DNA of 64,000 bases, taken from positions 4,836,001 to 4,900,000 of the forward strand of contig NZ_AP022590.1 of the NCBI RefSeq assembly GCF_010731775.1, in the 5' to 3' direction. The notes under the pieces were generated by a model. It was not told the DNA's origin. It did no database searches and saw only the letters and a list, made by a program, of their open reading frames with translations. Made by a program: the position numbers and the translations under genes. Within the stretch, counting starts at the first letter, position 1. The number at the start of each line of letters is the position of its first letter. Below, in pieces: positions 1 to 64,000 of this stretch. Source of the DNA: Mycobacterium mantenii (GTDB lineage: Bacteria > Actinomycetota > Actinomycetes > Mycobacteriales > Mycobacteriaceae).

Positions 1-320
1 TCGTCGAGCACCAGCGGACGTCCTACCTGGACAACCGGGCGCTCGAGACCGTCCAGATCGAGCCGTACGACGGCCACGTCACCCTGTACATGGCCGACCG
101 CTACCACGACGACGTCGTCGAGTTCGAGCCGCGGTATGCGATCCGCAAGCCCGACGGCGGCTGGGGCGAGTACGTGGCTGACCTCGAGGTGGTGCCGATC
201 GGTGGCGAACACATCCAGGCCATCGACGAACCGATCATCGGCAAGGTGGGTGCTCACCTCGCGGACGTGCTGAATAAGGTGGAGGCGGAAACCAGTCAGA
301 CGAGTGAGGTGGGCAAGTAG
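1..320 (+). CDS. pks13: Pks13, C-terminal end of thioesterase domain (partial)
   Basis: This is the 3' end of the mycolic-acid condensing polyketide synthase. Reading from base 3, the frame is open to TAG at 318-320. The tail contains [10 protein letters not shown], and the His of GGEH (codon 210-212) sits about 37 residues from the C-terminus, where the thioesterase-domain catalytic His of Pks13 is expected. Pks13 condenses two fatty acyl chains into the alpha-alkyl beta-ketoacyl precursor of mycolates, and its thioesterase domain transfers the product to trehalose. accD4, which supplies the carboxylated substrate, follows with a 1-base overlap, so the two are probably co-transcribed. The start lies outside the window. 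Confidence 0.95.
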
Positions 321-1906
321 TGACGGAGACCGTGCCAGCTTCGGGGGTAGCTCCCATCCAGCACACCACCGCCGAGAAGCTGGCCGAGCTCTACGCTCGC
401 CTGGAACTGGCCAAAGAGCCCGGCGGCGAGAAGGCCGTCGCCAAGCGCGATAAGAAGGGCATCCCGAGCGCACGCGCCCGGGTGCAGGCGCTGGTCGATC
501 CGGGCACCTTCCTGGAGACCGGGGCGCTGGCCAAGACCCCGAACGACCCGAACGCGCTCTACGGCGACGGGTGCGTCACCGGGCACGCCATGATCGACGG
601 CCGGCCGGTCGGGGTGTTCTCCCACGACCAGACGGTGTTCCAGGGCACCGTCGGTGAGATGTTCGGCCGCAAGGTGGCCAGGCTGATGGAATGGTGCGCC
701 ATGGTTGGCTGCCCGATCATCGGCATCCAGGACTCCGGTGGTGCCCGCATCCAGGACGCGGTCACCTCGCTGGCGTGGTACGCCGAGCTGGGCCGCCGCC
801 ACGAGGCGCTGTCCGGGCTGGTGCCGCAGATCTCCCTCATCTTCGGGAAATGCGCTGGGGGAGCGGTGTATTCGCCGATCCAGGACGACCTGCTGGTCTC
901 GGTGCGTGACCAGGGGTACTTCTTCGTCACCGGGCCCGACGTGATCCGAGAGGTCACCGGCGAAGACGTCACCCTCGACGAGCTCGGCGGCTCCGATGCG
1001 CAGGCCCGCAACGGCAACATCCATCAGGTGGTCGACTCCGAGGCCGAGGCGTTCCAGTACGTGCGCGACTTCCTGTCGTTTCTGCCGTCGAGCGCCGTCA
1101 GCGAGCCGCCGATCGTCAACCCCGGCCTCGAGCCGGAGACCACCCCGACCGATCTGGAGCTCGACTCGATCGTGCCGGACTCGGACAACATGGCCTACGA
1201 CATGCACGAGATCCTGCTGCGGATCTTCGACGACGGCGACTTCCTCGACGTCGCCGCGCAACACGGGCCGGCCATCATCACCGGATTCGCCCGGGTCGAC
1301 GGACGCCCGGTGGGCGTCATCGCCAACCAGCCCATGTACTTGTCCGGGTCGATCGACAACGAGGCCTCCGATAAGGCGGCGCGGTTCATCCGGTTCTGCG
1401 ACGCGTTCAACATCCCGCTGGTCTTCGTGGTGGACACCCCGGGCTTCCTGCCGGGCGCCGAGCAGGAGAAGAACGGCATCATCAAGCGCGGCGGCCGGTT
1501 CCTGTACTCGGTGGTCGAGGCCGACGTGCCGAAGGTGACCATCACGGTCCGCAAGTCGTACGGCGGCGCCTACGCGGTGATGGGGTCGCGGCAGTTGACC
1601 GCCGACTTCAACTTCGCCTGGCCGACCGCGCGCATCGCGGTGATCGGCGCTGAGGGGGCCGCGCAGCTGCTGATGAAGCGGTTCCCGGACCCGACCACGC
1701 CCGAGGCGCAGCAGATCAAGAAGGACTTCATCGAGGGCTACAACCTAAACATGGCGATCCCGTGGACCGCCGCCGAACGCGGATTCATCGACGCGGTCAT
1801 CGACCCGCACGAGACCCGGCTGCTGCTGCGCAAGTCCATGAAGCTGTTGCGGGACAAGCAGTTGTGGTTCCGCACGGCACGCAAGCACGGGCTCATCCCG
1901 ATCTAG
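320..1906 (+). CDS. accD4: AccD4, acyl-CoA carboxylase beta (carboxyltransferase) subunit
   Basis: 528 residues with the two crotonase-like halves of a biotin-dependent carboxyltransferase: an N-half around residues 45-270 ([12 protein letters not shown], then a glycine-rich [12 protein letters not shown] oxyanion stretch) and a C-half around 275-510 ([23 protein letters not shown]). AccD4 works with the AccA3 biotin subunit and AccD5/AccE5 to carboxylate the long acyl-CoA that becomes the alpha branch of mycolic acids. The GTG start at 320 overlaps the pks13 stop by one base, which indicates translational coupling. Length is close to the roughly 520 residues of the family. It is the last gene of the fadD32-pks13-accD4 unit; the next gene is convergent. 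Confidence 0.96.
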
Positions 1907-1965
1907 TCCTCTTGCCGGCGCGGGGGCCGCGTCTTTCCAGGCAATAGGTGACTCCGCAAAAGTGC

Positions 1966-1986
1966 TAGCGCATGCGCTAACGCATG
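1966..1986. promoter_or_regulatory. Overlapping palindromes between accD4 and fadE35
   Basis: The 121-bp gap between two convergent genes holds a perfect 14-bp palindrome, TAGCGCATGCGCTA (1966-1979). It overlaps a second inverted repeat, CATGCG-CTAA-CGCATG (1971-1986). Both cannot fold at once. There is no T-run after either, so a canonical intrinsic terminator is not supported. A protein-binding site or a bidirectional transcription-end hairpin are both possible. Confidence 0.35.
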
Positions 1987-2027
1987 TCGAAGTGGCGCTT
2001 GTGATTTCGCAACCACCGTACCGACGG

Positions 2028-3803
2028 CTAGAGCCGCAGCGCGCCGTCGAGCAGTTCGTCGAAGCGCTCCAGCGCCTTGTCGGAGTCGGCGTCGATACCG
2101 CGCAGCGCCCCTCGATCGGCGAGATAGCGCTGCGCGTGCAGCCGGGCCACCAGTGCCTTGCGTTCACCGCCCCGGATGGCCCGCTCCCAGGCGGCCTGCT
2201 CGATGAGTAGCGCGCCGGCGTAGACGTCGCCCATGAATTGGGCCAGCGGGAACAGCCGCGCCTCGGCCGTCTCCCTGTCGAGCTTGGTCCACGCGGTGAT
2301 CGCGGCGTCCAGATCCTCGATCCGGCCGGCGACCAGCCGGGTGGCTTCGTCGTCGTCGGCGACCGACACCGCGTCGCGCAACCGCGCCAGCAGCGACTCG
2401 TGCGCGCGGGTCTGCTCGATCCCGCGTCGCACATCCAGACACAGAATGTTGTCCGGCCCCTCCCAGATCGTGTTCACCTGCGCGTCGCGCAGCAGCCGCG
2501 CCACCGGCCAGGTCTCGACATAGCCGTTGCCGCCGTGGATTTCGATCGCATCCGAGGCCGCGGTGATCCCCAGCCGGCACACCCTGAGTTTGGTGACGGG
2601 CACGGCGATGCGTTGCCGCATGGGACGCGGCTGGCGATGGTTGGTGGCGCCGGTGCCGTCGAACACCAACGCCGCGGCGGCCTCAACGTCGACGATCATC
2701 TCGGCGAGTTTCCGCCGCATCAGCGGTTTGTCGATGAGAGCTTCGCCGAAGGCCCGGCGTTGGCGGGCATAACACACCGATTCGACCAGGGCGCGACGCG
2801 CATTGCCGAGCGCGAACAAGGCGATGCCCAGGCGCGCGGCGTTGGTCAGCTCCATCATGCGGCCCAGCCCCTTGCCGTCCGACGGTCCCGCGGCGGCGTC
2901 GGTGGGCTCGCCGGACAGCAGAAACGCTTCGGCATCGACGAATTCGACCTCGCCCGAGGCCACGGAGCGGGTGCCGAGCTTGTCCTTGAGCCGCCGGACC
3001 CGCACCCCGTTGCGCGAGCCGTCGCGGCGGGTGCGCAGCACCAGGAAGTTGGCGACGCCCCGCGAAGAGTCCGGTGCGCCTTCGGGTTTGGCCAGGACGA
3101 CGAACGCCTCCCCGGCGCAGTTGGACGCAAACCACTTGAAGCCGTTCAACAACCACGCGTCACCATGCCGCGTGGCCGTCGTCTCCAGCGCGCCCAGATC
3201 GGAGCCGCCCGTGCGTTCGGTCAACAGCTGCGCCGTCTCGCCGGCCCACTCACCGGAGGCGAATTTGGCCAGCACATGCTCGGCCACATCGGGCGGTGCG
3301 TACGCGGCCACCAGCGACTGGACCATGCCGCCGCCGGTGCCCAACGCGCAACCCATCCCGATATCGGCTTGGTTGAGCAGGTAATTCGACGCGAACATGG
3401 TGAGCGACGAGCTCATCTTCGCCCCGCGTGCCTCGGTGCGCAGCGCCTGTTGGGCATCCAGGACCGCGCGCTTGGACTGTGTGAAGGAGGTCGGCATGAC
3501 CACCTCGCTGATGTCATGACCCCACCGGTCGTAGCGCTGCAGCCGGGGCGGGTTGCGATCCGTCTCCTCGGCCCACCGCGCCACCGGACCGCCCATCAAT
3601 TCACCGATGCGCGTCAAGTGGCGTTCGGCCAGCGGCAGTTCCTCGGGCTTAAGGTAATAGGCCATGGTGAACTGCAGCGTGGGATCGATCAGGTACCAGT
3701 TGAGCCCGACGGCCCCGCGGTAGTTCTCCGTCGCGTAGCGCTGCGATTTCTCGTCGGTGGAAAACGGCAGCCGGTCCACCGCCTCTGCGGCGTAGTCGCT
3801 CAT
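2028..3803 (-). CDS. fadE35: Acyl-CoA dehydrogenase, FadE35-like
   Basis: 591 residues from an ATG at 3801-3803; the frame is open further upstream, but that part lies antisense-like inside the neighbouring regulator. The protein is AidB-type: a long N-terminal region, then LLTERTGGSDLGALET in the middle beta domain, and near the C-terminus an IHGGNGYVETWPVARLLRDA stretch followed by TIWEGPDNI, typical of acyl-CoA dehydrogenases of the AidB and isovaleryl type. The expected activity is FAD-dependent alpha,beta-dehydrogenation of an acyl-CoA; the substrate cannot be read from the sequence. It follows the crp-like gene by 29 bp on the same strand and is probably in an operon with it and the FHA gene. 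In M. tuberculosis the ortholog also neighbours the emb genes. Confidence 0.88.
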   Translation of the reverse strand: MSDYAAEAVDRLPFSTDEKSQRYATENYRGAVGLNWYLIDPTLQFTMAYYLKPEELPLAERHLTRIGELMGGPVARWAEETDRNPPRLQRYDRWGHDISEVVMPTSFTQSKRAVLDAQQALRTEARGAKMSSSLTMFASNYLLNQADIGMGCALGTGGGMVQSLVAAYAPPDVAEHVLAKFASGEWAGETAQLLTERTGGSDLGALETTATRHGDAWLLNGFKWFASNCAGEAFVVLAKPEGAPDSSRGVANFLVLRTRRDGSRNGVRVRRLKDKLGTRSVASGEVEFVDAEAFLLSGEPTDAAAGPSDGKGLGRMMELTNAARLGIALFALGNARRALVESVCYARQRRAFGEALIDKPLMRRKLAEMIVDVEAAAALVFDGTGATNHRQPRPMRQRIAVPVTKLRVCRLGITAASDAIEIHGGNGYVETWPVARLLRDAQVNTIWEGPDNILCLDVRRGIEQTRAHESLLARLRDAVSVADDDEATRLVAGRIEDLDAAITAWTKLDRETAEARLFPLAQFMGDVYAGALLIEQAAWERAIRGGERKALVARLHAQRYLADRGALRGIDADSDKALERFDELLDGALRL

Positions 3804-3832
3804 GGGTGAGACGCTACGCGCCGAGCCGATCG

Positions 3833-4531
3833 TCAGGCAGTGGCCCGCAGCGGGCGGCGCCGGCGATTCGGGCCCGGCCCGGATCGGGCGCCCGCCTCGG
3901 CGCGCCGGGCCAGCGCCTTGGGGTTGATGATCACAACGGTCTTGCCTTCCAACAGGATCCAGCCCCGAGTGGCGAAATTGCGCAACGCCCTGTTCACCGA
4001 AACCCGGTCCGCGCCCACGAGTTGGGCCATCTCGTCCTGGCTGAGCTCGAGTGCGAGCCGCAGCACGTCGCCCTCGCGGGTGCCGAACCGCTCGCCCAAC
4101 ACCAGCAGCTGACGGGCAACGCGCGCGGTGACATCGCTGGAAACCAGTTCGACGAGTTGTCGTTCGCTGTGCTGCACCTGCCGGGTCATCGTGCGCAGCA
4201 GCTGTTCGGCGATGGCCGGCTGTTGTGCCATCAGTGCGCGCAGTGCGGCGCGGTCCAGCGACATCGCCCGCACATCGGTGATCGCGGTGGCGGTGCACGC
4301 GCGGGGACCGGGATCGAACACCGCCAGCTCGCCGAAGATGTCCGCGGGGCCGATGATCGCCCGGAGGCTGCAGCGCCCGGCGGGCCCGCGATAGCTGATC
4401 TTCACCGCCCCTTCGACGATCAGATAGACGCGATCACCGGGCTCGCCCTGGCTGAAAATTGTTTCGCCGGACTTGAATTCGGAGGTGCGTACCTGAACGT
4501 GGTCCGCACCGCGGCCGGATGCAGTGGTCAC
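3833..4531 (-). CDS. Crp/Fnr-family regulator, paralog of mycobacterial Crp
   Basis: 232 residues, GTG start with GAGGGGG about 5 bases upstream. The N-terminal half is a cyclic-nucleotide-binding fold with a phosphate-binding cassette FGELAVFDPGPRACTAT, close to the GEL...FDPGPR cassette of Mtb Crp (Rv3676). A dimer helix and a C-terminal winged helix follow (LSQDEMAQLVGADRVSVNRAL). The recognition helix reads ADRVSVNRAL, whereas Mtb Crp as I recall it has ASRETVNKAL, so the Glu that contacts the TGTGA half-site in Crp proteins is Val here. cAMP binding looks plausible; DNA specificity may differ. It starts 13 bp after the GarA-like gene on the same strand. I know of no counterpart at this locus in M. 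tuberculosis, so I regard it as accessory. Confidence 0.85.
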   Translation of the reverse strand: MTTASGRGADHVQVRTSEFKSGETIFSQGEPGDRVYLIVEGAVKISYRGPAGRCSLRAIIGPADIFGELAVFDPGPRACTATAITDVRAMSLDRAALRALMAQQPAIAEQLLRTMTRQVQHSERQLVELVSSDVTARVARQLLVLGERFGTREGDVLRLALELSQDEMAQLVGADRVSVNRALRNFATRGWILLEGKTVVIINPKALARRAEAGARSGPGPNRRRRPLRATA

Positions 4532-4544
4532 GAATCCCCCTCGG

Positions 4545-4988
4545 TCAGGGCGCTTCGGCGGTCAGGAAAACCAGCCGGAAATTGCCGATCTGGACTACGT
4601 CGCCGTTGGCCAGCACCGCGGAATCGACGGTGGCGCGGTTGACGTAGGTGCCGTTGAGGCTGCCGCGATCGACGACGCGGAATTCGCCGTTCTCGGTGCG
4701 GAATTCGGCGTGCCTGCGGCTGACCGTGATGTCGTCGAGGAAGATTTCGCTGGCGGGATGCCGCCCGGCGTTCATGACCGGCTGGTTCAACACGAATGTC
4801 GCCCCGACGTTGGGACCCCGCTTCACCACGAGCATGGCCGAGCCGCGAGTCAGCGTCGCCGCCGCTTCGACTACGGCCGACGAGCTGTCGATCTCATCGC
4901 GGGCATCGGCACGCAGCGACTCGATATCGCCGGTGGCATCATCCGCCGCGGCTCGCTGCTGGCTTGTGTTTTCCTGTGGTAATGACAC
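4545..4988 (-). CDS. FHA-domain protein, GarA-like paralog
   Basis: 147 residues. The C-terminal two thirds is a forkhead-associated domain very like GarA (Rv1827): SAMLVVKRGPNVGATF, GRHPASEIFLDD, TVSRRHAEFR, GSLNGTYVN, and the ending NGDVVQIGNFRLVFL. The phosphothreonine-pocket Arg (GRHP), Ser (SRRH) and Asn (LNGTY) are all present. GarA binds 2-oxoglutarate dehydrogenase and glutamate enzymes and is switched off when PknB or PknG phosphorylates an N-terminal ETTS motif. Here the matching stretch is DIESLRADARDEID, without the Thr pair. The copy therefore looks constitutively unphosphorylated at that site. The gene lies directly upstream of the Crp paralog and is probably co-transcribed with it. 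Confidence 0.88.
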   Translation of the reverse strand: MSLPQENTSQQRAAADDATGDIESLRADARDEIDSSSAVVEAAATLTRGSAMLVVKRGPNVGATFVLNQPVMNAGRHPASEIFLDDITVSRRHAEFRTENGEFRVVDRGSLNGTYVNRATVDSAVLANGDVVQIGNFRLVFLTAEAP

Positions 4989-5103
4989 CGCTGCCCTTCA
5001 CGTCCTTGGAAACCCATCGCATCATCCGACTCGAGCGCCAAAACAGGGCCGGAAGTCCCCGCTTTGTCCGCGGCGGGCAGTGGCGGCGGCGTGCGGGCGG
5101 GGG

Positions 5104-5619
5104 CTAGGAGTTGACCGGCACCACGAACTCAGAGGTATAGAACTCCGCCGGATTCTGCGAGTTTGCATTCGCCCGTTCGATAATCACCCAAACACCGGTC
5201 GTGCCCGGCCGAATGGTGTCGGCCACGGTCGCAGTCCCGTTTCCGGCGCCGTCGGTGACCATGTCGGTAAAGGCGGTTCCCGGGTCCCCGGGCCCACAGG
5301 TCGACGACGACGGGCGGGGTTCTTCGATGAGGCCGACGTCGAAATGCGTGCCCGGTTCGGGCCCGTCGACCAGATGCACGTCGGCGACGGCCCGGGCTCC
5401 GCTCGTGCGCACGACGGCCGAACCGGTGCCGAGCATCGGGCTGGGCACCTTGGGCGCGATGCTGACCTTGCTGAAATCGCAACGCCGCAGGTAGTTGTCG
5501 AATACGACGGTGGTGCCGCCGCCCTCGGCGGTGGCCGTGCCGATGGCCGAAGTCACGACCGGGGCGATCAGCACCGTGACCGCGGCCGTGCAGGTTCCCA
5601 GGCGTGTCAGCGTGTGCAT
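5104..5619 (-). CDS. Secreted hypothetical protein with N-terminal signal peptide
   Basis: 171 residues from the ATG at 5617-5619, chosen because AAAGGGTGG lies about 4 bases upstream; a frame-consistent upstream ATG at 5640 lacks such a site. The N-terminus has a basic start and a hydrophobic stretch (around residues 8-28) ending near ATA, a plausible signal peptidase site. The mature part has two Cys (CDFSKV and STCGPG) that could form one disulfide, and looks beta-rich. I do not recognise a characterised family. A perfect TGTGA-N6-TCACA palindrome lies just upstream of the start, and the Crp paralog gene is downstream on the same strand. Confidence 0.72.
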   Translation of the reverse strand: MHTLTRLGTCTAAVTVLIAPVVTSAIGTATAEGGGTTVVFDNYLRRCDFSKVSIAPKVPSPMLGTGSAVVRTSGARAVADVHLVDGPEPGTHFDVGLIEEPRPSSSTCGPGDPGTAFTDMVTDGAGNGTATVADTIRPGTTGVWVIIERANANSQNPAEFYTSEFVVPVNS

Positions 5620-5639
5620 GGGGCCACCCTTTTCCGTCA

Positions 5640-5655
5640 TGTGAACGGGATCACA
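5640..5655. promoter_or_regulatory. Exact Crp-type site, TGTGA-N6-TCACA
   Basis: TGTGAACGGGATCACA matches the full consensus of E. coli and mycobacterial Crp sites in both half-sites. It lies 21-36 bases upstream of the secreted-protein start codon. A possible -10-like stretch (CAATACT on the minus strand, near 5668-5674) would place the site just after transcription start, which would suggest repression; that promoter call is weak. Confidence 0.6.
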
Positions 5656-5732
5656 GCGAAAAAAGAGTATTGACCCGAAATTGGCGGAATTAAACCTTTG
5701 ACCGGTAATTACTGCACCGTTAATTCATTGCG

Positions 5733-5751
5733 TTATTCGACCGGTGAATAA
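5733..5751. promoter_or_regulatory. AT-armed inverted repeat downstream of embB
   Basis: TTATTCGACCGGTGAATAA has 6-bp arms around an ACCGGT core. It lies in the AT-rich 170-bp interval between the embB stop and the secreted-protein gene, both on the minus strand. It could be an operator for the downstream gene or a weak transcription-end hairpin; there is no clear T-run. Confidence 0.3.
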
Positions 5752-5789
5752 TGACGGCGCAAAGCCATTTCCCGGCACCGCGTTTTTGC

Positions 5790-8700
5790 TCAAGGCTTGA
5801 TGCGGATCGGCCCGGGCGACCACCAGCCGGTGCGGGTGGCGGTGCCCAGGTCGAGCTGCGCCGGCTGCGCGTCGGCGATGGTGTCGAACTTGCGCAGTGA
5901 TCCCCAGTCGCGGCCCCAGTCGTGGGACAGGTAGGTCGACATCACGTGGGCCCGCAGCAACAGGTCGGTGATGCCCAGCAGGCCGCCGTTGACGCCGTCC
6001 TGCCAGGTGTCGGTGTCCTGCTTCTTGGCGTTGTAATCCGGGGTGATGCGGAACTGCGGGATCTCGGTGACGCCGTTGACGTGCAGCATCGGCTGCTGGC
6101 ACGGGAACGCCAGCCCGACCGCCCAGTCCATCAGCACCGGGCGTTTGGAACCGATGTATTCCTGCAGGGAGCGCAGCTCAGGCACCCGCGGCGGGGTCAG
6201 CGCGATCCAGTCGTCCGGTGTCAGCGACAGGTCCTCGGCGACCACCCGCACCGCGACCGCGTCGGCGGGCATCTGCGAGCGGGCGAAGCGCAGGTTCCGC
6301 CACACCTTGGGTTGCTCGCCGTACAGGTCGTAGGGCACCAGGCGGCCGGCCGGCTGCACGGAGCCGTCGGGGCCGGGCCTGCCGAATTCCAGTTCCACGG
6401 TCTGCCCGTTGGTGTGGTGGTGCAGGATGCTGTTGCCGGCGATCGTGCCCGCGGCGGTCACCACCACCAGCGGATGCCCGGCGTCGGGCTTCGGCAGTTG
6501 ATACCAGGCCGAGGTCAGCCGGCTCTGCTGTTGCGCGCCGGTGGTGTAGCTGCCGGCCAGCGGGACACGCGCGGGGTCCAGGCCGTAGGGCAGCGGCACG
6601 GTCGACCGGTTGACGCCCGGCGTCGTCAGCTTGAGTGGGGCGTCCCAGTCGTAGTCGGTGCCGGGCTGCGGCACCGCCGTCTCCTTGACCGACTCGGCGA
6701 GCGTGCGATCCGGTACACCGTTGGGCGTGAATCCCGTCGGGTTGACGCCGCCCAACGGGCCCAGGGGGCCGAAGTTGTCCGGCAGGGGCGCCATGAAGCC
6801 GACGTTGCTGTCCGGCTCGACGAGCACGTCGTCGGCCAGCCCGCAACCGCCGCTGAACTCTCGCAGGTTGTCCCAGGCGTTCGAGTAGGTGGGGTACTGA
6901 CGAACGATGCCGGCCACCATCGACGCGATGAACACGAGCGCCATGAAGCCGGCCGCAACGGGTATGGGCGCCGCCGTCAGCACCCGCGCCAGTCGTCCTT
7001 CGCCGCGGGTCCTGGACGCGAAGTGCAGATACACCGCCCACAGCGCGGTAATCGCGAAGAACGCGAAAAAGATTGTGCTGATGGTGATTCCGCCGATTTT
7101 CGGCATTGAGCTGTTGAACGGTACGCCGTAGCTGGAGACGTACCACCAGCCGTTCGTGGTGGCGAAACACAGCGCCAGCACGAAGAACAGCGCCGCCAGG
7201 AACGCCATGCGGTTGCGCGACCAGCGCAAGATCTCGTGCGACACCAGCACCGTCGTCAGCGCGGCCATCGCCGCGCCCACCGCGGCGAACAAGCCGAAGT
7301 GGTGCACCCACTTGGTGGGGGTGAACATCAGGAAGAACATCGTGCCGAAGATGACGCCCATCAGCCGCCAGGCCGGCCCGCGCGCCACACCGGGAACCCG
7401 CTTGCGCCGCAACATGATGAAGACGGCCGTGAAGAGGCACAGCGCGGTGAGCAGGAAGCCGAAGCGTCGCGACAGCGAGCCGTCGACGGTGGGAAGAATC
7501 AGGTAGTAGTAGCGCAGGTTCTCGGTGTACCAGGCCTGACTGGGGCCGATCGAGGTGCGAATCCTGGTGGCTTCCAACACCGTTGACAGTGTCTGATCGG
7601 CGAACACCACGGTCAGGATCACCGTGCCGGCGGCCAGCATCGGCGCCACCAGCGGCCAGGTACCGACCAGGCGATGCCGGCGGACCAGAATGCGCAGGAT
7701 CGGGCGTCCACCGGCGATCAACGCCGCGACGGCGATCAACCCGGTGGGCTGGACGCCGAGCGTGAAGGCCGCGGTGATGACCGCCAGCGCCGCGGGCGTC
7801 AGCCGGCTGTAACGCATGGACCGCTCGATCAGCACGTAGGTGATCAGCGAGCCGACGGCGATGATGGGTTCGGGGCGCAGGCCGTTGTCGAACGGCATCC
7901 AGGCGGTCAACAGGACCATGCCCGCCGCCCAATTCGCCGCCCTGCTGCGGGCGACCGCGGGCCCCAACCGGGGCAGCACCTCGCGCGAGAGCAGCAGCCA
8001 GCACACGATCCCGGCGATCAAGTCCGGCAACCGCATCCACAGGCTGGCGTCGGTGACATGGGTCATCAGCGCCAGCAGGTTGTAGTACCAGCCGAAGGGG
8101 TCTTCGGGGCTACCGAACCAGCGGAAGTAGTTCGACATGTAGCCGGCGCGGTCGGCGACCCGGGCCATGCCCAGGATGTAGCCGTCGTCCGAGGAGTTCG
8201 CCCCGATCACATGCCACAGCACGAATCCGGAGATCACCGTGACGTCGGCCAGGGTGAACGTGCGCCAGTTCGCCGGGATCAGCCGGCGCATCCGGTGACC
8301 GTCCAGCTGGTCGAGCCGCCACAGCGCGACCAGAGAGACGATGGTGGACACGATCGCCAGCACCATCGCGACCAATTTCAGCGTCGTCGGTGTGGTGGAG
8401 AACCGGGTGTCGATGGTCGCCGACAACTTCAAATCCGCCGGGGCCGGCCCGCTGAGGTCGGTGAACACCCCCACGATCTGCGGCCGCAGGTTCGGATCGG
8501 GGAAACCGCCGCCGAGCGGTTTGCCCGCCGGATCGTTCAGCCCGACAAAGGTGGCGTAGGCGCCCGCCTTTGTCGAGGTGATCTCAATGCTGGAACAGCC
8601 GGGGGCACCTGCGGCTCCTGCCACCTGATCCCGCGCCGCGCTGGCGATCACCACGTTGCGGTCGGTGACGTCGACGCGCTTGCCGTTGACGACCACGAAC

Positions 8701-9002
8701 AGCGCGTTGAGCGCGGCGTCCTTGCCCTTCTTGGGCGCGGTGCTGAGCACGACCCCGCCCTCCGGTGGCAGGGCGCGCACCACCGAGCACGGCACGGTCA
8801 CGTGCACGTCGACCGGGGTCAGTGAAATCAGCGGCGCGGTAACGCTGTTCAGCTGGTCGTTCTGCGGCCAATTCAGCGTCGCGGTGGTCTGCACGACGGG
8901 CAGCAGCGGCGTCGCGACCGACAGGATGAAGCCGATCAGCCCGGCGATCGTCGCGACCCACCGCGTCGCGCGCACGTTCTGGTCGACGGTCGTGTCGGTC
9001 AT
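5790..9002 (-). CDS. embB: EmbB, arabinosyltransferase (ethambutol target)
   Basis: 1070 residues. GT-C fold membrane enzyme using decaprenyl-phosphoryl-arabinose (DPA) to build the arabinan of arabinogalactan, acting with EmbA at the outer face of the membrane. An N-terminal transmembrane segment (residues 18-38) precedes a periplasmic jelly-roll region, then a multi-span core, then a C-terminal carbohydrate-binding part. The catalytic acidic loop reads [16 protein letters not shown]. Met279 in that loop (codon 8166-8168) corresponds to Mtb Met306, the main ethambutol-resistance position, and is wild type. The ATG overlaps the embA stop by 4 bases, so the pair is translationally coupled. Confidence 0.97.
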
Positions 9003-12000
9003 GGGAGTGCCCGAATCGGTCCCTGCCGGCTCCAGCCGTGCACTGTCATCACACCCTGTTCGATTACGGCGTCCGGCGCCTGATCAGCCGGCACCAACCG
9101 GAAGTACTGCTCCACGGATCCCCAGTCCCGATACCAGTCGCCCCGCAGATACGTCGCGACCGTCGAGGTGCGCAGCATCGTCTGCAGGAACAGGAACGGC
9201 CCGCCGGCCTCGCCGGCCTGCCACCCGTTCGACGACGACGCCGTCTGTTTGTGGTCGGGCAGGATCCGGTACTCCGGAAGTTCGGCGACGCCGAGGTGTT
9301 CGGAGAACGGCCGCTGGCACGGGAAGTTCGCGGCGGTCGCGATGTCCATCAGCACCGGTGTCCGCGATCCCATCAATTGCTGCAGGGTCCGCAGCACCGG
9401 AACCCGCGGTGGCGTGAACGCGAACCACTGGTCCGAACTCAAGTTCGGGTCGTAGGCGACGATGCGCGCCACGTTCGCCTCGGGCGGCGCCCAGGTCAGC
9501 GGGAACCGCAGATTGCGCCACGCCGGCTCCGGCCCGATGTCGATCGGCTGCACCTCCGCGAGCGGCTGGGTGGTGCCGTCAGGGCGGGTGACGCCCCACT
9601 GCAACTTCAGCGACTGGCCGTAGGTGAAGGTGCCGTCCTCTTTGTACGACCAGATGGCACCGGACGCCGACACCACGACGATCGGCCGGTCGCCGGTGCG
9701 CGGCGGCAGCTGGTACCAGGCCGAGGTGGCGGTGGCGGCCAGCGAGTTTTCGCCGTAGCTGCCCATCACCGGGGTCCGGGCCGGGTCGAGTCCGAACGGC
9801 AGCGCGACGTTCGAGCCGTTGACGCCGACGGGGCCTTTGCCGCCGGCCGTGCCCGCGGAGTCACTCATGGCGGCGTTGGGCTTGTTCGGTGACGCGTCGG
9901 AATTCACCACGCCCGGCTTGGTGACCACCGGGTAGGACCTCAGGTCGTCGCCGACGCCGTCGGGTTTGAAGCCGACCGGGTTGGTGCCGCCCAGCGGGCC
10001 GTCGGGGCCGAACGTCTGCCCGGGCGCTGGCTGCAGCATCCCGGCGTTGGGGTCGGGCTCGGTCAGCACGTCGTCGGCCATGGCGCAACTGGTGGGGGAC
10101 AGTCCCGAACTGATGGCGGCGAGGTTGGCCTTGGCGGTCGTGTAGAGCGGGTAGCGGAACACCGCGCCCTTGGTCAGCGAGGCGACTTCGCCGACGACCA
10201 TGATGGTCGCGACCACCAGCAGCGGCGTCGACGCCAGCACCCGGTTGCGCCGGTTGTCCTTGACCTCGGTGTGCCCGGCGTAGTCCATCCGGAAGTGCTG
10301 CCAGGCGGCCAGCAGGCCGGTGATGATCGACAGCGTCAAGAACATCGACGTCACCGGGTGGCTGGCGATGACCGGCTGGATGTCGTACCACGGCACCCCG
10401 TAGTTGCCGACGTAGAACCAGCCGTTGACGCCGGAGGTTGCCACCGCCAGCACGAACAGCAGGGCCGTGACGTACAGCGTCAGGTTGCGTCGGTTGTGCA
10501 GGCCGATCCGGGACAGGGCGAACGCGGTGACTGCGCCCAGCGCCCCGGCCAGCCCGGCGAACGCGCCGAACTGGACCGCCCACTTGGTTGGCGTGAAGGT
10601 CAACAGCAGCAGGCCGAACGCGGTGGTGCCGATCAACCGCCAGGCCGGGCCGCTGGCCACGCCCGGAATCCGGCCGCGGCGCAGCAGGGTCACCAGCATC
10701 CCGAACATGCACAGCAGCAGCACCAGCACCGCGAATCGCCGGGCCATCGATCCGTCGGGGTTGGATTCCACGGTGAGGAAGTAGTAGCGCAGCCAGTCCT
10801 GGTACCAGGCGATGGTCGGGCCGACCTTGTACTTGATCCGGGCCGACTCGCCGACCGTGGCCAGGGTCTGGCTGCGGAACACCACCACGAGGATCAGCGA
10901 CACCGTAGCGGCCAGCACCGCCAGCGGTGCCAGCAGCCCGTCGGTCGCCCGGCGGCGCCGGATCGTCTGTGCGACGGCCCGAGCACCGGTCAGCAGCGCG
11001 GCGACGGCGATCAGGCCCTGCGGTGCCAGGGTCGCGCTGAGCAGCGCCACGATGATGGCCACCGCCGCCGGGGCCAGCCGCCGCAGCGCGATCGCCCGCT
11101 CGACCAGCATCCACGTGACCAGCACGCCGAGGGCGATCAGCGGCTCGGGTCGCAGTCCGTTGTTGAACGGCAGCCACGCCGCCACGAACACCGCGCCCGC
11201 GGTGAAGACCGCTACCCGGTTGGCCGCCAGGCCGCCACGGCCCGGCCCCAGCCGGCGCAGCACCCAATGGCTGATAATCAGCCAGCACCCGATTGCGGCG
11301 ATCGTGGCGGGCAGCCGCATCCACACGCCGGCCGTGCTCACCGAGGCCATCTTGGCCAGCAGCCCGAGATACCAGTCGAAGGGTGCGTCCGTGGTGCCGA
11401 AATAGCGGTAGTAGTTGGCGATGTAGCCGGCGCCGGGGGCGACGCGGGCGATGGTCAGGTTGTAGCCGTCATCCGACGAGGTGGCGCCGATGACGTGCCA
11501 CAGCAGCAGGGTGGCGATCACCCCGGCATCGGCGATCCACGTGGCGATGCCGACCCGGCGCCAGTTGGCCAGGTGCGTGCCGGGGCGGTACCTGGACAGC
11601 CAGGCGATGGGGGAGCGCCAGTTGAGCAGCGTGCTGCCGCCCCGGCTCCGGCGGTCCAGCACCGCGAGCGCGACGATGGCCGTCAGCACGGCCAGGGCGC
11701 CCAGGATCATCACGATCTCCTTGATGACCGTGGGCGCGGTGATGAATCGGGTGTCGATGTCGATGCGCGCCGACAGCCCCGGACCCGCGGGCACCTTCAA
11801 ATCGGTGAATACGCCGCCGACCTGCGGCTTCTTTTCCGGCGACAGGACACCCGAGGCGCCGGGTATGCCGACGAAATCGGCGCCGGTCGCGCCCGCGTCG
11901 GCCCAGACGTGCAGCACGCTGCAGGCCCCGGCGGCGACGGCCGCGCGTTGTGCGACCGCGGCCACGGTGTCCCGGAACGCGACGACGACCACGTCCTGGT

Positions 12001-12325
12001 TGGCCCGCACGAACAGCCCGTTCTTCCCGGCGTCCATGCCGCCGGGCGGCAGGGTGGAGACCACCAGGCCGCCGCCGGCGGGCAGGGTGGCGATGGCCGG
12101 GCAGGGAATGGAGATGTCCAGCGCGCGGGGCGCCCCCGACACCAGGGGCGCGGTGATCTGGCTGACGTGCCCGTCCGTGCTGCCTTGGGGCCACAACACC
12201 GTCGCGGTGGTCTGCTTCACCGGAAGCAACGGGACAGACAGGCACAGCAGCAGACCCACGATGCCCGCGATGGCGGCCACCGACCGGGGGATCCGCTGCG
12301 ATCGCTCTTTACCGTCGTGGGGCAC
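8999..12325 (-). CDS. embA: EmbA, arabinosyltransferase
   Basis: 1108 residues, GTG start. Same architecture as EmbB and EmbC: N-terminal membrane anchor (about residues 14-32), periplasmic region, many spans, C-terminal carbohydrate-binding module. The acidic loop is [20 protein letters not shown]. EmbA and EmbB form a heterodimer that makes the terminal Ara6 motif of arabinogalactan, which carries the mycolates. In most mycobacteria embA follows embC closely. Here embC ends about 2 kb upstream, with an ArsR operon and an embR fragment between them, so embA probably relies on a promoter in the 69 bp before its start or inside the fragment. Confidence 0.97.
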
Positions 12326-12394
12326 GAGGCTCGATCGTAAGCGACGCGGCTTAGTCCGCTAAGGACGCGGGGCCGCGCAACGGGTCGGAGATGA
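12326..12394. other. Short interval between embA start and the embR remnant
   Basis: This 69-bp stretch separates the divergent embA start from the first in-frame codon of the embR fragment. It should contain whatever embA-embB promoter survives. I see no convincing -10/-35 pair or palindrome. If the missing 5' part of embR once lay here, a deletion may also have removed the original divergent promoter region. Confidence 0.4.
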
Positions 12395-12817
12395 GTCGGG
12401 TTCACGGTCAACGCGCTGCAGCAACGCATTTTGCGCCAGGAGCCGCTGGGCCCCGAACAACCCGAACGGGCGGGCGAGCTGGCCGTGATGACCACCCACA
12501 AGCACAGCACCGTCCGCTCGGAGTCGGCGGCGGCGTGGGTCGACGATCTGGTCGTCGCGGGGCTGCGTGACAACGCCTGCCGCCTCTATCAGCTCAGCGG
12601 TGTGACCACCCGGATAGGACACCTCGACGACACCGCGGTGAGCCGCCACCATGCCGTGATCATCGATACCGGGAAGGACTTTCTGATCACCGACATGAAA
12701 TCGACCAACGGTGTGCAGGTGCAGGGCCGGTGGGTGCAGCGCAGCGCCACCCTCGAAGACGGCGATCACATCCGTATCGGCAACTCCGAGTTCGTCTTCG
12801 AAATCCGGCCCGCCTGA
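12395..12817 (+). pseudogene. embR: embR remnant: end of BTAD plus FHA domain only
   Basis: The frame opens right after a stop at 12392-12394 and first reads NALQQRILRQEPLGPEQPE, which resembles the end of the BTAD segment of EmbR as I recall it (ILRQQPL). A near-complete FHA domain follows (TRIG, VSRHHAVIIDTG, STNGVQVQ, EDGDHIRIGNSEFVFEI). Full EmbR has about 388 residues with an OmpR-type DNA-binding domain, BTAD and FHA; the first two thirds are absent. The loop between RIG and SRHH is about 7 residues shorter than in EmbR. The pThr-binding Arg, Ser and Asn are kept. A TTG at 12431 could start a 128-residue FHA-only protein, so a residual decoy role cannot be excluded. M. avium has embR beside embA. 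Confidence 0.8.
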
Positions 12818-12820
12818 ACG

Positions 12821-13444
12821 CTATTCGCCGATGCGGGCCGCCAGGGTGGCGAGCCCCGGGCCATCGAGGTCGGCCAGGGCGGCCGGACGTCCGGTCATCG
12901 CCAGCAGCAGCGCCTCGCCGGGGCCGGTCACCTCGGGCCCGTCGCCGTGCGTCCACTCGACGTCGGTGGCGCGCAGCCGCAAACCCCTGATCCGGCGTCC
13001 CGCACCGAGCCGGGGGTTACCGGGCACCAGGGGAAGGATTCGTTCGAGTCGATCGGGTGGTACCTCACGCGGCCGGCCCAGCGCGCGGCGGATGTCCTGG
13101 TGATGGATCGTGCCGTCGATGAGTGCGATCATGCCGCCGAAACCTGCTGTCAGCCCGCGTGGTTGGAGATGGCTGCGCAGGAATTCCAGTAGCTGTTGCG
13201 GGGTCAGGGCCGCGAATTCGTCGACACCCACCTGGTTGGCCCGCACGATCCGGCCCTTGGTGAACCGTTTCAGCAGCCCCAGCGCACCGAGATCCTCATA
13301 GCTGATCACATGCGCGACAACGTCTTTCACATTCCATCGGGTGCACAGGGTGGGCGCCTCCCAGTCCTGCGGTGTCAGGGTGGCCAGGAATTCCGCGAGG
13401 TCGGCCCGCTCGGCGCGGGCCATGGTCATCAGGTCGGACGTCAT
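12821..13444 (-). CDS. DinB-like / maleylpyruvate isomerase family protein (TIGR03083 type)
   Basis: 207 residues. It has the pattern of the mycothiol-associated DinB-like superfamily: CTRWNVKDVVAHV near residue 35 and GTIHHQDIRRALGRPREVP near residue 112, supplying the conserved His ligands of the divalent-metal site. Members are predicted mycothiol-dependent transferases or isomerases; the substrate here is unknown. The ATG overlaps the stop of the upstream SRPBCC gene by 4 bases (ATGA). It is the last gene of an ArsR-SRPBCC-DinB operon placed between embC and embA. Confidence 0.8.
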   Translation of the reverse strand: MTSDLMTMARAERADLAEFLATLTPQDWEAPTLCTRWNVKDVVAHVISYEDLGALGLLKRFTKGRIVRANQVGVDEFAALTPQQLLEFLRSHLQPRGLTAGFGGMIALIDGTIHHQDIRRALGRPREVPPDRLERILPLVPGNPRLGAGRRIRGLRLRATDVEWTHGDGPEVTGPGEALLLAMTGRPAALADLDGPGLATLAARIGE

Positions 13445-13926
13445 CGCGGCTCACCGTCGCTCAACAGCTTCATGTAGCGCGCCAGGTACAGCGGCCAGCC
13501 CGCGTCTCCGTCGACACCATCGGCGACGGATTGCCAGCCCGGGCCATGCCGGTCCAGGTGGCGGTGTTCAAGATCCACCCGGGTTCGCTCGCCGCCCTCG
13601 GCGGTGAAGCGGACTTCGACCTCGCTGGTCTTGGTCTGGTCGGTTTCCAGTTGCCACGTCGGACCGATGTCCCAGCTGAACGTCACGCGGTGGGGCGGCT
13701 CGTAGACCAGGATGCGCGCCCAGCGGCAGATACTGCCGTCGACTCCTCGATCGTAAATGTGGCCGCCCACTTGGGGTTCGAACACTGTCTCGGCGATCGG
13801 GACGGCCGGCAGATTATGCTCGCGCGGCTTGAAGGCGCCGAACTGCTCGGTGAAGACGGCGAACGCGCGGGCGATGGGGGCATTGACCACGACGTGGTGG
13901 GTGACATTGCGGATCTGCTGCGTCAT
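13441..13926 (-). CDS. SRPBCC (AHSA1-type) family protein
   Basis: 161 residues forming one START/Bet v 1-like hydrophobic-pocket domain. Typical features are the N-terminal HHVVVNAPIARAFAVFTEQF helix-grip entry, PHRVTFSW in the central strand, and ERTRVDLEH. Such proteins often accompany an ArsR regulator in Actinobacteria and probably bind a small hydrophobic ligand; no enzymatic function is established. It overlaps both neighbours by 4 bases, so all three genes are translationally coupled. Confidence 0.82.
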   Translation of the reverse strand: MTQQIRNVTHHVVVNAPIARAFAVFTEQFGAFKPREHNLPAVPIAETVFEPQVGGHIYDRGVDGSICRWARILVYEPPHRVTFSWDIGPTWQLETDQTKTSEVEVRFTAEGGERTRVDLEHRHLDRHGPGWQSVADGVDGDAGWPLYLARYMKLLSDGEPR

Positions 13927-14246
13927 GGTGCTCCTTCGTTCATTTCTTCGATGGTCCGCGCATACCCGGCCAGTGCCTGTGTCCAGAACCGGTCGAGGTC
14001 GGCGCGCAGTGCCTGCAGTCCGGTGGGGTCGAGCTGATAGACCCGACGAGTTCCCGCGGCGCGGTCGCGCACCAGCCCGGCGGACTTGAGCACCTTGAGG
14101 TGTTGGGAAACCGCCGGTCGGCTGACGGGCAGGCCGCGGGCCAGTTCCCCGACCGCCGACGGACCGTGCGCGAGGCGTTCCACGATGGCCCGCCGAGTCC
14201 CGTCCGCCAGGGCCAGCCAGACGTCACCCGTTTGGTAAGCGACCAC
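13923..14246 (-). CDS. ArsR-family winged-helix regulator
   Basis: 107 residues from a GTG at 14244-14246, chosen because the protein then starts at the conserved first helix (VWLALADGTRRAIVERL). The frame is open to a TTG at 14270, which would put the operator inside the coding region. The winged helix reads LPVSRPAVSQHLKVLKSAGLV, the classic ArsR recognition motif, followed by a wing with RRVYQLDP. There is no Cys metal-binding box, so this is a non-metal ArsR, as usual for those paired with SRPBCC proteins. It probably represses its own operon through GTAAG half-sites at its start. Confidence 0.85.
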   Translation of the reverse strand: MVAYQTGDVWLALADGTRRAIVERLAHGPSAVGELARGLPVSRPAVSQHLKVLKSAGLVRDRAAGTRRVYQLDPTGLQALRADLDRFWTQALAGYARTIEEMNEGAP

Positions 14247-14268
14247 GAACCGTAAGCATAGACTTACC
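14234..14268. promoter_or_regulatory. GTAAG half-site cluster, likely ArsR operator
   Basis: An inverted repeat GTAAG-N6-CTTAC (14252-14267) sits 6-21 bases upstream of the arsR GTG. A further GGTAAG lies at 14234-14239, just inside the gene, so the outer arms GGTAAG and CTTACC form a second inverted repeat. Autoregulation by the adjacent ArsR is the natural reading. Confidence 0.5.
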
Positions 14269-14305
14269 AATGTGCGGTCTCAAGGCTTGCGCCTCGTTGT
14301 GCGCC

Positions 14306-17300
14306 TCAGGTTTTACGCAGCGGCGCCGGATTCCACAGCCCGCTGCGCGTCGCCGTTCCCAGCAGCAGGCGGGCGGGTTCGGCGTCGGGGTAGTAGGGCG
14401 TCAACCGTTGCAGCGAACCCCAATCGCGCGACCAGTCGTCCTTGAGGTAGGTGGCCACGGTGGTCGCCTTCACCAGCAACTCGGTCACGCCCAGCGGCCC
14501 ACCGCCGTTGTTGTCCATCACCGGCGAGTTGGCCTCGGCGCCGAAGCGGTCGGGCAGGATGCGCCACCGCGGAGTCTCGTCGAGCCCGTTCTGATGACCG
14601 AACGGTCGCTGGCAGGGGAAGGCCAGCCCGACGAGCCAGTCCAAGAACACCGGGTCGGCGGAGCCCACCACGTCCTGCAGCGTGCGCAGCTGCGGCATCC
14701 GCGGCGGGGTCAGCGCGATCCAGTGCTGCGGGGCCAGGTCCTCGTCATCGGCGACCAACCGAATCTGGGTGGCGGAGTTGGGAATTGCCGACATCGGCAA
14801 CCGCAGGTTGCGCCAGGCCGGCGATGCCCCCACGTCCGCGAATTGGAACGAACCGCCGGGGTGCCCGCCGGCCGCCTGCTCGTCGGTGGCCCACTGCACC
14901 TGGACCTCGCGGGGGTCGAAGCGCCCGGCCGCACTCACCACCAGCAGCGGCCCCGCCTTGTCGCGGGCGGGCAGCCGGTACCAGCTGGACCGCAGGTGCG
15001 CGGGCACCTGGATGCCGGAGCGCCAGCTGCCGAGCACCGGTGTGCGTGCGGGGTCGAGACTGAAGGGCAGCTGGGCCGACGAACCGTTGATCCCCGGTGC
15101 GGGCGTGGTGCCGCCCTCGGTGCCGGCCTGGTTGCTGCCGGTCTTCTCCTCGTCGTTGACGAAGCTGCGATCACCCGGACGTTCCATCACCGGGTCGGCC
15201 CGCACATCGGCGGGAATCCCGTTGGGCGTGAAGGCTTCTGATAATCCGGCGCCGAGCGCGTCGGCCGCCGACGCGCTCACCGGCGTCAGCATTCCGGCGT
15301 TGGGATCTTGCTCCACCAGCACGTCCTCGGCCAGTCCGCACGACTTTCCGGTCAGGGCTTGCAGGTTGGAGCGGCCGACCGACCACGCCGGATACTGGTC
15401 GGTCATCGCCAGGGTCAGCGATGCCACCTCGAACACCACCAGCATCCAGGTCGCAATTGCCAAGGGGGACTGCACGATTCCAGCCGCCCGGACTCCCAGC
15501 CGGGTCCTGGGCGGCCCGTTGTCCGGGGCGACGAAGTGGAACCAGGCCGCCAGCAGCAGCACCACCACCGTCGCACCGAGCAGCGCGGTGGCGAAGGCGT
15601 AATGCCAGGCCGGGAACTGATTCGACCACGGCACACCGAAATTCGATACGTACCACCAGCCGTTGACACTGGCGAACGACAATGCCACCAGGAACAGCAC
15701 CACGGCGGCGTACACGGTGCGATTGCGCCGGGATCGCATCGCCACGGAGGTCACCGCCACCGCGGCCAGCGCACCCAGCGGACCGGCCAGTCCGGCGAAC
15801 ACCCCGAAGTGGTGGGTCCATTTGGTGGGCGTGAACATCATCGCGACGAAGGAGATGATGGTGATCCCGACGATGCGCCGGCTCGGCCCGGCGGCAGTCC
15901 CCGGAATCCGGCCCTTGCGCAACGACATTGCGACCGTGACCCCGAGGGCGAGAACCAGCGCCAGCACGGCGAAGCGACGGGCGACCGATCCGTCGGGGCT
16001 GGCCATGAACAGCCGCTCGTAGCGGATGTGTTCGTCGAACCAACTGAGGCTGGGCCCTACGGCGCGTTTGAGCATGGTGGCCTGGATCTCACCGGCCATC
16101 GTCTGGTCGCGGAAGATCAGGATCGCGGTGACGGTGACGGCGGCCAGCAGGGGCGCGATCAGCGGCAGCGCCCCGAAGCGTTTGGAGCGGCGGTGCAGGA
16201 TGGTCCGCAGCGGCCCGATCGCGACCAGCAGCGCGCCGATCGAGGCGATGCCCGTCGGCCCGGAGAACAGGGTCAGCGCACCGATGATGCAGGCGATGGC
16301 CACCGGAAGCAGCCGGCTGGTAGCGACCGCACGTTCCACCGAGCACCAGGTCAGCAGGATGCCCAGGGCGATGATCGGCTCGGGACGCAGGCCGTTGTCC
16401 AGCGGTAGCCAGACGGCCAGGAACATGCCGGCAGCGGTCCAGGCCGCGGCGCGGTTCTGTTTGACCGCATGACCCAGCCGCGGCATGACCTCCCGGCTGA
16501 TCACCCACCAGCACGTCAGCGCGATCACCAAGGTGGGCAACCGCATCCAGACGCTGGTGGTGCTCACGTGGGCCCACAGCGCCAGCAGGTCGTAGTACCA
16601 GCCGAACGGCGCCTCGGGCGTGCCGAACCAGCGGTAGTAGTTGGCCATGTAGCCGGCGTGCTCGGACACGCGGGCCATGGTCAGGATGTAGCCGTCATCG
16701 GAGGTGTTGGCGCCGACGAAGTGCCACCACACCAGGACGCCGATGACCAGGGCGTCCAGGCCGCCGATCGACCACCAGCGGGCGGGCAGGAAGCGGCGGT
16801 GCCGAGTCCCGTCGGCGGTGTCGAGGATGTGCAGCGCGATCAGGGCGGTGGCGGTCAGTACCAGCCCGAGGATCATCGCGGCCATCTTCAGCGGGGTGGG
16901 GCTGCTGCTGTAGCGGGTGTCGATGGTCGCCGAGAAGTTCAGGCCGGACGGAGCCGGTCCGCTCAAATCGGTGAAGACGCCGACGATCTGGGGCCGGAAG
17001 TCGTAGCCGCTCTTCTCGCCGCGCAGCGGCGCCCCGGGATGCTCGGCGTTGGGTCCCTGGGTGAGCCCGACGAACTCGGCGGTGACGCGGTCCGCGTGCG
17101 CGGTGAAGGTCAACCGCTGGCAGGCCGGACTGAGCACCTGGCTCAACGGGGCGGTGACCACCGGGACGTTGCGCACCACCAGCACCAGGTCGTTGTTGGC
17201 GCGCACAATCAGCAGTCCCCGGTCGACGGCCTTCGGAGCCTGTTTGGGCACGGTCGACAACAGCACCGTCTTGCCGCCGTTGCCTCCCCCGGTCAATCCG

Positions 17301-17584
17301 GCGGCGGCCTGGCACGGGATGGTGATGGTCAGATCGGTGGCGACGTAGCCGATCAGCGGCGCGTCGACGCTGCCGAATGTGCCGTTCTGCGGCCAGTTCA
17401 GTTGGGCGGTGGTCTGGTCGACCGGAAGCAGTGGGGTGGCGATCGCCAGCAGCACTCCGAGCAGCCCGGCGACGGAAGCGACCAGTCGGGCGATCCGGTG
17501 ATTCGCTCCCGTGTCGTTCACGGAGCTAGATGCTAGTTCTTCGGCTGTTTGGGGCCCCGTTTGAGGCGTGGTGTCAGTGCTCAT
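14306..17584 (-). CDS. embC: EmbC, arabinosyltransferase for lipoarabinomannan
   Basis: 1092 residues from the ATG at 17582-17584; an open frame upstream is antisense-like coding inside aftA. EmbC extends the arabinan of lipoarabinomannan from DPA. N-terminal anchor near residues 38-55, acidic loop NTSDDGYILTMARVSEHAGY, multiple spans, and a C-terminal carbohydrate-binding module. The start is 5 bases after the aftA stop, so it belongs to the dprE1-dprE2-aftA-embC unit. It is not followed directly by embA as in M. tuberculosis; an ArsR operon intervenes. Confidence 0.96.
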   Translation of the reverse strand: MSTDTTPQTGPQTAEELASSSVNDTGANHRIARLVASVAGLLGVLLAIATPLLPVDQTTAQLNWPQNGTFGSVDAPLIGYVATDLTITIPCQAAAGLTGGGNGGKTVLLSTVPKQAPKAVDRGLLIVRANNDLVLVVRNVPVVTAPLSQVLSPACQRLTFTAHADRVTAEFVGLTQGPNAEHPGAPLRGEKSGYDFRPQIVGVFTDLSGPAPSGLNFSATIDTRYSSSPTPLKMAAMILGLVLTATALIALHILDTADGTRHRRFLPARWWSIGGLDALVIGVLVWWHFVGANTSDDGYILTMARVSEHAGYMANYYRWFGTPEAPFGWYYDLLALWAHVSTTSVWMRLPTLVIALTCWWVISREVMPRLGHAVKQNRAAAWTAAGMFLAVWLPLDNGLRPEPIIALGILLTWCSVERAVATSRLLPVAIACIIGALTLFSGPTGIASIGALLVAIGPLRTILHRRSKRFGALPLIAPLLAAVTVTAILIFRDQTMAGEIQATMLKRAVGPSLSWFDEHIRYERLFMASPDGSVARRFAVLALVLALGVTVAMSLRKGRIPGTAAGPSRRIVGITIISFVAMMFTPTKWTHHFGVFAGLAGPLGALAAVAVTSVAMRSRRNRTVYAAVVLFLVALSFASVNGWWYVSNFGVPWSNQFPAWHYAFATALLGATVVVLLLAAWFHFVAPDNGPPRTRLGVRAAGIVQSPLAIATWMLVVFEVASLTLAMTDQYPAWSVGRSNLQALTGKSCGLAEDVLVEQDPNAGMLTPVSASAADALGAGLSEAFTPNGIPADVRADPVMERPGDRSFVNDEEKTGSNQAGTEGGTTPAPGINGSSAQLPFSLDPARTPVLGSWRSGIQVPAHLRSSWYRLPARDKAGPLLVVSAAGRFDPREVQVQWATDEQAAGGHPGGSFQFADVGASPAWRNLRLPMSAIPNSATQIRLVADDEDLAPQHWIALTPPRMPQLRTLQDVVGSADPVFLDWLVGLAFPCQRPFGHQNGLDETPRWRILPDRFGAEANSPVMDNNGGGPLGVTELLVKATTVATYLKDDWSRDWGSLQRLTPYYPDAEPARLLLGTATRSGLWNPAPLRKT

Positions 17585-17589
17585 CAGGG

Positions 17590-19491
17590 TTACGTCCCGG
17601 GCTTGCGGATGGCCAGCACAAATGGGCCGACGCTTTGGACGACGAAACGCGGATCGTCGAACAAGGCGCCGCGCAGATCGACGGTATACCGCCGCACGTT
17701 GGGCTGGTTGGGGTAGACGTCCTCGGCCAGCCGCAGGGTGTAGTTGCCGTTTGCGCCTCGGCGCATGAGGAAGACCGTCGGCGGCGGCCAGGGGCAGGTG
17801 TCCAGGGCGTGGATCAGCTCGTCGGCGGTCTTGAGGTTGGACCACTTGCTGATCTGCGCGGCGCGCAGGTCGAATTGTGCGAGCGGGTTGGCGTAGTGCG
17901 ACGTGAGCCCCTGAAATCCCCAGTACGGGTAGAAGGACAGGAAGCTGTAGTCGGCCGTCATCACGACGGTCTGATCCCGGCGCTTGCCGGTTACCTGCGT
18001 GATCGCGTGATCGATCGTGGCGTAGAACTTCTCGGCGCTGGGCGGTCGCCGATCGCCGCGCCGCGCGTGACCGTCGGTGTCGGTGTAGGCGATGGTGAGG
18101 TCGGGGCGCAGCACGTCGGGGATGTCCTGACTGAACGCCACCGCGGCGGCCAGGCCGACGGCCCCGGCTACCGGGAGCACCGCCCGCCCCCGCGCGGATA
18201 ACGCCCGCACCACCTCGACGAAGCCGAACGCCCCGGCCGCGACCAGCAACACGCTCAGGGTCGGCTGCAGCCGGAACGACAACAGGGTGGTGCGCGCCAG
18301 GGTGGTGAGCATCGACAGCAGCGACCACAGGTAGATCGCCAGCACGCCGATGGCCAGCGCCCCGGCCCGCACCGAGGAGCCGGCCCGCACCACCAGCCAC
18401 AGGGTGCCGATCAGGCAGACGACGCCCAGCAGCGTGAACTGCAGCATCGGGAAGGTCAACTCGGCGCCGTCGGCCGGCAGGTAGTGCATGGCGCTGCCGG
18501 AGTTGCTGACCGGGTTGTGGACCGCGCGCACGACGAACGGAAGCCAGGTCGTGCACGCGATCACCACGGCGATGGCGGCGATGACGGCCAACCGCCGCAG
18601 CGGATCGAGGGCGGCCCTGCCGCCGCCGGTCCTGTTCCGGAGCCAGCGCACCCCGGCCAGCCACACGGCCATCAATCCGACCGCGAACGCGCTGAACCCG
18701 AACAGCAGGGTGTACCAGGTGGCCGTCCAGCCCAGAAATATCCCGGCGGCGATCACCGCCCCCCAGCCCGCGCCGGCCGGGGCGTCCGGGCGGTCACCGG
18801 CGCGCAGACCCGACCAGGTCAGCACCAGCATCGGCGGCAACAACACGGTGATCATCGCCGAGTAGGGCTCAGGGGAGCCGTAAGCCAGTGTCACCGCGGC
18901 CGTCGCGGTGGTGACGATCAGCGCGTATTCGAACCGGACCATCCGCCACCAGAGCACCAGCGCGACCGCGACCGCGATCGTGATCGAGGTGATGGCCCAC
19001 GGCTTGAAGATCTCCCACGCCGGTGTCCCGCTGAGCGCCGCGGCGCGGCCGCCGATCCAGAACCAGCCCGGCGGGTAATACGGCGGCAGCCCGATGTAGG
19101 TCATGTCGCGCAGGGCCGGGCTGTCCGCGAGCCGCGTCAGGTATTCGGTCCGGAACTGCTGATCGACGGAAATGCCGAACAGATACAGCTTGGTCGCCCC
19201 CAGCGGCATGCCCAGCGTCACGACGGTGAACGCGGACACGAAGACCAGCCCGGCCAGTTGGGTCACCAGCCGGCCGCGGGGGCGCGAGCAGCGCCGCCAC
19301 GCCCAGCCGACGCCAACCAGCCCGGCCAGGCAGCCGACCTGCCCGACGGTGGTCAGCGCGTGCAGTTGATTGGAGGACGGGAAGGCCGGCCACTGCACCC
19401 GAGAGATGGCGATCAGCGATACCACCGCGACGGCGACCGCGACCAGCACCGCCAAAGCCATCTGGCCGAGGGTGGCCAGCGCGTTACGCAT
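17590..19491 (-). CDS. aftA: AftA, first arabinofuranosyltransferase of arabinogalactan
   Basis: 633 residues. GT-C membrane enzyme that puts the first Araf residues on the galactan from DPA. Recognisable blocks are [37 protein letters not shown] followed by [14 protein letters not shown] (acidic external loop), and [20 protein letters not shown] in the C-terminal periplasmic domain. The ATG at 19489-19491 lies 2 bases after the dprE2 stop. An in-frame start at 19575 would add 28 residues and overlap dprE2; the Mtb protein also begins upstream of this homologous Met, so the longer form is possible. Confidence 0.93.
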
Positions 19492-19493
19492 GG

Positions 19494-20258
19494 TCAGATG
19501 GGAAGCTTGCGGAAGATGGGACGCGGGACGTGTCGCAACACCATCATCACGTAACGGAATGCTGCTGGTGCCCAAACCAATTCCTTACCTTTGGCGGCCG
19601 CGGTCACCGCGAGGTTGGCGACGTACTCCTTGTCGACGGTGAGCGGGGCTTCCTTGACGTGCGCGCTCATCCGGGTGCGTACCTGGCCGGGGCGGATCAC
19701 CAGGACGCGAACGCCGAACTCGCGCAACGCCTCTCCGAGCCCCAGGTAGAACCCGTCCAATCCGGCCTTGGTGGAGCCGTAGACGAAGTTGGACCGACGC
19801 ACCCGCTCCCCGGCCGCCGAACTCATCGCGATGATCTGGCCGAAACCCTGAGCCCGCATCTTCTCGCCCAGCAGGACGCCAACAGAAACCGCTGCGGTGT
19901 AGTTGATTTCGGCAGCCAGCACCGCCTTCCGCTGGTCTTGCCACAGCTCTTCGGCATCGCCGAGGATGCCGAACGCCACAATGGCCACGTCGACGTCGCC
20001 GTGGGCGAAAGCCGCCTCGATCATCTTCGGATGGGTGTCGGAATCGGTGGCCTCGAAGTCGATCAGCTCGACCGACCGCGCGCCCGCGGCCTGCATCTGC
20101 GCCACCGCTGCATCCCGGCCCGGGTCATTGGGCATGGCGGCCAGCACAATCCGCGCGTGTGCGTTCTGCAGGTAGCGTTCACAGATCGCCAGCCCGATCT
20201 CGGAGGTGCCGCCGAGCAGCAGGATGGTCTGCGGATTACCTACGGCATCGAGCACCAT
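19494..20258 (-). CDS. dprE2: DprE2, decaprenylphosphoryl-2-keto-ribose reductase
   Basis: 254 residues, short-chain dehydrogenase fold. The NAD(P)H-binding motif is [13 protein letters not shown] at the N-terminus, with catalytic Tyr and Lys in [13 protein letters not shown] after [13 protein letters not shown]. It reduces the 2-keto intermediate made by DprE1 to give decaprenylphosphoryl arabinose, the only arabinose donor for the Emb and Aft enzymes downstream. The ATG directly abuts the dprE1 TAA with no spacer, consistent with the two proteins acting as a pair. Confidence 0.96.
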
Positions 20259-21650
20259 TTAGAGCAGCTCCAAACGTCGGGCCATGTCAGAGGCGAAGAC
20301 CCGCAGGGGGTCGGCCTTGCGGCGTACCGCGATCCATTCGTCGATGCGCGGATACATGGCGTGGAAGGTTTCGGCGCTCACCCGGGAATCCTTGGCGGTG
20401 TATACCCGTCCGCCGAATTCCAGCACGCGCCTGTCGAGTTCGTTGAGGAACTCGTTGATCCCCGGCTTATTGGGGAAGTCCATGGCGACGTTCCAGCCGG
20501 CCATCGGGAAACTCAACGGCGCGCGGTTGCCCGGGCCGAAAAGCTTGAACACGTTCAGCGCCGAGTAGTGGCCGCTGGTCTGGATCCACCGGATGATCGC
20601 CTTGAATTCTTCCATCGCGTCCGGTGGAACCAGGAACTGGTGTTGGGCGAAACCCCTTGGGCCATAGGCATTATTCCAGCCGCTAACGAGGTCGAGCATG
20701 TGGTAGAACTGCGACAGGTTCTGGATCTTGCCGCTGTAGGTTCCGCCCAGCCGGTAGTACACCTCGCCGATCGCCATGAACGACAGCTTGTTCATCGCGC
20801 TCACCGGAAACACATCCGGCACCGTCAACAGCTGCGGCGCATCGAATTTCAGCGGGTTCTTGGCCAGCTTCTTCGGCAGTTGGTCGAGCTTGGCCAGGCT
20901 GCCCCGGCTGACCGCGGCCCGGCCCAGCTTCGGCGGCGGACTGATCAGGTCGAACCAGGCGCTGGAGTAGGTGTAGTTGGCCTCGCTGCCGTCGAGGTGG
21001 ACGGCGACCGTTTCGTCGAGATCTTTCGTGGCCACGCCGTCGGCGATGAAGTACGCCGTCTCGGTGGGCGTCATGGCGATGGTGGCGCGCAGCACGATCC
21101 CGGTCAGGCCGTTGCCGCCGACGGTGGCCCAGAACAGCTCGGCGTCCTCCCCGTCGGGGGTGATGGTGCGGACCGTGCCGTCGGCCATCAGGAGGTCCAT
21201 CGAGTGGACGTGGTTGCCGAAGCTGCCCGCGCTGTGGTGGTTCTTGCCGTGGATGTCGCAGGCGATCGCGCCGCCGACGGTGACCTGGCGCGTTCCCGGC
21301 AGCACCGGAACCCAGAGCCCGAACGGCAGCGCGGCCTTCATCAACTGGTCCAGGCTGACGCCGGCGTCGACGTCGACCAGTCGGGTGTCGGCGCTGATCG
21401 AGTGGATGCGATTAAGTCCGGTCATGTCGATCACCAGGCCGCCGCCGTTTTGGGCGTTGTCGCCGTAGGACCGGCCCAGCCCGCGGGCGATCACGCCTCG
21501 GCCTTTGGGATCGCCCGAGTCGGCCACCCGGGCTACCGCCTTGGCGATCACCTCGGGATCGCGGGTGGAGAGCACCTGGGCCACCGACGGCGCGGTGCGC
21601 CCAAAGCCCATCAGCTGGGCGGGCCTGGTCAGGGGATCGGTGCTCGACAT
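20259..21650 (-). CDS. dprE1: DprE1, decaprenylphosphoryl-ribose 2'-oxidase
   Basis: 463 residues. FAD-dependent oxidase of the VAO type: [13 protein letters not shown] in the FAD domain, [14 protein letters not shown] with the active-site His region, and a C-terminal [16 protein letters not shown] holding the catalytic Lys. It oxidises decaprenylphosphoryl ribose at C2'. The benzothiazinone-reactive Cys387 of Mtb lies in GWNICVDFP; here the block is GWNVAMDFP with Ala at residue 389 (codon 20484-20486). The same change underlies natural benzothiazinone resistance in M. avium. The start is the ATG at 21648-21650; the longer upstream frame is not needed. Confidence 0.96.
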
Positions 21651-21682
21651 CGTCAAAGAGGGTACCGCTTGCCGAGGGTGGC

Positions 21683-22117
21683 TCAGCGGATGCGGAAGAT
21701 TACGGCCCGCTGCACGACGAAGTTGATCACCGTGGCGGTGCCCTGCGCGATCACGAACGCGACGAGCGGTGCCCATCCCCGGTAGTGCAGCAATGCCAGA
21801 CACAGGTGGTTGAGCCCGACTTGCACGGCGAACGTGATGGCGTAGAGGACCATGACCGCGACGAACCGGGCGGTGCTGGGAGTCGCCTGGAACGTCCAGC
21901 GGCGATTGATCAGGTAGGCCGTGATGGTGCCGACGATGAAGCTGGTGGCCTTGGACAGGTCGACCTGTACGCCCACCACCTTCCACAGCAGCAGGTAGAG
22001 CCCGAAGTCCACGATTGCGGCCAGGCCGCCGGTGACCATGAACCGGATGACCTGTGTGGCCAGATCCGGGTGCGGACGCGCGTCCTCAGACGCGGAATCG
22101 GGAAGCGGGGCAACCAT
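21683..22117 (-). CDS. GtrA-family membrane protein (Rv3789-like)
   Basis: 144 residues with four predicted transmembrane segments (about 25-45, 56-73, 85-105, 115-135), the GtrA signature [20 protein letters not shown] and NRRWTF. The Mtb ortholog Rv3789 has been proposed as a flippase for decaprenylphosphoryl arabinose or as a membrane anchor that recruits AftA; the question is not settled. It sits 32 bp before dprE1 on the same strand, fitting a role in delivering the donor to the outer-leaflet arabinosyltransferases. Confidence 0.9.
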
Positions 22118-22159
22118 CGAGGGGAGTCTAACGGGACAGCCGCGCGCTCCCGGGAAGCG

Positions 22160-22642
22160 CTATTTGGGCAGCTTGACCGCGATCAACTCCACCTGGTTCT
22201 CGCCCTGCGGCGTCGAGTAGGTCACCGTGTCGCCGGGCTTGCGCCCGGCAAGGGCCTGGGCCAGGGGGCTGCGCGCGGTCAGCGTCTCGGCCTCCCGGCC
22301 GACGGGTGTCTCCTCGACGATGGAGATGACGTGCATCGTGACCACTTCACCGTCGGCGAACCGCAGCGTCACCTCGGTGCCGCCGGGCAGCGTCTCCTCC
22401 GATGCCTCGGCATCCGACGGCCCGGTCCGCAAGCGCCGGTCCAACTCGTTGATCCGGTCGGTGAGGACAACCAGTTCCTCGGCGCGCTGGATCGCCTCGG
22501 CCGCGTCCCCGTGATCGCCCACCATCCCGCGGTCGTTCTTGACTTCGGCCTCGAGGCGGTCGCGTCGTTGCCTTAGCCGGTCCAGCTCCGCTTCGAGGTT
22601 GTTCCGCGCGGCGTCCACTGCTGATGGGACTTTTTTGCTCAC
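22160..22642 (-). CDS. GreA/GreB-like transcription factor (Rv3788-like)
   Basis: 160 residues from a GTG at 22640-22642. N-terminal antiparallel coiled coil (AARNNLEAELDRLRQRRDRLE through INELDRRLR) and a C-terminal FKBP-like domain ending in GETVTYST-type text (GDTVTYSTPQGENQVELIAV). Rv3788 of M. tuberculosis binds RNA polymerase near the secondary channel and acts as an inhibitor rather than as a true cleavage factor. The coiled-coil tip has NDRGMVGDHGDAAEA. It precedes the GtrA gene on the same strand by about 42 bp. Confidence 0.88.
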   Translation of the reverse strand: MSKKVPSAVDAARNNLEAELDRLRQRRDRLEAEVKNDRGMVGDHGDAAEAIQRAEELVVLTDRINELDRRLRTGPSDAEASEETLPGGTEVTLRFADGEVVTMHVISIVEETPVGREAETLTARSPLAQALAGRKPGDTVTYSTPQGENQVELIAVKLPK

Positions 22643-22829
22643 GTCGGTGGACCTTTCCCCCGGTTGCTCAGGTGGCGTTCCAGTGTGACACCACGACCAG
22701 GCGGCCGCCACCATATTGGGCAAGCCGTGTGGTCCGTTGGAGTGGCACGTCGCTGCGACTGAGTGGCGCCGCACGCCACCGGCCGTTCGGCGAACCGCCG
22801 GCCGTACGACTTCCCATCGCCCGGGCGGT

Positions 22830-23717
22830 CTATTCCGCCGCCCGGCGCGTTGGCGCATGCATCGCGTCGAGCCCGTCCACGGCCGTCGCAGAAATCGTGC
22901 TTCGCACCATGTGGCGCGGCTCTCGCGCCGGCCACGGCCGGCCCCGATGCATGATCGCGCGGTTGTCCCACATCACCACGTCGCCCTCGCGCCATGAGTG
23001 CAGATAGCTCGCACCGGGGGCGGTCGCCGCCTCCGTCAGTTCGGCAAGTAACTCTTGCGCCGCTTTCCGCTCCATGCCCTCGATCGCGTAGGTGTGCGAG
23101 GCCATGTACAGCGCCTTGCGCCCATTGACCGGGTTCTTCCAGACAAGACGCCAGCACTGTGGCGGCAGCGCCGCCCGCTCGGCCGGTCCGACAAGGTCGG
23201 GCGCGATCTTCGCGCGTGAGAAGGCGTATTCGTGCCAGGCGAAGCAATGTTCCAACTTCCCCTGCAATGTCGGATCGAGGCGCTCGAACGCGAGCCGGGT
23301 GGAGACGTACTCGGTCTCGCCGCCCCGCGCCGGAACGATGCGCGATGACAGCACCGAAGCGAGCGCCGGCACCCGCTTGAACGAACTGTCGGTGTGCCAA
23401 AGCTGGTTGGCTTTGTTTTCCAGGGCGAGCCGGTGATCTTCCGGCACTACGTTGCCCTGCTCGTCGAGGGTCTTGAGTTCCACGAGGTTGGTGCCGTGGC
23501 CCACCGAGCCCGGCTTGGTGACCTCGAGCGGGCCGAAGCGACCCGAGAAGGCGAGTTGTGCTTCATCGGTGACGTCCTGGTCGCGAAGGACCAGAACCGA
23601 GTGCTCCTCGAACGCCGCGCGCACCGCCGCGTACGCAGCGTCGGTCGCCGCCACGTCGTGGATGGTCACTCCGCGCAATTCCGCGGCAAAGCCCGGGCCC
23701 AACGTCACGATTTCCAT
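22830..23717 (-). CDS. TauD/TfdA-family alpha-ketoglutarate dioxygenase
   Basis: 295 residues from the ATG at 23715-23717, preceded by GGAGGG with 5-base spacing. The iron site is visible as LWHTD (His and Asp) and a distal His in DNRAIMHRG, with RHMVRSTI supplying the Arg that binds the 2-oxoglutarate carboxylate. The family oxidises substrates such as taurine, sulfonates and aryloxyacetates; the substrate here is unknown. The gene is divergent from a SnoaL-like gene. In M. tuberculosis this position carries Rv3784-Rv3787c instead, so this is a lineage-specific segment. Confidence 0.86.
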   Translation of the reverse strand: MEIVTLGPGFAAELRGVTIHDVAATDAAYAAVRAAFEEHSVLVLRDQDVTDEAQLAFSGRFGPLEVTKPGSVGHGTNLVELKTLDEQGNVVPEDHRLALENKANQLWHTDSSFKRVPALASVLSSRIVPARGGETEYVSTRLAFERLDPTLQGKLEHCFAWHEYAFSRAKIAPDLVGPAERAALPPQCWRLVWKNPVNGRKALYMASHTYAIEGMERKAAQELLAELTEAATAPGASYLHSWREGDVVMWDNRAIMHRGRPWPAREPRHMVRSTISATAVDGLDAMHAPTRRAAE

Positions 23718-23996
23718 CGGCGCCCTCCATCGCAATCGAGGCTTGAGCACGACTGTCCACCCAAAACGAGCCCCCGGCAACCACGCCGGCACCGGTCTTC
23801 CGCCGGAACCGCTTCGGCCGGCTGCGCGGCGGCAGCATGCCTGAACGGTTAACGCGGCAGTCGTTCTGACTGAGCGACGAACACTCTAAGCAAGCGTGGT
23901 GAGCCTGCTATCAGCAAATCCGCCCAAGCATCGGGCGGGTGTTCTAGAGTGGCGCCCTATCGGGGGGTTCATCGAGATATCGAGGAGGCCCCGTAT

Positions 23997-24434
23997 ATGA
24001 CCGGCGTCGACGACATCACCAGCCTCCGCCAGCGCCGCGAGGCGATCGTCAATCAGCACGCCGAGGCGGAAAACCGGCACGATATCGAGGCGACAATCGC
24101 CACCTTCGCCCATCCGCGTTACGAGGTGAACGGCGCCCCGAGCGAGGGTGCGGAGGCCGTTCGAGAGCTGCTGCAAGGCTTGATGATCGGCCTTCCCGAC
24201 CTGCACGCCGAGCTCGGCAAGATGCGCCATGCCGACGACGCAGTATTCGGCGAAGGGCTGATCACCGGAACCCATCGCGGCGAATGGGCGGGCATCCCGC
24301 CGACCGGACGCCCCATCGAGATTCCGATAGTCGGGATTTTCGAATTCGACGGCGATCGACTCTTGTGCGAGAAGGTCTACTTCGATATGGCCACCGTGCT
24401 GACTCAGATGGGTGTGCTTCCCGCTATCAGCTAA
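23997..24434 (+). CDS. SnoaL/NTF2-like polyketide-cyclase-fold protein
   Basis: 145 residues from the ATG at 23997, with GAGGAGG about 9 bases upstream. Single NTF2-like cone domain: AIVNQHAEAENRHDIEATIATF at the start, GEWAGIPPTGRPIEIP and IFEFDGDRLLCEKVYFDMATVLTQMG toward the end, the usual pattern of SnoaL-like hydrolases and isomerases. The 279-bp region shared with the divergent dioxygenase probably carries both promoters. Function is not assignable beyond the fold. Confidence 0.82.
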   Translation: MTGVDDITSLRQRREAIVNQHAEAENRHDIEATIATFAHPRYEVNGAPSEGAEAVRELLQGLMIGLPDLHAELGKMRHADDAVFGEGLITGTHRGEWAGIPPTGRPIEIPIVGIFEFDGDRLLCEKVYFDMATVLTQMGVLPAIS

Positions 24435-24545
24435 GCACGGACTGGTACGGGCTTCAGAGTCCGTGGCACCGGCAGCGCGGCTTGAGGCTGGACGGATGTG
24501 CGGGGCCTTGCGGAAACGGCACCGCATGCTCTTCCGTCGGAACCG

Positions 24546-25376
24546 CTACACCCAGTAGGGCACCCGGGCGCGGTACTGGCGCATCGCGAAGGCGGCCAGG
24601 ATCCAGCCGACGGCCGTCAGCACCAGCACCACGGCCCAGTGCCGCAGTTGCTGATGCGACCCCAGCAGCGGCGCCCGAACGATATCGAGATAGTGCAGCA
24701 AGGGGTTGAGTTCGACGATGCTCGACCAGCGCCCGGCGCCCTGCTGGCGCAGGGTGTCGTCGTTCCAGATGATCGGCGTCATGAAGAACAGCAACTGCAC
24801 GATCGAAAAGAGCAACGGGCCGATGTCGCGATAGCGGGTCGCCAGGATGCCGAAACACAGCGATACCCAGATGCAGTTGAGCACGATCAGCCCCAGCGCC
24901 GGGATGACCGACAGATCCGCCCACGACCACGGCTTGGGATAGATCATCGCGATGACGAGGTAGATGACGATGTTGTGCGCGAACAGGATCATCTGCCGCC
25001 ACACCAACCGGTAGACGTGCACGGACAGCGGCGTCGGCAACTGTTTGATCAGGCCCTCGTTGGCGACGAAGACGTCGGCGCCCTCCAGGATGGCCGCATT
25101 GATCAGGTTCCAGATGATCAGCCCCAGCGTCACATACGGCAGGTGCACCGACAGCTCGAGGTGAAACAGCTTGGAGTACAAGCCGCCCATCGCGACGGCC
25201 GTGGTTCCCGTCGCGATGGTGATCCAGAAGGGCCCCAGCACCGAGCGGCGGTAGCGCTGCTTGATGTCCTGCCAGCCCAGGTGCAGCCAGAGCTCGTGGC
25301 GACGGAAGCCGTCGGCGAGATCGCCTCGGGCGCGGGTGAGTGTGCGCGACTGTGCCGCCGTGTCGATGAATGTCAT
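24546..25376 (-). CDS. rfbD: ABC transporter permease Wzm (RfbD-like, Rv3783)
   Basis: 276 residues, six predicted membrane segments, ABC-2 type polysaccharide exporter permease. Typical text: LHLGWQDIKQRYRRSVLGPFW before the first span, LIIWNLINAAILEGADVF, and NPLLHYLDIVRAPLLG near the end. With the ATPase RfbE it is thought to flip lipid-linked galactan across the plasma membrane. The ATG overlaps the glfT1 stop by 4 bases, linking the exporter with the enzyme that begins the galactan. Confidence 0.93.
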   Translation of the reverse strand: MTFIDTAAQSRTLTRARGDLADGFRRHELWLHLGWQDIKQRYRRSVLGPFWITIATGTTAVAMGGLYSKLFHLELSVHLPYVTLGLIIWNLINAAILEGADVFVANEGLIKQLPTPLSVHVYRLVWRQMILFAHNIVIYLVIAMIYPKPWSWADLSVIPALGLIVLNCIWVSLCFGILATRYRDIGPLLFSIVQLLFFMTPIIWNDDTLRQQGAGRWSSIVELNPLLHYLDIVRAPLLGSHQQLRHWAVVLVLTAVGWILAAFAMRQYRARVPYWV

Positions 25377-26299
25377 GTAAGCCTCCCGGCCTGACCGAAC
25401 TGCTCACGACGTCCCAAGCGCCGCAACCGGATCCACTCCAACAGGCCGCGGGGGTCGCGGCGGGTCACCAAGAAGAACCAGCCGAATCGGACCCACTCCT
25501 GCAGCAGCAGCTTGCGCAGACCGGGCTGCGACAGCAGGTAGCCGCGGTTGCGGTAGGTGTAGAACCGTTTGGTGGGGTTGTCGGGATACTGGGTGTGCAT
25601 CCGGCCACCCAGGATCGGGCGGAACTCATCGGATCCGCAGGGGTGCAGGTAGATCGTGTCCAGGCAGGTACCGAACGGCAGCCCGGAACGCACCAGCCTG
25701 CGGTGCAATTCCACCTCGTCGCCGCGGATGAACAGCCGCAGGTCCGGGACGCCGACCGCGTCCAGGGTGGCGGCCCGGAACAGCGCGCCGTTGAACAGCG
25801 ACGCAATCCCGGGCAGCAGGTCTTGTCCCGCCTCGGTGCGTAATTCGCTTGCGCGCCTGCGCCATACCAGGCCACGCCGCAACGGAAACGCCAGCCGTTC
25901 CGGGTCGTCCATATTGCAGACCATCGGCGATACCTCAGCCAGGCCGTGCTTTTCGGCGCAGGCCAGCAAGGTGGCCAGCACGCCCGAGTCCTGCGGGCGG
26001 CCGTCGTCGTCGGCCAGCCACACCCAATCGGCGCCCTGGGCCAGCGCGTGCAGCATACCCAGCGCGAAACCCCCTGCGCCGCCGAGGTTTCGGCGCGAAC
26101 CCAGGTAGGTGGTCGGGATCGGTTGTCCGGCTACCAGATCGCGGATCCGGCCGGAGCCCGGGCCTTCGCCGGAAAAATCGTTGTCCACCACGATGAGGTG
26201 ATCGGGCAGCCGGGTCTGGGTGCTCAGCACATCGAGCGACTTGGCCAGCTCGTCGGGGCGCCGGTGGGTGACGACGACGGCGAAGACGGTCTCACTCAT
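25373..26299 (-). CDS. glfT1: GlfT1, galactofuranosyltransferase (initiating)
   Basis: 308 residues, GT-A fold. N-terminal FAVVVTHRRPDELAKSLDVL and LIVVDNDFSG, and the metal-binding acidic motif WVWLADDDGRPQD. GlfT1 adds the first two galactofuranose residues from UDP-Galf to the rhamnosyl linker on decaprenyl phosphate at the cytoplasmic face; GlfT2 then extends the chain. It overlaps the ATPase gene upstream by 8 bases and the permease gene downstream by 4, a tight three-gene operon. Confidence 0.95.
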   Translation of the reverse strand: MSETVFAVVVTHRRPDELAKSLDVLSTQTRLPDHLIVVDNDFSGEGPGSGRIRDLVAGQPIPTTYLGSRRNLGGAGGFALGMLHALAQGADWVWLADDDGRPQDSGVLATLLACAEKHGLAEVSPMVCNMDDPERLAFPLRRGLVWRRRASELRTEAGQDLLPGIASLFNGALFRAATLDAVGVPDLRLFIRGDEVELHRRLVRSGLPFGTCLDTIYLHPCGSDEFRPILGGRMHTQYPDNPTKRFYTYRNRGYLLSQPGLRKLLLQEWVRFGWFFLVTRRDPRGLLEWIRLRRLGRREQFGQAGRLT

Positions 26300-27140
26300 C
26301 CCCGGATGCTCTTTGGGCCAGGGGTGTGTCGACCCGATTCGCGTCCTCGGTCTCGGCCAGCACCTCGCGGACGTGCCGGGCCGCGTCCTCCCCCTCGTAC
26401 GCGCGCACCACGTCTTCTATGCCGCCGGACATGCGGATGACGCCGTGGTCGATCCACATCGCCGTCTTGCACAACCGGGCCAGGAATTCGTTGGAATGGC
26501 TGGCGAACACCAGGATTCCGGAGCGCTCGACCAGGCTCTGCAACCGCGACTGCGCCTTCTTTAAAAAGTCGGCGTCCACCGCACCGATGCCTTCGTCGAG
26601 CAGCAGTATTTCGGGGTCGATGCTGGTGACCACACCCATCGCCAGCCGCACCCGCATGCCGGTGGAATAGGTGCGCAGCGGCATCGACAGGTAGTCGCCC
26701 AGCTCGGTGAACTCGGCGATTTCGTCGACCTTGGACAGCATCTGTTTTCGGGTCTGACCCAAGAACAGGCCGCGGATGATGATGTTCTCGTAACCGGAGA
26801 TCTCGGGGTCCATGCCGACGCCGAGATCGAAGACCGGTGCGACCCTGCCGGTCACCGTGGCCCAGCCCCGGGTGGGTTCGTAGATTCCCGAAAGTAGGCG
26901 CAGCAGAGTCGATTTGCCCGCCCCGTTGTGGCCCACCAGGCCGACCCGGTCGCCCAGCTCGAGGGACATGGTGATGTCGCGCAACGCCTCGATCACCACC
27001 ACGTTGGAGCTGTTGCGGCCGATCGTGCCGCCGGCCTTGCCCAGGAAGGCCTTCTTCAACGAGCGCGACTTGGCGTCGAAGATGGGAAATTCCACCCACG
27101 CGTTGTGCGTCTCGATGTGAGGACCCGAAGCCGGTGCCAT
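26292..27140 (-). CDS. rfbE: ABC transporter ATPase Wzt (RfbE-like, Rv3781)
   Basis: 282 residues. Walker A GHNGAGKST, ABC signature region YSTGMRVRLAMG, Walker B ILLLDEGIGAVD, and switch His in FASHSNEF. This matches polysaccharide-export ATPases of the Wzt family without a C-terminal glycan-binding domain. It powers the RfbD permease for galactan export. It starts 15 bp after bpa and overlaps glfT1. Confidence 0.94.
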   Translation of the reverse strand: MAPASGPHIETHNAWVEFPIFDAKSRSLKKAFLGKAGGTIGRNSSNVVVIEALRDITMSLELGDRVGLVGHNGAGKSTLLRLLSGIYEPTRGWATVTGRVAPVFDLGVGMDPEISGYENIIIRGLFLGQTRKQMLSKVDEIAEFTELGDYLSMPLRTYSTGMRVRLAMGVVTSIDPEILLLDEGIGAVDADFLKKAQSRLQSLVERSGILVFASHSNEFLARLCKTAMWIDHGVIRMSGGIEDVVRAYEGEDAARHVREVLAETEDANRVDTPLAQRASGDE

Positions 27141-27155
27141 TGGTGCCGCGTCTGC

Positions 27156-27668
27156 TTACAGGTATTGACCGTGTCCGGGCGCGCCGGCCGGCTTACCCAT
27201 GCCGGGGGGAAGCGCGCCTTGGCGCATCTTTTCCAGCTGCGCGCGGGCCGCCATCTGCTGGGCGAACAGCGCGGTCTGGATGCCGTGAAACAGTCCTTCC
27301 AGCCAGCCGACCAACTGCGCTTGGGCGATCCGCAATTCGGCGTCGGACGGCGCGCTGTCCTCGTTGAATGGCAGGGTGAGGCGGTCGAGCTCCTCACGCA
27401 GTTCCGGTGCCAAACCCTCTTCCAGTTCGCGGATGCTGGTCGCGTGGATCTCGCGCAGCCGGTTACGACTGGCCTCGTCCAGCGGTGCGGCGCGCACCTC
27501 CTCTAGCAGTTGCTTGATCATGGTGCCGATGCGCATCACCTTCGCCGGCTGCTCAACCAGGTCGGTCAGGGAACGCTCGTCGGCGTCGGCGTCGGCGTCG
27601 ATCGCCATCATCCGCGGGTCGACGCCGCCGATGATTTCGACGCCGTCGTCGTCGTTGGGGGTACTCAA
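27156..27668 (-). CDS. bpa: Bpa/PafE, bacterial proteasome activator
   Basis: 170 residues, mostly helical, ending in GQYL, the C-terminal proteasome-docking motif of Bpa (Rv3780). An acidic disordered N-terminus (DADADADE) precedes a four-helix bundle (MRIGTMIKQLLEEVR, then ELEEGLAPELREELDRL, then QLVGWLEGLFHGIQTALFAQQ). Bpa forms a dodecameric ring that opens the 20S proteasome gate without ATP and feeds it unfolded proteins such as HspR. The position directly before the galactan exporter genes is conserved in mycobacteria; a functional link is not known. Confidence 0.94.
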   Translation of the reverse strand: MSTPNDDDGVEIIGGVDPRMMAIDADADADERSLTDLVEQPAKVMRIGTMIKQLLEEVRAAPLDEASRNRLREIHATSIRELEEGLAPELREELDRLTLPFNEDSAPSDAELRIAQAQLVGWLEGLFHGIQTALFAQQMAARAQLEKMRQGALPPGMGKPAGAPGHGQYL

Positions 27669-27689
27669 TGCGTCACCATCCTTTGTGGA

Positions 27690-29663
27690 CTAAGAGTGTG
27701 GCGTCGTGCCGTTTCCGCGCCATTCATAAATTCGGGCACCGCCATTGTCGTAGATCAACGCCCACGACTTCGACTTATCCAGTGACACTAGTCCTTCGGG
27801 TACGGCGAACCCCCGGACAGTCGGCGTGCTGGTGTAGATGTACCGAATATTGAGAGCTTTAATCGCTTCGAGGACCCGTGGATCGGAGTCACCTTTGCGG
27901 GCCGAGGTCCAGAAGATGTACCGGTAATAACCCGGGCCGGTCTGCTGTGGGAAGTCATAGTGGGTCCACAGCGGGTGCAGGTCGGCGACCGCGTACATCC
28001 ACGCGGTGCCGTCGACGTTCGAGTTCCCGATCAGGGTGTCGTGCGCACCGGGCAGCTTGGCCAGATAGGCCATGGCCATCAGGTCGCGCTGGTCAACCAT
28101 GACCGAGTCGTATTTGTCGCCGAATAACACCAGGTGCCGGTAGAAGTAATGGCGCCCGCTGAGCACGGTGGCCGCCACCAGCAGAACCGCGGTGATCGCG
28201 ATCCAGACCGGGGTGGCCAGCGGTCTGAAACGGGAGGTGACCCGCTTCGCCCCCGCCACCACCGCCATCACGATCGCGAACAGCGCGACACCGGCCATCG
28301 GCTCCAACAACAGCGTGATGGCCGCCGAGATGCGGCGGGGATCTTTGTAGAAGAACTCGCCGAACATTCCGGCCACCGCGCCGATCGGGCCGCCCAGCGG
28401 GTTACCGGCGTCGACGTTCACCACGACGAGCAGCAACCACACGGCCAGCGGCCACCAGATCTTCTTGATCAGGAAAATGGCCCCGCCGATGGCGCTGACC
28501 GTGATCAGCCCGTACTGGACCGGGAAGTCGTTGAGGTGGCGCGAGTGCTGGAAGACCGCGTCGAAGATCCCTCGCTTCTTGCTGAGGTGGCTCAGAAACG
28601 AGTGTCCGGCAATGATGTCTTCCTGCCCCTGCACGCTGATGAATTGCGGCAGCAGGATCAAGCCGGTGATCACGGCGACGCAGGTCAGGGTCAGGAAATC
28701 GGCCAGCCTCCCGCGCACCGGCCGCCACAACGCCGCCAGGGCCCACCAGGCCAGCAAGAACAGCAACACGATCACCCCGCCTGTGATGTGCACGGACATG
28801 ACGCCCACCCACGCCAGGACGGCCGCAGGGATGCGGTCGCGGTGCCGCAGCGTGGTGGTGATCAGCACGAACGCCGGGACCGCGACCCCGTAGGCGGCCA
28901 GGTTGGGCATCGCGGCGACGCCGAACTCGACGTAGGGAACCGCGGTGAACGACGCCGACAGCGCGGCCGCGGTGGCCGCCGCCCCGGCACAGCACCACTG
29001 CGTGGTGCGCGGTCGCAGCAGATGCCAGGTGAGCATCGCCGCGCTGGTGGGGAACAGCCAGACCGCCGCCGCGACCGAACTCAGCGTGTAACCGGTGGTG
29101 GGCGCCACCCCGGTCAGCTGGCAGAACACGGCGATCAGGGCGTGGAACACCGACGGGTAGTACAGCGTCTTATGGGTCTCGACATTGCGCAGCTCTCCCA
29201 TGTGCGTCGACGACGCCTGACCGGTGTCCAGGATGAACCGCACCTCGTTGGCGTGCCAGACGGCGTCCCAGGTGCTCGGGATGGTCTGCCAGTGGGCGGC
29301 CAGGCCGCGATAAGCGGCCCACATGATGAGCAGGGCACCCAGCAGCACGCCCGCCCCCACCGTGATGGCCGGCCAGCGGCTGACCCCGCGGCCCTCGGCG
29401 TGACGGTCGCGGTATCGGGCGAGCAGCAGCTGTAGGCCGGTCATCAGCAGGCACACCACGACCAGCGCGGCCAGCGCGGTCCACCCGTTCCACGGAATTC
29501 CGATGGCGCCGAACGGAATAATGGCCAGCGCGACCACGCCGTAGGTCAGCGCCGGGCCGATCGCGACCGCGACCGGCCAAGACAACTGACTGATGCGTGC
29601 GATGATCGCCCCGGGCGCTATCAGCAAAAACAATGCAATGAGCGTTCCGAACCAGAGCCCCAC
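27690..29663 (-). CDS. GT-C family membrane glycosyltransferase (Rv3779-like)
   Basis: 657 residues from a GTG at 29661-29663, chosen because the protein then starts with the first membrane helix ([22 protein letters not shown]); the open frame upstream covers the divergent gene. About a dozen membrane spans, then a C-terminal region with [20 protein letters not shown] and [19 protein letters not shown]. The Mtb ortholog Rv3779 has been linked to adding galactosamine to arabinogalactan from polyprenyl-phospho-GalNAc. The neighbouring wall genes fit that role. Confidence 0.87.
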
Positions 29664-29781
29664 TCGACTAGTATGGCTGGCCGGGTGCCCTGGCTCGGAA
29701 AGCCACCAACTGGCCGGAACCTGTGTGGCACCCGCTACCGTCACAGTTTCGCAAAAAAGCGGAAGCTCTAAGGTGGCCCAC

Positions 29782-30978
29782 ATGGCATATGACGTCGCCC
29801 GGGTGCGCGGACTGCATCCGTCGCTGGGTGACGGGTGGGTGCACTTCGACGCCCCGGCCGGGATGCTGATCCCCGATTCGGTCGCGACCACGGTGTCGAC
29901 GGCCTTCCGCAGGTCTGGCCCCACCACCGTGGGCGCACACCCATCCGCTCAGCGCAGTGCCGCTGTTTTGGACGCGGCACGGGCGGCGGTGGCCGATCTG
30001 TTCAACGCCGAACCCGCGGGTGTCGTGCTGGGCGCCGATCGGGCGATCCTGTTGTCCGCGCTGGCCGAGGCGTCGTCGTCACGGGCCGGTCTGGGCTATG
30101 AAGTGGTCGTCAGCCGACTGGATGACGAAGCCAACATCGCCCCGTGGCTGCGCGCGGCGCACCGGTACGGCGCCAAGGTCAAGTGGGCCGAGATCGACAT
30201 CGAGACGGGCGAGCTCCCGACGTGGCAGTGGGAAGGCCTGATCGGAAAGTCGACCAGGCTGGTCGCCGTCGCCTCGGCCTCCGCGACGCTGGGCACGGTT
30301 ACCGATCTGCGGGCGATGACCAAGCTGGTGCACGACGTGGGCGGCCTGGTGGTGGTCGACCATTCCGCCGCGGCGCCCTACCGGCTGCTCGACGTGAAGG
30401 AGACCGACGCCGACGTGGTGGCGGTGAACGCCGCGGCGTGGGGGGGTCCGCCGATCGGGGCGATCGTGTTCCGCGATCCGGCGCTGCTCAACTCGTTCAG
30501 TTCCATCTCGCCGGACCCCAAGGCCACCGGGCCGGCCCGCCTCGAGATCGGCGCGCACCAGTTCGGCCTGCTGGCCGGGGTGGTGGCCAGCATCGAGTAC
30601 CTGGCGTCGCTCGACGAATCCGCTCGCGGCGCCCGGCGCGAACGGTTGGCCGTGTCGATGCAATCGGCCACCTCGTATCTGAATCGGATCTACGACTACC
30701 TGATGGTGTCGTTGCGCTCGCTGCCGTTGGTGATGGTGATCGGCCGTCCCGAGGTGCGCATCCCGGTGGTCAGTTTCGCGTTGAACGGCGTGCCCGCCGA
30801 GCGCGTCGTGCAGCGGTTGGCGGACAACGGGATTCTGGCCGTCACCAACGAAAGTTCCCGCGCGCTCGATGTGTTGGGCGTCAACGACATCGGCGGCGCG
30901 GTCACCGTCGGCCTGGCGCACTACTCGACGACGGCTGAAGTCGACCAGCTGGTACGCGCGCTGGCTTCCCTGGGTTGA
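29782..30978 (+). CDS. Class V aminotransferase-fold protein (Rv3778c-like) lacking the usual Lys
   Basis: 398 residues. Cysteine-desulfurase-like fold: [57 protein letters not shown], and [13 protein letters not shown] with the Asp that pairs with the pyridine nitrogen. In SufS-type enzymes the next strand ends in a His-Lys whose Lys binds PLP. Here the stretch is [15 protein letters not shown], with no Lys. It may have lost PLP chemistry or use another residue. Divergent from the Rv3779-like gene; converges on qor. Confidence 0.85.
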
Positions 30979-30993
30979 GGCTGGGCCGGCCCG

Positions 30994-31962
30994 CTAAACC
31001 GTCAGCACGATCTTCCCGGTCACCGTGCTCGACGTCAGTCGTTGATGCGCCTCGCCGGCCTGCTGAATCGGTATGCGCGCGCCGATGATCGGCCGGACGC
31101 GGCCCTCGGCGATCATGGGCCATACCGACCCGATCACCGCCTGCACGATCTCCGCCTTGCTGTTGGGCCCGGTGCCCGGGCGGGCCCGCAGTGTGGTGCC
31201 GATGACGCGGGCGCGCTTGGCCAGCAGCTTGCCGATGTTGAGCTCGCCCTTGATGCCGCCCTGCATGCCGATGATGACCAGCTGCCCGTCGGTGGCCAGG
31301 GCGTCGATATTGCGGTCCAGATAGGAGGCGCCCATGATGTCGAAGATCACATCGGCGCCGCCGGCCTCCCGCAGCCGCTGGACGAAGTCCTCGTCGCGAT
31401 AGTTGATGGTGATCTCGGCGCCCAGCTCGCGGCAGAATTCCAGCTTCTCCGCCGACCCGGCCGTGACGGCCACCCGGGCACCCAACGCCCGGGCGATTTG
31501 GATCGCGTGCGTTCCGATGCCGCTGGCCCCGCCGTGCATCAGCAGCAGCTGGCCCTTGCCCAGGTGGGCGGTCAGCACCAGGTTCGACCACACGGTGCAG
31601 GCAACCTCGGGCAGCCCGGCGGCGTCGACCAGATCGACGCCGTCCGGAATGGGCAGCAGCTGGCCGGCGGGAACGGCGACGTACTCGGCGTATCCGCCCC
31701 CGGCGAGCAGCGCGCAAACCTGTTGTCCGACAGACCATTCGGCGACACCCGAGCCGACGTCGGCGATGACGCCGGACACTTCCATGCCGATGATCTCGCT
31801 GGCTCCCGGTGGGGGCGGATATTTGCCGGCGGCCTGCAGCAGATCGGCGCGGTTCACGCCGGCGCCGGCCACCTTGACCAATACCTCGCCCGGCGCGGCG
31901 GAAACGTCGGGCACTTCCTGCCAGGAGAGCTGATCGGGTGATTCGGCGACGATGGCGCGCAT
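30994..31962 (-). CDS. NAD(P)H:quinone oxidoreductase (Rv3777-like)
   Basis: 322 residues, zinc-free medium-chain dehydrogenase/reductase. AGVNRADLLQAAGKYPPPPG, GMEVSGVIADVGSG, and the dinucleotide motif HGGASGIGTHAIQIARALGA. It probably reduces quinones with NADPH. The ATG at 31960-31962 is preferred; a GTG 9 bases further upstream is also in frame, and neither has a strong ribosome site. The stop lies 15 bp from the convergent Rv3778c-like gene. Confidence 0.88.
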   Translation of the reverse strand: MRAIVAESPDQLSWQEVPDVSAAPGEVLVKVAGAGVNRADLLQAAGKYPPPPGASEIIGMEVSGVIADVGSGVAEWSVGQQVCALLAGGGYAEYVAVPAGQLLPIPDGVDLVDAAGLPEVACTVWSNLVLTAHLGKGQLLLMHGGASGIGTHAIQIARALGARVAVTAGSAEKLEFCRELGAEITINYRDEDFVQRLREAGGADVIFDIMGASYLDRNIDALATDGQLVIIGMQGGIKGELNIGKLLAKRARVIGTTLRARPGTGPNSKAEIVQAVIGSVWPMIAEGRVRPIIGARIPIQQAGEAHQRLTSSTVTGKIVLTV

Positions 31963-31999
31963 GGTGGCCACGCTACCGACCCCCGTTACCCTTACTCGT

Positions 32000-32086
32000 G
32001 GTGGCGTGGCAGAGCGGCCTAATGCACTCGCCTTGAAAGCGAGAGACGGCTAAAACCGTCCGGGGGTTCAAATCCCTCCGCCACCG
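32000..32086 (+). tRNA. tRNA-Ser (anticodon UGA)
   Basis: 87-nt class II tRNA. Acceptor stem GGTGGCG pairs with CGCCACC; anticodon stem CTCGC/GCGAG flanks loop CTTGAAA (anticodon TGA); a long variable arm follows; T loop GTTCAAATC. CCA is not encoded. Confidence 0.96.
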
Positions 32087-32089
32087 CTC

Positions 32090-33209
32090 TCACGAGTCGA
32101 CACTCTGGTGCAGCGTCGGCGCGTAGCGCAGCACCGCACCCACGCCGTCGGCCGGGGCGATCCGCTCGTCGGTGCGCACCAGGGCGGCGCCGACCGAGAT
32201 CGCCGATACCGGCAGCGCCTCGTCGGCCCGCAGCGTCTTGGCGGGAGCGGCGCCCTGCTCGGACAACACGTTTTCGTCGGGGCAAGCGTCGTCAAGCCTT
32301 CGTCGGCGACGACGGTCGCATCGCCGATGTCTCCGATGATCAGCGTCTCCACCGCGCCTTGACGCAGCGCCGAGCAGACCGCGCCGAGTCCCTCGGCCGC
32401 CAGCCCGGACTGCCGCCCGATCTCGGCGGTAAAGCGCTGCGCCGCATCGTCGATCGTGCGCAGCTGGCGCTTGACGAATTCGTTTTCGATGGCGTGCTCG
32501 ATCTCGCTGAAGTCGTGACCGCTGTGGCGTGCGCCCACCTCGAGCGCCACCGCACGCTGCTGCAACCGCTCGGGTAGCGCGGCGAGCAGATCGGAACGCG
32601 AGCGCACCTCACCGACCACGAAGATCACCTCGATCGCCTTGTCGTCGGCGAGCTCCGCGACGCGGTCGGCGACGGCCCGCAAGTTCTTGCGGCCCGCCTC
32701 TTCGGTCCGCAACTGGAGGTCGCCGTAGCCCGCGAACTCGGCACCGGCGGATTTGTGCACCGGATGGCCACCGCCATCGACGGTCTCGGTGCGCAGCGTT
32801 CCGCCGATGTGCGTGGTGATGTCAGCACCACTGTGGTCGACGACTACCAGCACGTAGTCGGGATGATCGAAGCTCTGCTCCAGAATCGTTACCAGATAAG
32901 GCAATCGGAGACCCGCACAACATCGATGGCGGCGGGGCGCGCCAGGTGCTCGTTGATGACCGCACCGTCGGCGCTGGCGACCACCGCGCGTCCACTGCGG
33001 CCGATCGGCGGACGCAGGTTCATCACCGCGTCCTCGATCTGGCCGATGACCGTTGCGCCGGCGCCCTGCCGGTCCAGCTCTTCTCGGACCGCCCGCCACT
33101 TCAGCTCGAGTTGAGCCTCGGCGTTGTGCGTGTCGTGTGAATCGTCGAAATACACCGAAGCGAACGGCCCCGGTGCGTCCAGCAATTTGCGGAAGCGTTG
33201 CGAGTCCAT
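32090..33209 (-). pseudogene. Rv2629-like (archaeo-eukaryotic release-factor fold) gene with two frameshifts
   Basis: Three frame segments together read as one protein of about 370 residues resembling Rv2629. Segment 1 (start 33209) runs FASVYFDDSHDTHNAEAQ to VVRVSDCLIW and stops at 32889. Restoring one base near 32900 (GAT-TTG-CCT) continues as LPYLVTILEQSFDHPDYV through IGDIGDATVVADEGLTTLAP. A second missing base near 32280 is needed for DENVLSEQGAAPAKTLRADE to VLRYAPTLHQSVDS, ending at 32090-32092. Two separate one-base losses make sequencing error less likely than real decay, but reads should be checked. The stop is 3 bp from the tRNA-Ser. Confidence 0.82.
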
Positions 33210-33246
33210 GCCTTGTTGGTTGCTCCCCGAGCCGGGGGACAAACAC

Positions 33247-33435
33247 CTAGCTTCGGTCGCCCTCGCTGTCGTCGAAGAAGTGCCAGTCGCCGTCGTGCTT
33301 CACTTCCATGCGCCAGCCGAGTTCGCTGTTGTCGGCCTTGTTGTCGACGAACCACGCATGTGCGTCGTCGGCGCTTTCGATGTCTTTGGTCGCGACGACG
33401 TCACCCTTCGGATCGAGCACTCGATAGGTAGCCAT
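33247..33435 (-). CDS. Small conserved hypothetical protein, 62 residues
   Basis: Starts MATYRVLDPKGDVVATKDIE from the ATG at 33433-33435. It is compact, acidic and aromatic-rich (AHAWFVD, GWRMEVKHDGDWHFFDD), without signal peptide or membrane segment. I do not recognise a characterised family. It lies 37 bp before the broken Rv2629-like gene on the same strand and 29 bp after lipE, so it may be read with lipE. Confidence 0.65.
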   Translation of the reverse strand: MATYRVLDPKGDVVATKDIESADDAHAWFVDNKADNSELGWRMEVKHDGDWHFFDDSEGDRS

Positions 33436-33464
33436 GCGGGCAGTGTTCCCACTGCCCGTCGCCG

Positions 33465-34700
33465 TCAACCGGTCGGGATTTCGGCGGTGATCGTGTCCAG
33501 CAGGGCCGTATACCGCTTAGCTTCGGGATCCCGCCCGGGTTTACCACTGCTCACCACGCCGGCCGACAGCCCGCGCGCGGGGTCGGCCCAGATCGCGATG
33601 TTGACCAGGCCCAGGTTCCCGAACGCGTGTGGCGCGTTGCGCCCGAACGGCCCCCACCGATTGGTGCCGAGGATGTACCCGGTGCCCCAGCGGGCCGGCT
33701 GCAACCCGACCGCGAAATCCGGTCGTAGCCTTCGGCATTCGGTAATCGCGCCGTACATGGTCTCCGGGCTGATCACCCGCACGCCGTCGAGTTCGCCTCC
33801 ACGACGCCAGATTTCGGCGAACCGCGACATCTCCTGCGCGGTCGACACGGTGTTGGACGACGGGATGATGGTGTTGAGGAACAGCGGGGTGTTGGTGATC
33901 GGGATCATCTCGTGCACGGTCCCGCCGATCGCCTTGCGGAAGATCTGGGCGATCACCGGCGGCAACGGGCGGCCGGTGGCGTGACTCGGCGCGACCAACG
34001 GCAGGTCTTCCTCGGCGACGCCGAAGTTGGTCCACCGGAAACCGAGCGGGCCGAGGATCTCGGTGGCCAGGATCTCGCGAATCTCCTTGCCGGTGGCCGC
34101 GTAAACGAGCTCGCGCACCAGCGGGCCCCAGGTCAGCGCGTGGTAGATGTGCACCAGCCCGGGCCGGTAGAGCGGGCGCAGCTCGCCCAACTTCTGCTGT
34201 GCGTACTCGTGGTCGTCCGCGCGTTTGACGTCCGGCTTGGTCCCGGTCGGGAAGGGCAGTCCGGCGCTGTGGGTCATGACGTGGCGGGTGGTGATCCGAT
34301 GCTTGCCGTGACTGGTGAACGTGGGGATGTATTCGCACACCCGGTCGTCTAGGGAGAAGACACCGCGCTCGACGAGCATGTGCACCACGGTCGCCGCCAT
34401 TCCCTTGGCCGCCGAGTACACGCAGAAGGGTGTGTCGGGCGTGACGGGGATCTTCTCCGCATCGGGCGGATCGCTCGGGGCGTTGCCCCAGCCGTGGCCG
34501 ATCGCGCGGTTGAGCACGACGCGGCCATGCTGGCGGATGCACAGCTGGATGGCGGGGTGGAAGCCGGCCCGGTACCAGTGCCGGGCGGCCTGCCAGATCC
34601 GGTCGACGGCGGCGCTGTCGATTTCGGAGTGGTCTTCGGCACCGATCGCCGTCACGGCGTCCAAGTCCGCCGGAAGGCGGATCCTGCCGTCTGCCGTCAC
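33465..34700 (-). CDS. lipE: LipE-like esterase / beta-lactamase-fold hydrolase
   Basis: 411 residues, GTG start. Serine beta-lactamase/penicillin-binding fold: CVYSAAKGMAATVVHML gives the S-x-x-K nucleophile and base, HIYHALTWGPLV the second (YxN-like) element, and HAFGNLGLVNIAIWADP a C-terminal HxG-like strand. LipE (Rv3775) of M. tuberculosis has the same length class and lies beside echA21. Probably an intracellular esterase; no signal peptide is seen. Confidence 0.88.
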   Translation of the reverse strand: MTADGRIRLPADLDAVTAIGAEDHSEIDSAAVDRIWQAARHWYRAGFHPAIQLCIRQHGRVVLNRAIGHGWGNAPSDPPDAEKIPVTPDTPFCVYSAAKGMAATVVHMLVERGVFSLDDRVCEYIPTFTSHGKHRITTRHVMTHSAGLPFPTGTKPDVKRADDHEYAQQKLGELRPLYRPGLVHIYHALTWGPLVRELVYAATGKEIREILATEILGPLGFRWTNFGVAEEDLPLVAPSHATGRPLPPVIAQIFRKAIGGTVHEMIPITNTPLFLNTIIPSSNTVSTAQEMSRFAEIWRRGGELDGVRVISPETMYGAITECRRLRPDFAVGLQPARWGTGYILGTNRWGPFGRNAPHAFGNLGLVNIAIWADPARGLSAGVVSSGKPGRDPEAKRYTALLDTITAEIPTG

Positions 34701-34784
34701 GGGCGCCGCTCCTCCTCATCGCTGCGCCCTGCATCGTCGCCAGCGCGTGTCGTCGTCACCTCAGCGAGGGTACGTGGCGTCCAA

Positions 34785-35609
34785 TCACTCGCCCTTGAAC
34801 TGCGGCGGGCGCTTCTCGAACGTCGCCGCGATGCCCTCGGTCAGGTCCTTGGACGGCAGGAAGGCGGCGTTCCAGGCGGCTACGTAGCGCAGGCTCTCCG
34901 ACACCGCGGCGACACGCTGCTGGTCGAGAACGTCCTTGATGCCGTGGACGGCCAGCGGGGGATTGGCGGCGATCTCCGCGGCGGTGGCGTTCGCCGCGGC
35001 CAGGGTGGCGTCGGCGTCGGCGTACACGTCGTTGACCAGGCCGATCTTCTCGGCGCGGGCGGCATCGATGTCCTTGCCGGTCAGCGCTAGTTCGCGCAGG
35101 TGTCCGTCGTTCAGGATGTAGGGCAGGCGGGCCAGGCTGCCGACGTCGGCCACGATGGCGAGCTTGACCTCGCGCACCGAAAATTTGGCGTCGACGCTGG
35201 CGTAGCGGATGTCGACCGCGGAGATCAGGTCGACGCCGCCGCCGATGCACCAGCCGTGCACCGCGGCGATGGTCGGGGTGCGGCAGTCCGCGACGGCGGT
35301 GATGGCGCCCTGCATGCGCTTGACCTCGCGGTGGAACGCCGCGCGCGGGCCGGCCAGCGCGGCACCGGACAGCAGCGGGGTGAACGCGCCGCCCATCGCG
35401 GGCACGTCCAGGCCGTAGCTGAAGTTCTTGCCCGACCCGGTCAGCACGATGGCCCGCACGTCGGGGTCGGCGTCCAGCGCCGCGAACAGCTCCGGCATCT
35501 CCGACCAGAAGGCCGGTCCCATCGCATTGCCCTTGCCTGGCCCGATCAGCGTCACCTGGGCGACGTGGTCTTTCGTCTCGACGGTGACCGATTCGTATGC
35601 TTGCGCCAT
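34785..35609 (-). CDS. echA21: EchA21, enoyl-CoA hydratase/isomerase family
   Basis: 274 residues from the ATG at 35607-35609, matching the Mtb length. Crotonase fold: VTLIGPGKGNAMGPAFW, VRAIVLTGSGKNFSYGLDVPAMG (first oxyanion-hole loop), and AAVHGWCIGGGVDLISAVDIRYA (second). The acidic residue positions differ from classic hydratases, so the exact reaction (hydratase, isomerase or other) is open. Confidence 0.9.
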   Translation of the reverse strand: MAQAYESVTVETKDHVAQVTLIGPGKGNAMGPAFWSEMPELFAALDADPDVRAIVLTGSGKNFSYGLDVPAMGGAFTPLLSGAALAGPRAAFHREVKRMQGAITAVADCRTPTIAAVHGWCIGGGVDLISAVDIRYASVDAKFSVREVKLAIVADVGSLARLPYILNDGHLRELALTGKDIDAARAEKIGLVNDVYADADATLAAANATAAEIAANPPLAVHGIKDVLDQQRVAAVSESLRYVAAWNAAFLPSKDLTEGIAATFEKRPPQFKGE

Positions 35610-35632
35610 ATCGAGACCGTAGCGTGGCGAAT

Positions 35633-36217
35633 ATGGCTCCTGACTTGCGACCCGGACCGCATTCACCGCCCACCGACGAGCTGCACAGCGCTGAAGACAC
35701 CTTCGGGGTGCTGCAGCGGGTGCTGCACACCATCGCCGCCGACGACCTGTCCCGCCAGACTCCGTGCGCGGAATTCGACGTGTCGGCGCTGACCGGGCAC
35801 CTGCTGAACTCGATCAGGGGCCTCGGGGGCATGGTGGGCGCGGAGATTCCGGAGCGCGACGAGGGCGATTCGGTGGAGCGTCAGGTGGTCGCCGCGGCCC
35901 GGCCGGCGCTGGACGCCTGGCACCGCCACGGTCTGGACGGGACGGTGCCGTTCGGAAAGGGCGAGATGCCCGCAACCAGCGCGTGCGCCATCCTGTCGAT
36001 CGAATTCCTGGTCCACGCTTGGGATTACGCCGCCGCGCTGGATCACGAGATCAATGCTCCCGAGCCGCTGGCGGAATACGTGCTGGGGCTCGCGCGGCAC
36101 ATCATCAGGCCCGAGTTGCGCGGTCAGGCCGGATTCGACGACCCGGTCGACGTCCCGGCCGACGCCGGCGCGCTCGAGCAGCTGGTCGCGTTCACCGGCC
36201 GCAATCCGGCGGGGTAG
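35633..36217 (+). CDS. TIGR03086-type DinB-like protein (Rv3773c-like)
   Basis: 194 residues, the same size as Rv3773c. PCAEFDVSALTGHLLNSI and EFLVHAWDYAAALDHEI are the two signature helices of mycothiol-associated DinB-like metalloproteins, with His ligands in both. Its function is unknown. The start is the ATG at 35633, 23 bp from the divergent echA21 start, so the promoters must overlap. Confidence 0.83.
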   Translation: MAPDLRPGPHSPPTDELHSAEDTFGVLQRVLHTIAADDLSRQTPCAEFDVSALTGHLLNSIRGLGGMVGAEIPERDEGDSVERQVVAAARPALDAWHRHGLDGTVPFGKGEMPATSACAILSIEFLVHAWDYAAALDHEINAPEPLAEYVLGLARHIIRPELRGQAGFDDPVDVPADAGALEQLVAFTGRNPAG

Positions 36218-36333
36218 CGCGGCGCTGGGCGTCGAGTGTTGCGCCACTGCGGGCGCGCCCGGCGTGTCGCCGCGCTGGACGCACACGCAAAACCGTCAGT
36301 TCACACTCGACGGCCAAAGCGACGGCCCGGGAG

Positions 36334-36795
36334 TTACTCCCGTTCCAGGTAGAAGTAGTAGTACTTGCCGTTATCCCGGACGCCCTTGCCGTTCATGATG
36401 CCCATCACGGCGTCGTCGTCGATCTTCTTGAAGTGATCGTGCACCGGCTGGCCGTCGTAAACCATGGTGGCGGTGACCTCCCCGCGGAACTCCTCCAGCC
36501 ACAGGCTGGCCTCACCCTTGCCCATCTCCACGTTGGAGAACTTGTTGCCGTCGGCGTCCAGGCAGACCAGGGGCTGCACGTCGCGGACGGACTTGAAGGT
36601 CTTGCCGTACCAGCCGGCCTTTTCCAGTTGGCCGTTCATCTTGTGGCCGGTCTGGAATTCGCCGCCCTTCCACTCGCCGAGCATCCCCTCGATCGTCGCG
36701 GGCTGAAGTTGGGCCCAGAATTCGTCGAGCTCGGAATCCGCGATGTCGCCGCTGCGCTCTTTGAACTCGGTGAACTTCTTCCGCGCGAGGTCCAC
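36334..36795 (-). CDS. GXWXG/DUF4334 domain protein
   Basis: 153 residues from a GTG at 36793-36795 with AAGGAG about 7 bases upstream. N-terminal GEWKGGEFQTGH fits the GXWXG domain, and the C-terminal half (WLEEFRGEVTATMVYDGQPVHDHFKKID, then MGIMNGKG) is the DUF4334 part. The pair occurs in small, probably ligand-binding actinobacterial proteins without a defined role. It starts 10 bp after the hisC2 stop on the same strand. A CGGGAG-TTA-CTCCCG hairpin overlaps its stop codon. Confidence 0.82.
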   Translation of the reverse strand: MDLARKKFTEFKERSGDIADSELDEFWAQLQPATIEGMLGEWKGGEFQTGHKMNGQLEKAGWYGKTFKSVRDVQPLVCLDADGNKFSNVEMGKGEASLWLEEFRGEVTATMVYDGQPVHDHFKKIDDDAVMGIMNGKGVRDNGKYYYFYLERE

Positions 36796-36805
36796 GGACG
36801 ACTCC

Positions 36806-37873
36806 TTACGATTCGGTGCGGGCAATCCAATCGCGGGCAAAATGCAGCAGGGCGTCATTTTCCTCCGGCGCGCCAATCGTGACACGGACGCCTTCGGCCG
36901 CGAACGGCCGCACCACCAGATGGGCGTCGGCGGCCTGCTCGGTGAAGTCCATGGTGCGCTCGCCCAGCGGCAGCCAGACGAAGTTGGCCTGTGACGGGGG
37001 CAGCTCGAATCCGGCGTCGCGCAGAGCGTCGCTGACGCGGGTGCGCTCGACGACCAGCGCGTCGGTGCGCGCCATCAGCTCGCCGGAGGCCTCGAGGGAC
37101 GCGATGGCGGCAGCCTGAGCGACATTCGTCACCGCGAACGGCATGACCACCTTGTCCAGCGCCGTGATCAGGTCGGGGTGGCCGATCGCATAACCGACGC
37201 GCAAGCCCGCCAACCCGTAGGCCTTCGAAAAGGTCCGCAGCACAACGACATTGCTGCGGGTCAGCGCCAAGTCCAAGCTGTTGGGCAGCATGCCGTCGCG
37301 GATGTATTCGACGTAGGCCTCATCGATGGCGATCAACACGTGCGGCGGCACGGCGTCGACGAATCGCGTCAGCGCGTCCGGGTCGACGACGGTGGACGTC
37401 GGATTGTTCGGGTTGCACACGAAAATCAGCCGGGTGCGGTCGGTGATCGCGGCGAGCATCGCGTCGAGATCGTGCGTGTGGTCGGTCAACGGCACTTTGA
37501 CGGTCGCAGCGCCCGACACCTGGATGATGGGCAGGTAGCACTCGAAGCTGCGCCAGCCGATCATCACCTCGTCGCCGGCCGTGGCGGTGATCTGAACCAG
37601 CTGCTGGCACAAGGTGACCGAACCGCTACCGACCGCGATGTGCTCGGGGGCGACGTCGGAACCCAGGTGCATTGCCAGCGCGGCCTTGAGGTCCACGCTG
37701 GCGTTGTCCGGGTAGCGGTTGACGACGGCTACCGCACGTTCGATAGCCGCGTGCACGCTGGGTAACGGCCCGTACACGGTCTCGTTGCTGGCCAGTTTGA
37801 TAGAGCCCGGCACGTTCTTGCCGGGGACATACACTGGCAGTCCGGCCAGTTCGTTGCGAAGGCGAGCGGTCAC
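36806..37873 (-). CDS. hisC2: HisC2/Pat, fold-type I aminotransferase
   Basis: 355 residues, GTG start. PLP enzyme of the histidinol-phosphate/aromatic aminotransferase group: LASNETVYGPLPSV, FVCNPNNPTST, AIDEAYVEYI, and the PLP Lys in RTFSKAYGLAGLRVGYA. Mtb HisC2 (Rv3772) prefers aromatic amino acids, so it may be a phenylalanine/tyrosine aminotransferase rather than a histidine enzyme. It is not in the histidine operon, and tyrA lies in the same window, which is compatible with aromatic metabolism. Confidence 0.92.
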   Translation of the reverse strand: MTARLRNELAGLPVYVPGKNVPGSIKLASNETVYGPLPSVHAAIERAVAVVNRYPDNASVDLKAALAMHLGSDVAPEHIAVGSGSVTLCQQLVQITATAGDEVMIGWRSFECYLPIIQVSGAATVKVPLTDHTHDLDAMLAAITDRTRLIFVCNPNNPTSTVVDPDALTRFVDAVPPHVLIAIDEAYVEYIRDGMLPNSLDLALTRSNVVVLRTFSKAYGLAGLRVGYAIGHPDLITALDKVVMPFAVTNVAQAAAIASLEASGELMARTDALVVERTRVSDALRDAGFELPPSQANFVWLPLGERTMDFTEQAADAHLVVRPFAAEGVRVTIGAPEENDALLHFARDWIARTES

Positions 37874-37956
37874 TTCGACAGTTTATGTCTCGACTGTGTA
37901 CAGTATGGCCGGTTCCGCGAGACCGGAAAGGGGTCGGTACCCTCAGAAAGTCCAAG

Positions 37957-38045
37957 GGAGGCGTGCCAGAGCGGCCGAATGGGGCTCACTGCTAATGAGT
38001 TGTCCCCCTCAAAGGGGACCGGAGGTTCAAATCCTCTCGCCTCCG
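37957..38045 (+). tRNA. tRNA-Ser (anticodon GCU)
   Basis: 89-nt class II tRNA: acceptor GGAGGCG/CGCCTCC, anticodon loop CTGCTAA (GCT), and a long variable arm with a GTCCCC/GGGGAC stem. CCA is encoded at 38046-38048. Confidence 0.96.
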
Positions 38046-38078
38046 CCACGGAACACGGATCGACAACTGAAGAACAAG

Positions 38079-38151
38079 GCGCCCGTAGCTCAACGGATAG
38101 AGCATCTGACTACGGATCAGAAGGTTAGGGGTTCGAATCCCTTCGGGCGCG
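38079..38151 (+). tRNA. tRNA-Arg (anticodon ACG)
   Basis: 73-nt cloverleaf: acceptor GCGCCCG/CGGGCGC, anticodon stem TCTGA/TCAGA around loop CTACGGA (ACG), T arm AGGGGTTCGAATCCCTT. Its 3' third is repeated downstream as a likely attachment-site copy. Confidence 0.96.
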
Positions 38152-38154
38152 CTC
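38120..38154 (+). repeat. Left att-like repeat (3' end of tRNA-Arg)
   Basis: 35-bp direct repeat, identical to 38786-38820 except at one base (G at 38146, T at 38812). It starts in the anticodon arm and runs 3 bases past the tRNA. The geometry matches the attL of elements that integrate into tRNA 3' ends and rebuild the tRNA. Confidence 0.75.
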
Positions 38155-38209
38155 ACTGATCGCCGCCGCCTTTAAATCAGCCTCTGCGGTGCTGATGCAC
38201 GTACGTTGC

Positions 38210-38545
38210 CTACTCTGCGCGGCGGAGAACCGGGCCCCAGGACACGACCTCCGGGTGCTGCCTGAGGAGGGCACGGCGCCGCCGTTCGGTCATCCCGCCC
38301 CAGACGCCGAATTCGACTCGGTTGTCGAGCGCCTCAGCGCCGCACTCGATGATCACCGGGCAGTGCCGGCAGATCGCTGCGGCTGTGTGCTGGGCGGCGC
38401 CGGGCACGAATAATTCCTCCGGATCGATCACGAGACAGCGCGCTTCGGACACCCAGTCGGAGCGGGAGTCGGTTTTCGCGATGTGGACAGAGCGGTGGAC
38501 TGAACCAGTTGTGTTGCTTGCTGCGGTGCTCCCGGTAGCTGACAT
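38210..38545 (-). CDS. WhiB-family Fe-S regulator, WhiB4-like
   Basis: 111 residues from the ATG at 38543-38545, with AAAGGGGG 4 bases upstream. Cys37, Cys59, Cys62 and Cys68 (ARC and ICRHCPVIIEC) are the [4Fe-4S] ligands, followed by the GVWGGMTERRRRALL turn. The second half is very close to WhiB4 (Rv3681c) as I recall it (DPEELFV, RHCPV, HPEVVSW). WhiB proteins bind iron-sulfur clusters and act on sigma-A or DNA in redox and stress responses. It lies between two copies of the tRNA-Arg 3' end, and WhiB proteins are also carried by mycobacteriophages, so acquisition by an element is plausible. Confidence 0.87.
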   Translation of the reverse strand: MSATGSTAASNTTGSVHRSVHIAKTDSRSDWVSEARCLVIDPEELFVPGAAQHTAAAICRHCPVIIECGAEALDNRVEFGVWGGMTERRRRALLRQHPEVVSWGPVLRRAE

Positions 38546-38909
38546 CAGTCCCCCTTTCACACTCGGCCGAAATCAGCAGACGAGTTCGATTTCCTGTCTC
38601 ATCCCGCAGCGAACGCGGGGGGCCGGGTTCCCGGATGTTTCAATCTCCCACTGCTGCGCGGATAGGCCGGTGTCGATCAGGCGTCTGTCGCGACCGTATG
38701 AAAAAGTCCTGAAGCAAACCTAGGGGCTAATGTCACAAGCGCTCAGGCGCTAAGGTGTCTCTCGCGCGACGCCTGACCACGCACGGAAGGTTAGGGGTTC
38801 GAATCCCTTCGTGCGCGCTCGCCAGCTCAGGGTTCGGCAATCCGAAATGATTCGAATCGTTAAGACCCAGTTTCTTGTCGTCGAGGTTTTTCGCCGATAA
38901 CTTCCGCTC
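38546..38909. other. Intergenic region without a recognisable gene
   Basis: This 364-bp region runs from the whiB start to the glycine-rich ORF. It must hold the whiB promoter and contains the right att-like repeat at 38786-38820. No convincing protein or RNA gene is visible; it is somewhat richer in A and T than its flanks around 38690-38760. Confidence 0.5.
38786..38820 (+). repeat. Right att-like repeat (tRNA-Arg 3' fragment)
   Basis: Second copy of 38120-38154, 666 bp downstream, one mismatch. There is no upstream tRNA half here, so it is not a second tRNA gene. The mismatch would break an acceptor-stem pair. It fits an attR left after insertion or partial loss of an element. Confidence 0.72.
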
Positions 38910-39038
38910 ATGACCAAGAGCATTGAGCAGATCGGCGGCGGCGCCGGCGGCGGTTTCCTGGGTGGCGGCGCCGGTGGTGGCTTTGTCGGTGGTGGCGCCG
39001 GCGGCGGTTTCCTCGGTGGTGGCGCCGGCGGCGGCTAA
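38910..39038 (+). CDS. Glycine-rich tandem-repeat peptide, 42 residues
   Basis: Starts MTKSIEQI and then repeats a nine-residue unit GGGAGGGF(L/V) three times plus a final GGGAGGG. The matching DNA unit is 27 bp (38934-38960, 38961-38987, 38988-39014, then 21 bp). Third positions vary between units, so the amino-acid pattern looks kept beyond recent DNA duplication. There is no good ribosome site (CTTCCGCTC precedes the ATG) and no signal peptide. Its TAA overlaps the stop of the convergent acetyltransferase gene by 4 bases. Whether it is translated is uncertain, and I do not recognise it. Confidence 0.5.
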   Translation: MTKSIEQIGGGAGGGFLGGGAGGGFVGGGAGGGFLGGGAGGG

Positions 39039-39607
39039 GCCTCCGATTCGCGCATCCCACTCGGCCCGACGATCTGGCCGGGGGGTTCGTCGGGCCCGCA
39101 AGCGGCCGGCAGTTCGAACTGCATCCACGCGACGTCGTGCCAACTGCCGTGTTTCCACTCGACACGTCGGTATAGCCCGGCGTCGGTGAACCCGAAAGAG
39201 CGGTGGAAGCTGTTGCTGGCCTCGTTGGGTTGGGTGATGCCGGCAAACGCCTGCCGGTAGCCCCGCTCGGTGAGCCTGTGCAACAGCTCCGTGTAGAGCG
39301 CGCGCCCGCCTCCGGTGCGGCGATAGTCGGCGTCGAGGTATATCCCGGTCTCGGTCGACCACTGGTGCGTCGCAAGGCGGTTGAGTGCGTGCCCGTAGGC
39401 GAAGCCGATCACTCGGCGATCGCGTTCCAGCACAAGCCATTCGTGGCTCGTCTGGGCGGCGGCGATGCGCGCGGCCATCTCATTTTCGGTCGGGACGGCA
39501 ATCTCCCAACTGATGACCGTGTGCTCGACGTACGGCCGATAAATGGCAAGGCACGCAGCGGCATCCGCTGCCGATGCCGGGCGGACCAGGCCGCTGCTCG
39601 CCTGCAC
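39035..39607 (-). CDS. GNAT N-acetyltransferase, phosphinothricin-acetyltransferase-like
   Basis: 190 residues, GTG start. LVRPASAADAAACLAIYRPYVEHTVISWE at the N-terminus and the acetyl-CoA loop YRRTGGGRALYTELLHRL are typical of the Pat/Bar branch. ITQPNEASNSFHRSFGFTDAG is the conserved C-terminal strand-helix. Such enzymes acetylate phosphinothricin or methionine sulfoximine-type amines; the native substrate is unknown. Confidence 0.87.
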   Translation of the reverse strand: MQASSGLVRPASAADAAACLAIYRPYVEHTVISWEIAVPTENEMAARIAAAQTSHEWLVLERDRRVIGFAYGHALNRLATHQWSTETGIYLDADYRRTGGGRALYTELLHRLTERGYRQAFAGITQPNEASNSFHRSFGFTDAGLYRRVEWKHGSWHDVAWMQFELPAACGPDEPPGQIVGPSGMRESEA

Positions 39608-39616
39608 GTCGCCGCG

Positions 39617-40102
39617 CTAGGGGCGCGGTTGGAAGGGTCCGCCGAACGGTCCCCGGCGGGGTGGTTCGGTCACGGTTTGCGTGACGGTGCTGGTTTCGGT
39701 GCTCGGTGCGACCGTGGTCGGCGGCTCCGTCGTCGTGGGCGTGTCGGTGCTCGGCGGCGGGGCCGTCTCGGTCACGGTTTCGGTCGGCGCCCCGCCACCG
39801 CCGCCCCCGTGGTGCCGCGGCTCGTGCGTCGTCGTGGTCGCTGGGGCGCTGGTGGACGGGACGGGGGTCGTCGGCGTTGCGGGGCTGGGCGCCGGAGACC
39901 CGCTCGTGAGCTTGACCACCGCGAACACCAGCGCGGCCAGCAGGATCACCCCGATGGCCCCGGCCGCGACCAGCGCCGCCGGACGGCGGTACCACGGCGT
40001 CGGCGGCTCCGGTGGTTGGGCCTGCGGCTCGTCATACCCGCCGTACCGCGCGGCCGCGGTGGGCTCGGAGTAGTAATCCGGTTCCTCGGGATAAGGCGGC
40101 AC
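39617..40102 (-). CDS. Pro/Thr-rich single-span membrane protein
   Basis: 161 residues from a GTG at 40100-40102. A cytoplasmic Pro/Tyr-rich segment (PPYPEEPDYYSEP) is followed by one transmembrane helix (about residues 44-66, ALVAAGAIGVILLAALVFAVV) and an extracytoplasmic tail rich in Thr, Pro and Gly (APATTTTHEP, then PPPSTDTPTTTEPP). It resembles mycobacterial membrane-anchored proteins with mannosylated Thr/Pro linkers. No catalytic domain is visible. It ends 9 bp before the acetyltransferase start on the same strand. Confidence 0.75.
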   Translation of the reverse strand: MPPYPEEPDYYSEPTAAARYGGYDEPQAQPPEPPTPWYRRPAALVAAGAIGVILLAALVFAVVKLTSGSPAPSPATPTTPVPSTSAPATTTTHEPRHHGGGGGGAPTETVTETAPPPSTDTPTTTEPPTTVAPSTETSTVTQTVTEPPRRGPFGGPFQPRP

Positions 40103-40121
40103 GAGTGGAGATGTTAGTAGG

Positions 40122-41156
40122 TCAGCCCTCGCCGGAGATGAGGCCCAGCGCACGCTCGAACAGGTGCACCGTGGCGGCGTGCAATTGGTCGCCGACCTCC
40201 TTCTCCGCCTTTCCGGCGCAGGCCCGGGCCAGCGTCCCCTCGATCACGATCCCGAGCTTGAAGCAGGCCAGCACCGTGTACCAGGTGACATGGGACAGGT
40301 CGCGGGTGGTGTTGGCGGCGTAACGCTCGAGCAGCTCGTCGGTGCTGGCCAATCCGTCCTGGCCGCCCAGGGCGTGGCTGAACACGCTGGAACCGTCGGG
40401 CTGGCGCCAGGTGGCCAGCAGCCAGCCCAGATCCAGCAGCGGGTCCCCGATCGTGCACATCTCCCAGTCGACGATCGCGACCACGTCCGGGCCGGTGCGG
40501 GAGAACATCACGTTGGCGGCGTGGTAGTCGCCGTGCATGATGCCCGGCGTCCAATTGGCCGGCCGGTGCCGGTCCAGCCAGGCCGAGACTTCCTCGATGC
40601 CCGGGATGTCGGGCCCGGGGTAGCCGTCGTACTCGTTGTAGGACTCCAGCTCCGAAAGCCAGCGCGGCACCTGGCGTTCCAGGAAGCCCTCGGGCCTTCC
40701 GAAGTCGGCGAGACCCACCGCGATGTGGTCGACGGCGCCCAGCTTGGCCAGCGCGTCGGCCATCGACAGGCCCATGCCGTGCCGCACCTCGGCGTCGCCG
40801 GCGTGCAACGGTGGCAGGGTTTCGCCCGCGTTGAAGCCGTCGACCGGGTCCATCAGGTAGAAGACGGCGTCGCCCAGCACCGCGGGGTCCTCGCAGGCGG
40901 CGATCAGGTGTGGATGGGGAACATCGGAACCGGCAAGTGCGGCAAGGACTTTCGTCTCCCGCAAGATCACGCTATTGCTGCGCGGACGCAGGTGCCGAGG
41001 CCCGCGCCGCAGCACGTAGGTCCGGCCGGCCCTGGTGAAACGCAGCATGACGTTCTGGGTTCCGCCGGTGACACTGGAAACGTCCTGCAGCGGCCCCTCG
41101 CCGAGGCCCTGCCCGGACATCCACTCCGCTACGGCTTCCAGATCTACGTAGTTCAC
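40122..41156 (-). CDS. APH-fold kinase (ACAD10/11 N-terminal-like)
   Basis: 344 residues, GTG start. Aminoglycoside-phosphotransferase fold: GGTQNVMLRFTRAGRTYVLRRGP (nucleotide-binding strands), catalytic IMHGDYHAANVMF and metal-binding VAIVDWEMCTIGDPLLDLGW. The closest described relatives are the kinase domains of ACAD10/ACAD11 and bacterial LvaA, which phosphorylate 4-hydroxyacyl-CoAs. It starts 3 bases after the SnoaL-like gene. Two further members occur in this window at 52220-53275 and 54845-55891. Confidence 0.84.
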   Translation of the reverse strand: MNYVDLEAVAEWMSGQGLGEGPLQDVSSVTGGTQNVMLRFTRAGRTYVLRRGPRHLRPRSNSVILRETKVLAALAGSDVPHPHLIAACEDPAVLGDAVFYLMDPVDGFNAGETLPPLHAGDAEVRHGMGLSMADALAKLGAVDHIAVGLADFGRPEGFLERQVPRWLSELESYNEYDGYPGPDIPGIEEVSAWLDRHRPANWTPGIMHGDYHAANVMFSRTGPDVVAIVDWEMCTIGDPLLDLGWLLATWRQPDGSSVFSHALGGQDGLASTDELLERYAANTTRDLSHVTWYTVLACFKLGIVIEGTLARACAGKAEKEVGDQLHAATVHLFERALGLISGEG

Positions 41157-41159
41157 TCC

Positions 41160-41516
41160 TCAGCCCTTCGCGTGCGGCGTGTATCGGACGGTCTGCACCC
41201 GGATCATGCCTTCGCGGAACACGAACGTGTCAACACCGTCGTCAACCCGGTTGACCGCTGAATCGGCGGTCCACTCGAGGAACAACACGTCGTCATCGAA
41301 CAGCTGGGTTTTCAAGTCCCAGTTCGCATCCGGCAGATCGCCGAGCAGTGTCGCGAAGACTCTGCGGATGGCATCCTTGCCGCGGGCGACGCCGGCGGGG
41401 CTGATCAGCACGGAATCCTCGGCATAGTCGACGACGATCTCAGCGAGGTCGCCGGCGGCCAGCGCCGTGCCGTGGTGGGCGAACACCTCCTGCGGCGTAC
41501 GCGGGGTAGGCGTCAT
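41160..41516 (-). CDS. SnoaL/NTF2-like protein
   Basis: 118 residues from the ATG at 41514-41516, with AAGGGAG 4-5 bases upstream. Single NTF2-like domain: PQEVFAHHGTALAAGDLAEIVVDYAEDSVLISP, ARGKDAIRRVF, VLFLEWTADSA, DTFVFREGMIRVQTVRY. A role in binding or isomerising a small metabolite is likely but unproven. Co-directional and nearly abutting the APH-like kinase, so the two are probably one transcript. Confidence 0.82.
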   Translation of the reverse strand: MTPTPRTPQEVFAHHGTALAAGDLAEIVVDYAEDSVLISPAGVARGKDAIRRVFATLLGDLPDANWDLKTQLFDDDVLFLEWTADSAVNRVDDGVDTFVFREGMIRVQTVRYTPHAKG

Positions 41517-41640
41517 GGCACTCCCTTGCAACCTGTGGACCGTCTGGGAAAAAGACTAGGGCAGGGGCGAGGGGCGGCCCCGGGCGGCGGCGGCTGGAAG
41601 AATAGTGTGCATAACTTACTTTCTGGGGAAGGAAATGCCG

Positions 41641-42585
41641 ATGCCGCGGACCGACAACGACTCCTGGGAGATCACTCAAAGCGTGGGCGCCACCGCGCTG
41701 GGTGTCGCCGCGGCTCGCGCGGCCGAGACCGAGAGCGAAAACCCCCTGATCAGCGACCCGTTCGCGCGCGTGTTCGTCGACGCCGCCGGCGAGGGGATGT
41801 GGAGCATCTACGCCGACCCCGCGCTGCTGGCCAAGGCGGGCGACGGGGAGCCGGACCTGCGGAACCGGCTCCAGCTGATGGTCGACTTCATGGCCACCCG
41901 GACGGCGTTCTTCGACGAGTTCTTCCTCGGTGCCGCGGACGCCGGCGTCCGGCAGGTGGTGATCCTGGCGGCCGGCCTGGACGCGCGCACCTGGCGGCTC
42001 CCATGGCCCGACGGCACCGTCGTCTATGAGCTCGACCAGCCCAAGGTGCTGGAGTTCAAATCCAACACGCTGCGCGAGCACGGGGCGGAGCCCAAGGCGC
42101 ACCTGGTCAACGTTCCGATCGACCTGCGCCAGGATTGGCCGAAAGCGTTGCAGGAGGCCGGATTTGATGCCTCGAGGCCGGCGGTCTGGTCGGCCGAGGG
42201 CCTGGTCCGTTACCTGCCGGCGCAGGCCCAGGACCTGCTGTTCGAGCGGATCGATTCGCTGAGCGCCGAGGGCAGCAGGCTGGCGTCCAACGTGCCCGAC
42301 TCGGGGTTCACCGACCCCGGTCGTGTGCAGCGCCAGCGCGAGGACATGCGACGGATGCGGGCCGCGGCCGCAGAACTGGTCAACGCCGAGATCACCGACT
42401 TCGACGACCTCTGGTACCCGGAGGAGCGCACGCCCGTCGACGGCTGGCTGCGTGAGCGTGGCTGGGATGTCACGACGGCGACGTTCGCGGAGTTGATGGC
42501 GCGGTACGGCCGCAGCGTTCCGGCCGGCGCCGACGACTCGATGCCGCCCACCCTCTACGTGTCCGCGCAGCGACGAGCGGGCTGA
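41641..42585 (+). CDS. SAM-dependent methyltransferase, Rv3767c-like (TIGR00027 family)
   Basis: 314 residues from the ATG at 41641, with GGGAAGGAA upstream. An ATG two codons earlier is also in frame but overlaps the ribosome site. Family signature: [21 protein letters not shown] near the start, SAM motif [21 protein letters not shown] followed by [13 protein letters not shown], and the [11 protein letters not shown] block. The substrate is unknown; mycobacteria carry many paralogs (the mycobacterial O-methyltransferase-like set). Confidence 0.93.
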
Positions 42586-42687
42586 TCAAGGGACCCACGG
42601 GTCGCCGCGAGTCCCAAACGCGCAGCACCGCAACGCCTCTCACTGCAGGTGAGGTGCGGGCCCGGGACGGCCGGTACCCTCGCCGTT

Positions 42688-43095
42688 ATGGCTGATCGAC
42701 GCGCCCGGGTCGGTGATGTGCATGAGATCGCCGCCGCGATGCACGTTCAGCGCCTGGAGGGGCCCAAGGGCAACGCTATTTACCAGGTGGGCGGAAAGTC
42801 GTTCGTCTTCTTCCGCACACCGCGGCCCGACGCGGCCGATCCTGACACCGGCGAGCGCTATGCGGACGTGATCATGCTCTGGGTGGAATCGGAGAGCGAC
42901 AAGTTGGCGTTGATCTCCGATCCCACGTCGCCGTTTTTCACCACGGATCATTTCGACGGGCATCCTTCGGTCCTGGTGCGGGCCAGCCGGCTGGCGGAAA
43001 TCAGCAGAACCGAATTAGCTGAGCTGATCCAGGACGCCTGGTTGTCCCGGGCGTCGAAGAAGCGGGCCGCGACCTGGCTCGTCGACCATATCTGA
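42688..43095 (+). CDS. MmcQ/YjbR-like small protein
   Basis: 135 residues from the ATG at 42688. VGDVHEIAAAMHVQRLEGPKGNAIYQVGGKSFVFFRTPRPD at the N-terminus and RTELAELIQDAWLSRASKKRAATWL at the C-terminus resemble the YjbR double-wing DNA-binding-like fold. No defined function. It is flanked by about 100 bp on each side and is probably monocistronic. Confidence 0.72.
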   Translation: MADRRARVGDVHEIAAAMHVQRLEGPKGNAIYQVGGKSFVFFRTPRPDAADPDTGERYADVIMLWVESESDKLALISDPTSPFFTTDHFDGHPSVLVRASRLAEISRTELAELIQDAWLSRASKKRAATWLVDHI

Positions 43096-43139
43096 CGCTG
43101 CGACCTGTGCCGACAAGCCCTGCCGCATAACCAATTGCA

Positions 43140-43165
43140 TGTTTAGACATGAGTCGAATGGGTAA
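43140..43165 (+). promoter_or_regulatory. Possible SigF/SigB-like promoter before the small membrane genes
   Basis: A GTTT element (43141-43144) is followed after 15 bases by GGGTAA (43160-43165), resembling the GTTT-N15-17-GGGTA pattern of stress sigma-factor promoters. A CGAGAA/TTCTCG hairpin (43177-43194) lies between it and the start codon. Pattern reading only. Confidence 0.3.
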
Positions 43166-43212
43166 CTTCACGTCCACGAGAAAACTTCTTCTCGAACATA
43201 TTGGAGGTCACG

Positions 43213-43440
43213 ATGCGTGGCAGCGGGATCATCGGAACGGTTGCTTTGGTGTGGTTGCTGATCGGAGTCTTCGCGGCGTGGCAGCGCGACTACTTCAAAA
43301 ATGACAACTCATCATGCGCCTCGGCGGGCACGGTTGCGGTGACCGTGATCGCCGGACCCCTGAATTATTTCGGTGTCAATCCGAAAGTCACGGATTGCCA
43401 TCTGCCGCAACCAAGTTCAATGGAATCCATCAACCTCTAA
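43213..43440 (+). CDS. Small membrane or exported protein, 75 residues
   Basis: ATG at 43213 with GGAGG 5 bases upstream. One N-terminal hydrophobic helix (GIIGTVALVWLLIGVFAAW) followed by a short outer part with two Cys (SSCASAG and TDCHLP) and a second weakly hydrophobic stretch (VAVTVIAGPLNYFGV). No family with a known role is recognised. It is followed after 24 bp by another small membrane gene and then a terminator, so the two form a compact unit. Confidence 0.78.
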   Translation: MRGSGIIGTVALVWLLIGVFAAWQRDYFKNDNSSCASAGTVAVTVIAGPLNYFGVNPKVTDCHLPQPSSMESINL

Positions 43441-43464
43441 CCGCTCACTCAAAAGGAAGTCAAC

Positions 43465-43620
43465 ATGGTTATCTTGGGAATTGTCCTTCTTGTATTGGGG
43501 TATTTCTTCCACGTATCCATCCTGATCACGCTGGGCATCGTCCTGCTGGTCATCGGTGCGATCCTGTGGATTCTGGGCTCGGTCGGCCGCCCGGTGGCCG
43601 GCAGGCGCTACTGGTATTAA
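43465..43620 (+). CDS. Tiny hydrophobic membrane protein, 51 residues
   Basis: ATG at 43465 with AAAAGGAAG 5 bases upstream, TAA at 43618-43620. Two hydrophobic segments (ILGIVLLVLGYFFHVSIL and ITLGIVLLVIGAILWIL) separated by a short turn, ending in a basic aromatic tail (GRRYWY). Short conserved proteins of this kind, often annotated as hypothetical, are common in mycobacteria. A strong hairpin follows directly. Confidence 0.8.
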   Translation: MVILGIVLLVLGYFFHVSILITLGIVLLVIGAILWILGSVGRPVAGRRYWY

Positions 43621-43640
43621 CCGCTCCGGCCGGAAAACGG

Positions 43641-43676
43641 ATCGCGCGACTGCTCAGCAGTCGCGCGATTTGTTTC
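43641..43676 (+). terminator. Intrinsic terminator after the small membrane genes
   Basis: Perfect 14-bp inverted repeat (43641-43654 and 43656-43669; arms ATCGCGCGACTGCT and AGCAGTCGCGCGAT) with a one-base centre, followed by TTTGTTT. It lies 20 bp after the stop codon and separates this unit from tcrX. Confidence 0.85.
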
Positions 43677-43771
43677 ACAGGATGCGCATAGGTTGGCCAT
43701 AGCATTGGCTCAGCCCCCGTCGGATACTGGAACTTGTGACACAGCCCCGAGCCTCTGTAGAGCGGGTGGTC

Positions 43772-44476
43772 ATGTGCCGTGCAGACGGCAACCCCATCAA
43801 CGTTCTGGTTGTAGACGACGAATCGGTCCTGGCCGACATGGTATCGATGGCACTGCGGTATGAGGGCTGGAACATCTCCACCGCCGGCGACGGGGCATCG
43901 GCCATTGCGGCCGCCCGTTCCCAGCGGCCCGACGTGGTCGTCCTCGACGTGATGCTGCCCGACATGAGCGGCCTCGACGTTCTGCACAAGCTTCGCGAAG
44001 AGATCCCGCAGCTGCCCGTGCTGCTGCTGACCGCCAAGGACGCCGTCGAAGACCGCATCGCCGGCCTGACGGCCGGCGGCGACGACTACGTCACCAAACC
44101 GTTCAGCATCGAAGAGGTCGTGCTGCGCCTGCGGGCGTTGCTGCGCCGCACCGGGGTGACGACGGTGGACAGCGGCGCGCAGTTGGTGGTCGGGGACCTG
44201 GTGCTGGACGAGGACAGCCATGAGGTCACCCGTGCCGGTGAGCCAATCTCGTTGACCTCCACCGAATTTGAGCTTTTACGCTTCATGATGCGCAACTCGA
44301 AGCGGGTGCTGAGCAAAGCCCAGATCCTGGATCGGGTTTGGAGTTACGACTTCGGCGGCCGGTCCAACATCGTCGAGCTCTACATTTCTTACCTGCGCAA
44401 GAAGATCGACAACGGCCGGGAACCGATGATCCACACGCTGCGCGGCGCGGGTTATGTCCTCAAGCCGGCCCGCTGA
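43772..44476 (+). CDS. tcrX: TcrX, OmpR-family response regulator
   Basis: 234 residues from the ATG at 43772, the Mtb TcrX length. Receiver domain with acidic pair DDE (residues 15-17), phospho-acceptor Asp59 in VVVLDVML, and Lys89 in LLTAKD. C-terminal winged helix ends in SNIVELYISYLRKKID and [13 protein letters not shown]. TcrXY is induced by iron limitation in M. tuberculosis. The 3' end overlaps tcrY by 23 bases. Confidence 0.95.
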   Translation: MCRADGNPINVLVVDDESVLADMVSMALRYEGWNISTAGDGASAIAAARSQRPDVVVLDVMLPDMSGLDVLHKLREEIPQLPVLLLTAKDAVEDRIAGLTAGGDDYVTKPFSIEEVVLRLRALLRRTGVTTVDSGAQLVVGDLVLDEDSHEVTRAGEPISLTSTEFELLRFMMRNSKRVLSKAQILDRVWSYDFGGRSNIVELYISYLRKKIDNGREPMIHTLRGAGYVLKPAR

Positions 44477-45992
44477 CACGCGGCGGGTCTGGTCCCTTCG
44501 GCTGCGCCTGCTGGTCGGACAGATCGTCGTCTTGGCATTCGTATGCGTGGGCATCACCGCGGCGACCGAACTGGCGTTGCTGCACCACCTGGTGGCCCAG
44601 CTCGACGGGCAGCTCGCCGGGACGTCCTATCGCTCGGCGCTCATGTACCCCGAGCCGCCGCATTCGGGCTGGCGGCATCAGCACGTCTATCCACGGCCGG
44701 GGCCCGGTCCGCGATTCCTGGATGCCCCGGGCCAGCCCGCGGGCATGGTGGCCGCGGTGGTCAGCCACGGGAACACGGTGGACGCCGGATACACGACGAG
44801 CAGCGGCGACCGGGCCGAGCTGACCCCGACCGCCCAGCTGCAGCTGTCCGGCATCGCCAACAGCCGTAAGCCGGTCACTTTGGACCTCGACGGGCTGGGC
44901 CGCTACCGAGTGGTCGCCGCCCCGAGCCGAAGCGGCGGGGACGTCATCGTCACGGGCCTGTCGATGGCCAACATCGACACCACCCTGATGCGGATGCTGG
45001 TCATTTTCGGGATCGTCACCGTCATCGCGCTGGTCGCCGCGACCACCGCCGGGGTGATCATCATCAGGCGGGCGCTGGCACCGTTGCGCCGCGTCGCGCA
45101 AACCGCCAGCAAGGTCGCCAGCCTGCCGTTGGCGCGCGGCGAGGTCGAACTACCGGTGCGCGTACGGGAATCCGACGCCAACCCCTCCACCGAGGTGGGG
45201 CAACTCGGTACGGCCCTCAACCAGATGCTGGACCACATCGCGGCCGCGTTGTCGGCGCGGCAGGCCAGCGAGACGCGGGTGCGCCAGTTCGTCGCCGACG
45301 CGAGCCACGAACTGCGGACGCCCCTCGCGGCGATCCGCGGCTATACCGAACTGACCCAACGGATGGGCGACGACCGTGAGGCGGTGGCGCAGGCGATGAG
45401 CCGGGTGGCATCCGAGACCGAACGGATGACGCGCCTGGTCGAAGACCTGCTGCTGCTGGCCCGGCTGGACTCCGGCCGGCCGCTGGAACGCGAACCGGTC
45501 GATTTGTCGCGCTTGGCGGTCGATGCGGTCAGCGACGCTCACGTCGCCGGACCCGACCATCAATGGGAACTCGACCTGCCCGAGGAACCGGTGGTCGTCA
45601 CCGGGGACGCGGCGCGGCTACATCAGGTGCTGACCAATCTGCTTGCCAACGCCCGCGTCCACACCGGGGCGGGCACCATCGTGACGACGCGGTTGAGCAC
45701 CGAGCCGTCGCACACCGTGCTGCAGGTCATCGACAACGGGCCCGGCATCCCCGCGGCGCTGCAATCCGAGGTCTTCGAACGGTTCGCCCGCGGCGACTCT
45801 TCGCGTTCTCGCAAGGGCGGTAGCACCGGGCTGGGCCTGGCGATCGTCTCTGCGGTTGTCAGGGCGCACAACGGGACGATCACGGTGGACAGCACGCCGG
45901 GCCGTACCGAATTCACGGTGCGGTTGCCACCCAACGGATGGCAACCGCCCGCACCCAATTCCCAAGGCGCCCAAGACGCCTCACCTAACTAA
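44454..45992 (+). CDS. tcrY: TcrY, membrane sensor histidine kinase
   Basis: 512 residues. Transmembrane helices near 18-40 and 181-204 bracket a roughly 140-residue extracytoplasmic sensor that is rich in Pro and His ([20 protein letters not shown]), which could interest metal sensing. HAMP linker, then phospho-acceptor His285 in [16 protein letters not shown] box [10 protein letters not shown], and the G boxes DNGPGIP and GSTGLGLAI. The ATG inside tcrX gives tight coupling. The stop overlaps that of the convergent lpqH gene by 4 bases. Confidence 0.94.
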
Positions 45993-46474
45993 CTATTGCA
46001 GGTCACATCGATTTCGAAGGGCTTGTTGACCGGCTGCATCGGGTTGGCCATGTCCACCCCGGTAGCCGTGCCGCTGATCTTGTAGGTGTTGCCGTCCTTG
46101 CTGGCGGAAGCGTTGCCCTGGCCGGTACCCGAGGTGTAGCCGAGGGTCACGCCGTTGACGTTGCCCAACCCAACCGATTTCACCTGCGGCGGGTTGCCAT
46201 CGCTGAGCACGGCCGCGATGCCGGTCGCCGCACCGCCGATGGCGATGTTGATGGTGCCGCCCGCGTTCGTGCACACGACCGAGCCGGTGACGTTCTGGTC
46301 CTTGCCGTCGATGGTGACCTTCGTACCGGCGGCTCCACCGGAGCTGGCCGACGCGCTGGTACTTGAGCTGCTCGAGGAACTGCCTGTGGTCGACTTGTTA
46401 TTACTCGAACAGCCGGAAATACCCGCGGCGAGAATGGCCGCTCCGGCCACCGCGACCGTCAATTGACGCTTCAC
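45989..46474 (-). CDS. lpqH: LpqH, 19-kDa lipoprotein antigen
   Basis: 161 residues. Signal peptide with lipobox ending at Cys22 (AAGISGC), a Ser/Thr-rich glycosylated linker ([13 protein letters not shown]), and a beta-rich domain ([20 protein letters not shown] through [11 protein letters not shown]) with a likely disulfide. Surface lipoprotein, strong TLR2 agonist and antigen; its structural role may be lipid binding. Divergent from the alkyl-sulfatase-like gene. Confidence 0.96.
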
Positions 46475-46651
46475 CTGTTCTCCTTTGCCCGATAGTTGCG
46501 GTCCTCGGCATTGAGGGCCGTCTGGGCAGTATGCGGGTTAACTGAGCCGGGATCCAGAGCCTCAGGAAATTGTTTCTGGGTTCATTAGTCGGTAGACATA
46601 TTGCCACCGGAGCGCTACGTGGAATGGCGCATTAATGGCAAGGTTACGAGG

Positions 46652-48526
46652 GTGGACCACAAGCCTCCCAGCGCGGTCATCGAGTCGGCTCATCGCGACC
46701 TCGTTCTGCCTTTCGACGACGAAGCGGATTTCGTCAACGCCGACCGTGGATTCATCGCCGCCCTGTCCCCATGCGTGATCAAGGCGGCCGACGGGCGCGT
46801 GGTGTGGGACAACGATGCCTATTCGTTTCTGGGCGGCGCCGCGCCGGCGACGGTTCATCCCAGCCTGTGGCGGCAGTCGACGCTGGCCGCCAAACAGGGC
46901 CTCTACGAAGTGGTTTCGGGTATCTATCAGGTCCGGGGTTTCGACATCTCGAACGTCACCTTCGTGGAATCCGACAACGGCATCATCGTCATCGATCCGC
47001 TGGTGTCCACCGAAGTGGCCGCGGCGGCGCTGGCGCTGTACCGCACCCACCGGGGTGGTGACCGCCGCGTCGTTGCGGTGATCTACACCCACAGCCACGT
47101 CGACCATTTCGGCGGGGTATTGGGCGTCACCTCGCAGGCCGACGTGGATGCCGGCGCGGTGGCCGTCCTCGCGCCGGAGGGTTTTATCGAGCACGCGGTG
47201 CAGGAAAACGTATACGCGGGTCCGGCGATGACTCGCAGGGCGACGTACATGTACGGCACCCTGCTGCCGCGCGGCCCGCTGGACCAGGTGGGGTGTGGGC
47301 TCGGCCAGGCGCCGTCCACCGGCGAGGTGGCCGTCATCGTCCCCACTGTCGACATCCGCGAGACCGGCGAAAAGCACACCATCGATGGCGTCGAGATCGA
47401 GTTCCAAATGGCACCGGGCACCGAGGCTCCCGCCGAAATGCATTTCTATTTCCCGCGTTTCCGCGCCTTGTGCATGGCCGAGAATGCCACCCACAATCTG
47501 CACAACCTGCTGACCCTGCGTGGCGCGCTGGTGCGCGACCCGCACGCCTGGTCCGGTTATCTCACCGAAGCGATCGACACCTTCGCCGATCGCGCCGACG
47601 TCGTGTTCGCGTCGCACCATTGGCCGACCTGGGGCCGAGACAACATCGTCGAGTTCCTGTCGCTGCAGCGGGACCTGTATGCGTATTTGCACGACCAAAC
47701 GCTGCGTCTGCTGAATCGGGGACATACCGGGGTCGAGATCGCCGAAATGTTCCAGATGCCACCGGCTTTGGAGCGGGCGTGGCACACCCGCGGGTACTAC
47801 GGGTCGGTCAACCACAACGTCAAGGCGATCTACCAGCGTTACATGGGTTGGTTCGACGGAAACCCGGGCCGGCTGTGGCCGCACCCGCCGGAAGCCCTCG
47901 CGCCGCGGTACGTCGAGGCGATGGGAGGGATCGACCGCGTCGTCGAGCTTGCCCGGGGCGCCTTCGAATCGGGCGATTTCCGTTGGGCAGCAACCTTACT
48001 CGACCATGCGATCTTCACCGACGCCGACTACGCACCGGCCCGGGCCTTGTACGCCGACACGTTGGAGCAATTGGCCTATGGCGCCGAGAATGCGGTGTGG
48101 CGAAACTTCTTCATGAGCGGGGCCACGGAATTGCGCGCCGGCAATTTTGGCACCGCCGTCACGGCCGCCTCGATGTCGATGGCCAAACAGCTGACGTCGG
48201 AGCAGATTTTCGACAGTTTCGCTCTTCGGGTCGACGGGCCCAGTAGCTGGGACCTCGACATCGCGATCGACATGACCTTCTCCGATTCGGCGACCAACTA
48301 CCGGCTCGCCCTGCGCAATGGCGTGTTGATCTACCGCAAGGTGGCCGCGGATCCCGCGACGGCAACCGTCACGGTCACGTTGGACAGCAAGTTTCGGCTG
48401 CTGCTGGTGGCGATGGGCGACTTCGCCTCGCCGGGCCTGGAAGTGTCAGGCGACCAGTCGGCGCTGCAGACGTTCCTCGGTGTGCTCGACGAGCCGGACC
48501 AGAACTTCAACATCGTCACGCCGTGA
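46652..48526 (+). CDS. Alkyl sulfatase-like metallo-beta-lactamase-fold enzyme (Rv3762c-like)
   Basis: 624 residues from a GTG at 46652; a TTG at 46601 would add 17 residues but the Mtb protein (about 626) favours the later start. Zinc site in IYTHSHVDHFGG, further ligands in AENATHNLHNL and FASHHWPTWG, then a helical dimerisation region, and a C-terminal SCP-2-like domain (SWDLDIAIDMTFSDS). Family SdsA1 hydrolyses alkyl sulfates such as SDS to give sulfate and alcohol. No signal peptide is visible. Confidence 0.9.
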   Translation: MDHKPPSAVIESAHRDLVLPFDDEADFVNADRGFIAALSPCVIKAADGRVVWDNDAYSFLGGAAPATVHPSLWRQSTLAAKQGLYEVVSGIYQVRGFDISNVTFVESDNGIIVIDPLVSTEVAAAALALYRTHRGGDRRVVAVIYTHSHVDHFGGVLGVTSQADVDAGAVAVLAPEGFIEHAVQENVYAGPAMTRRATYMYGTLLPRGPLDQVGCGLGQAPSTGEVAVIVPTVDIRETGEKHTIDGVEIEFQMAPGTEAPAEMHFYFPRFRALCMAENATHNLHNLLTLRGALVRDPHAWSGYLTEAIDTFADRADVVFASHHWPTWGRDNIVEFLSLQRDLYAYLHDQTLRLLNRGHTGVEIAEMFQMPPALERAWHTRGYYGSVNHNVKAIYQRYMGWFDGNPGRLWPHPPEALAPRYVEAMGGIDRVVELARGAFESGDFRWAATLLDHAIFTDADYAPARALYADTLEQLAYGAENAVWRNFFMSGATELRAGNFGTAVTAASMSMAKQLTSEQIFDSFALRVDGPSSWDLDIAIDMTFSDSATNYRLALRNGVLIYRKVAADPATATVTVTLDSKFRLLLVAMGDFASPGLEVSGDQSALQTFLGVLDEPDQNFNIVTP

Positions 48527-48540
48527 GATCCGGGTCGCCG

Positions 48541-49509
48541 TCACGCGACGTCGATCACCACCTTGCCCAGCACCTTGCGGTCTGCCACATGCCTTAAGGC
48601 CGCGGCCGTCTCGGAGAGCGGGAATCGCGCGCCGACGTATGGCCGCACCGTTCCCGCGGCGAACATCTGCGCCAACTCCTTGAGGTCGCGCGCCGCGTCG
48701 TCGGGCCGGTCGGTCATGAAGGTGCGGATCTCCATGCCGCGCACGCAGATATCTTTGAGCAGAACGAGATTGAGCGGAATGGCCGGGATGGTGCCGGCCG
48801 CGTAGCCCAGCGTGACGAAGGTGCCGCCGCGGGCGAGGCCACGCAGGGCCGGCTCGGAATACGCTCCGCCCACCGGGTCCAGGACCACCCGGGCCCTGTC
48901 ACCGGTGAGCTCGCGGATCCGCGTCTTCAGGTCCTCCCGGTCATAGTCAACGATCGCCTCGGCGCCGCGCTTGCGGCACAGCTCAAGCTTCTCGGGGCTC
49001 GACGCCGCGGCCAGCACCCGGGCGCCCATCGCGACCGCCAGGTCGACCGCGGCCAGCCCCACACCACCCGCGGCCCCGAGCACCACGACCCAATCTCCCT
49101 GTGTGACGGCGGCGGTCGAACGCAGGGCGTGGTAGGCCGTGCGGTAGGTCACGCCGAAGGCGGCGGCCGCAGCGAAGTCGGCGTCCTCGGGCACCAGCTC
49201 GGCCTGGCTCGCGTCGAGCAGCGCCTGTTCGGCGAACGCGCCGAAAGTGGTTCCGGACACCCGCTGTCCCGGGCTGAACGGCGCGCCTTCACCGGCGGCG
49301 ACGACCTCGCCGGCGATCTCGTTGCCGGGTATGAATGGCGGCGGAATTTTGACCTGGTACTTGCCCGCGATGAACAGGACGTCGGGGAAGTTGACCGCGG
49401 CGGCACGGACCCGAACCAGCAGTTGACCGGGGCCCGCAACGGGATCGGGCACGTTCTCGATCACCAGGTCCTCGGGAGTGCCATAGGAACGACAGATCAC
49501 CGCGCGCAT
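48541..49509 (-). CDS. NADPH:quinone oxidoreductase-like MDR protein
   Basis: 322 residues from the ATG at 49507-49509, which overlaps the tetR stop by one base. AAAVNFPDVLFIAGKYQVKIPPP, PGNEIAGEVVAAGEG, and the cofactor loop VLGAAGGVGLAAVDLAVAMGA. Zinc ligands of alcohol dehydrogenases are absent. It is the last gene of a five-gene minus-strand operon with a kinase, SDR, acyl-CoA dehydrogenase and TetR regulator; a role in the same catabolic pathway, perhaps as an enoyl reductase, is likely. Confidence 0.87.
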   Translation of the reverse strand: MRAVICRSYGTPEDLVIENVPDPVAGPGQLLVRVRAAAVNFPDVLFIAGKYQVKIPPPFIPGNEIAGEVVAAGEGAPFSPGQRVSGTTFGAFAEQALLDASQAELVPEDADFAAAAAFGVTYRTAYHALRSTAAVTQGDWVVVLGAAGGVGLAAVDLAVAMGARVLAAASSPEKLELCRKRGAEAIVDYDREDLKTRIRELTGDRARVVLDPVGGAYSEPALRGLARGGTFVTLGYAAGTIPAIPLNLVLLKDICVRGMEIRTFMTDRPDDAARDLKELAQMFAAGTVRPYVGARFPLSETAAALRHVADRKVLGKVVIDVA

Positions 49510-50108
49510 CAACTGACTCCCAGTCCACGTAAACAGAACCCCACCACGTGTGCGATGTCGTCCGGGCCGGGCTGGTCAGCCGAGCCCACATAGCGGCGCA
49601 TGGTCGCGGCGGTGCAGCTGAACACCGCCTGGACATCGCGTTCGACGTCGGTACTGCCAAGCGCCACAACGGGTTCGATGAGAAGCTCGCGAAGCGGCCG
49701 CATCATCTCCTGGTCCGCGGCGCGCCAACTGGTGCCGGCCGACATCTGGCCGGCCGCCGCACGGGTCATGCTGATCAGGTGGGGGTCGGCCACCTGGGCC
49801 AGCGTGCCCTCGATCCACCGCACGACCTTGTCGCGCGGCACGGATTCCTTGGCCATCTGGTGCTCGAGGTAGGACACCACGATGGCCACCCCCCGCTCCA
49901 TGACGGCAAGGATCAGATCGTCCTTGCCTGCGAAATAACGGTAGAACGCCTTGTTCGACGAGCCCGCCTCGGCGACGATGTCGCTGACCCGGGGTGGCTC
50001 GGGCGCGACGCGTTCCATGACGCGCACGGCGGCGGCCAGGATGCGCTCCACCTCCTCGGTGGCCTCCCGCTGGCGGTCATCCAGCGCCCGCTCGACCGCG
50101 GCGGTCAC
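49509..50108 (-). CDS. TetR-family regulator
   Basis: 199 residues from a GTG at 50106-50108, 4 bases after the fadE stop; a TTG slightly upstream is an alternative. The helix-turn-helix reads PRVSDIVAEAGSSNKAFYRYFAGKDDLILAVM, clearly TetR type. The ligand domain probably senses an acyl-CoA of the operon's pathway. It is fourth in the operon, so the operator should be at the operon start, where a 19-bp palindrome lies (53313-53331). Confidence 0.88.
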   Translation of the reverse strand: MTAAVERALDDRQREATEEVERILAAAVRVMERVAPEPPRVSDIVAEAGSSNKAFYRYFAGKDDLILAVMERGVAIVVSYLEHQMAKESVPRDKVVRWIEGTLAQVADPHLISMTRAAAGQMSAGTSWRAADQEMMRPLRELLIEPVVALGSTDVERDVQAVFSCTAATMRRYVGSADQPGPDDIAHVVGFCLRGLGVS

Positions 50109-50112
50109 CCGG

Positions 50113-51396
50113 TCAGAGGTCAACGAGCTCACCGTATTTGGCGCGCGCGGCCGCGCGGCGCACGTCGAGCATTTCGCTGGGCCAGTCGCCTTCCTCGGCC
50201 TCGTAACCCTTGAGCAGCATCCGGGCCAGGTTGACCTTGTGCACCTCGGTCGGCCCGTCGGCGAGGCCCAGCGCGATGCCGCCCAGCAAGACGTTGACCA
50301 GAGGTAGCTGGTCGGTGAGTCCCAGCGCCCCGTGTACCTGAATCGCCCGCAGGGCAATCGATTTGAGCACCTGCGATGCCAGAATCTTGCAGGCGGCGAT
50401 CTCCGCGCGTGCGCCGCGTTCGTCGCCGTTGTCGATGAGCCACGCGGCGTGCAGCACGGTCAGCCGGAAAGGGATCAGCTCGGTGTACGAGTCGGCGACG
50501 AACTCCTGGACCAGTTGCTTGTCGGCCAGCAGACTGCCCTGGGTGAAGCGGCTTTTCGCTCGCCGCGACATGATCTCGACGGCGCGTTGCGCCATCCCGA
50601 TCGAGCGCATCGCGTGATGCAGCCGGCCGCCGGCCAGCCGAGTCTGCAATATCAGGAAACCTTGGCCGGGCTCACCGAGCAGGGCGTCGGACGGCACCCG
50701 CACGTCGTTGTAGTGCACCAGGGAATGTCCCGGCTCATGCGGGTCGGCGCCGACGAGGTGGTGATTGGCCTCTAGGACCAGTCCCTCGGTTCGGGCCGGG
50801 ATCAGGAACGTCGATGCGCCGGTATGCACCGGCACGTCGGGATCGGTGATCGCGACGACGATGAAGAAGGAGGCGACGGAGGCGTTGGAGGAGAAGTACT
50901 TTCGCCCAGTGATCACCCAGTCGTCGCCGTCGCGGACGGCGCGGGTGGTGAACACCCGCGGATCCGCGCCGCCCTGCGGCTCGGTCATCGAGAAGCACGA
51001 GAAGATCTCCCCGGACAGGAGCCCCGCCAAATAGCGGTCCTTCTGCTCCTGCGTTCCGAACCGGGCGATGATCTCGGCGTTGCCGGTGTCAGGCGCCTGC
51101 GTTCCGAACACGATCGGCGCCCACGGGCTGCGCCCCAGGATCTCGTTGATCAACGTCAGCTTGACCGCTCCGAATCCCTGGCCGCCCAGTTCGGGCCCCA
51201 GATGCGGTGCCCACAAGCCCTTGTCGCGGACCTGCTGCTTGAGCGGGTCGACGATGCGGCGCCGCTCGTCGTTCAGCGGCAGAAACTCGCAACCGGGGAA
51301 CAGCACCTCGAGCGGTTGCACCTCGTCGCGAACGAAGCCGCGGATCCACTCGAGCTTCTCCTCGAACTCCGGCTCGGTAGAAAAGTCCCAGGACAT
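50113..51396 (-). CDS. Acyl-CoA dehydrogenase (FadE)
   Basis: 427 residues. FSMTEPQGGADPRVFTTRAVRDGDDWVITGRKYFSSNA contains the FAD-binding strand, and the C-terminal end has IQVHGALGLTDQLPLVNVLL. An Arg-containing TRLAGGRLHHAMRSIGMAQRAVEIM helix precedes it. The size and motifs are close to the dehydrogenase half of ACAD10/ACAD11. Together with the operon's APH-like kinase it could form a two-protein version of that enzyme, which converts phosphorylated 4-hydroxyacyl-CoA to an enoyl-CoA or 3-hydroxyacyl-CoA. Confidence 0.9.
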   Translation of the reverse strand: MSWDFSTEPEFEEKLEWIRGFVRDEVQPLEVLFPGCEFLPLNDERRRIVDPLKQQVRDKGLWAPHLGPELGGQGFGAVKLTLINEILGRSPWAPIVFGTQAPDTGNAEIIARFGTQEQKDRYLAGLLSGEIFSCFSMTEPQGGADPRVFTTRAVRDGDDWVITGRKYFSSNASVASFFIVVAITDPDVPVHTGASTFLIPARTEGLVLEANHHLVGADPHEPGHSLVHYNDVRVPSDALLGEPGQGFLILQTRLAGGRLHHAMRSIGMAQRAVEIMSRRAKSRFTQGSLLADKQLVQEFVADSYTELIPFRLTVLHAAWLIDNGDERGARAEIAACKILASQVLKSIALRAIQVHGALGLTDQLPLVNVLLGGIALGLADGPTEVHKVNLARMLLKGYEAEEGDWPSEMLDVRRAAARAKYGELVDL

Positions 51397-51453
51397 TCAG
51401 AACACTCTCCTCTTGTTCTTTGGTGGCGATCCGCTGGGTGTGCGGTCGCCACG

Positions 51454-52218
51454 TCAGGGAATCCCTCCGTCGGCCCGCAGGATCGAGCCGGTGGTGAAGC
51501 TGGACGCATCGGAGGCCAGGAACAGGGCCGCGCCAATGATTTCCCGCGGGTCACCCGCGCGCTGCAACGACAGATGCTTGAACGGATTCTGTTGAGCCGC
51601 ATCGAGATTCCAGGCCTTGCTCACATCGGTGAGAAACGGTCCGGCCATCAGCGTGTTGACCCGCACCGCGGGACCGAACGCCTTCGCCATCGCTTCGGTC
51701 ATGGCGTTGAGCCCGGCCTTGGATGCAGCGTAGGGGATGATGTCGGGCGTCGGCCGCAGTGAGCCGGCCGTGCTGACGTTGATGATCGAGCCGCGGCCGG
51801 CCGCCACCATGCGCTCACCCACCAACGCCGACAACCGGAATGGGCCCTTGAGGTTGAGGTTGACCACAGCGTCGAACAGCTTCTCGCTCACGTCGGTGAG
51901 CTTGTCGTACAGCGGCGACATGCCCGCGTTGTTGATCAACGTGTCGACCTTTCCGAACCGCTCATAGGTCGCCTCGACCAACCCGTCGAGCTGATCCCAA
52001 CGCCCGACGTGCACCTGATAGGGCATGGCCGAACGTCCGGTCTCGGCCTCGATCTCCTTGGCGGTGGAGACGCAGTTGTCCATGTTGCGGCTGGCGATCA
52101 CCACGTCCGCACCGCAGCGGGCCGCGCCGAACGCCATCTCGCGGCCCAGCCCGCGGCTGCCTCCGGTGATCAGGATGACCCGGTCGGTGAGGTCGAAAAG
52201 CTGGTCGGCGTAACCCAT
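51454..52218 (-). CDS. Short-chain dehydrogenase/reductase
   Basis: 254 residues. NAD(P)-binding TGGSRGLGREMAFG, structural NNAG (LINNAGMSP), catalytic Ser in INVSTAGSLRP and Tyr-Lys in YAASKAGLNAM. Probably oxidises or reduces a hydroxyacyl intermediate in the same pathway as the flanking acyl-CoA dehydrogenase and kinase genes. The start lies one base after the kinase stop. Confidence 0.9.
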   Translation of the reverse strand: MGYADQLFDLTDRVILITGGSRGLGREMAFGAARCGADVVIASRNMDNCVSTAKEIEAETGRSAMPYQVHVGRWDQLDGLVEATYERFGKVDTLINNAGMSPLYDKLTDVSEKLFDAVVNLNLKGPFRLSALVGERMVAAGRGSIINVSTAGSLRPTPDIIPYAASKAGLNAMTEAMAKAFGPAVRVNTLMAGPFLTDVSKAWNLDAAQQNPFKHLSLQRAGDPREIIGAALFLASDASSFTTGSILRADGGIP

Positions 52219-52219
52219 T

Positions 52220-53275
52220 TCAGGATCCCTTGGCCGGTAGCGACCGGGCGAGCTCGGCGGCCGTGGCGATGAGCTGCAGAATCATCGGACCGAACGCCCC
52301 GGTGATCTTCGGGTCGACTCCTCCTTTTTGGGAGCCGGTCCTCACCCCGGCCGCGTAGGTCTTCTCCAGCACGATGCCCAGCTTCCAGTTGGCCAGCACC
52401 AGGTAATAGTCAATGTTCTCGGTCGACAACCCGCTGACGGTTTCGTAGTGCTCCAACAGCTCGCTGCGCGTGGGCATGCCGCGCATGTCGAGATAAAACC
52501 CGTCCTCGCGGGGCTTTTCACCGTCATAGCCCAGTAGGCACCAGGCCAGGTCGAGTAGCGGATCGCCGACGGTCGTCATCTCCCAGTCCACGATCGCGGC
52601 CAAACGCGCCGGCTCCCCGTGCGCGAACATCACGTTGGCGAATTGATAGTCGCCATGCATGATGCCCGCCCGGTAGTGCGCCGGACGGTTGCGCCGCAGC
52701 CAGTCGGAGGCCTCGTCCAGGCCGGGCAGCTCGCGGACCTTGTAGGCGTCGAGAAACGCCAGCCAGCGATCGACTTGCCGCTCGTGAAATCCGTCGGGGC
52801 GGCCGAAGCCTTCGAGTCCTTGCTCGCGCCAATCCACCCGGCCCAGCTTGGCGGCGCCGTCGACCAATTCGAACGCCAGGCCGCGCCGGGCCGCGAGGTC
52901 GGTGTCAAACGGCGACTGCCACCCGCCGTCCATCGGGCTCCACCCGTCGATCGCCTGCATGACGTAGAAGGGCATCCCGAGCACGGTGCCGGTGTCGTCG
53001 GCCGCGATCAGCGCCGCGTGCGGGACGTCGGTGCCGGACAGCGCCCGTACCAGGCGGATCTCGCGCAGCAGCCCGTCGATGCGCGCGGCGTCGGCCCGGG
53101 CTCCGGGCATCCGTAACACCATTCGTTGGCCGCCGCGTTCGATCAGGTACAGGGTGTTCTGCGAGCCGCCCTTCAGCTGGGTCAGCCGCGCCTCCTCGCC
53201 ACCGCCCGGTGCGCCGTTTGCATCCAGCCAGCGGGCGAGCACGCCCGTGTCGAGTCCCGCTTCACTCACGTGCAT
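52220..53275 (-). CDS. APH-fold kinase of the acyl-CoA operon (LvaA/ACAD11-like)
   Basis: 351 residues from the ATG at 53273-53275; an upstream in-frame start would cover the operator palindrome. GGSQNTLYLIERGGQRMVLRMPG forms the nucleotide-binding lobe, IMHGDYQFANVMF the catalytic loop, and IVDWEMTTVGDPLLDLAW the metal-binding Asp. In ACAD10/11 and in Pseudomonas LvaA this fold phosphorylates a 4-hydroxyacyl-CoA. It is the first gene of the operon kinase-SDR-FadE-TetR-oxidoreductase. Confidence 0.87.
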   Translation of the reverse strand: MHVSEAGLDTGVLARWLDANGAPGGGEEARLTQLKGGSQNTLYLIERGGQRMVLRMPGARADAARIDGLLREIRLVRALSGTDVPHAALIAADDTGTVLGMPFYVMQAIDGWSPMDGGWQSPFDTDLAARRGLAFELVDGAAKLGRVDWREQGLEGFGRPDGFHERQVDRWLAFLDAYKVRELPGLDEASDWLRRNRPAHYRAGIMHGDYQFANVMFAHGEPARLAAIVDWEMTTVGDPLLDLAWCLLGYDGEKPREDGFYLDMRGMPTRSELLEHYETVSGLSTENIDYYLVLANWKLGIVLEKTYAAGVRTGSQKGGVDPKITGAFGPMILQLIATAAELARSLPAKGS

Positions 53276-54026
53276 CACCGTCCACCATTCGCTGCACATC
53301 CCAATCTCTGAATGGAGAATAGCATTCTCCACGGGCCGGCCCCGGCACTCGGCTCAGTCCGGCTTGTGCGCGCTGAGCAGGAAACCCGGGCGCCATAAAG
53401 TGACCCTCGTCGTCGTGGTCCAGGTGCGCCAGCGGACCGTCCGGCGATCCGGCCGCCTCGTCCGTGCCGTACACCTTTGCCGACCGAACGTCGTCGACCC
53501 GCCACAGCGTCGCGACGGCATCGTGCAATTCGGTTTCGGTGAAGCCGGGCGGGCCCGGCCGGCTCGAATGGGCGTCGTCCAGCGCGCCGGCGGCGAAGGC
53601 CAGGATGTACAGCGAGGCCCCCGGCGCCGCGGCCCGAAAGATGGACCGCACATAGTCGTGGCGCCGGTCGGGCGGCAGCGCGTGAAACAGCCCGCTGTCC
53701 AGGATCGTGGAGAAGCGGCCGTCATAGCCGCCGAAGCTGGTGACGTCGGCCTGCGCGAACGTCGCGGTGGTGAGGCCTTGCTCGGCGGCCGCGGCGGTGG
53801 CCTCCCGGATCGCGGTCGCGCTGGCGTCCAGGCCGACAACGGTGTAGCCGAGCGCGGCGAGTGCCAGCGAGAGTGCGGCATGGCCGCAGCCGGAGTCGAG
53901 CACCTCGCTGCGAACCTTGCCTTGATCGATGAGCAGGGCCAGCTCCGGTTGGGGCCGGCCGATGCTCCATGGGGGCGGCGCCGCTTGTCGGTAGGCGGCG
54001 TCCCAATCCCGATCCGGTTCGGTCAT
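53262..54026 (-). CDS. Class I SAM-dependent methyltransferase with altered C-terminus
   Basis: 254 residues from the ATG at 54024-54026 with GAGGAGG upstream. DRDWDAAYRQAAPPPWSIGRPQPEL, SAM motif VLDSGCGHAALSLALAALG and VVGLDASATAI mark a thiopurine-methyltransferase-like class I enzyme. Near 53380 a T-run (GGGTTTCCTG) seems to hold one base too many. Dropping it gives PGFLLSAHKPD and a stop at 53354-53356, the usual ending of this family. The frame as given instead runs on for about 30 unrelated residues into the start of the kinase gene. Probably a recent +1 frameshift; the catalytic part is intact. Confidence 0.78.
   Translation of the reverse strand: MTEPDRDWDAAYRQAAPPPWSIGRPQPELALLIDQGKVRSEVLDSGCGHAALSLALAALGYTVVGLDASATAIREATAAAAEQGLTTATFAQADVTSFGGYDGRFSTILDSGLFHALPPDRRHDYVRSIFRAAAPGASLYILAFAAGALDDAHSSRPGPPGFTETELHDAVATLWRVDDVRSAKVYGTDEAAGSPDGPLAHLDHDDEGHFMAPGFPAQRAQAGLSRVPGPARGECYSPFRDWDVQRMVDGDARE
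53313..53331. promoter_or_regulatory. 19-bp palindrome, likely TetR operator of the kinase-FadE operon
   Basis: TGGAGAATAGCATTCTCCA is a perfect 8-bp inverted repeat around AGC. It lies 38-56 bases upstream of the first gene of the operon that encodes its own TetR regulator (49509-50108). Size and position are those of a TetR-dimer operator in a promoter. Confidence 0.65.
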
Positions 54027-54144
54027 CCGTCCTCCTCGGTATTGAGTTGGGTGCAGCGATGTCATTGTGCACGCCGTGAACGACGGAAACGGGGCGATGA
54101 GAGACTTCGGACGGGCACAACCTCTCGATAAGACAGGAAGACAT

Positions 54145-54783
54145 ATGCAAGTGCTTCTGGTCCGGCACGCGCTGCCGTTGCGCAGCGAACACGGCCAAGG
54201 TTCCGATCCGGACCTGTCGGAGGAAGGGTTGGCCCAGATCGAGCGACTCCCCAAGGCGCTCGCCAGGTTTCCCATTTCGCGTGTGGTGAGCAGCCCGCAG
54301 CGCCGCGCCGTTCAGACCGCCGAACCGGTCGCGGCGGATCGCGGCCTGACCGTCGAGATCGACGGTCGCTTCGCCGAGTACGACCGCGACCTTGCGGTGT
54401 ACATCCCGGTCGAGCAGATCCGTGCCGAGATGCCCGAGGAATGGGCGCGGCTGGCTCAGGGCCACCTGCCCAGCGCGGTTGACGAGGACGCATTCCGCGC
54501 CCGCGTGCGCGCCGCGGTCGACGACCTCGTCGCCGCCGGCGACCCCAACCACACGGTCGCGGTGTTCAGCCACGGCGGGGTCATCAACGTCCTCCTGCAC
54601 GAAATCCTCGGCACCGCCCGACTGCTGTCCTTTCCCGTCGACTACGCCTCGGTCACCCGGCTGCTGTTCTCCCGGTCCGGGCAAGCGACGGTGGCCGCGG
54701 TCAACACCACCGAACACGTGTGGGACCTGTTGCCACGAAACCAACGGCTGCTCGACGACGACGCGGGCCGAGGCACGGCCTGA
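54145..54783 (+). CDS. Histidine phosphatase / phosphoglycerate-mutase-like protein
   Basis: 212 residues from the ATG at 54145 with AGGAAG 5 bases upstream. N-terminal phospho-acceptor His in LLVRHALPLRSE (RHA rather than the common RHG), SSPQRRAVQTAEPVA, and second His in VAVFSHGGVINVLL. Branch of small broad phosphatases; the substrate is not evident. Divergent from the methyltransferase gene and followed by fadE36 after 61 bp. Confidence 0.88.
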   Translation: MQVLLVRHALPLRSEHGQGSDPDLSEEGLAQIERLPKALARFPISRVVSSPQRRAVQTAEPVAADRGLTVEIDGRFAEYDRDLAVYIPVEQIRAEMPEEWARLAQGHLPSAVDEDAFRARVRAAVDDLVAAGDPNHTVAVFSHGGVINVLLHEILGTARLLSFPVDYASVTRLLFSRSGQATVAAVNTTEHVWDLLPRNQRLLDDDAGRGTA

Positions 54784-54844
54784 GCGGGCGCCGGCAAATC
54801 CAGGTGTTGCACGGGGTCGAGGTCGGCGATGGTAGACAAGTTCG

Positions 54845-55891
54845 GTGACTTCAGCTGACCAACTCGAGGGCCTCGACCTGGCCTCGCTGGACCGGTACCT
54901 GCGTTCACTTGGGATCGGGCGCGACGGCGAGTTACGCGCGGACTTCATTTCCGGTGGTCGCTCCAATCTGACGTTCCGCGTCTACGACGACAGCACCAGT
55001 TGGCTGGTGCGCCGACCGCCGCTGCACGGGTTGACCCCGTCGGCGCACGACATGGCCCGCGAGTACCGCGTTGTTGCGGCGCTGCAGGACACACGGGTTC
55101 CGGTGGCGCGCACGATCGGGCTCTGCCAGGACGATTCGGTGCTCGGGGCTCCCTTCCAGATCGTCGAATTCGTCGCCGGGCAGGTGGTGCGCCGCCGCGC
55201 TCAGCTCGAATCGTTCAGTCACACCGTCATCGAGGGCTGCGTCGACTCGCTGATCCGGGTGCTGGTCGACCTGCACAATGTCGATCCCAACGCCGTCGGT
55301 CTGGCTGATTTCGGTAAGCCCAGCGGCTATCTGGAGCGTCAGGTGCGGCGATGGGGCTCGCAATGGTCGCTGGTGCGGCTGCCCGAGGATCGGCGCGATG
55401 CCGACGTGGAGCGACTGCATTCCGGTCTGGGCGAGGCTATTCCGCAACAGAGCCGCACGTCGATCGTGCACGGCGACTACCGGATCGACAACACGATCCT
55501 GGACGCCGACGACCCGACGATCGTCCGTGCGGTCGTCGACTGGGAGCTCTCGACGCTGGGGGATCCGCTGTCCGATGCGGCGCTGATGTGCGTGTACCGC
55601 GACCCCGCCTTGGATTTGATCGTCAATGCGCAGGCCGCGTGGACGTCCCCGTTGTTGCCGACGGCCGACGAACTGGCCGACCGGTATTCGCTGGTGGCCG
55701 GTATACCGCTGGCCCATTGGGAGTTCTACATGGCGCTGGCCTACTTCAAGCTCGCCATCATCGCCGCGGGTATCGACTTCCGCCGGCGGATGTCGGATCA
55801 GGCTCGCGGAAGAGACTCCGACCATGCACCGGAGGTGGTGGCGCCGCTGATCTCCCGGGGGTTGGCCGAACTGGCCAAGCTGCCCGGCTAG
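54845..55891 (+). CDS. fadE36: FadE36 (Rv3761c-like), APH-fold kinase
   Basis: 348 residues, GTG start. Although named as an acyl-CoA dehydrogenase in M. tuberculosis, the sequence is an APH-type kinase: SGGRSNLTFRVYDDSTSWLVRRPP, catalytic IVHGDYRIDNTIL, and VVDWELSTLGDPLSDAAL. It is the third such kinase in the window and the only one I can place at the conserved Rv3761c position. A likely role is phosphorylation of hydroxyacyl-CoA, by analogy with ACAD10/11. Its stop overlaps that of the convergent Rv3760-like gene by 4 bases. Confidence 0.86.
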   Translation: MTSADQLEGLDLASLDRYLRSLGIGRDGELRADFISGGRSNLTFRVYDDSTSWLVRRPPLHGLTPSAHDMAREYRVVAALQDTRVPVARTIGLCQDDSVLGAPFQIVEFVAGQVVRRRAQLESFSHTVIEGCVDSLIRVLVDLHNVDPNAVGLADFGKPSGYLERQVRRWGSQWSLVRLPEDRRDADVERLHSGLGEAIPQQSRTSIVHGDYRIDNTILDADDPTIVRAVVDWELSTLGDPLSDAALMCVYRDPALDLIVNAQAAWTSPLLPTADELADRYSLVAGIPLAHWEFYMALAYFKLAIIAAGIDFRRRMSDQARGRDSDHAPEVVAPLISRGLAELAKLPG

Positions 55892-56238
55892 CGCGAGGCG
55901 GCCGCGTGCTGCCGTTTTGCCGCGCGGCGCAGCTGCAAGATCCGTGCGGTGCCGACCGCAACCGTGATCAGCCCGCCGACCACGGCCGCCAGCAAGATCG
56001 CAACTCCCTTGGGCTGGCTCCAGCGCCAGCCCAAGAACTGAAACTCTGCTGGTGTCGTGTTCTGGGTGATGAAAATCAGCAACAGAATCAGGATCACGAA
56101 GCCGGCGATCAATGACGACCACAGCGCACCGGCGCGGGTGAACCCGATGGCCGGCTCCTTGGCGGGTGCTCCCGTCTTGGCCGCAGGGTTGGGCTTGGGG
56201 GGTGGCTGGCCAGGCGAGTCAGGGGTGTGGCTGCTCAT
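55888..56238 (-). CDS. LapA/DUF1049-type membrane protein (Rv3760-like)
   Basis: 116 residues. A Pro-rich cytoplasmic N-terminus is followed by two membrane helices (about 43-60 and 79-98) with the LapA-type stretch FITQNTTPAEFQFLGWRWSQPKGVAILLAAVVGG, and a basic tail (LQLRRAAKRQ). The fold is shared with LapA, which in Gram-negatives works in LPS assembly; its mycobacterial role is unknown. Divergent from proX. Confidence 0.84.
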   Translation of the reverse strand: MSSHTPDSPGQPPPKPNPAAKTGAPAKEPAIGFTRAGALWSSLIAGFVILILLLIFITQNTTPAEFQFLGWRWSQPKGVAILLAAVVGGLITVAVGTARILQLRRAAKRQHAAASR

Positions 56239-56339
56239 ACTGCCATCTTTGCCCTATCCGGCGCAGATTGAAACAGATTCACCGCAACCCGGTCGTCGCG
56301 GGCCCGCGTCCGTGTGGTTCGGGCGTTAGGGTCGGCGAT

Positions 56340-57287
56340 ATGACGACACCGCCGCGCCTGCAGGGCGGGATCACGCGCGCGGCCGGATTGCTGATCGCGA
56401 TGTGCGTCATTGCGTCGTGCAGCAATTCCGATCCGTTGGGCACGCAGGTTCGAAGCCCCCACTCCATCGTCATCGGCTCCGGCGACTTTCCGGAATCGCA
56501 GATCATCGCCGAGATCTATGCACAAGCCTTGCAGGCCAATGGTTTCGAGGTCGGCACGCGAATGGGAATCGGTAGCCGGGAGACGTACATCCCTGCGATC
56601 AAAGACCATTCCATCGATCTGGTGCCGGAGTACATCGGCAATCTTCTGCTCTATATTGCGCCCCAGTCGAAAGCGACCACGCTCGATGCCGTCGAGCGGG
56701 AGCTGCACCAGCTGCTGCCCGGTGATCTGTCAATTCTGACGCCCGCCCCGGCCAGCGACACCGATACCGTCAGCGTGACCGGACGAACGGCGGACTCCTG
56801 GAACCTGAAGACAATCGCCGATTTGGCCGCCCATTCGGCGGACGTGCGATTCGGGGCGCCTTCGGCGTTCGCGACCCGGCCGGCCGGGCTGCCGGGGTTA
56901 CGGGAGAAGTACGGGCTCGACATCAAGCCAGGCAACTTCGTCGCCATCGATGACGGCGGCGGTGCGGTCACGGTGCGCGCTTTGGTGGAGGGGAGGGTGA
57001 ACGCGGCCAACATCTTCACCACATCCCCGGCCATACCGCAGAACCATCTGGTGCCCCTCGACGATCCCGAACACAACTTTCTGGCCGGAAACATTGTGCC
57101 ACTGGTCAGTTCAATGAAGAAGTCGGGCCGGCTCAAGGATGTGCTGGACGCCGTGTCGGCGCAGCTGACCACCTCCGGTGTTGCCGGGCTGAATGCCGCG
57201 GTGTCGGGGAACGCGGGTGTCGATCCCGACGAGGCAGCGCGAAAGTGGATACGGGACAATGGCTTCGACCATCCGATCGGAGGATGA
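56340..57287 (+). CDS. proX: ProX, osmoprotectant-binding lipoprotein
   Basis: 315 residues from the ATG at 56340. Signal peptide with lipobox ending at Cys27 (VIASC). Periplasmic binding protein of the glycine-betaine type (OpuAC): IVIGSGDFPESQIIAEIYAQAL, DLVPEYIGNLLLYI, and LVPLDDPEHNFLAGNIVPLV. It delivers betaine, carnitine or similar solutes to the ProV-ProW-ProZ transporter encoded next. The end touches proV. Confidence 0.93.
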   Translation: MTTPPRLQGGITRAAGLLIAMCVIASCSNSDPLGTQVRSPHSIVIGSGDFPESQIIAEIYAQALQANGFEVGTRMGIGSRETYIPAIKDHSIDLVPEYIGNLLLYIAPQSKATTLDAVERELHQLLPGDLSILTPAPASDTDTVSVTGRTADSWNLKTIADLAAHSADVRFGAPSAFATRPAGLPGLREKYGLDIKPGNFVAIDDGGGAVTVRALVEGRVNAANIFTTSPAIPQNHLVPLDDPEHNFLAGNIVPLVSSMKKSGRLKDVLDAVSAQLTTSGVAGLNAAVSGNAGVDPDEAARKWIRDNGFDHPIGG

Positions 57288-57288
57288 C

Positions 57289-58401
57289 TTGATCGTCTTC
57301 GACAACGTCAGCAAGTCATTCGCCGACGGAACGACCGCGGTGGACCGGCTAAGCCTGGCCGTTCCGAACGGCAAGCTGACCGTATTCGTCGGGTCCTCCG
57401 GCAGCGGCAAGACCACCGCGCTGCGCATGATCAACCGCATGATCGAGCCCACCTCGGGCACCATCACCATCGACGATGTCGACTTGTCCACCCGCGACCC
57501 GGTGCGGCTCCGCCTCGGAATCGGGTACGTCATCCAGCAGGCGGGGCTGATGCCCCATCAACGGGTAATCGACAATGTGGCAACGGTTCCGGTGTTGCGC
57601 GGCCAGCCCCGCCGGGCCGCCCGCAAAGCCGCCTACGAGGTGCTCGAACGGGTCGGGCTGGACGCCAAACTCGCGACCCGGTACCCCGCGCAGCTCTCCG
57701 GTGGCGAGCAACAACGGGTCGGTGTGGCCCGAGCGCTGGCCGCCGACCCGCCGATCCTATTGATGGACGAGCCGTTCTCCGCCGTCGATCCGGTGGTCCG
57801 CCACGAGCTGCAGAACGAAATCCTGCGTCTGCAAGGCGAATTGCACAAGACGATCGTGTTCGTCACGCACGACATCGATGAGGCGCTGCGGCTCGGCGAA
57901 CGCGTGGCCGTCTTCAAGGGCGGTTCGTTACAGCAGTACGACGAGCCCGCGCGGCTGTTGTCGCGGCCGGCCAATGATTTCGTGTCGAGGTTCATCGGCC
58001 TGGGCCGCGGCTACCGGTGGTTGCAACTGCTCGACGCGGCGCGGCTGCCACTGCGCGACGTCGAACAGATCGAGGTCGAGCGGCTCTCCGCGGCAAAACT
58101 GTCCGACGGCTGGGCCGTCGTCGTCGACGACGCCGGTGCGCCCATTGGCTGGATCGACGCCGAGGGAATGCGTCGGCATCGCGACGGTGGGTCGCTGTCC
58201 GACAGCGTGAGTGGGGTCGGATCGTTGTTTCGGCCACGCGGCAATCTGAGCCATGCGCTGGACGCGGCGCTGTCGTCGCCGTCGGGGATCGGTGTGGCCG
58301 TCGATGAGGGCGGCAAGGTGATCGGCGGTGTGCTGGCCGCCGATGTGCTGGCCGCGGTGGAGTCGCAACGGCTGGGCTCGGCGGAACCTCAAGGGACCTA
58401 G
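57289..58401 (+). CDS. proV: ProV, osmoprotectant ABC transporter ATPase
   Basis: 370 residues from a TTG at 57289, chosen because GGAGGA sits 4 bases upstream and the protein then starts at the usual first strand (IVFDNVSKSF). An ATG at 57259 inside proX is an alternative. Walker A VGSSGSGKTT, signature LSGGEQQRVGVARAL, Walker B ILLMDEPFSAVD, His switch FVTHDIDEA. The C-terminal part (from about 280) looks like degenerate CBS domains, which in OpuA-type transporters sense ionic strength. Confidence 0.93.
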   Translation: MIVFDNVSKSFADGTTAVDRLSLAVPNGKLTVFVGSSGSGKTTALRMINRMIEPTSGTITIDDVDLSTRDPVRLRLGIGYVIQQAGLMPHQRVIDNVATVPVLRGQPRRAARKAAYEVLERVGLDAKLATRYPAQLSGGEQQRVGVARALAADPPILLMDEPFSAVDPVVRHELQNEILRLQGELHKTIVFVTHDIDEALRLGERVAVFKGGSLQQYDEPARLLSRPANDFVSRFIGLGRGYRWLQLLDAARLPLRDVEQIEVERLSAAKLSDGWAVVVDDAGAPIGWIDAEGMRRHRDGGSLSDSVSGVGSLFRPRGNLSHALDAALSSPSGIGVAVDEGGKVIGGVLAADVLAAVESQRLGSAEPQGT

Positions 58402-58405
58402 CCGA

Positions 58406-59092
58406 ATGCATTACCTACTCACCCATCTTGACGACGCCGGACGCCTGACCGTCGTGCACCTTCGGCTGTCGTTGGTGCCGGTGCTGATCGGGCTGGCGAT
58501 CGCGCTGCCGCTGGGTATGCTGGTGCAGCGCAAGCCAATTGCCCGCCGACTGACGACCGCAACCGCCAGCGTGGTGTTCACCATCCCGTCGCTGGCACTG
58601 TTCGTGGTGTTGCCGATGCTCATCGGAACCCGCATCCTCGACGAGGCCAACGTGATGGTGGCGTTGACGGCCTACACCGCCGCGCTGCTGGTGCGGGCGG
58701 TGCTCGAGGCGCTGGACGCGGTGCCCGCCCAAGTGCGGGACGCCGCCACGGCGGTCGGCTATTCGCCGATCACGCGGATGCTGAAAGTCGAGCTGCCGCT
58801 ATCGGTTCCGGTGCTCATCGCCGGGCTGCGGGTGGTGGTGGTGACCAATATCGCGATGGTCTCGGTCGGCTCGGTCATCGGCATCGGCGGTCTGGGCAGC
58901 TGGTTCACCCAGGGGTACCAAACCGACAAGAGCGATCAGATTCTGGCCGGCATCATCGCGTTGTTCCTGCTGGCGGTCGTCATCGATGTGCTTATCGTGG
59001 TGGCCGGCCGGCTGGCGACGCCCTGGGCGCACGCCACGCGCGGCACCGGCCGCCGCTCTATCGTCGCGCCCGTCGTGGGCGGTGCGCGGTGA
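58406..59092 (+). CDS. proW: ProW, osmoprotectant ABC transporter permease
   Basis: 228 residues, about five membrane segments. The permease-ATPase coupling helix region is VRDAATAVGYSPITRMLKVELPLSVPVLIAGL. One of two permease halves that assemble with ProZ. Starts 5 bases after proV and overlaps proZ by 4 bases (GTGA). Confidence 0.94.
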   Translation: MHYLLTHLDDAGRLTVVHLRLSLVPVLIGLAIALPLGMLVQRKPIARRLTTATASVVFTIPSLALFVVLPMLIGTRILDEANVMVALTAYTAALLVRAVLEALDAVPAQVRDAATAVGYSPITRMLKVELPLSVPVLIAGLRVVVVTNIAMVSVGSVIGIGGLGSWFTQGYQTDKSDQILAGIIALFLLAVVIDVLIVVAGRLATPWAHATRGTGRRSIVAPVVGGAR

Positions 59093-59808
59093 ACTTCGTA
59101 GCGCGGGCGATCTCCTTTGTACTGAGCGTCGACAACTGGACCGGCCCGGTCGGGCTCGCGGCCCGCATCCTGGAACACCTCGAGTACACCGCTCTGGCGG
59201 TGGCCGCCTCGGCGCTGATCGCGATTCCCGTCGGAGTGCTCATCGGGCACACCGGTCGCGGCACCCTGCTGGTGGTGGGCGCCGTCAACGGCTTGCGTTC
59301 CCTGCCGACGCTGGGCGTGCTGCTGTTCGGGACCCTGCTGTTCGGGCTGGGCCTGGGTCCGTCGTTGGTGGCGCTGATGCTGCTGGGGGTGCCGGCGTTG
59401 TTGGCCGGCACCTATGCCGGTATCGCCAATGTCGAGCCGATGGTCGTGGATGCCGCGCGGGCAATGGGCATGACGGAGACCCAGGTGCTGCTGCGGGTCG
59501 AGGTGCCGAATGCGTTGCCGTTGATCCTGGGCGGGCTGCGCAACGCGACCCTGCAGGTGGTCGCCACCGCGACCGTGGCCGCCTACGCCAGCCTTGGTGG
59601 TCTGGGCAGATACCTGATCGACGGGATCAAAGAACGTGAGTTTCATCTCGCCCTGGTCGGGGCGCTGATGGTGGCCGCGTTGGCGCTGGTGCTCGACGGA
59701 TTGCTGGCGCTGGCGGTGTGGATTTCGGCGCCGGGCAGCGGTCGGCTGCGGCGAACATACCGGGCTCTTCCGCAGCGGTCGGCGGGCACGCTTACGGTAG
59801 ATGAGTGA
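59089..59808 (+). CDS. proZ: ProZ, osmoprotectant ABC transporter permease
   Basis: 239 residues, GTG start. EYTALAVAASALIAIPVGVLIGHTG at the first core helix and MVVDAARAMGMTETQVLLRVEVPNALPLILGGLRN as the coupling region. Pairs with ProW. The stop overlaps the start of the Rv3755c-like gene by 4 bases, so that gene is in the same operon. Confidence 0.94.
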   Translation: MNFVARAISFVLSVDNWTGPVGLAARILEHLEYTALAVAASALIAIPVGVLIGHTGRGTLLVVGAVNGLRSLPTLGVLLFGTLLFGLGLGPSLVALMLLGVPALLAGTYAGIANVEPMVVDAARAMGMTETQVLLRVEVPNALPLILGGLRNATLQVVATATVAAYASLGGLGRYLIDGIKEREFHLALVGALMVAALALVLDGLLALAVWISAPGSGRLRRTYRALPQRSAGTLTVDE

Positions 59809-60404
59809 ACCCAGCCCCCTCTGATCCGTCTCGCCGCGTATGGCAGGCGATGCTGACCTGGCGCGCGCAGGATGCTGCCCGGATGGAATCGGTGCGACTC
59901 CAGGTGTCCGGGAACAGAATCAAGGCCAATGGCCGCATCATCGCCGCCGCCACCGCGACCCACCCGGCGTTCGGCGCCTACTACGACCTGCTGACCGATG
60001 AGACCGGTGCCACCAGGCGGCTCGGGATGACGGTCACCCTGGCCGAGCGGGAGCGAGTCTTCTCGTTCGCCCGCGACGAAGAGAACATGTGGCTGGTCAC
60101 CGACCATCAGGGCGAACACCGCGCGGCCTACAACGGCGCGCTCGACGTCGACGTGGAGTTCAGCCCGTTCTTCAACGCGCTGCCCGTCCGGCGGCTCGGG
60201 CTACACGAGCGAGCGGCCTCGGTCACCTTGCCCGTGGTGTATGTGAACGTGCCGGAGATGTCCATCACCGCGGACACGGTGAGTTACAGCAGCCCCGGCA
60301 GTCGAGGTGAGATCAAGTTGCGCTCGCCGATCTCTGACACCACGGTGAGCGTCGACGAAGAAGGCTTCATCGTGGACTATCCCGGCCTGGCAGAGCGGAT
60401 CTGA
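59805..60404 (+). CDS. Conserved protein, Rv3755c-like (putative glycolipid-binding fold)
   Basis: 199 residues, the Mtb Rv3755c length. Beta-rich soluble protein: [49 protein letters not shown], and [21 protein letters not shown]. It resembles the small actinobacterial family annotated as putative glycolipid-binding; a direct function is unknown. Last gene of the proXVWZ operon. The 3' end overlaps the convergent tyrA by 38 bp. Confidence 0.82.
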
Positions 60405-61338
60405 TCACCCCGCCCGCCCTGCCCGCGGCGGCCAATTCCTGACGCCAGTTCTCCGCGCCGACCACGACGTGGAAGATGTCGGTGCGCGGGAAGCTGTCGT
60501 AGCGCGTTCGAGCGGCGTGGCCGGCCTCGATGAGTTCGGCGACCGAGTGGTGGGAAGCCAGCGATTCGCGGGCACGACTCATCAGCTCGATGACGCGATC
60601 GGCCAAGGGCACCAACTGGTCGGAGTTGCCTTCGCACATCGCGCGGACCAGATCCGGGGCGGTGGCCGCCACCCGAGTGCCGTCACGGAATGACCCGGCG
60701 GCCAACGCGAAAGCCAATGGAATGTCTCCGGCGACCACGGCCAGCGCCTCGGCGAGCAGGTGGGGCAGATGCGAGATGGCCGCCGCGGCGGCGTCGTGTT
60801 CGTCCGACCTGGCGGGCACCACCACCGAGCCGCAGTCCAGTGCCAACGTCATCACCGTCGACCAGACCGCAGGGTCGACATGGTCGTCGACGCTGACCAC
60901 CCACGGGGTCCCGGTGAACAGCCCGGCGTAGCCGGCGGTCCAACCCGAATGCGCGGTGCCCGCCATCGGGTGGCCCCCGACGAAGCGTTCCTGCAGACCC
61001 ACCGCGACGACCTGATCGAGCACCGCCTGCTTGACGCTGGTGACGTCGGTCAACGGACACGCCGGGGCCGTCTCCTTGATGTGGGCGAGCATGCCCGCAA
61101 TCGCGGGCATCGGCACGGCCAGCACGATCAAGGCCTCGCGGCTGGCGGCGCGCGACAGGGTGGCGGTCAGATCGGTGGTGGCGTCAAAGCCGTCGGCGGT
61201 CGCGGCCTGCGCGCCCTCCACCGAGCGGTTGTAGCCGAACACCTCACGGCCGGCTGCCGTGGCGGCCCGCATTATCGAGCCACCGATCAGTCCCAACCCG
61301 AGCACACACACCGGTGTCTTAGAAGGAGGGCTTGCCAC
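60367..61338 (-). CDS. tyrA: TyrA, prephenate dehydrogenase
   Basis: 323 residues from a GTG at 61336-61338, which puts the dinucleotide motif [17 protein letters not shown] close to the N-terminus as in the family; an in-frame ATG at 61356 is an alternative. [25 protein letters not shown], and the substrate loop [15 protein letters not shown] are visible, as is a helical C-terminal dimerisation half ([12 protein letters not shown]). It converts prephenate to 4-hydroxyphenylpyruvate with NAD+ for tyrosine synthesis. No fused chorismate mutase. Confidence 0.93.
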
Positions 61339-61440
61339 ATTCCAAGGTTGGCACATCCGGCGGGAAACGGTGCGGTCAGATGTGGCGGCTACCACGAGCC
61401 ATCTGGTCAGCGGCCTGGTCTGGGACTACCGTAAGCGCCC

Positions 61441-61962
61441 ATGGGAGCACAACGGGCCTCTGCCCAGGGCCTGTCCGCGGACACGCCGGACGGTTTCGGC
61501 GTTGCGGTGGTGCGTGAAGAGGGACAGTGGCGTTGTGCTCCGATGGCCCGAGCGTCGCTGTTGAGCCTGTCGGCCGCCGAGACTGAGCTGCGCGAATTGC
61601 GCAGTTCCGGGGCGGTGTTCGGCCTGCTGGACGTGGACGACGAATTCTTCGTCATCGTGCGGCCAGCGCCCTCGGGGACCCGGTTGCTGCTCTCGGATGC
61701 GACCGCCGCGCTGGACTACGACATCGCCGCGGAAGTGCTCGACAAGCTGGACGCCGACATCGATCCCGAGGATCTCGAGGACTCAGACCCCTTCGAAGAG
61801 GGCGACTTGGGCCTGCTGTCCGACATCGGGCTGCCCGAGGCGGTCCTTGGGGTCATCCTCGACGAGACCGATCTGTACGCCGACGAGCAGCTGGGCCGTA
61901 TCGCCCGCGAGATGGGCTTCGCCGATCAGCTGTCGGCGGTGATCGACCGCCTCGGTCGGTGA
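61441..61962 (+). CDS. tRNA adenosine deaminase-associated protein (Rv3753c-like)
   Basis: 173 residues from the ATG at 61441. Acidic protein with MARASLLSLSAAETELRELRSSGAVFGLLDVDDEFFVI in the first half and DPEDLEDSDPFEEGDLGLLSDIGLPEAVLGVILDE in the second. It matches the actinobacterial family found next to tadA, whose exact role is unknown. It ends 12 bp before tadA. Confidence 0.88.
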   Translation: MGAQRASAQGLSADTPDGFGVAVVREEGQWRCAPMARASLLSLSAAETELRELRSSGAVFGLLDVDDEFFVIVRPAPSGTRLLLSDATAALDYDIAAEVLDKLDADIDPEDLEDSDPFEEGDLGLLSDIGLPEAVLGVILDETDLYADEQLGRIAREMGFADQLSAVIDRLGR

Positions 61963-61974
61963 TCGCTGACGTCG

Positions 61975-62433
61975 GTGATTGCTGACGAAGACCTGATCCG
62001 GTCCGCGCTGGCGGTTGCCGCGACGGCGGGTCCCCGCGACGTGCCCATCGGCGCGGTGGTGATCGGCGCCGACGGAACCGAGCTCGCCCGCGCGGTGAAT
62101 GCGCGCGAGGCATGGGGAGATCCGACCGCGCACGCCGAGATCCTGGCGCTGCGCGCGGCGGCCAGGGTGCTCGGCGACGGGTGGCGGCTGGAGGGCGCGA
62201 CGCTGGCGGTCACCGTCGAACCGTGCACCATGTGCGCGGGCGCGCTGGTGTTGTCGCGCATCGCCCGGCTGGTGTTCGGCGCCTGGGAGCCCAAGACCGG
62301 AGCGGTCGGATCGTTGTGGGACGTAGTCCGCGATCGGCGGCTCAACCATCGTCCCGAAGTGCGCGGTGGTGTGCTGGCGCAGGAGTGCGCTGCGCCACTG
62401 GAGGCCTTTTTCGCCCGCCAGCGATTGGGGTGA
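61975..62433 (+). CDS. tadA: TadA, tRNA-specific adenosine deaminase
   Basis: 152 residues, GTG start. Zinc site from His53 and the catalytic Glu55 (TAHAEIL) with Cys84 and Cys87 (EPCTMCAGAL), plus substrate-loop text ARLVFGAWEPKTGAVGS. TadA deaminates A34 to inosine in tRNA-Arg(ACG); such a tRNA is encoded at 38079-38151 in this window. Followed by tRNA-Ser after 29 bp. Confidence 0.95.
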   Translation: MIADEDLIRSALAVAATAGPRDVPIGAVVIGADGTELARAVNAREAWGDPTAHAEILALRAAARVLGDGWRLEGATLAVTVEPCTMCAGALVLSRIARLVFGAWEPKTGAVGSLWDVVRDRRLNHRPEVRGGVLAQECAAPLEAFFARQRLG

Positions 62434-62462
62434 CGGGCCTTCGGTTGGGTAAGCTGCTCGGC

Positions 62463-62549
62463 GGTGGCGTGTCCGAGCGGCCTAAGGAGCACGCCTCGAA
62501 AGCGTGTGACGGCTAAAACCGTCCGAGGGTTCAAATCCCTCCGCCACCG
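62463..62549 (+). tRNA. tRNA-Ser (anticodon CGA)
   Basis: 87-nt class II tRNA. Acceptor GGTGGCG/CGCCACC, anticodon loop CTCGAAA (CGA), variable arm GACGGCTAAAACCGTC, T arm GGGTTCAAATCCC. Much of the body is the same as the UGA-reading tRNA-Ser at 32000. Confidence 0.96.
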
Positions 62550-62601
62550 CCAAAACTCAGTTGCACCCTCGAAGAACAGAGGGGCAGTCGGCCCGCGGCG
62601 T

Positions 62602-62970
62602 TCATTGAACAGCGCAAGTGCCACGTCTATGAACGGCGGCCCCACGCCTCGCTCGCAGGCTTCTGATGCCGGCGCAGATATGTATGAACGGTATTGGCGC
62701 GCAAACACTCACCGAGACGTATGGCCTCGGGCCGTAATACCCACCCCAGGCGGGCGGAGGCGGCGGTGGCAAACCTGCTGGCGGAGGTGGCGGGGCCGAC
62801 GGCGGGGGCGCCTGTGCGAGAACGACGCACGTATCCGGTGGCGCGTCATAGACTGTCCCGTCGGCACATTCGGCTGCTCTGCCTACTGCCGGCGAAACGC
62901 AGGTCGCGCTGACGAGCGGTGCGAAGATGGCCGAGACGATGAGGGCCAAACGATTAGCTGTGCTGACCAT
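62602..62970 (-). CDS. Secreted proline-rich small protein
   Basis: 122 residues from the ATG at 62968-62970 with AAGGAG about 7 bases upstream. N-terminal signal peptide (LALIVSAIFAPLVSA) with a likely cut near ATC or GRA, then Cys-containing CADGTVYDAPPDTCVVL, a poly-proline stretch (PPPSAPPPPPAGLPPPPPP), and a tail with GYYGPRPYVSVSVCAPIPFIHIC. Four Cys could form disulfides. The last 20 residues are basic and may be a run-on. Family not recognised. Confidence 0.68.
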   Translation of the reverse strand: MVSTANRLALIVSAIFAPLVSATCVSPAVGRAAECADGTVYDAPPDTCVVLAQAPPPSAPPPPPAGLPPPPPPAWGGYYGPRPYVSVSVCAPIPFIHICAGIRSLRARRGAAVHRRGTCAVQ

Positions 62971-63295
62971 CGCAGATCTCCTTGCATGGAGGTCTAACTT
63001 CGCCAGCGTTGCCGGAGAAGTGACAAAAGACGCCTTCCAAGGCGGAGGCCGGCGTCAGCTCGCGGTCGGGTCGGGGCGTCTACCCAGGGGCGTCGTCGGC
63101 CGTGTCTATCGACGGCAACGGCTCAAATTTCTGTGCCGCCGCCAAGACTGCCCGGAAGGGAAGTCGTCTCAGATTTACCGGAAGCTGGCTAACATTTGCG
63201 TGCCCGCAGTCTGCGCGGAACGTAGCGCGGGCGCGACAGTGCCATCGGGCCGAAAAGTCGCGGTTTAACGATCACAGTTCCGGGCATCCAGCGGC
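62971..63295. other. Intergenic region without a convincing gene
   Basis: This 325-bp stretch lies between two divergent secreted-protein genes and should hold both promoters. An open frame crosses it on the plus strand but has no ribosome site and no recognisable domain. Nothing else stands out. Confidence 0.5.
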
Positions 63296-64000
63296 ATGAT
63301 CGCACGTCACAGCCCTCGTCTCCTTGCTCCTGCGGTGCTCGCGGTGTCGTGCGTCGGCGCCTCGGTCCCCGCGTCCGCCATCCCGTCCGCGGGCGCTGGT
63401 CCGTGCCCGGACGTGCAGGTGGTATTCGCCCGCGGCACCGACGATCCACCCGGCCTCGGACCGACCGGACAGGCATTCGTCGACTCGCTCCACCCGCGCG
63501 TCGGCGCAAAGTCCTTCGACGTGTATCCGGTCAATTACCCCGCCACCCATGACTGGACGAGCGCGGGCGAGGCCGGCGTCAGCGACGCGGGCGCACACGT
63601 CGTTTCGATGGCGCACGACTGTCCCGACACCAAGATGGTGCTCGGCGGGTATTCACAAGGCGCTGCCGTGATGGGCTTTGTCACCTCGCCTGTCGTCCCG
63701 AATGGGATCGATCCGGCGACCGTGCCCAAACCGATGGATCCGGAGGTCGCCAACCACGTCTCTTCCGTCGTGCTCTTCGCACTGCCCAGCGAGAAGGCGA
63801 TGAACTTCTTCGGCGAGCCGCCGGTCGCCATCGGCCCGCTCTATCAGGCCAAGACCATCCAGGTGTGCGCGGCCGAGGACCCGATCTGCTCCGACGGGAT
63901 GAATTTCGCCGCACACGACACGTATTCGACCAACGTGGCAATGATCGACAAGGGCGCAGCCTTTGCGGCCAGCCTTCTCGGCGGAGGTCCTGCCGGGCGC
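63296..64000 (+). CDS. Cutinase-family secreted esterase (3' end beyond window)
   Basis: 235 residues to the window edge, without stop. Signal peptide (LLAPAVLAVSCVGASVPASA), then cutinase features: VVFARGTDDPPGLGPTG, nucleophile Ser120 in GGYSQGAAVM, Asp195 in CAAEDPICSD and His207 in FAAHDTYSTN. Cys pairs fit the usual disulfides (CPD/CPD and VCAAEDPIC). Mycobacterial culp proteins are secreted esterases or phospholipases. Little should be missing at the C-terminus. Confidence 0.9.
   Translation, partial: MIARHSPRLLAPAVLAVSCVGASVPASAIPSAGAGPCPDVQVVFARGTDDPPGLGPTGQAFVDSLHPRVGAKSFDVYPVNYPATHDWTSAGEAGVSDAGAHVVSMAHDCPDTKMVLGGYSQGAAVMGFVTSPVVPNGIDPATVPKPMDPEVANHVSSVVLFALPSEKAMNFFGEPPVAIGPLYQAKTIQVCAAEDPICSDGMNFAAHDTYSTNVAMIDKGAAFAASLLGGGPAGR

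What the first reader, a model, noticed from the sequence alone, without database searches (positions are those of the whole stretch)
12395..12817. embR cut down to its FHA domain beside embA
The sequence shows an FHA domain preceded by the last residues of a BTAD segment and then a stop, with no DNA-binding domain. EmbR is the PknH/PknA-phosphorylated activator of the emb genes, so a promoter-proximal loss of its DNA-binding part could rewire emb control and ethambutol tolerance. The pThr-binding residues survive and a TTG could start an FHA-only protein, so it may act as a phospho-decoy instead of being dead.
Basis: partly seen in the sequence, partly recalled or inferred. Interest (0 to 1): 0.7.

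Follow-up and report, generated by a model that had tools for sequence, protein, structure and literature searches.

The report
Decaying leftover of a duplicate regulator
Beside the cell-wall gene embA this mycobacterium keeps only the tail of a spare regulator gene, with the phosphate-reading site damaged too, while an intact sister copy sits elsewhere; several relatives have lost the same spare gene, so it looks like ordinary gene decay.

Summary
The truncated gene is real. Window 12404-12817 (+) is the last 37% of an EmbR-type gene (end of BTAD plus FHA). M. colombiense and M. vulneris carry a full 384-aa gene at the same place, divergent from embA. Against L009 944 nt are gone: 224 nt of spacer and codons 1-240. 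(1) The phosphothreonine-binding residues do not all survive: the arginine equivalent to M. tuberculosis EmbR R312 is His, and 7 residues after it are deleted; 62 of 62 named loci keep the arginine. (2) The embA core promoter region is kept: TAC[GC]AT stands 8 nt before the GTG in 49 of 49 distinct upstream regions, this one included. A full-length EmbR lies beside pknH elsewhere in this genome. In 14 of 28 relatives in my tree the embA-side embR is gone, and a single-loss clade is rejected; 4 of those 14 genomes show no EmbR match at E 1e-40. Best reading: a decaying remnant of a dispensable second embR, one of several independent losses in the M. avium complex. Expression, decoy function and any drug effect are untested.

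The parts
12404..12817 (+). embR remnant: codons 241-384 of the M. colombiense gene less 7, with stop (end of BTAD, linker, FHA)
   Evidence: tblastn/blastn to L009-L013 and DNA alignment A1; Pfam FHA
12392..12394 (+). in-frame TGA that closes the frame just upstream of the remnant
   Evidence: sequence, ORF extent
12399..12404 (.). deletion junction: window matches L009 up to 4062 on the embA side and from 5007 on the embR side (944 nt of L009 missing: 224 nt spacer plus codons 1-240)
   Evidence: blastn, alignment A1
12620..12622 (+). codon at the phosphothreonine-binding Arg position (R312 of M. tuberculosis EmbR), here His
12623..12628 (+). site of the 21-nt in-frame deletion (7 residues DDNEIVL of relatives), which lie between GACGACA direct repeats in the intact gene
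   Evidence: alignment A1
12641..12643 (+). conserved Ser (S326 equivalent), kept
12707..12709 (+). conserved Asn (N348 equivalent), kept
12488..12817 (+). ATG-started 109-aa frame, as in public entry P0001
8999..12325 (-). embA (GTG start at 12325)
   Evidence: ORF list; start aligned in relatives
12326..12376 (-). 51-nt embA upstream block (core promoter region), complete here
   Evidence: 44-49 of 51 positions shared with each of the 14 relatives without embR, 27-49 with all 48 other distinct regions
12334..12339 (-). TACGAT, -10-like, 8 nt before the embA GTG (leaderless start inferred)
   Evidence: TAC[GC]AT at this place in 49 of 49 distinct regions; function inferred, the consensus scan found no sigma-70-type pair
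12821..13444 (-). neighbour gene, MDMPI_N domain protein; used with embA for the tree
   Evidence: Pfam

Best explanation
The feature is a decaying remnant of the second, embA-linked embR paralogue of the M. avium complex. A deletion (944 nt measured against L009) removed the embR promoter side, start, DNA-binding domain and nearly all of the BTAD, but stopped outside the embA upstream block that relatives conserve. A 21-nt deletion and a substitution, in unknown order, also broke the phosphothreonine-binding loop of the remaining FHA domain. The cell keeps a full-length EmbR beside pknH, so the loss was tolerated; several relatives have lost the same gene completely. Shown: the deletion, the altered site, the intact paralogue, the losses in relatives. 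Inferred: that the remnant has no function, that losses were independent, that embA is transcribed leaderless from the retained block, and that GACGACA repeats caused the 21-nt deletion.
For: Junction and losses by alignment. Arg in 62 of 62 named loci and 154 of 157 proteins, His plus 7-residue gap here. Intact pknH-linked EmbR-type gene at G000:C1:2917810-2919204. In 14 of 28 relatives the gene is gone, with no embR-like stretch left in 14 of 14; a single-loss clade is rejected (p-AU 0.00045). In M. lepraemurium the gene is broken in frame. 4 of those 14 genomes have no EmbR match at E 1e-40. The remnant's model falls to pLDDT under 50 at residues 68-70, just past the deletion (mean 73.0 against 80.0 for the intact control).
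Against: The remnant frame is still open, its one indel is in frame, and window-branch changes (12.5 nonsynonymous, 16.5 synonymous) do not differ from those on the G362 side (8 and 14; Fisher p 0.77), so neutral decay is not shown. The predicted fold is still FHA (best PDB matches 2FF4/2FEZ). P0001 has 4 member sequences; these may be other strains that keep the remnant, or repeat records. Change counts on the tree cannot tell gain from loss, and the tree has only 9 of 26 inner branches well supported.
Confidence: 0.85

Rival explanations
1. The remnant makes an FHA-only protein that competes for phosphorylated PknH or other kinases (phospho-decoy), in the way EmbR2 is reported to inhibit PknH.
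For: Open frame with usable ATG/TTG starts; Ser and Asn of the site kept; FHA fold predicted; precedent EmbR2 (PMC4601284, passages).
Against: Arg to His and 7 residues missing in the binding loop; a review passage says that mutating highly conserved FHA residues nullifies EmbR phosphorylation by PknH; embR start and promoter side lost; EmbR2 is a full-length homologue (recalled), 56% identical to EmbR.
Confidence: 0.05
2. The deletion rewires embAB transcription and ethambutol response by removing the local activator and its upstream binding region.
For: 224 nt of the embA/embR spacer of L009 and the local embR are gone; older reports of EmbR control of embCAB in M. tuberculosis (PMC4601284, passages).
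Against: embA upstream block complete; intact pknH-linked EmbR remains; 14 of 28 relatives lost the gene and 4 of these 14 have no EmbR match at E 1e-40; in M. tuberculosis embR deletion did not change embCAB transcripts or ethambutol MIC (PMC9239209).
Confidence: 0.08
3. A genuine, unrelated FHA-only gene family of about 128 residues.
For: Short FHA proteins are listed in the protein search, 40 of 54 candidates at E 0.001, though that search admits only lengths of about 70-224 aa.
Against: Homology runs through the BTAD end and linker of embR at the syntenic place; the best hit after the window's own entry, P0002 (117 aa), lies on a 521-base contig and is 98% identical to the tail of the full-length gene of G362.
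Confidence: 0.02

Closest known systems
EmbR of M. tuberculosis (Rv1267c, name recalled; PDB 2FEZ, 2FF4)
   Same: C-terminal FHA and linker align over residues 244-381
   Different: No DNA-binding domain, only the end of the BTAD; R312 position is His; 7 residues missing; not beside pknH. The likely counterpart here is the intact pknH-linked gene.
embA-linked embR of M. colombiense / M. vulneris (384 aa)
   Same: Same place, same orientation, 80-82% identity over the tail
   Different: There the gene is full length; here codons 1-240 are deleted.
EmbR2 (reported PknH inhibitor; strain CDC1551, recalled)
   Same: EmbR homologue in addition to EmbR
   Different: EmbR2 is full length (recalled); inhibition was reported for it (PMC4601284, passages), nothing is measured here. 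Orthology to the embA-linked copy not tested.
M. lepraemurium embR next to embA (L012)
   Same: Decayed embA-linked copy
   Different: Frame broken rather than 5'-truncated.

Membership tests
[quoted passage not shown]
   No hit in the remnant at E up to 1; present in L009 EmbR and the pknH-linked copy
EmbR (SARP regulator with FHA) | BTAD (PF03704) | tested here: not met
   Only the last ~10 residues by alignment; no Pfam hit
EmbR (SARP regulator with FHA) | C-terminal FHA domain | tested here: met
   PF00498 E 2.6e-13, profile positions 13-67 of 67
EmbR (SARP regulator with FHA) | Phosphothreonine-binding Arg, Ser, Asn (R312, S326, N348) | tested here: not met
   Ser and Asn kept, Arg replaced by His with 7-residue gap; numbering read from the 2FEZ alignment, role recalled from Molle 2003, not read
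Gene remnant (pseudogene) | Intact orthologue at the same place in relatives, with loss of start and promoter side | tested here: met
Gene remnant (pseudogene) | Relaxed selection | tested here: inconclusive
   12.5 N / 16.5 S on the window branch against 8 / 14 on the G362 side, p 0.77; against the neighbour gene (5 / 13) p 0.36
EmbR2-like kinase decoy | Binds or inhibits PknH without being phosphorylated | not testable with these tools
   needs protein and kinase assays

The most novel reading that the evidence does not exclude
The FHA-only remnant is expressed and kept as a small regulator that acts without classical phosphothreonine binding (for example by docking to PknH or to the full-length EmbR), one step of a lineage-wide hand-over in which the M. 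avium complex repeatedly dropped the local embA activator while keeping a fixed embA upstream block.
Probability: 0.05. Interest if true: 0.55.

Novelty: new member of a known kind. Interest (0 to 1): 0.22.

Why it matters
The single remnant is ordinary decay. The wider pattern is of some use: within close relatives the embA-linked embR seems to have been lost several times, the 14 lines without it all keep the embA upstream block (44-49 of 51 positions as in the window), and 4 nearly complete genomes show no EmbR match at E 1e-40. That fits the newer M. tuberculosis result that EmbR does not control embCAB in normal growth (PMC9239209), and gives natural loss lines to test it.

Tried and rejected
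Considered and rejected: an unrelated short FHA family (syntenic embR homology through BTAD end and linker); assembly error (single-contig genome; P0001 lists 4 member sequences, which may be repeat records), though I could not inspect reads; loss of all EmbR in this genome (intact copy found); one shared ancestral loss (AU test; the remnant also shows that its own ancestor had the gene). A first branch count failed because the broken M. lepraemurium gene misaligned; it was redone without it. In one search the embA comparison (window 1 N, 17 S; p 0.007 against the remnant) was not used, as the G362-side embA counts (28.7 N, 24.3 S) look misaligned. The consensus scan found no sigma-70-type pair or terminator in 12200-12900; the -10-like element rests on conservation alone. 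The 14-mer GCGGCCCYGCRTCC of the embA block occurs once exactly in the window and is not enriched (2 hits with up to one mismatch; 30 of 100 shuffles reach that). The motif's looser form stands at the same place in 41 of 49 upstream regions. Paper searches (15 listed of 20; 15 of 29; 6 of 7; 8 of 8; 1 of 1) showed, by title or abstract start, no report of embR loss beside embA; open-licence papers only, so this is weak evidence of absence. A paper on M. colombiense genomes names embR only as broadly present (PMC12875251, passages). PMC2640153 was looked at for embR and held nothing. The species of the window was not identified.

Full report
What is there. The window's open frame 12395-12817 (+) follows an in-frame TGA. 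Pfam sees only FHA-type domains (FHA, and the related Yop-YscD_cpl), FHA from profile position 13 on. The best solved structure is M. tuberculosis EmbR (2FEZ), aligned over 244-381, i.e. the end of the BTAD, the linker and the FHA domain. So the observation that an EmbR-type gene is cut down to its FHA end beside embA is right.

What it was. In genome contigs 62 loci encode a relative; the closest three (80-82% identity: two M. colombiense records and M. vulneris) have an open frame of 386-440 codons stop to stop with a 384-aa EmbR, divergent from embA at the same place. One blastn piece joins window and L009 up to window 12399 / L009 4062, the next begins at window 12404 / L009 5007 (alignment). 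The segment between, 944 nt in L009 (1,015 in L011), holds in L009 224 nt of spacer and codons 1-240 of 384. The start, promoter side, DNA-binding domain and nearly all of the BTAD are gone.

The binding site. Read from the 2FEZ alignment, R312, S326 and N348 of M. tuberculosis EmbR correspond to His (12620-12622), Ser (12641-12643) and Asn (12707-12709) here. Just after the His, 21 nt that encode DDNEIVL in relatives are missing; in the intact gene they lie between two GACGACA copies, which suggests slippage (inference). All 62 named loci and 154 of 157 proteins have Arg there. The 157 are the 160 proteins held less the window's own P0001 and two remote hits, P0039 and P0040; the exceptions are P0027 (gap), P0029 and P0030. 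The claim that the phosphothreonine residues survive is therefore wrong in its key residue. The role of these residues is recalled from Molle 2003; a review says that mutating highly conserved FHA residues nullifies phosphorylation by PknH (PMC4601284, passages).

Structure. AlphaFold2 with a 24-row alignment gives mean pLDDT 73.0 for the remnant, with a drop below 50 at residues 68-70, just past the deletion (and in the N-terminal linker, 1-5 and 7-36), and 80.0 for the intact M. colombiense tail with the same 23 other rows. The remnant's model still matches EmbR best (2FF4, 2FEZ). Such models are weak judges of small deletions.

The embA side. Seventy-four nt upstream of the embA GTG (12326-12399) remain. 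TAC[GC]AT stands at the same place, 8 nt before the GTG, in 49 of 49 distinct upstream regions, the window's included; TACGAT in 32. A start codon 8 nt after a -10 element fits leaderless transcription (inference). Over the 51 nt next to embA the window shares 44-49 positions with each of the 14 relatives without embR and 27-49 with all 48 other regions (lowest L013). So the deletion removed the local regulator gene and the far spacer, not the part of the embA upstream region that relatives conserve.

The other copy. The genome holds a full-length EmbR-type gene (Trans_reg_C, BTAD, FHA) at G000:C1:2917810-2919204 (longest frame 465 aa; the homology begins at 2918068), followed by a kinase with a PknH_C domain; two ABC transporter genes lie upstream and an adenylate cyclase gene downstream. 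This neighbourhood is that of embR-pknH in M. tuberculosis (gene order recalled). The copy has the Arg, Ser and Asn (alignment). The remnant is thus of a second, embA-linked paralogue.

Relatives. I built a tree of 29 rows from the embA 5' part and the neighbour gene: the window and 28 relatives chosen by me from the loci, leaving out repeats of one genome and more distant rows, so the proportions are not a survey. Of the 28, 13 have an intact gene, M. lepraemurium has it broken in frame, and 14 have none; in the 14, the 53-189 nt between hold no embR-like stretch. The rows outside the M. avium complex in the tree have the gene, so loss is taken as derived (midpoint root). Holding the 14 and the window as one clade is rejected (p-AU 0.00045); the fewest changes are 3 (two states) or 4 (three states), and such counts cannot tell gain from loss. 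Because the window still holds part of the gene and sits among lines that lost all of it, several independent losses are the simplest account; but only 9 of 26 inner branches are well supported.

Is EmbR needed at all? With the pknH-linked protein as query, 12 of 16 chosen genomes (the 14 without the embA-linked gene, and G257 and G362) have a match at E 1e-40; the 4 without (G389, G314, G155, G072) are all among the 14 and are 99-100% complete. Of the 10 of the 14 with a match, G408 shows only a 58% one, and the matches of G142, G127 (one TGA each) and G382 (four TGA) hold stops, which may lie in the N-terminal extension of the query. Across 396 genus genomes 193 had an EmbR match at E 1e-120.

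Selection. On the window branch of the tail I count 12.5 nonsynonymous and 16.5 synonymous changes, on the G362 side 8 and 14 (Fisher p 0.77). Against the neighbour gene (5 and 13) p is 0.36. This shows neither relaxed selection nor present constraint; much of the branch may predate the truncation.

Literature. In M. tuberculosis, deletion of embR changed neither embCAB transcripts nor ethambutol MIC under normal growth, and EmbR was not phosphorylated there (PMC9239209; abstract and passages). Older work, as told in a review, has EmbR phosphorylation raise embCAB transcription and ethambutol resistance (PMC4601284, passages). EmbR2, a second EmbR homologue, is reported to inhibit PknH (same passages), the precedent I know for a decoy. 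An M. [quoted passage not shown]

Verdict. A real, well-explained gene remnant, with intact paralogue and parallel losses in relatives. The decoy and drug-tolerance readings lack support. Interest is low for the remnant and modest for the pattern of losses.

Noticed in passing
window 4545-4988 (-): A 147-aa FHA protein, GarA-like by recall of the GarA sequence (not compared by a tool), lies beyond embB, next to a Crp-type regulator at 3833-4531 (-).
   Followed up: partly
genomes G389, G314, G155, G072: No EmbR match at E 1e-40 with the pknH-linked protein, although 99-100% complete: some relatives may lack both EmbR copies.
   Followed up: partly
L158 between embA and the neighbour gene; also L146, L150, L152: The embA spacer holds repeated GGGGCCGCGCAG-type units, a tandem copy in L158 (by eye); such repeats could promote the deletions.
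   Followed up: no
L012, the embR frame that begins at 4201: M. lepraemurium embA-linked embR is broken in frame, another decayed copy.
   Followed up: no
window 12326-12376 (-): embA upstream block with a GCGGCC[CA][CT]GC motif of unknown role, at the same place in 41 of 49 distinct regions.
   Followed up: partly
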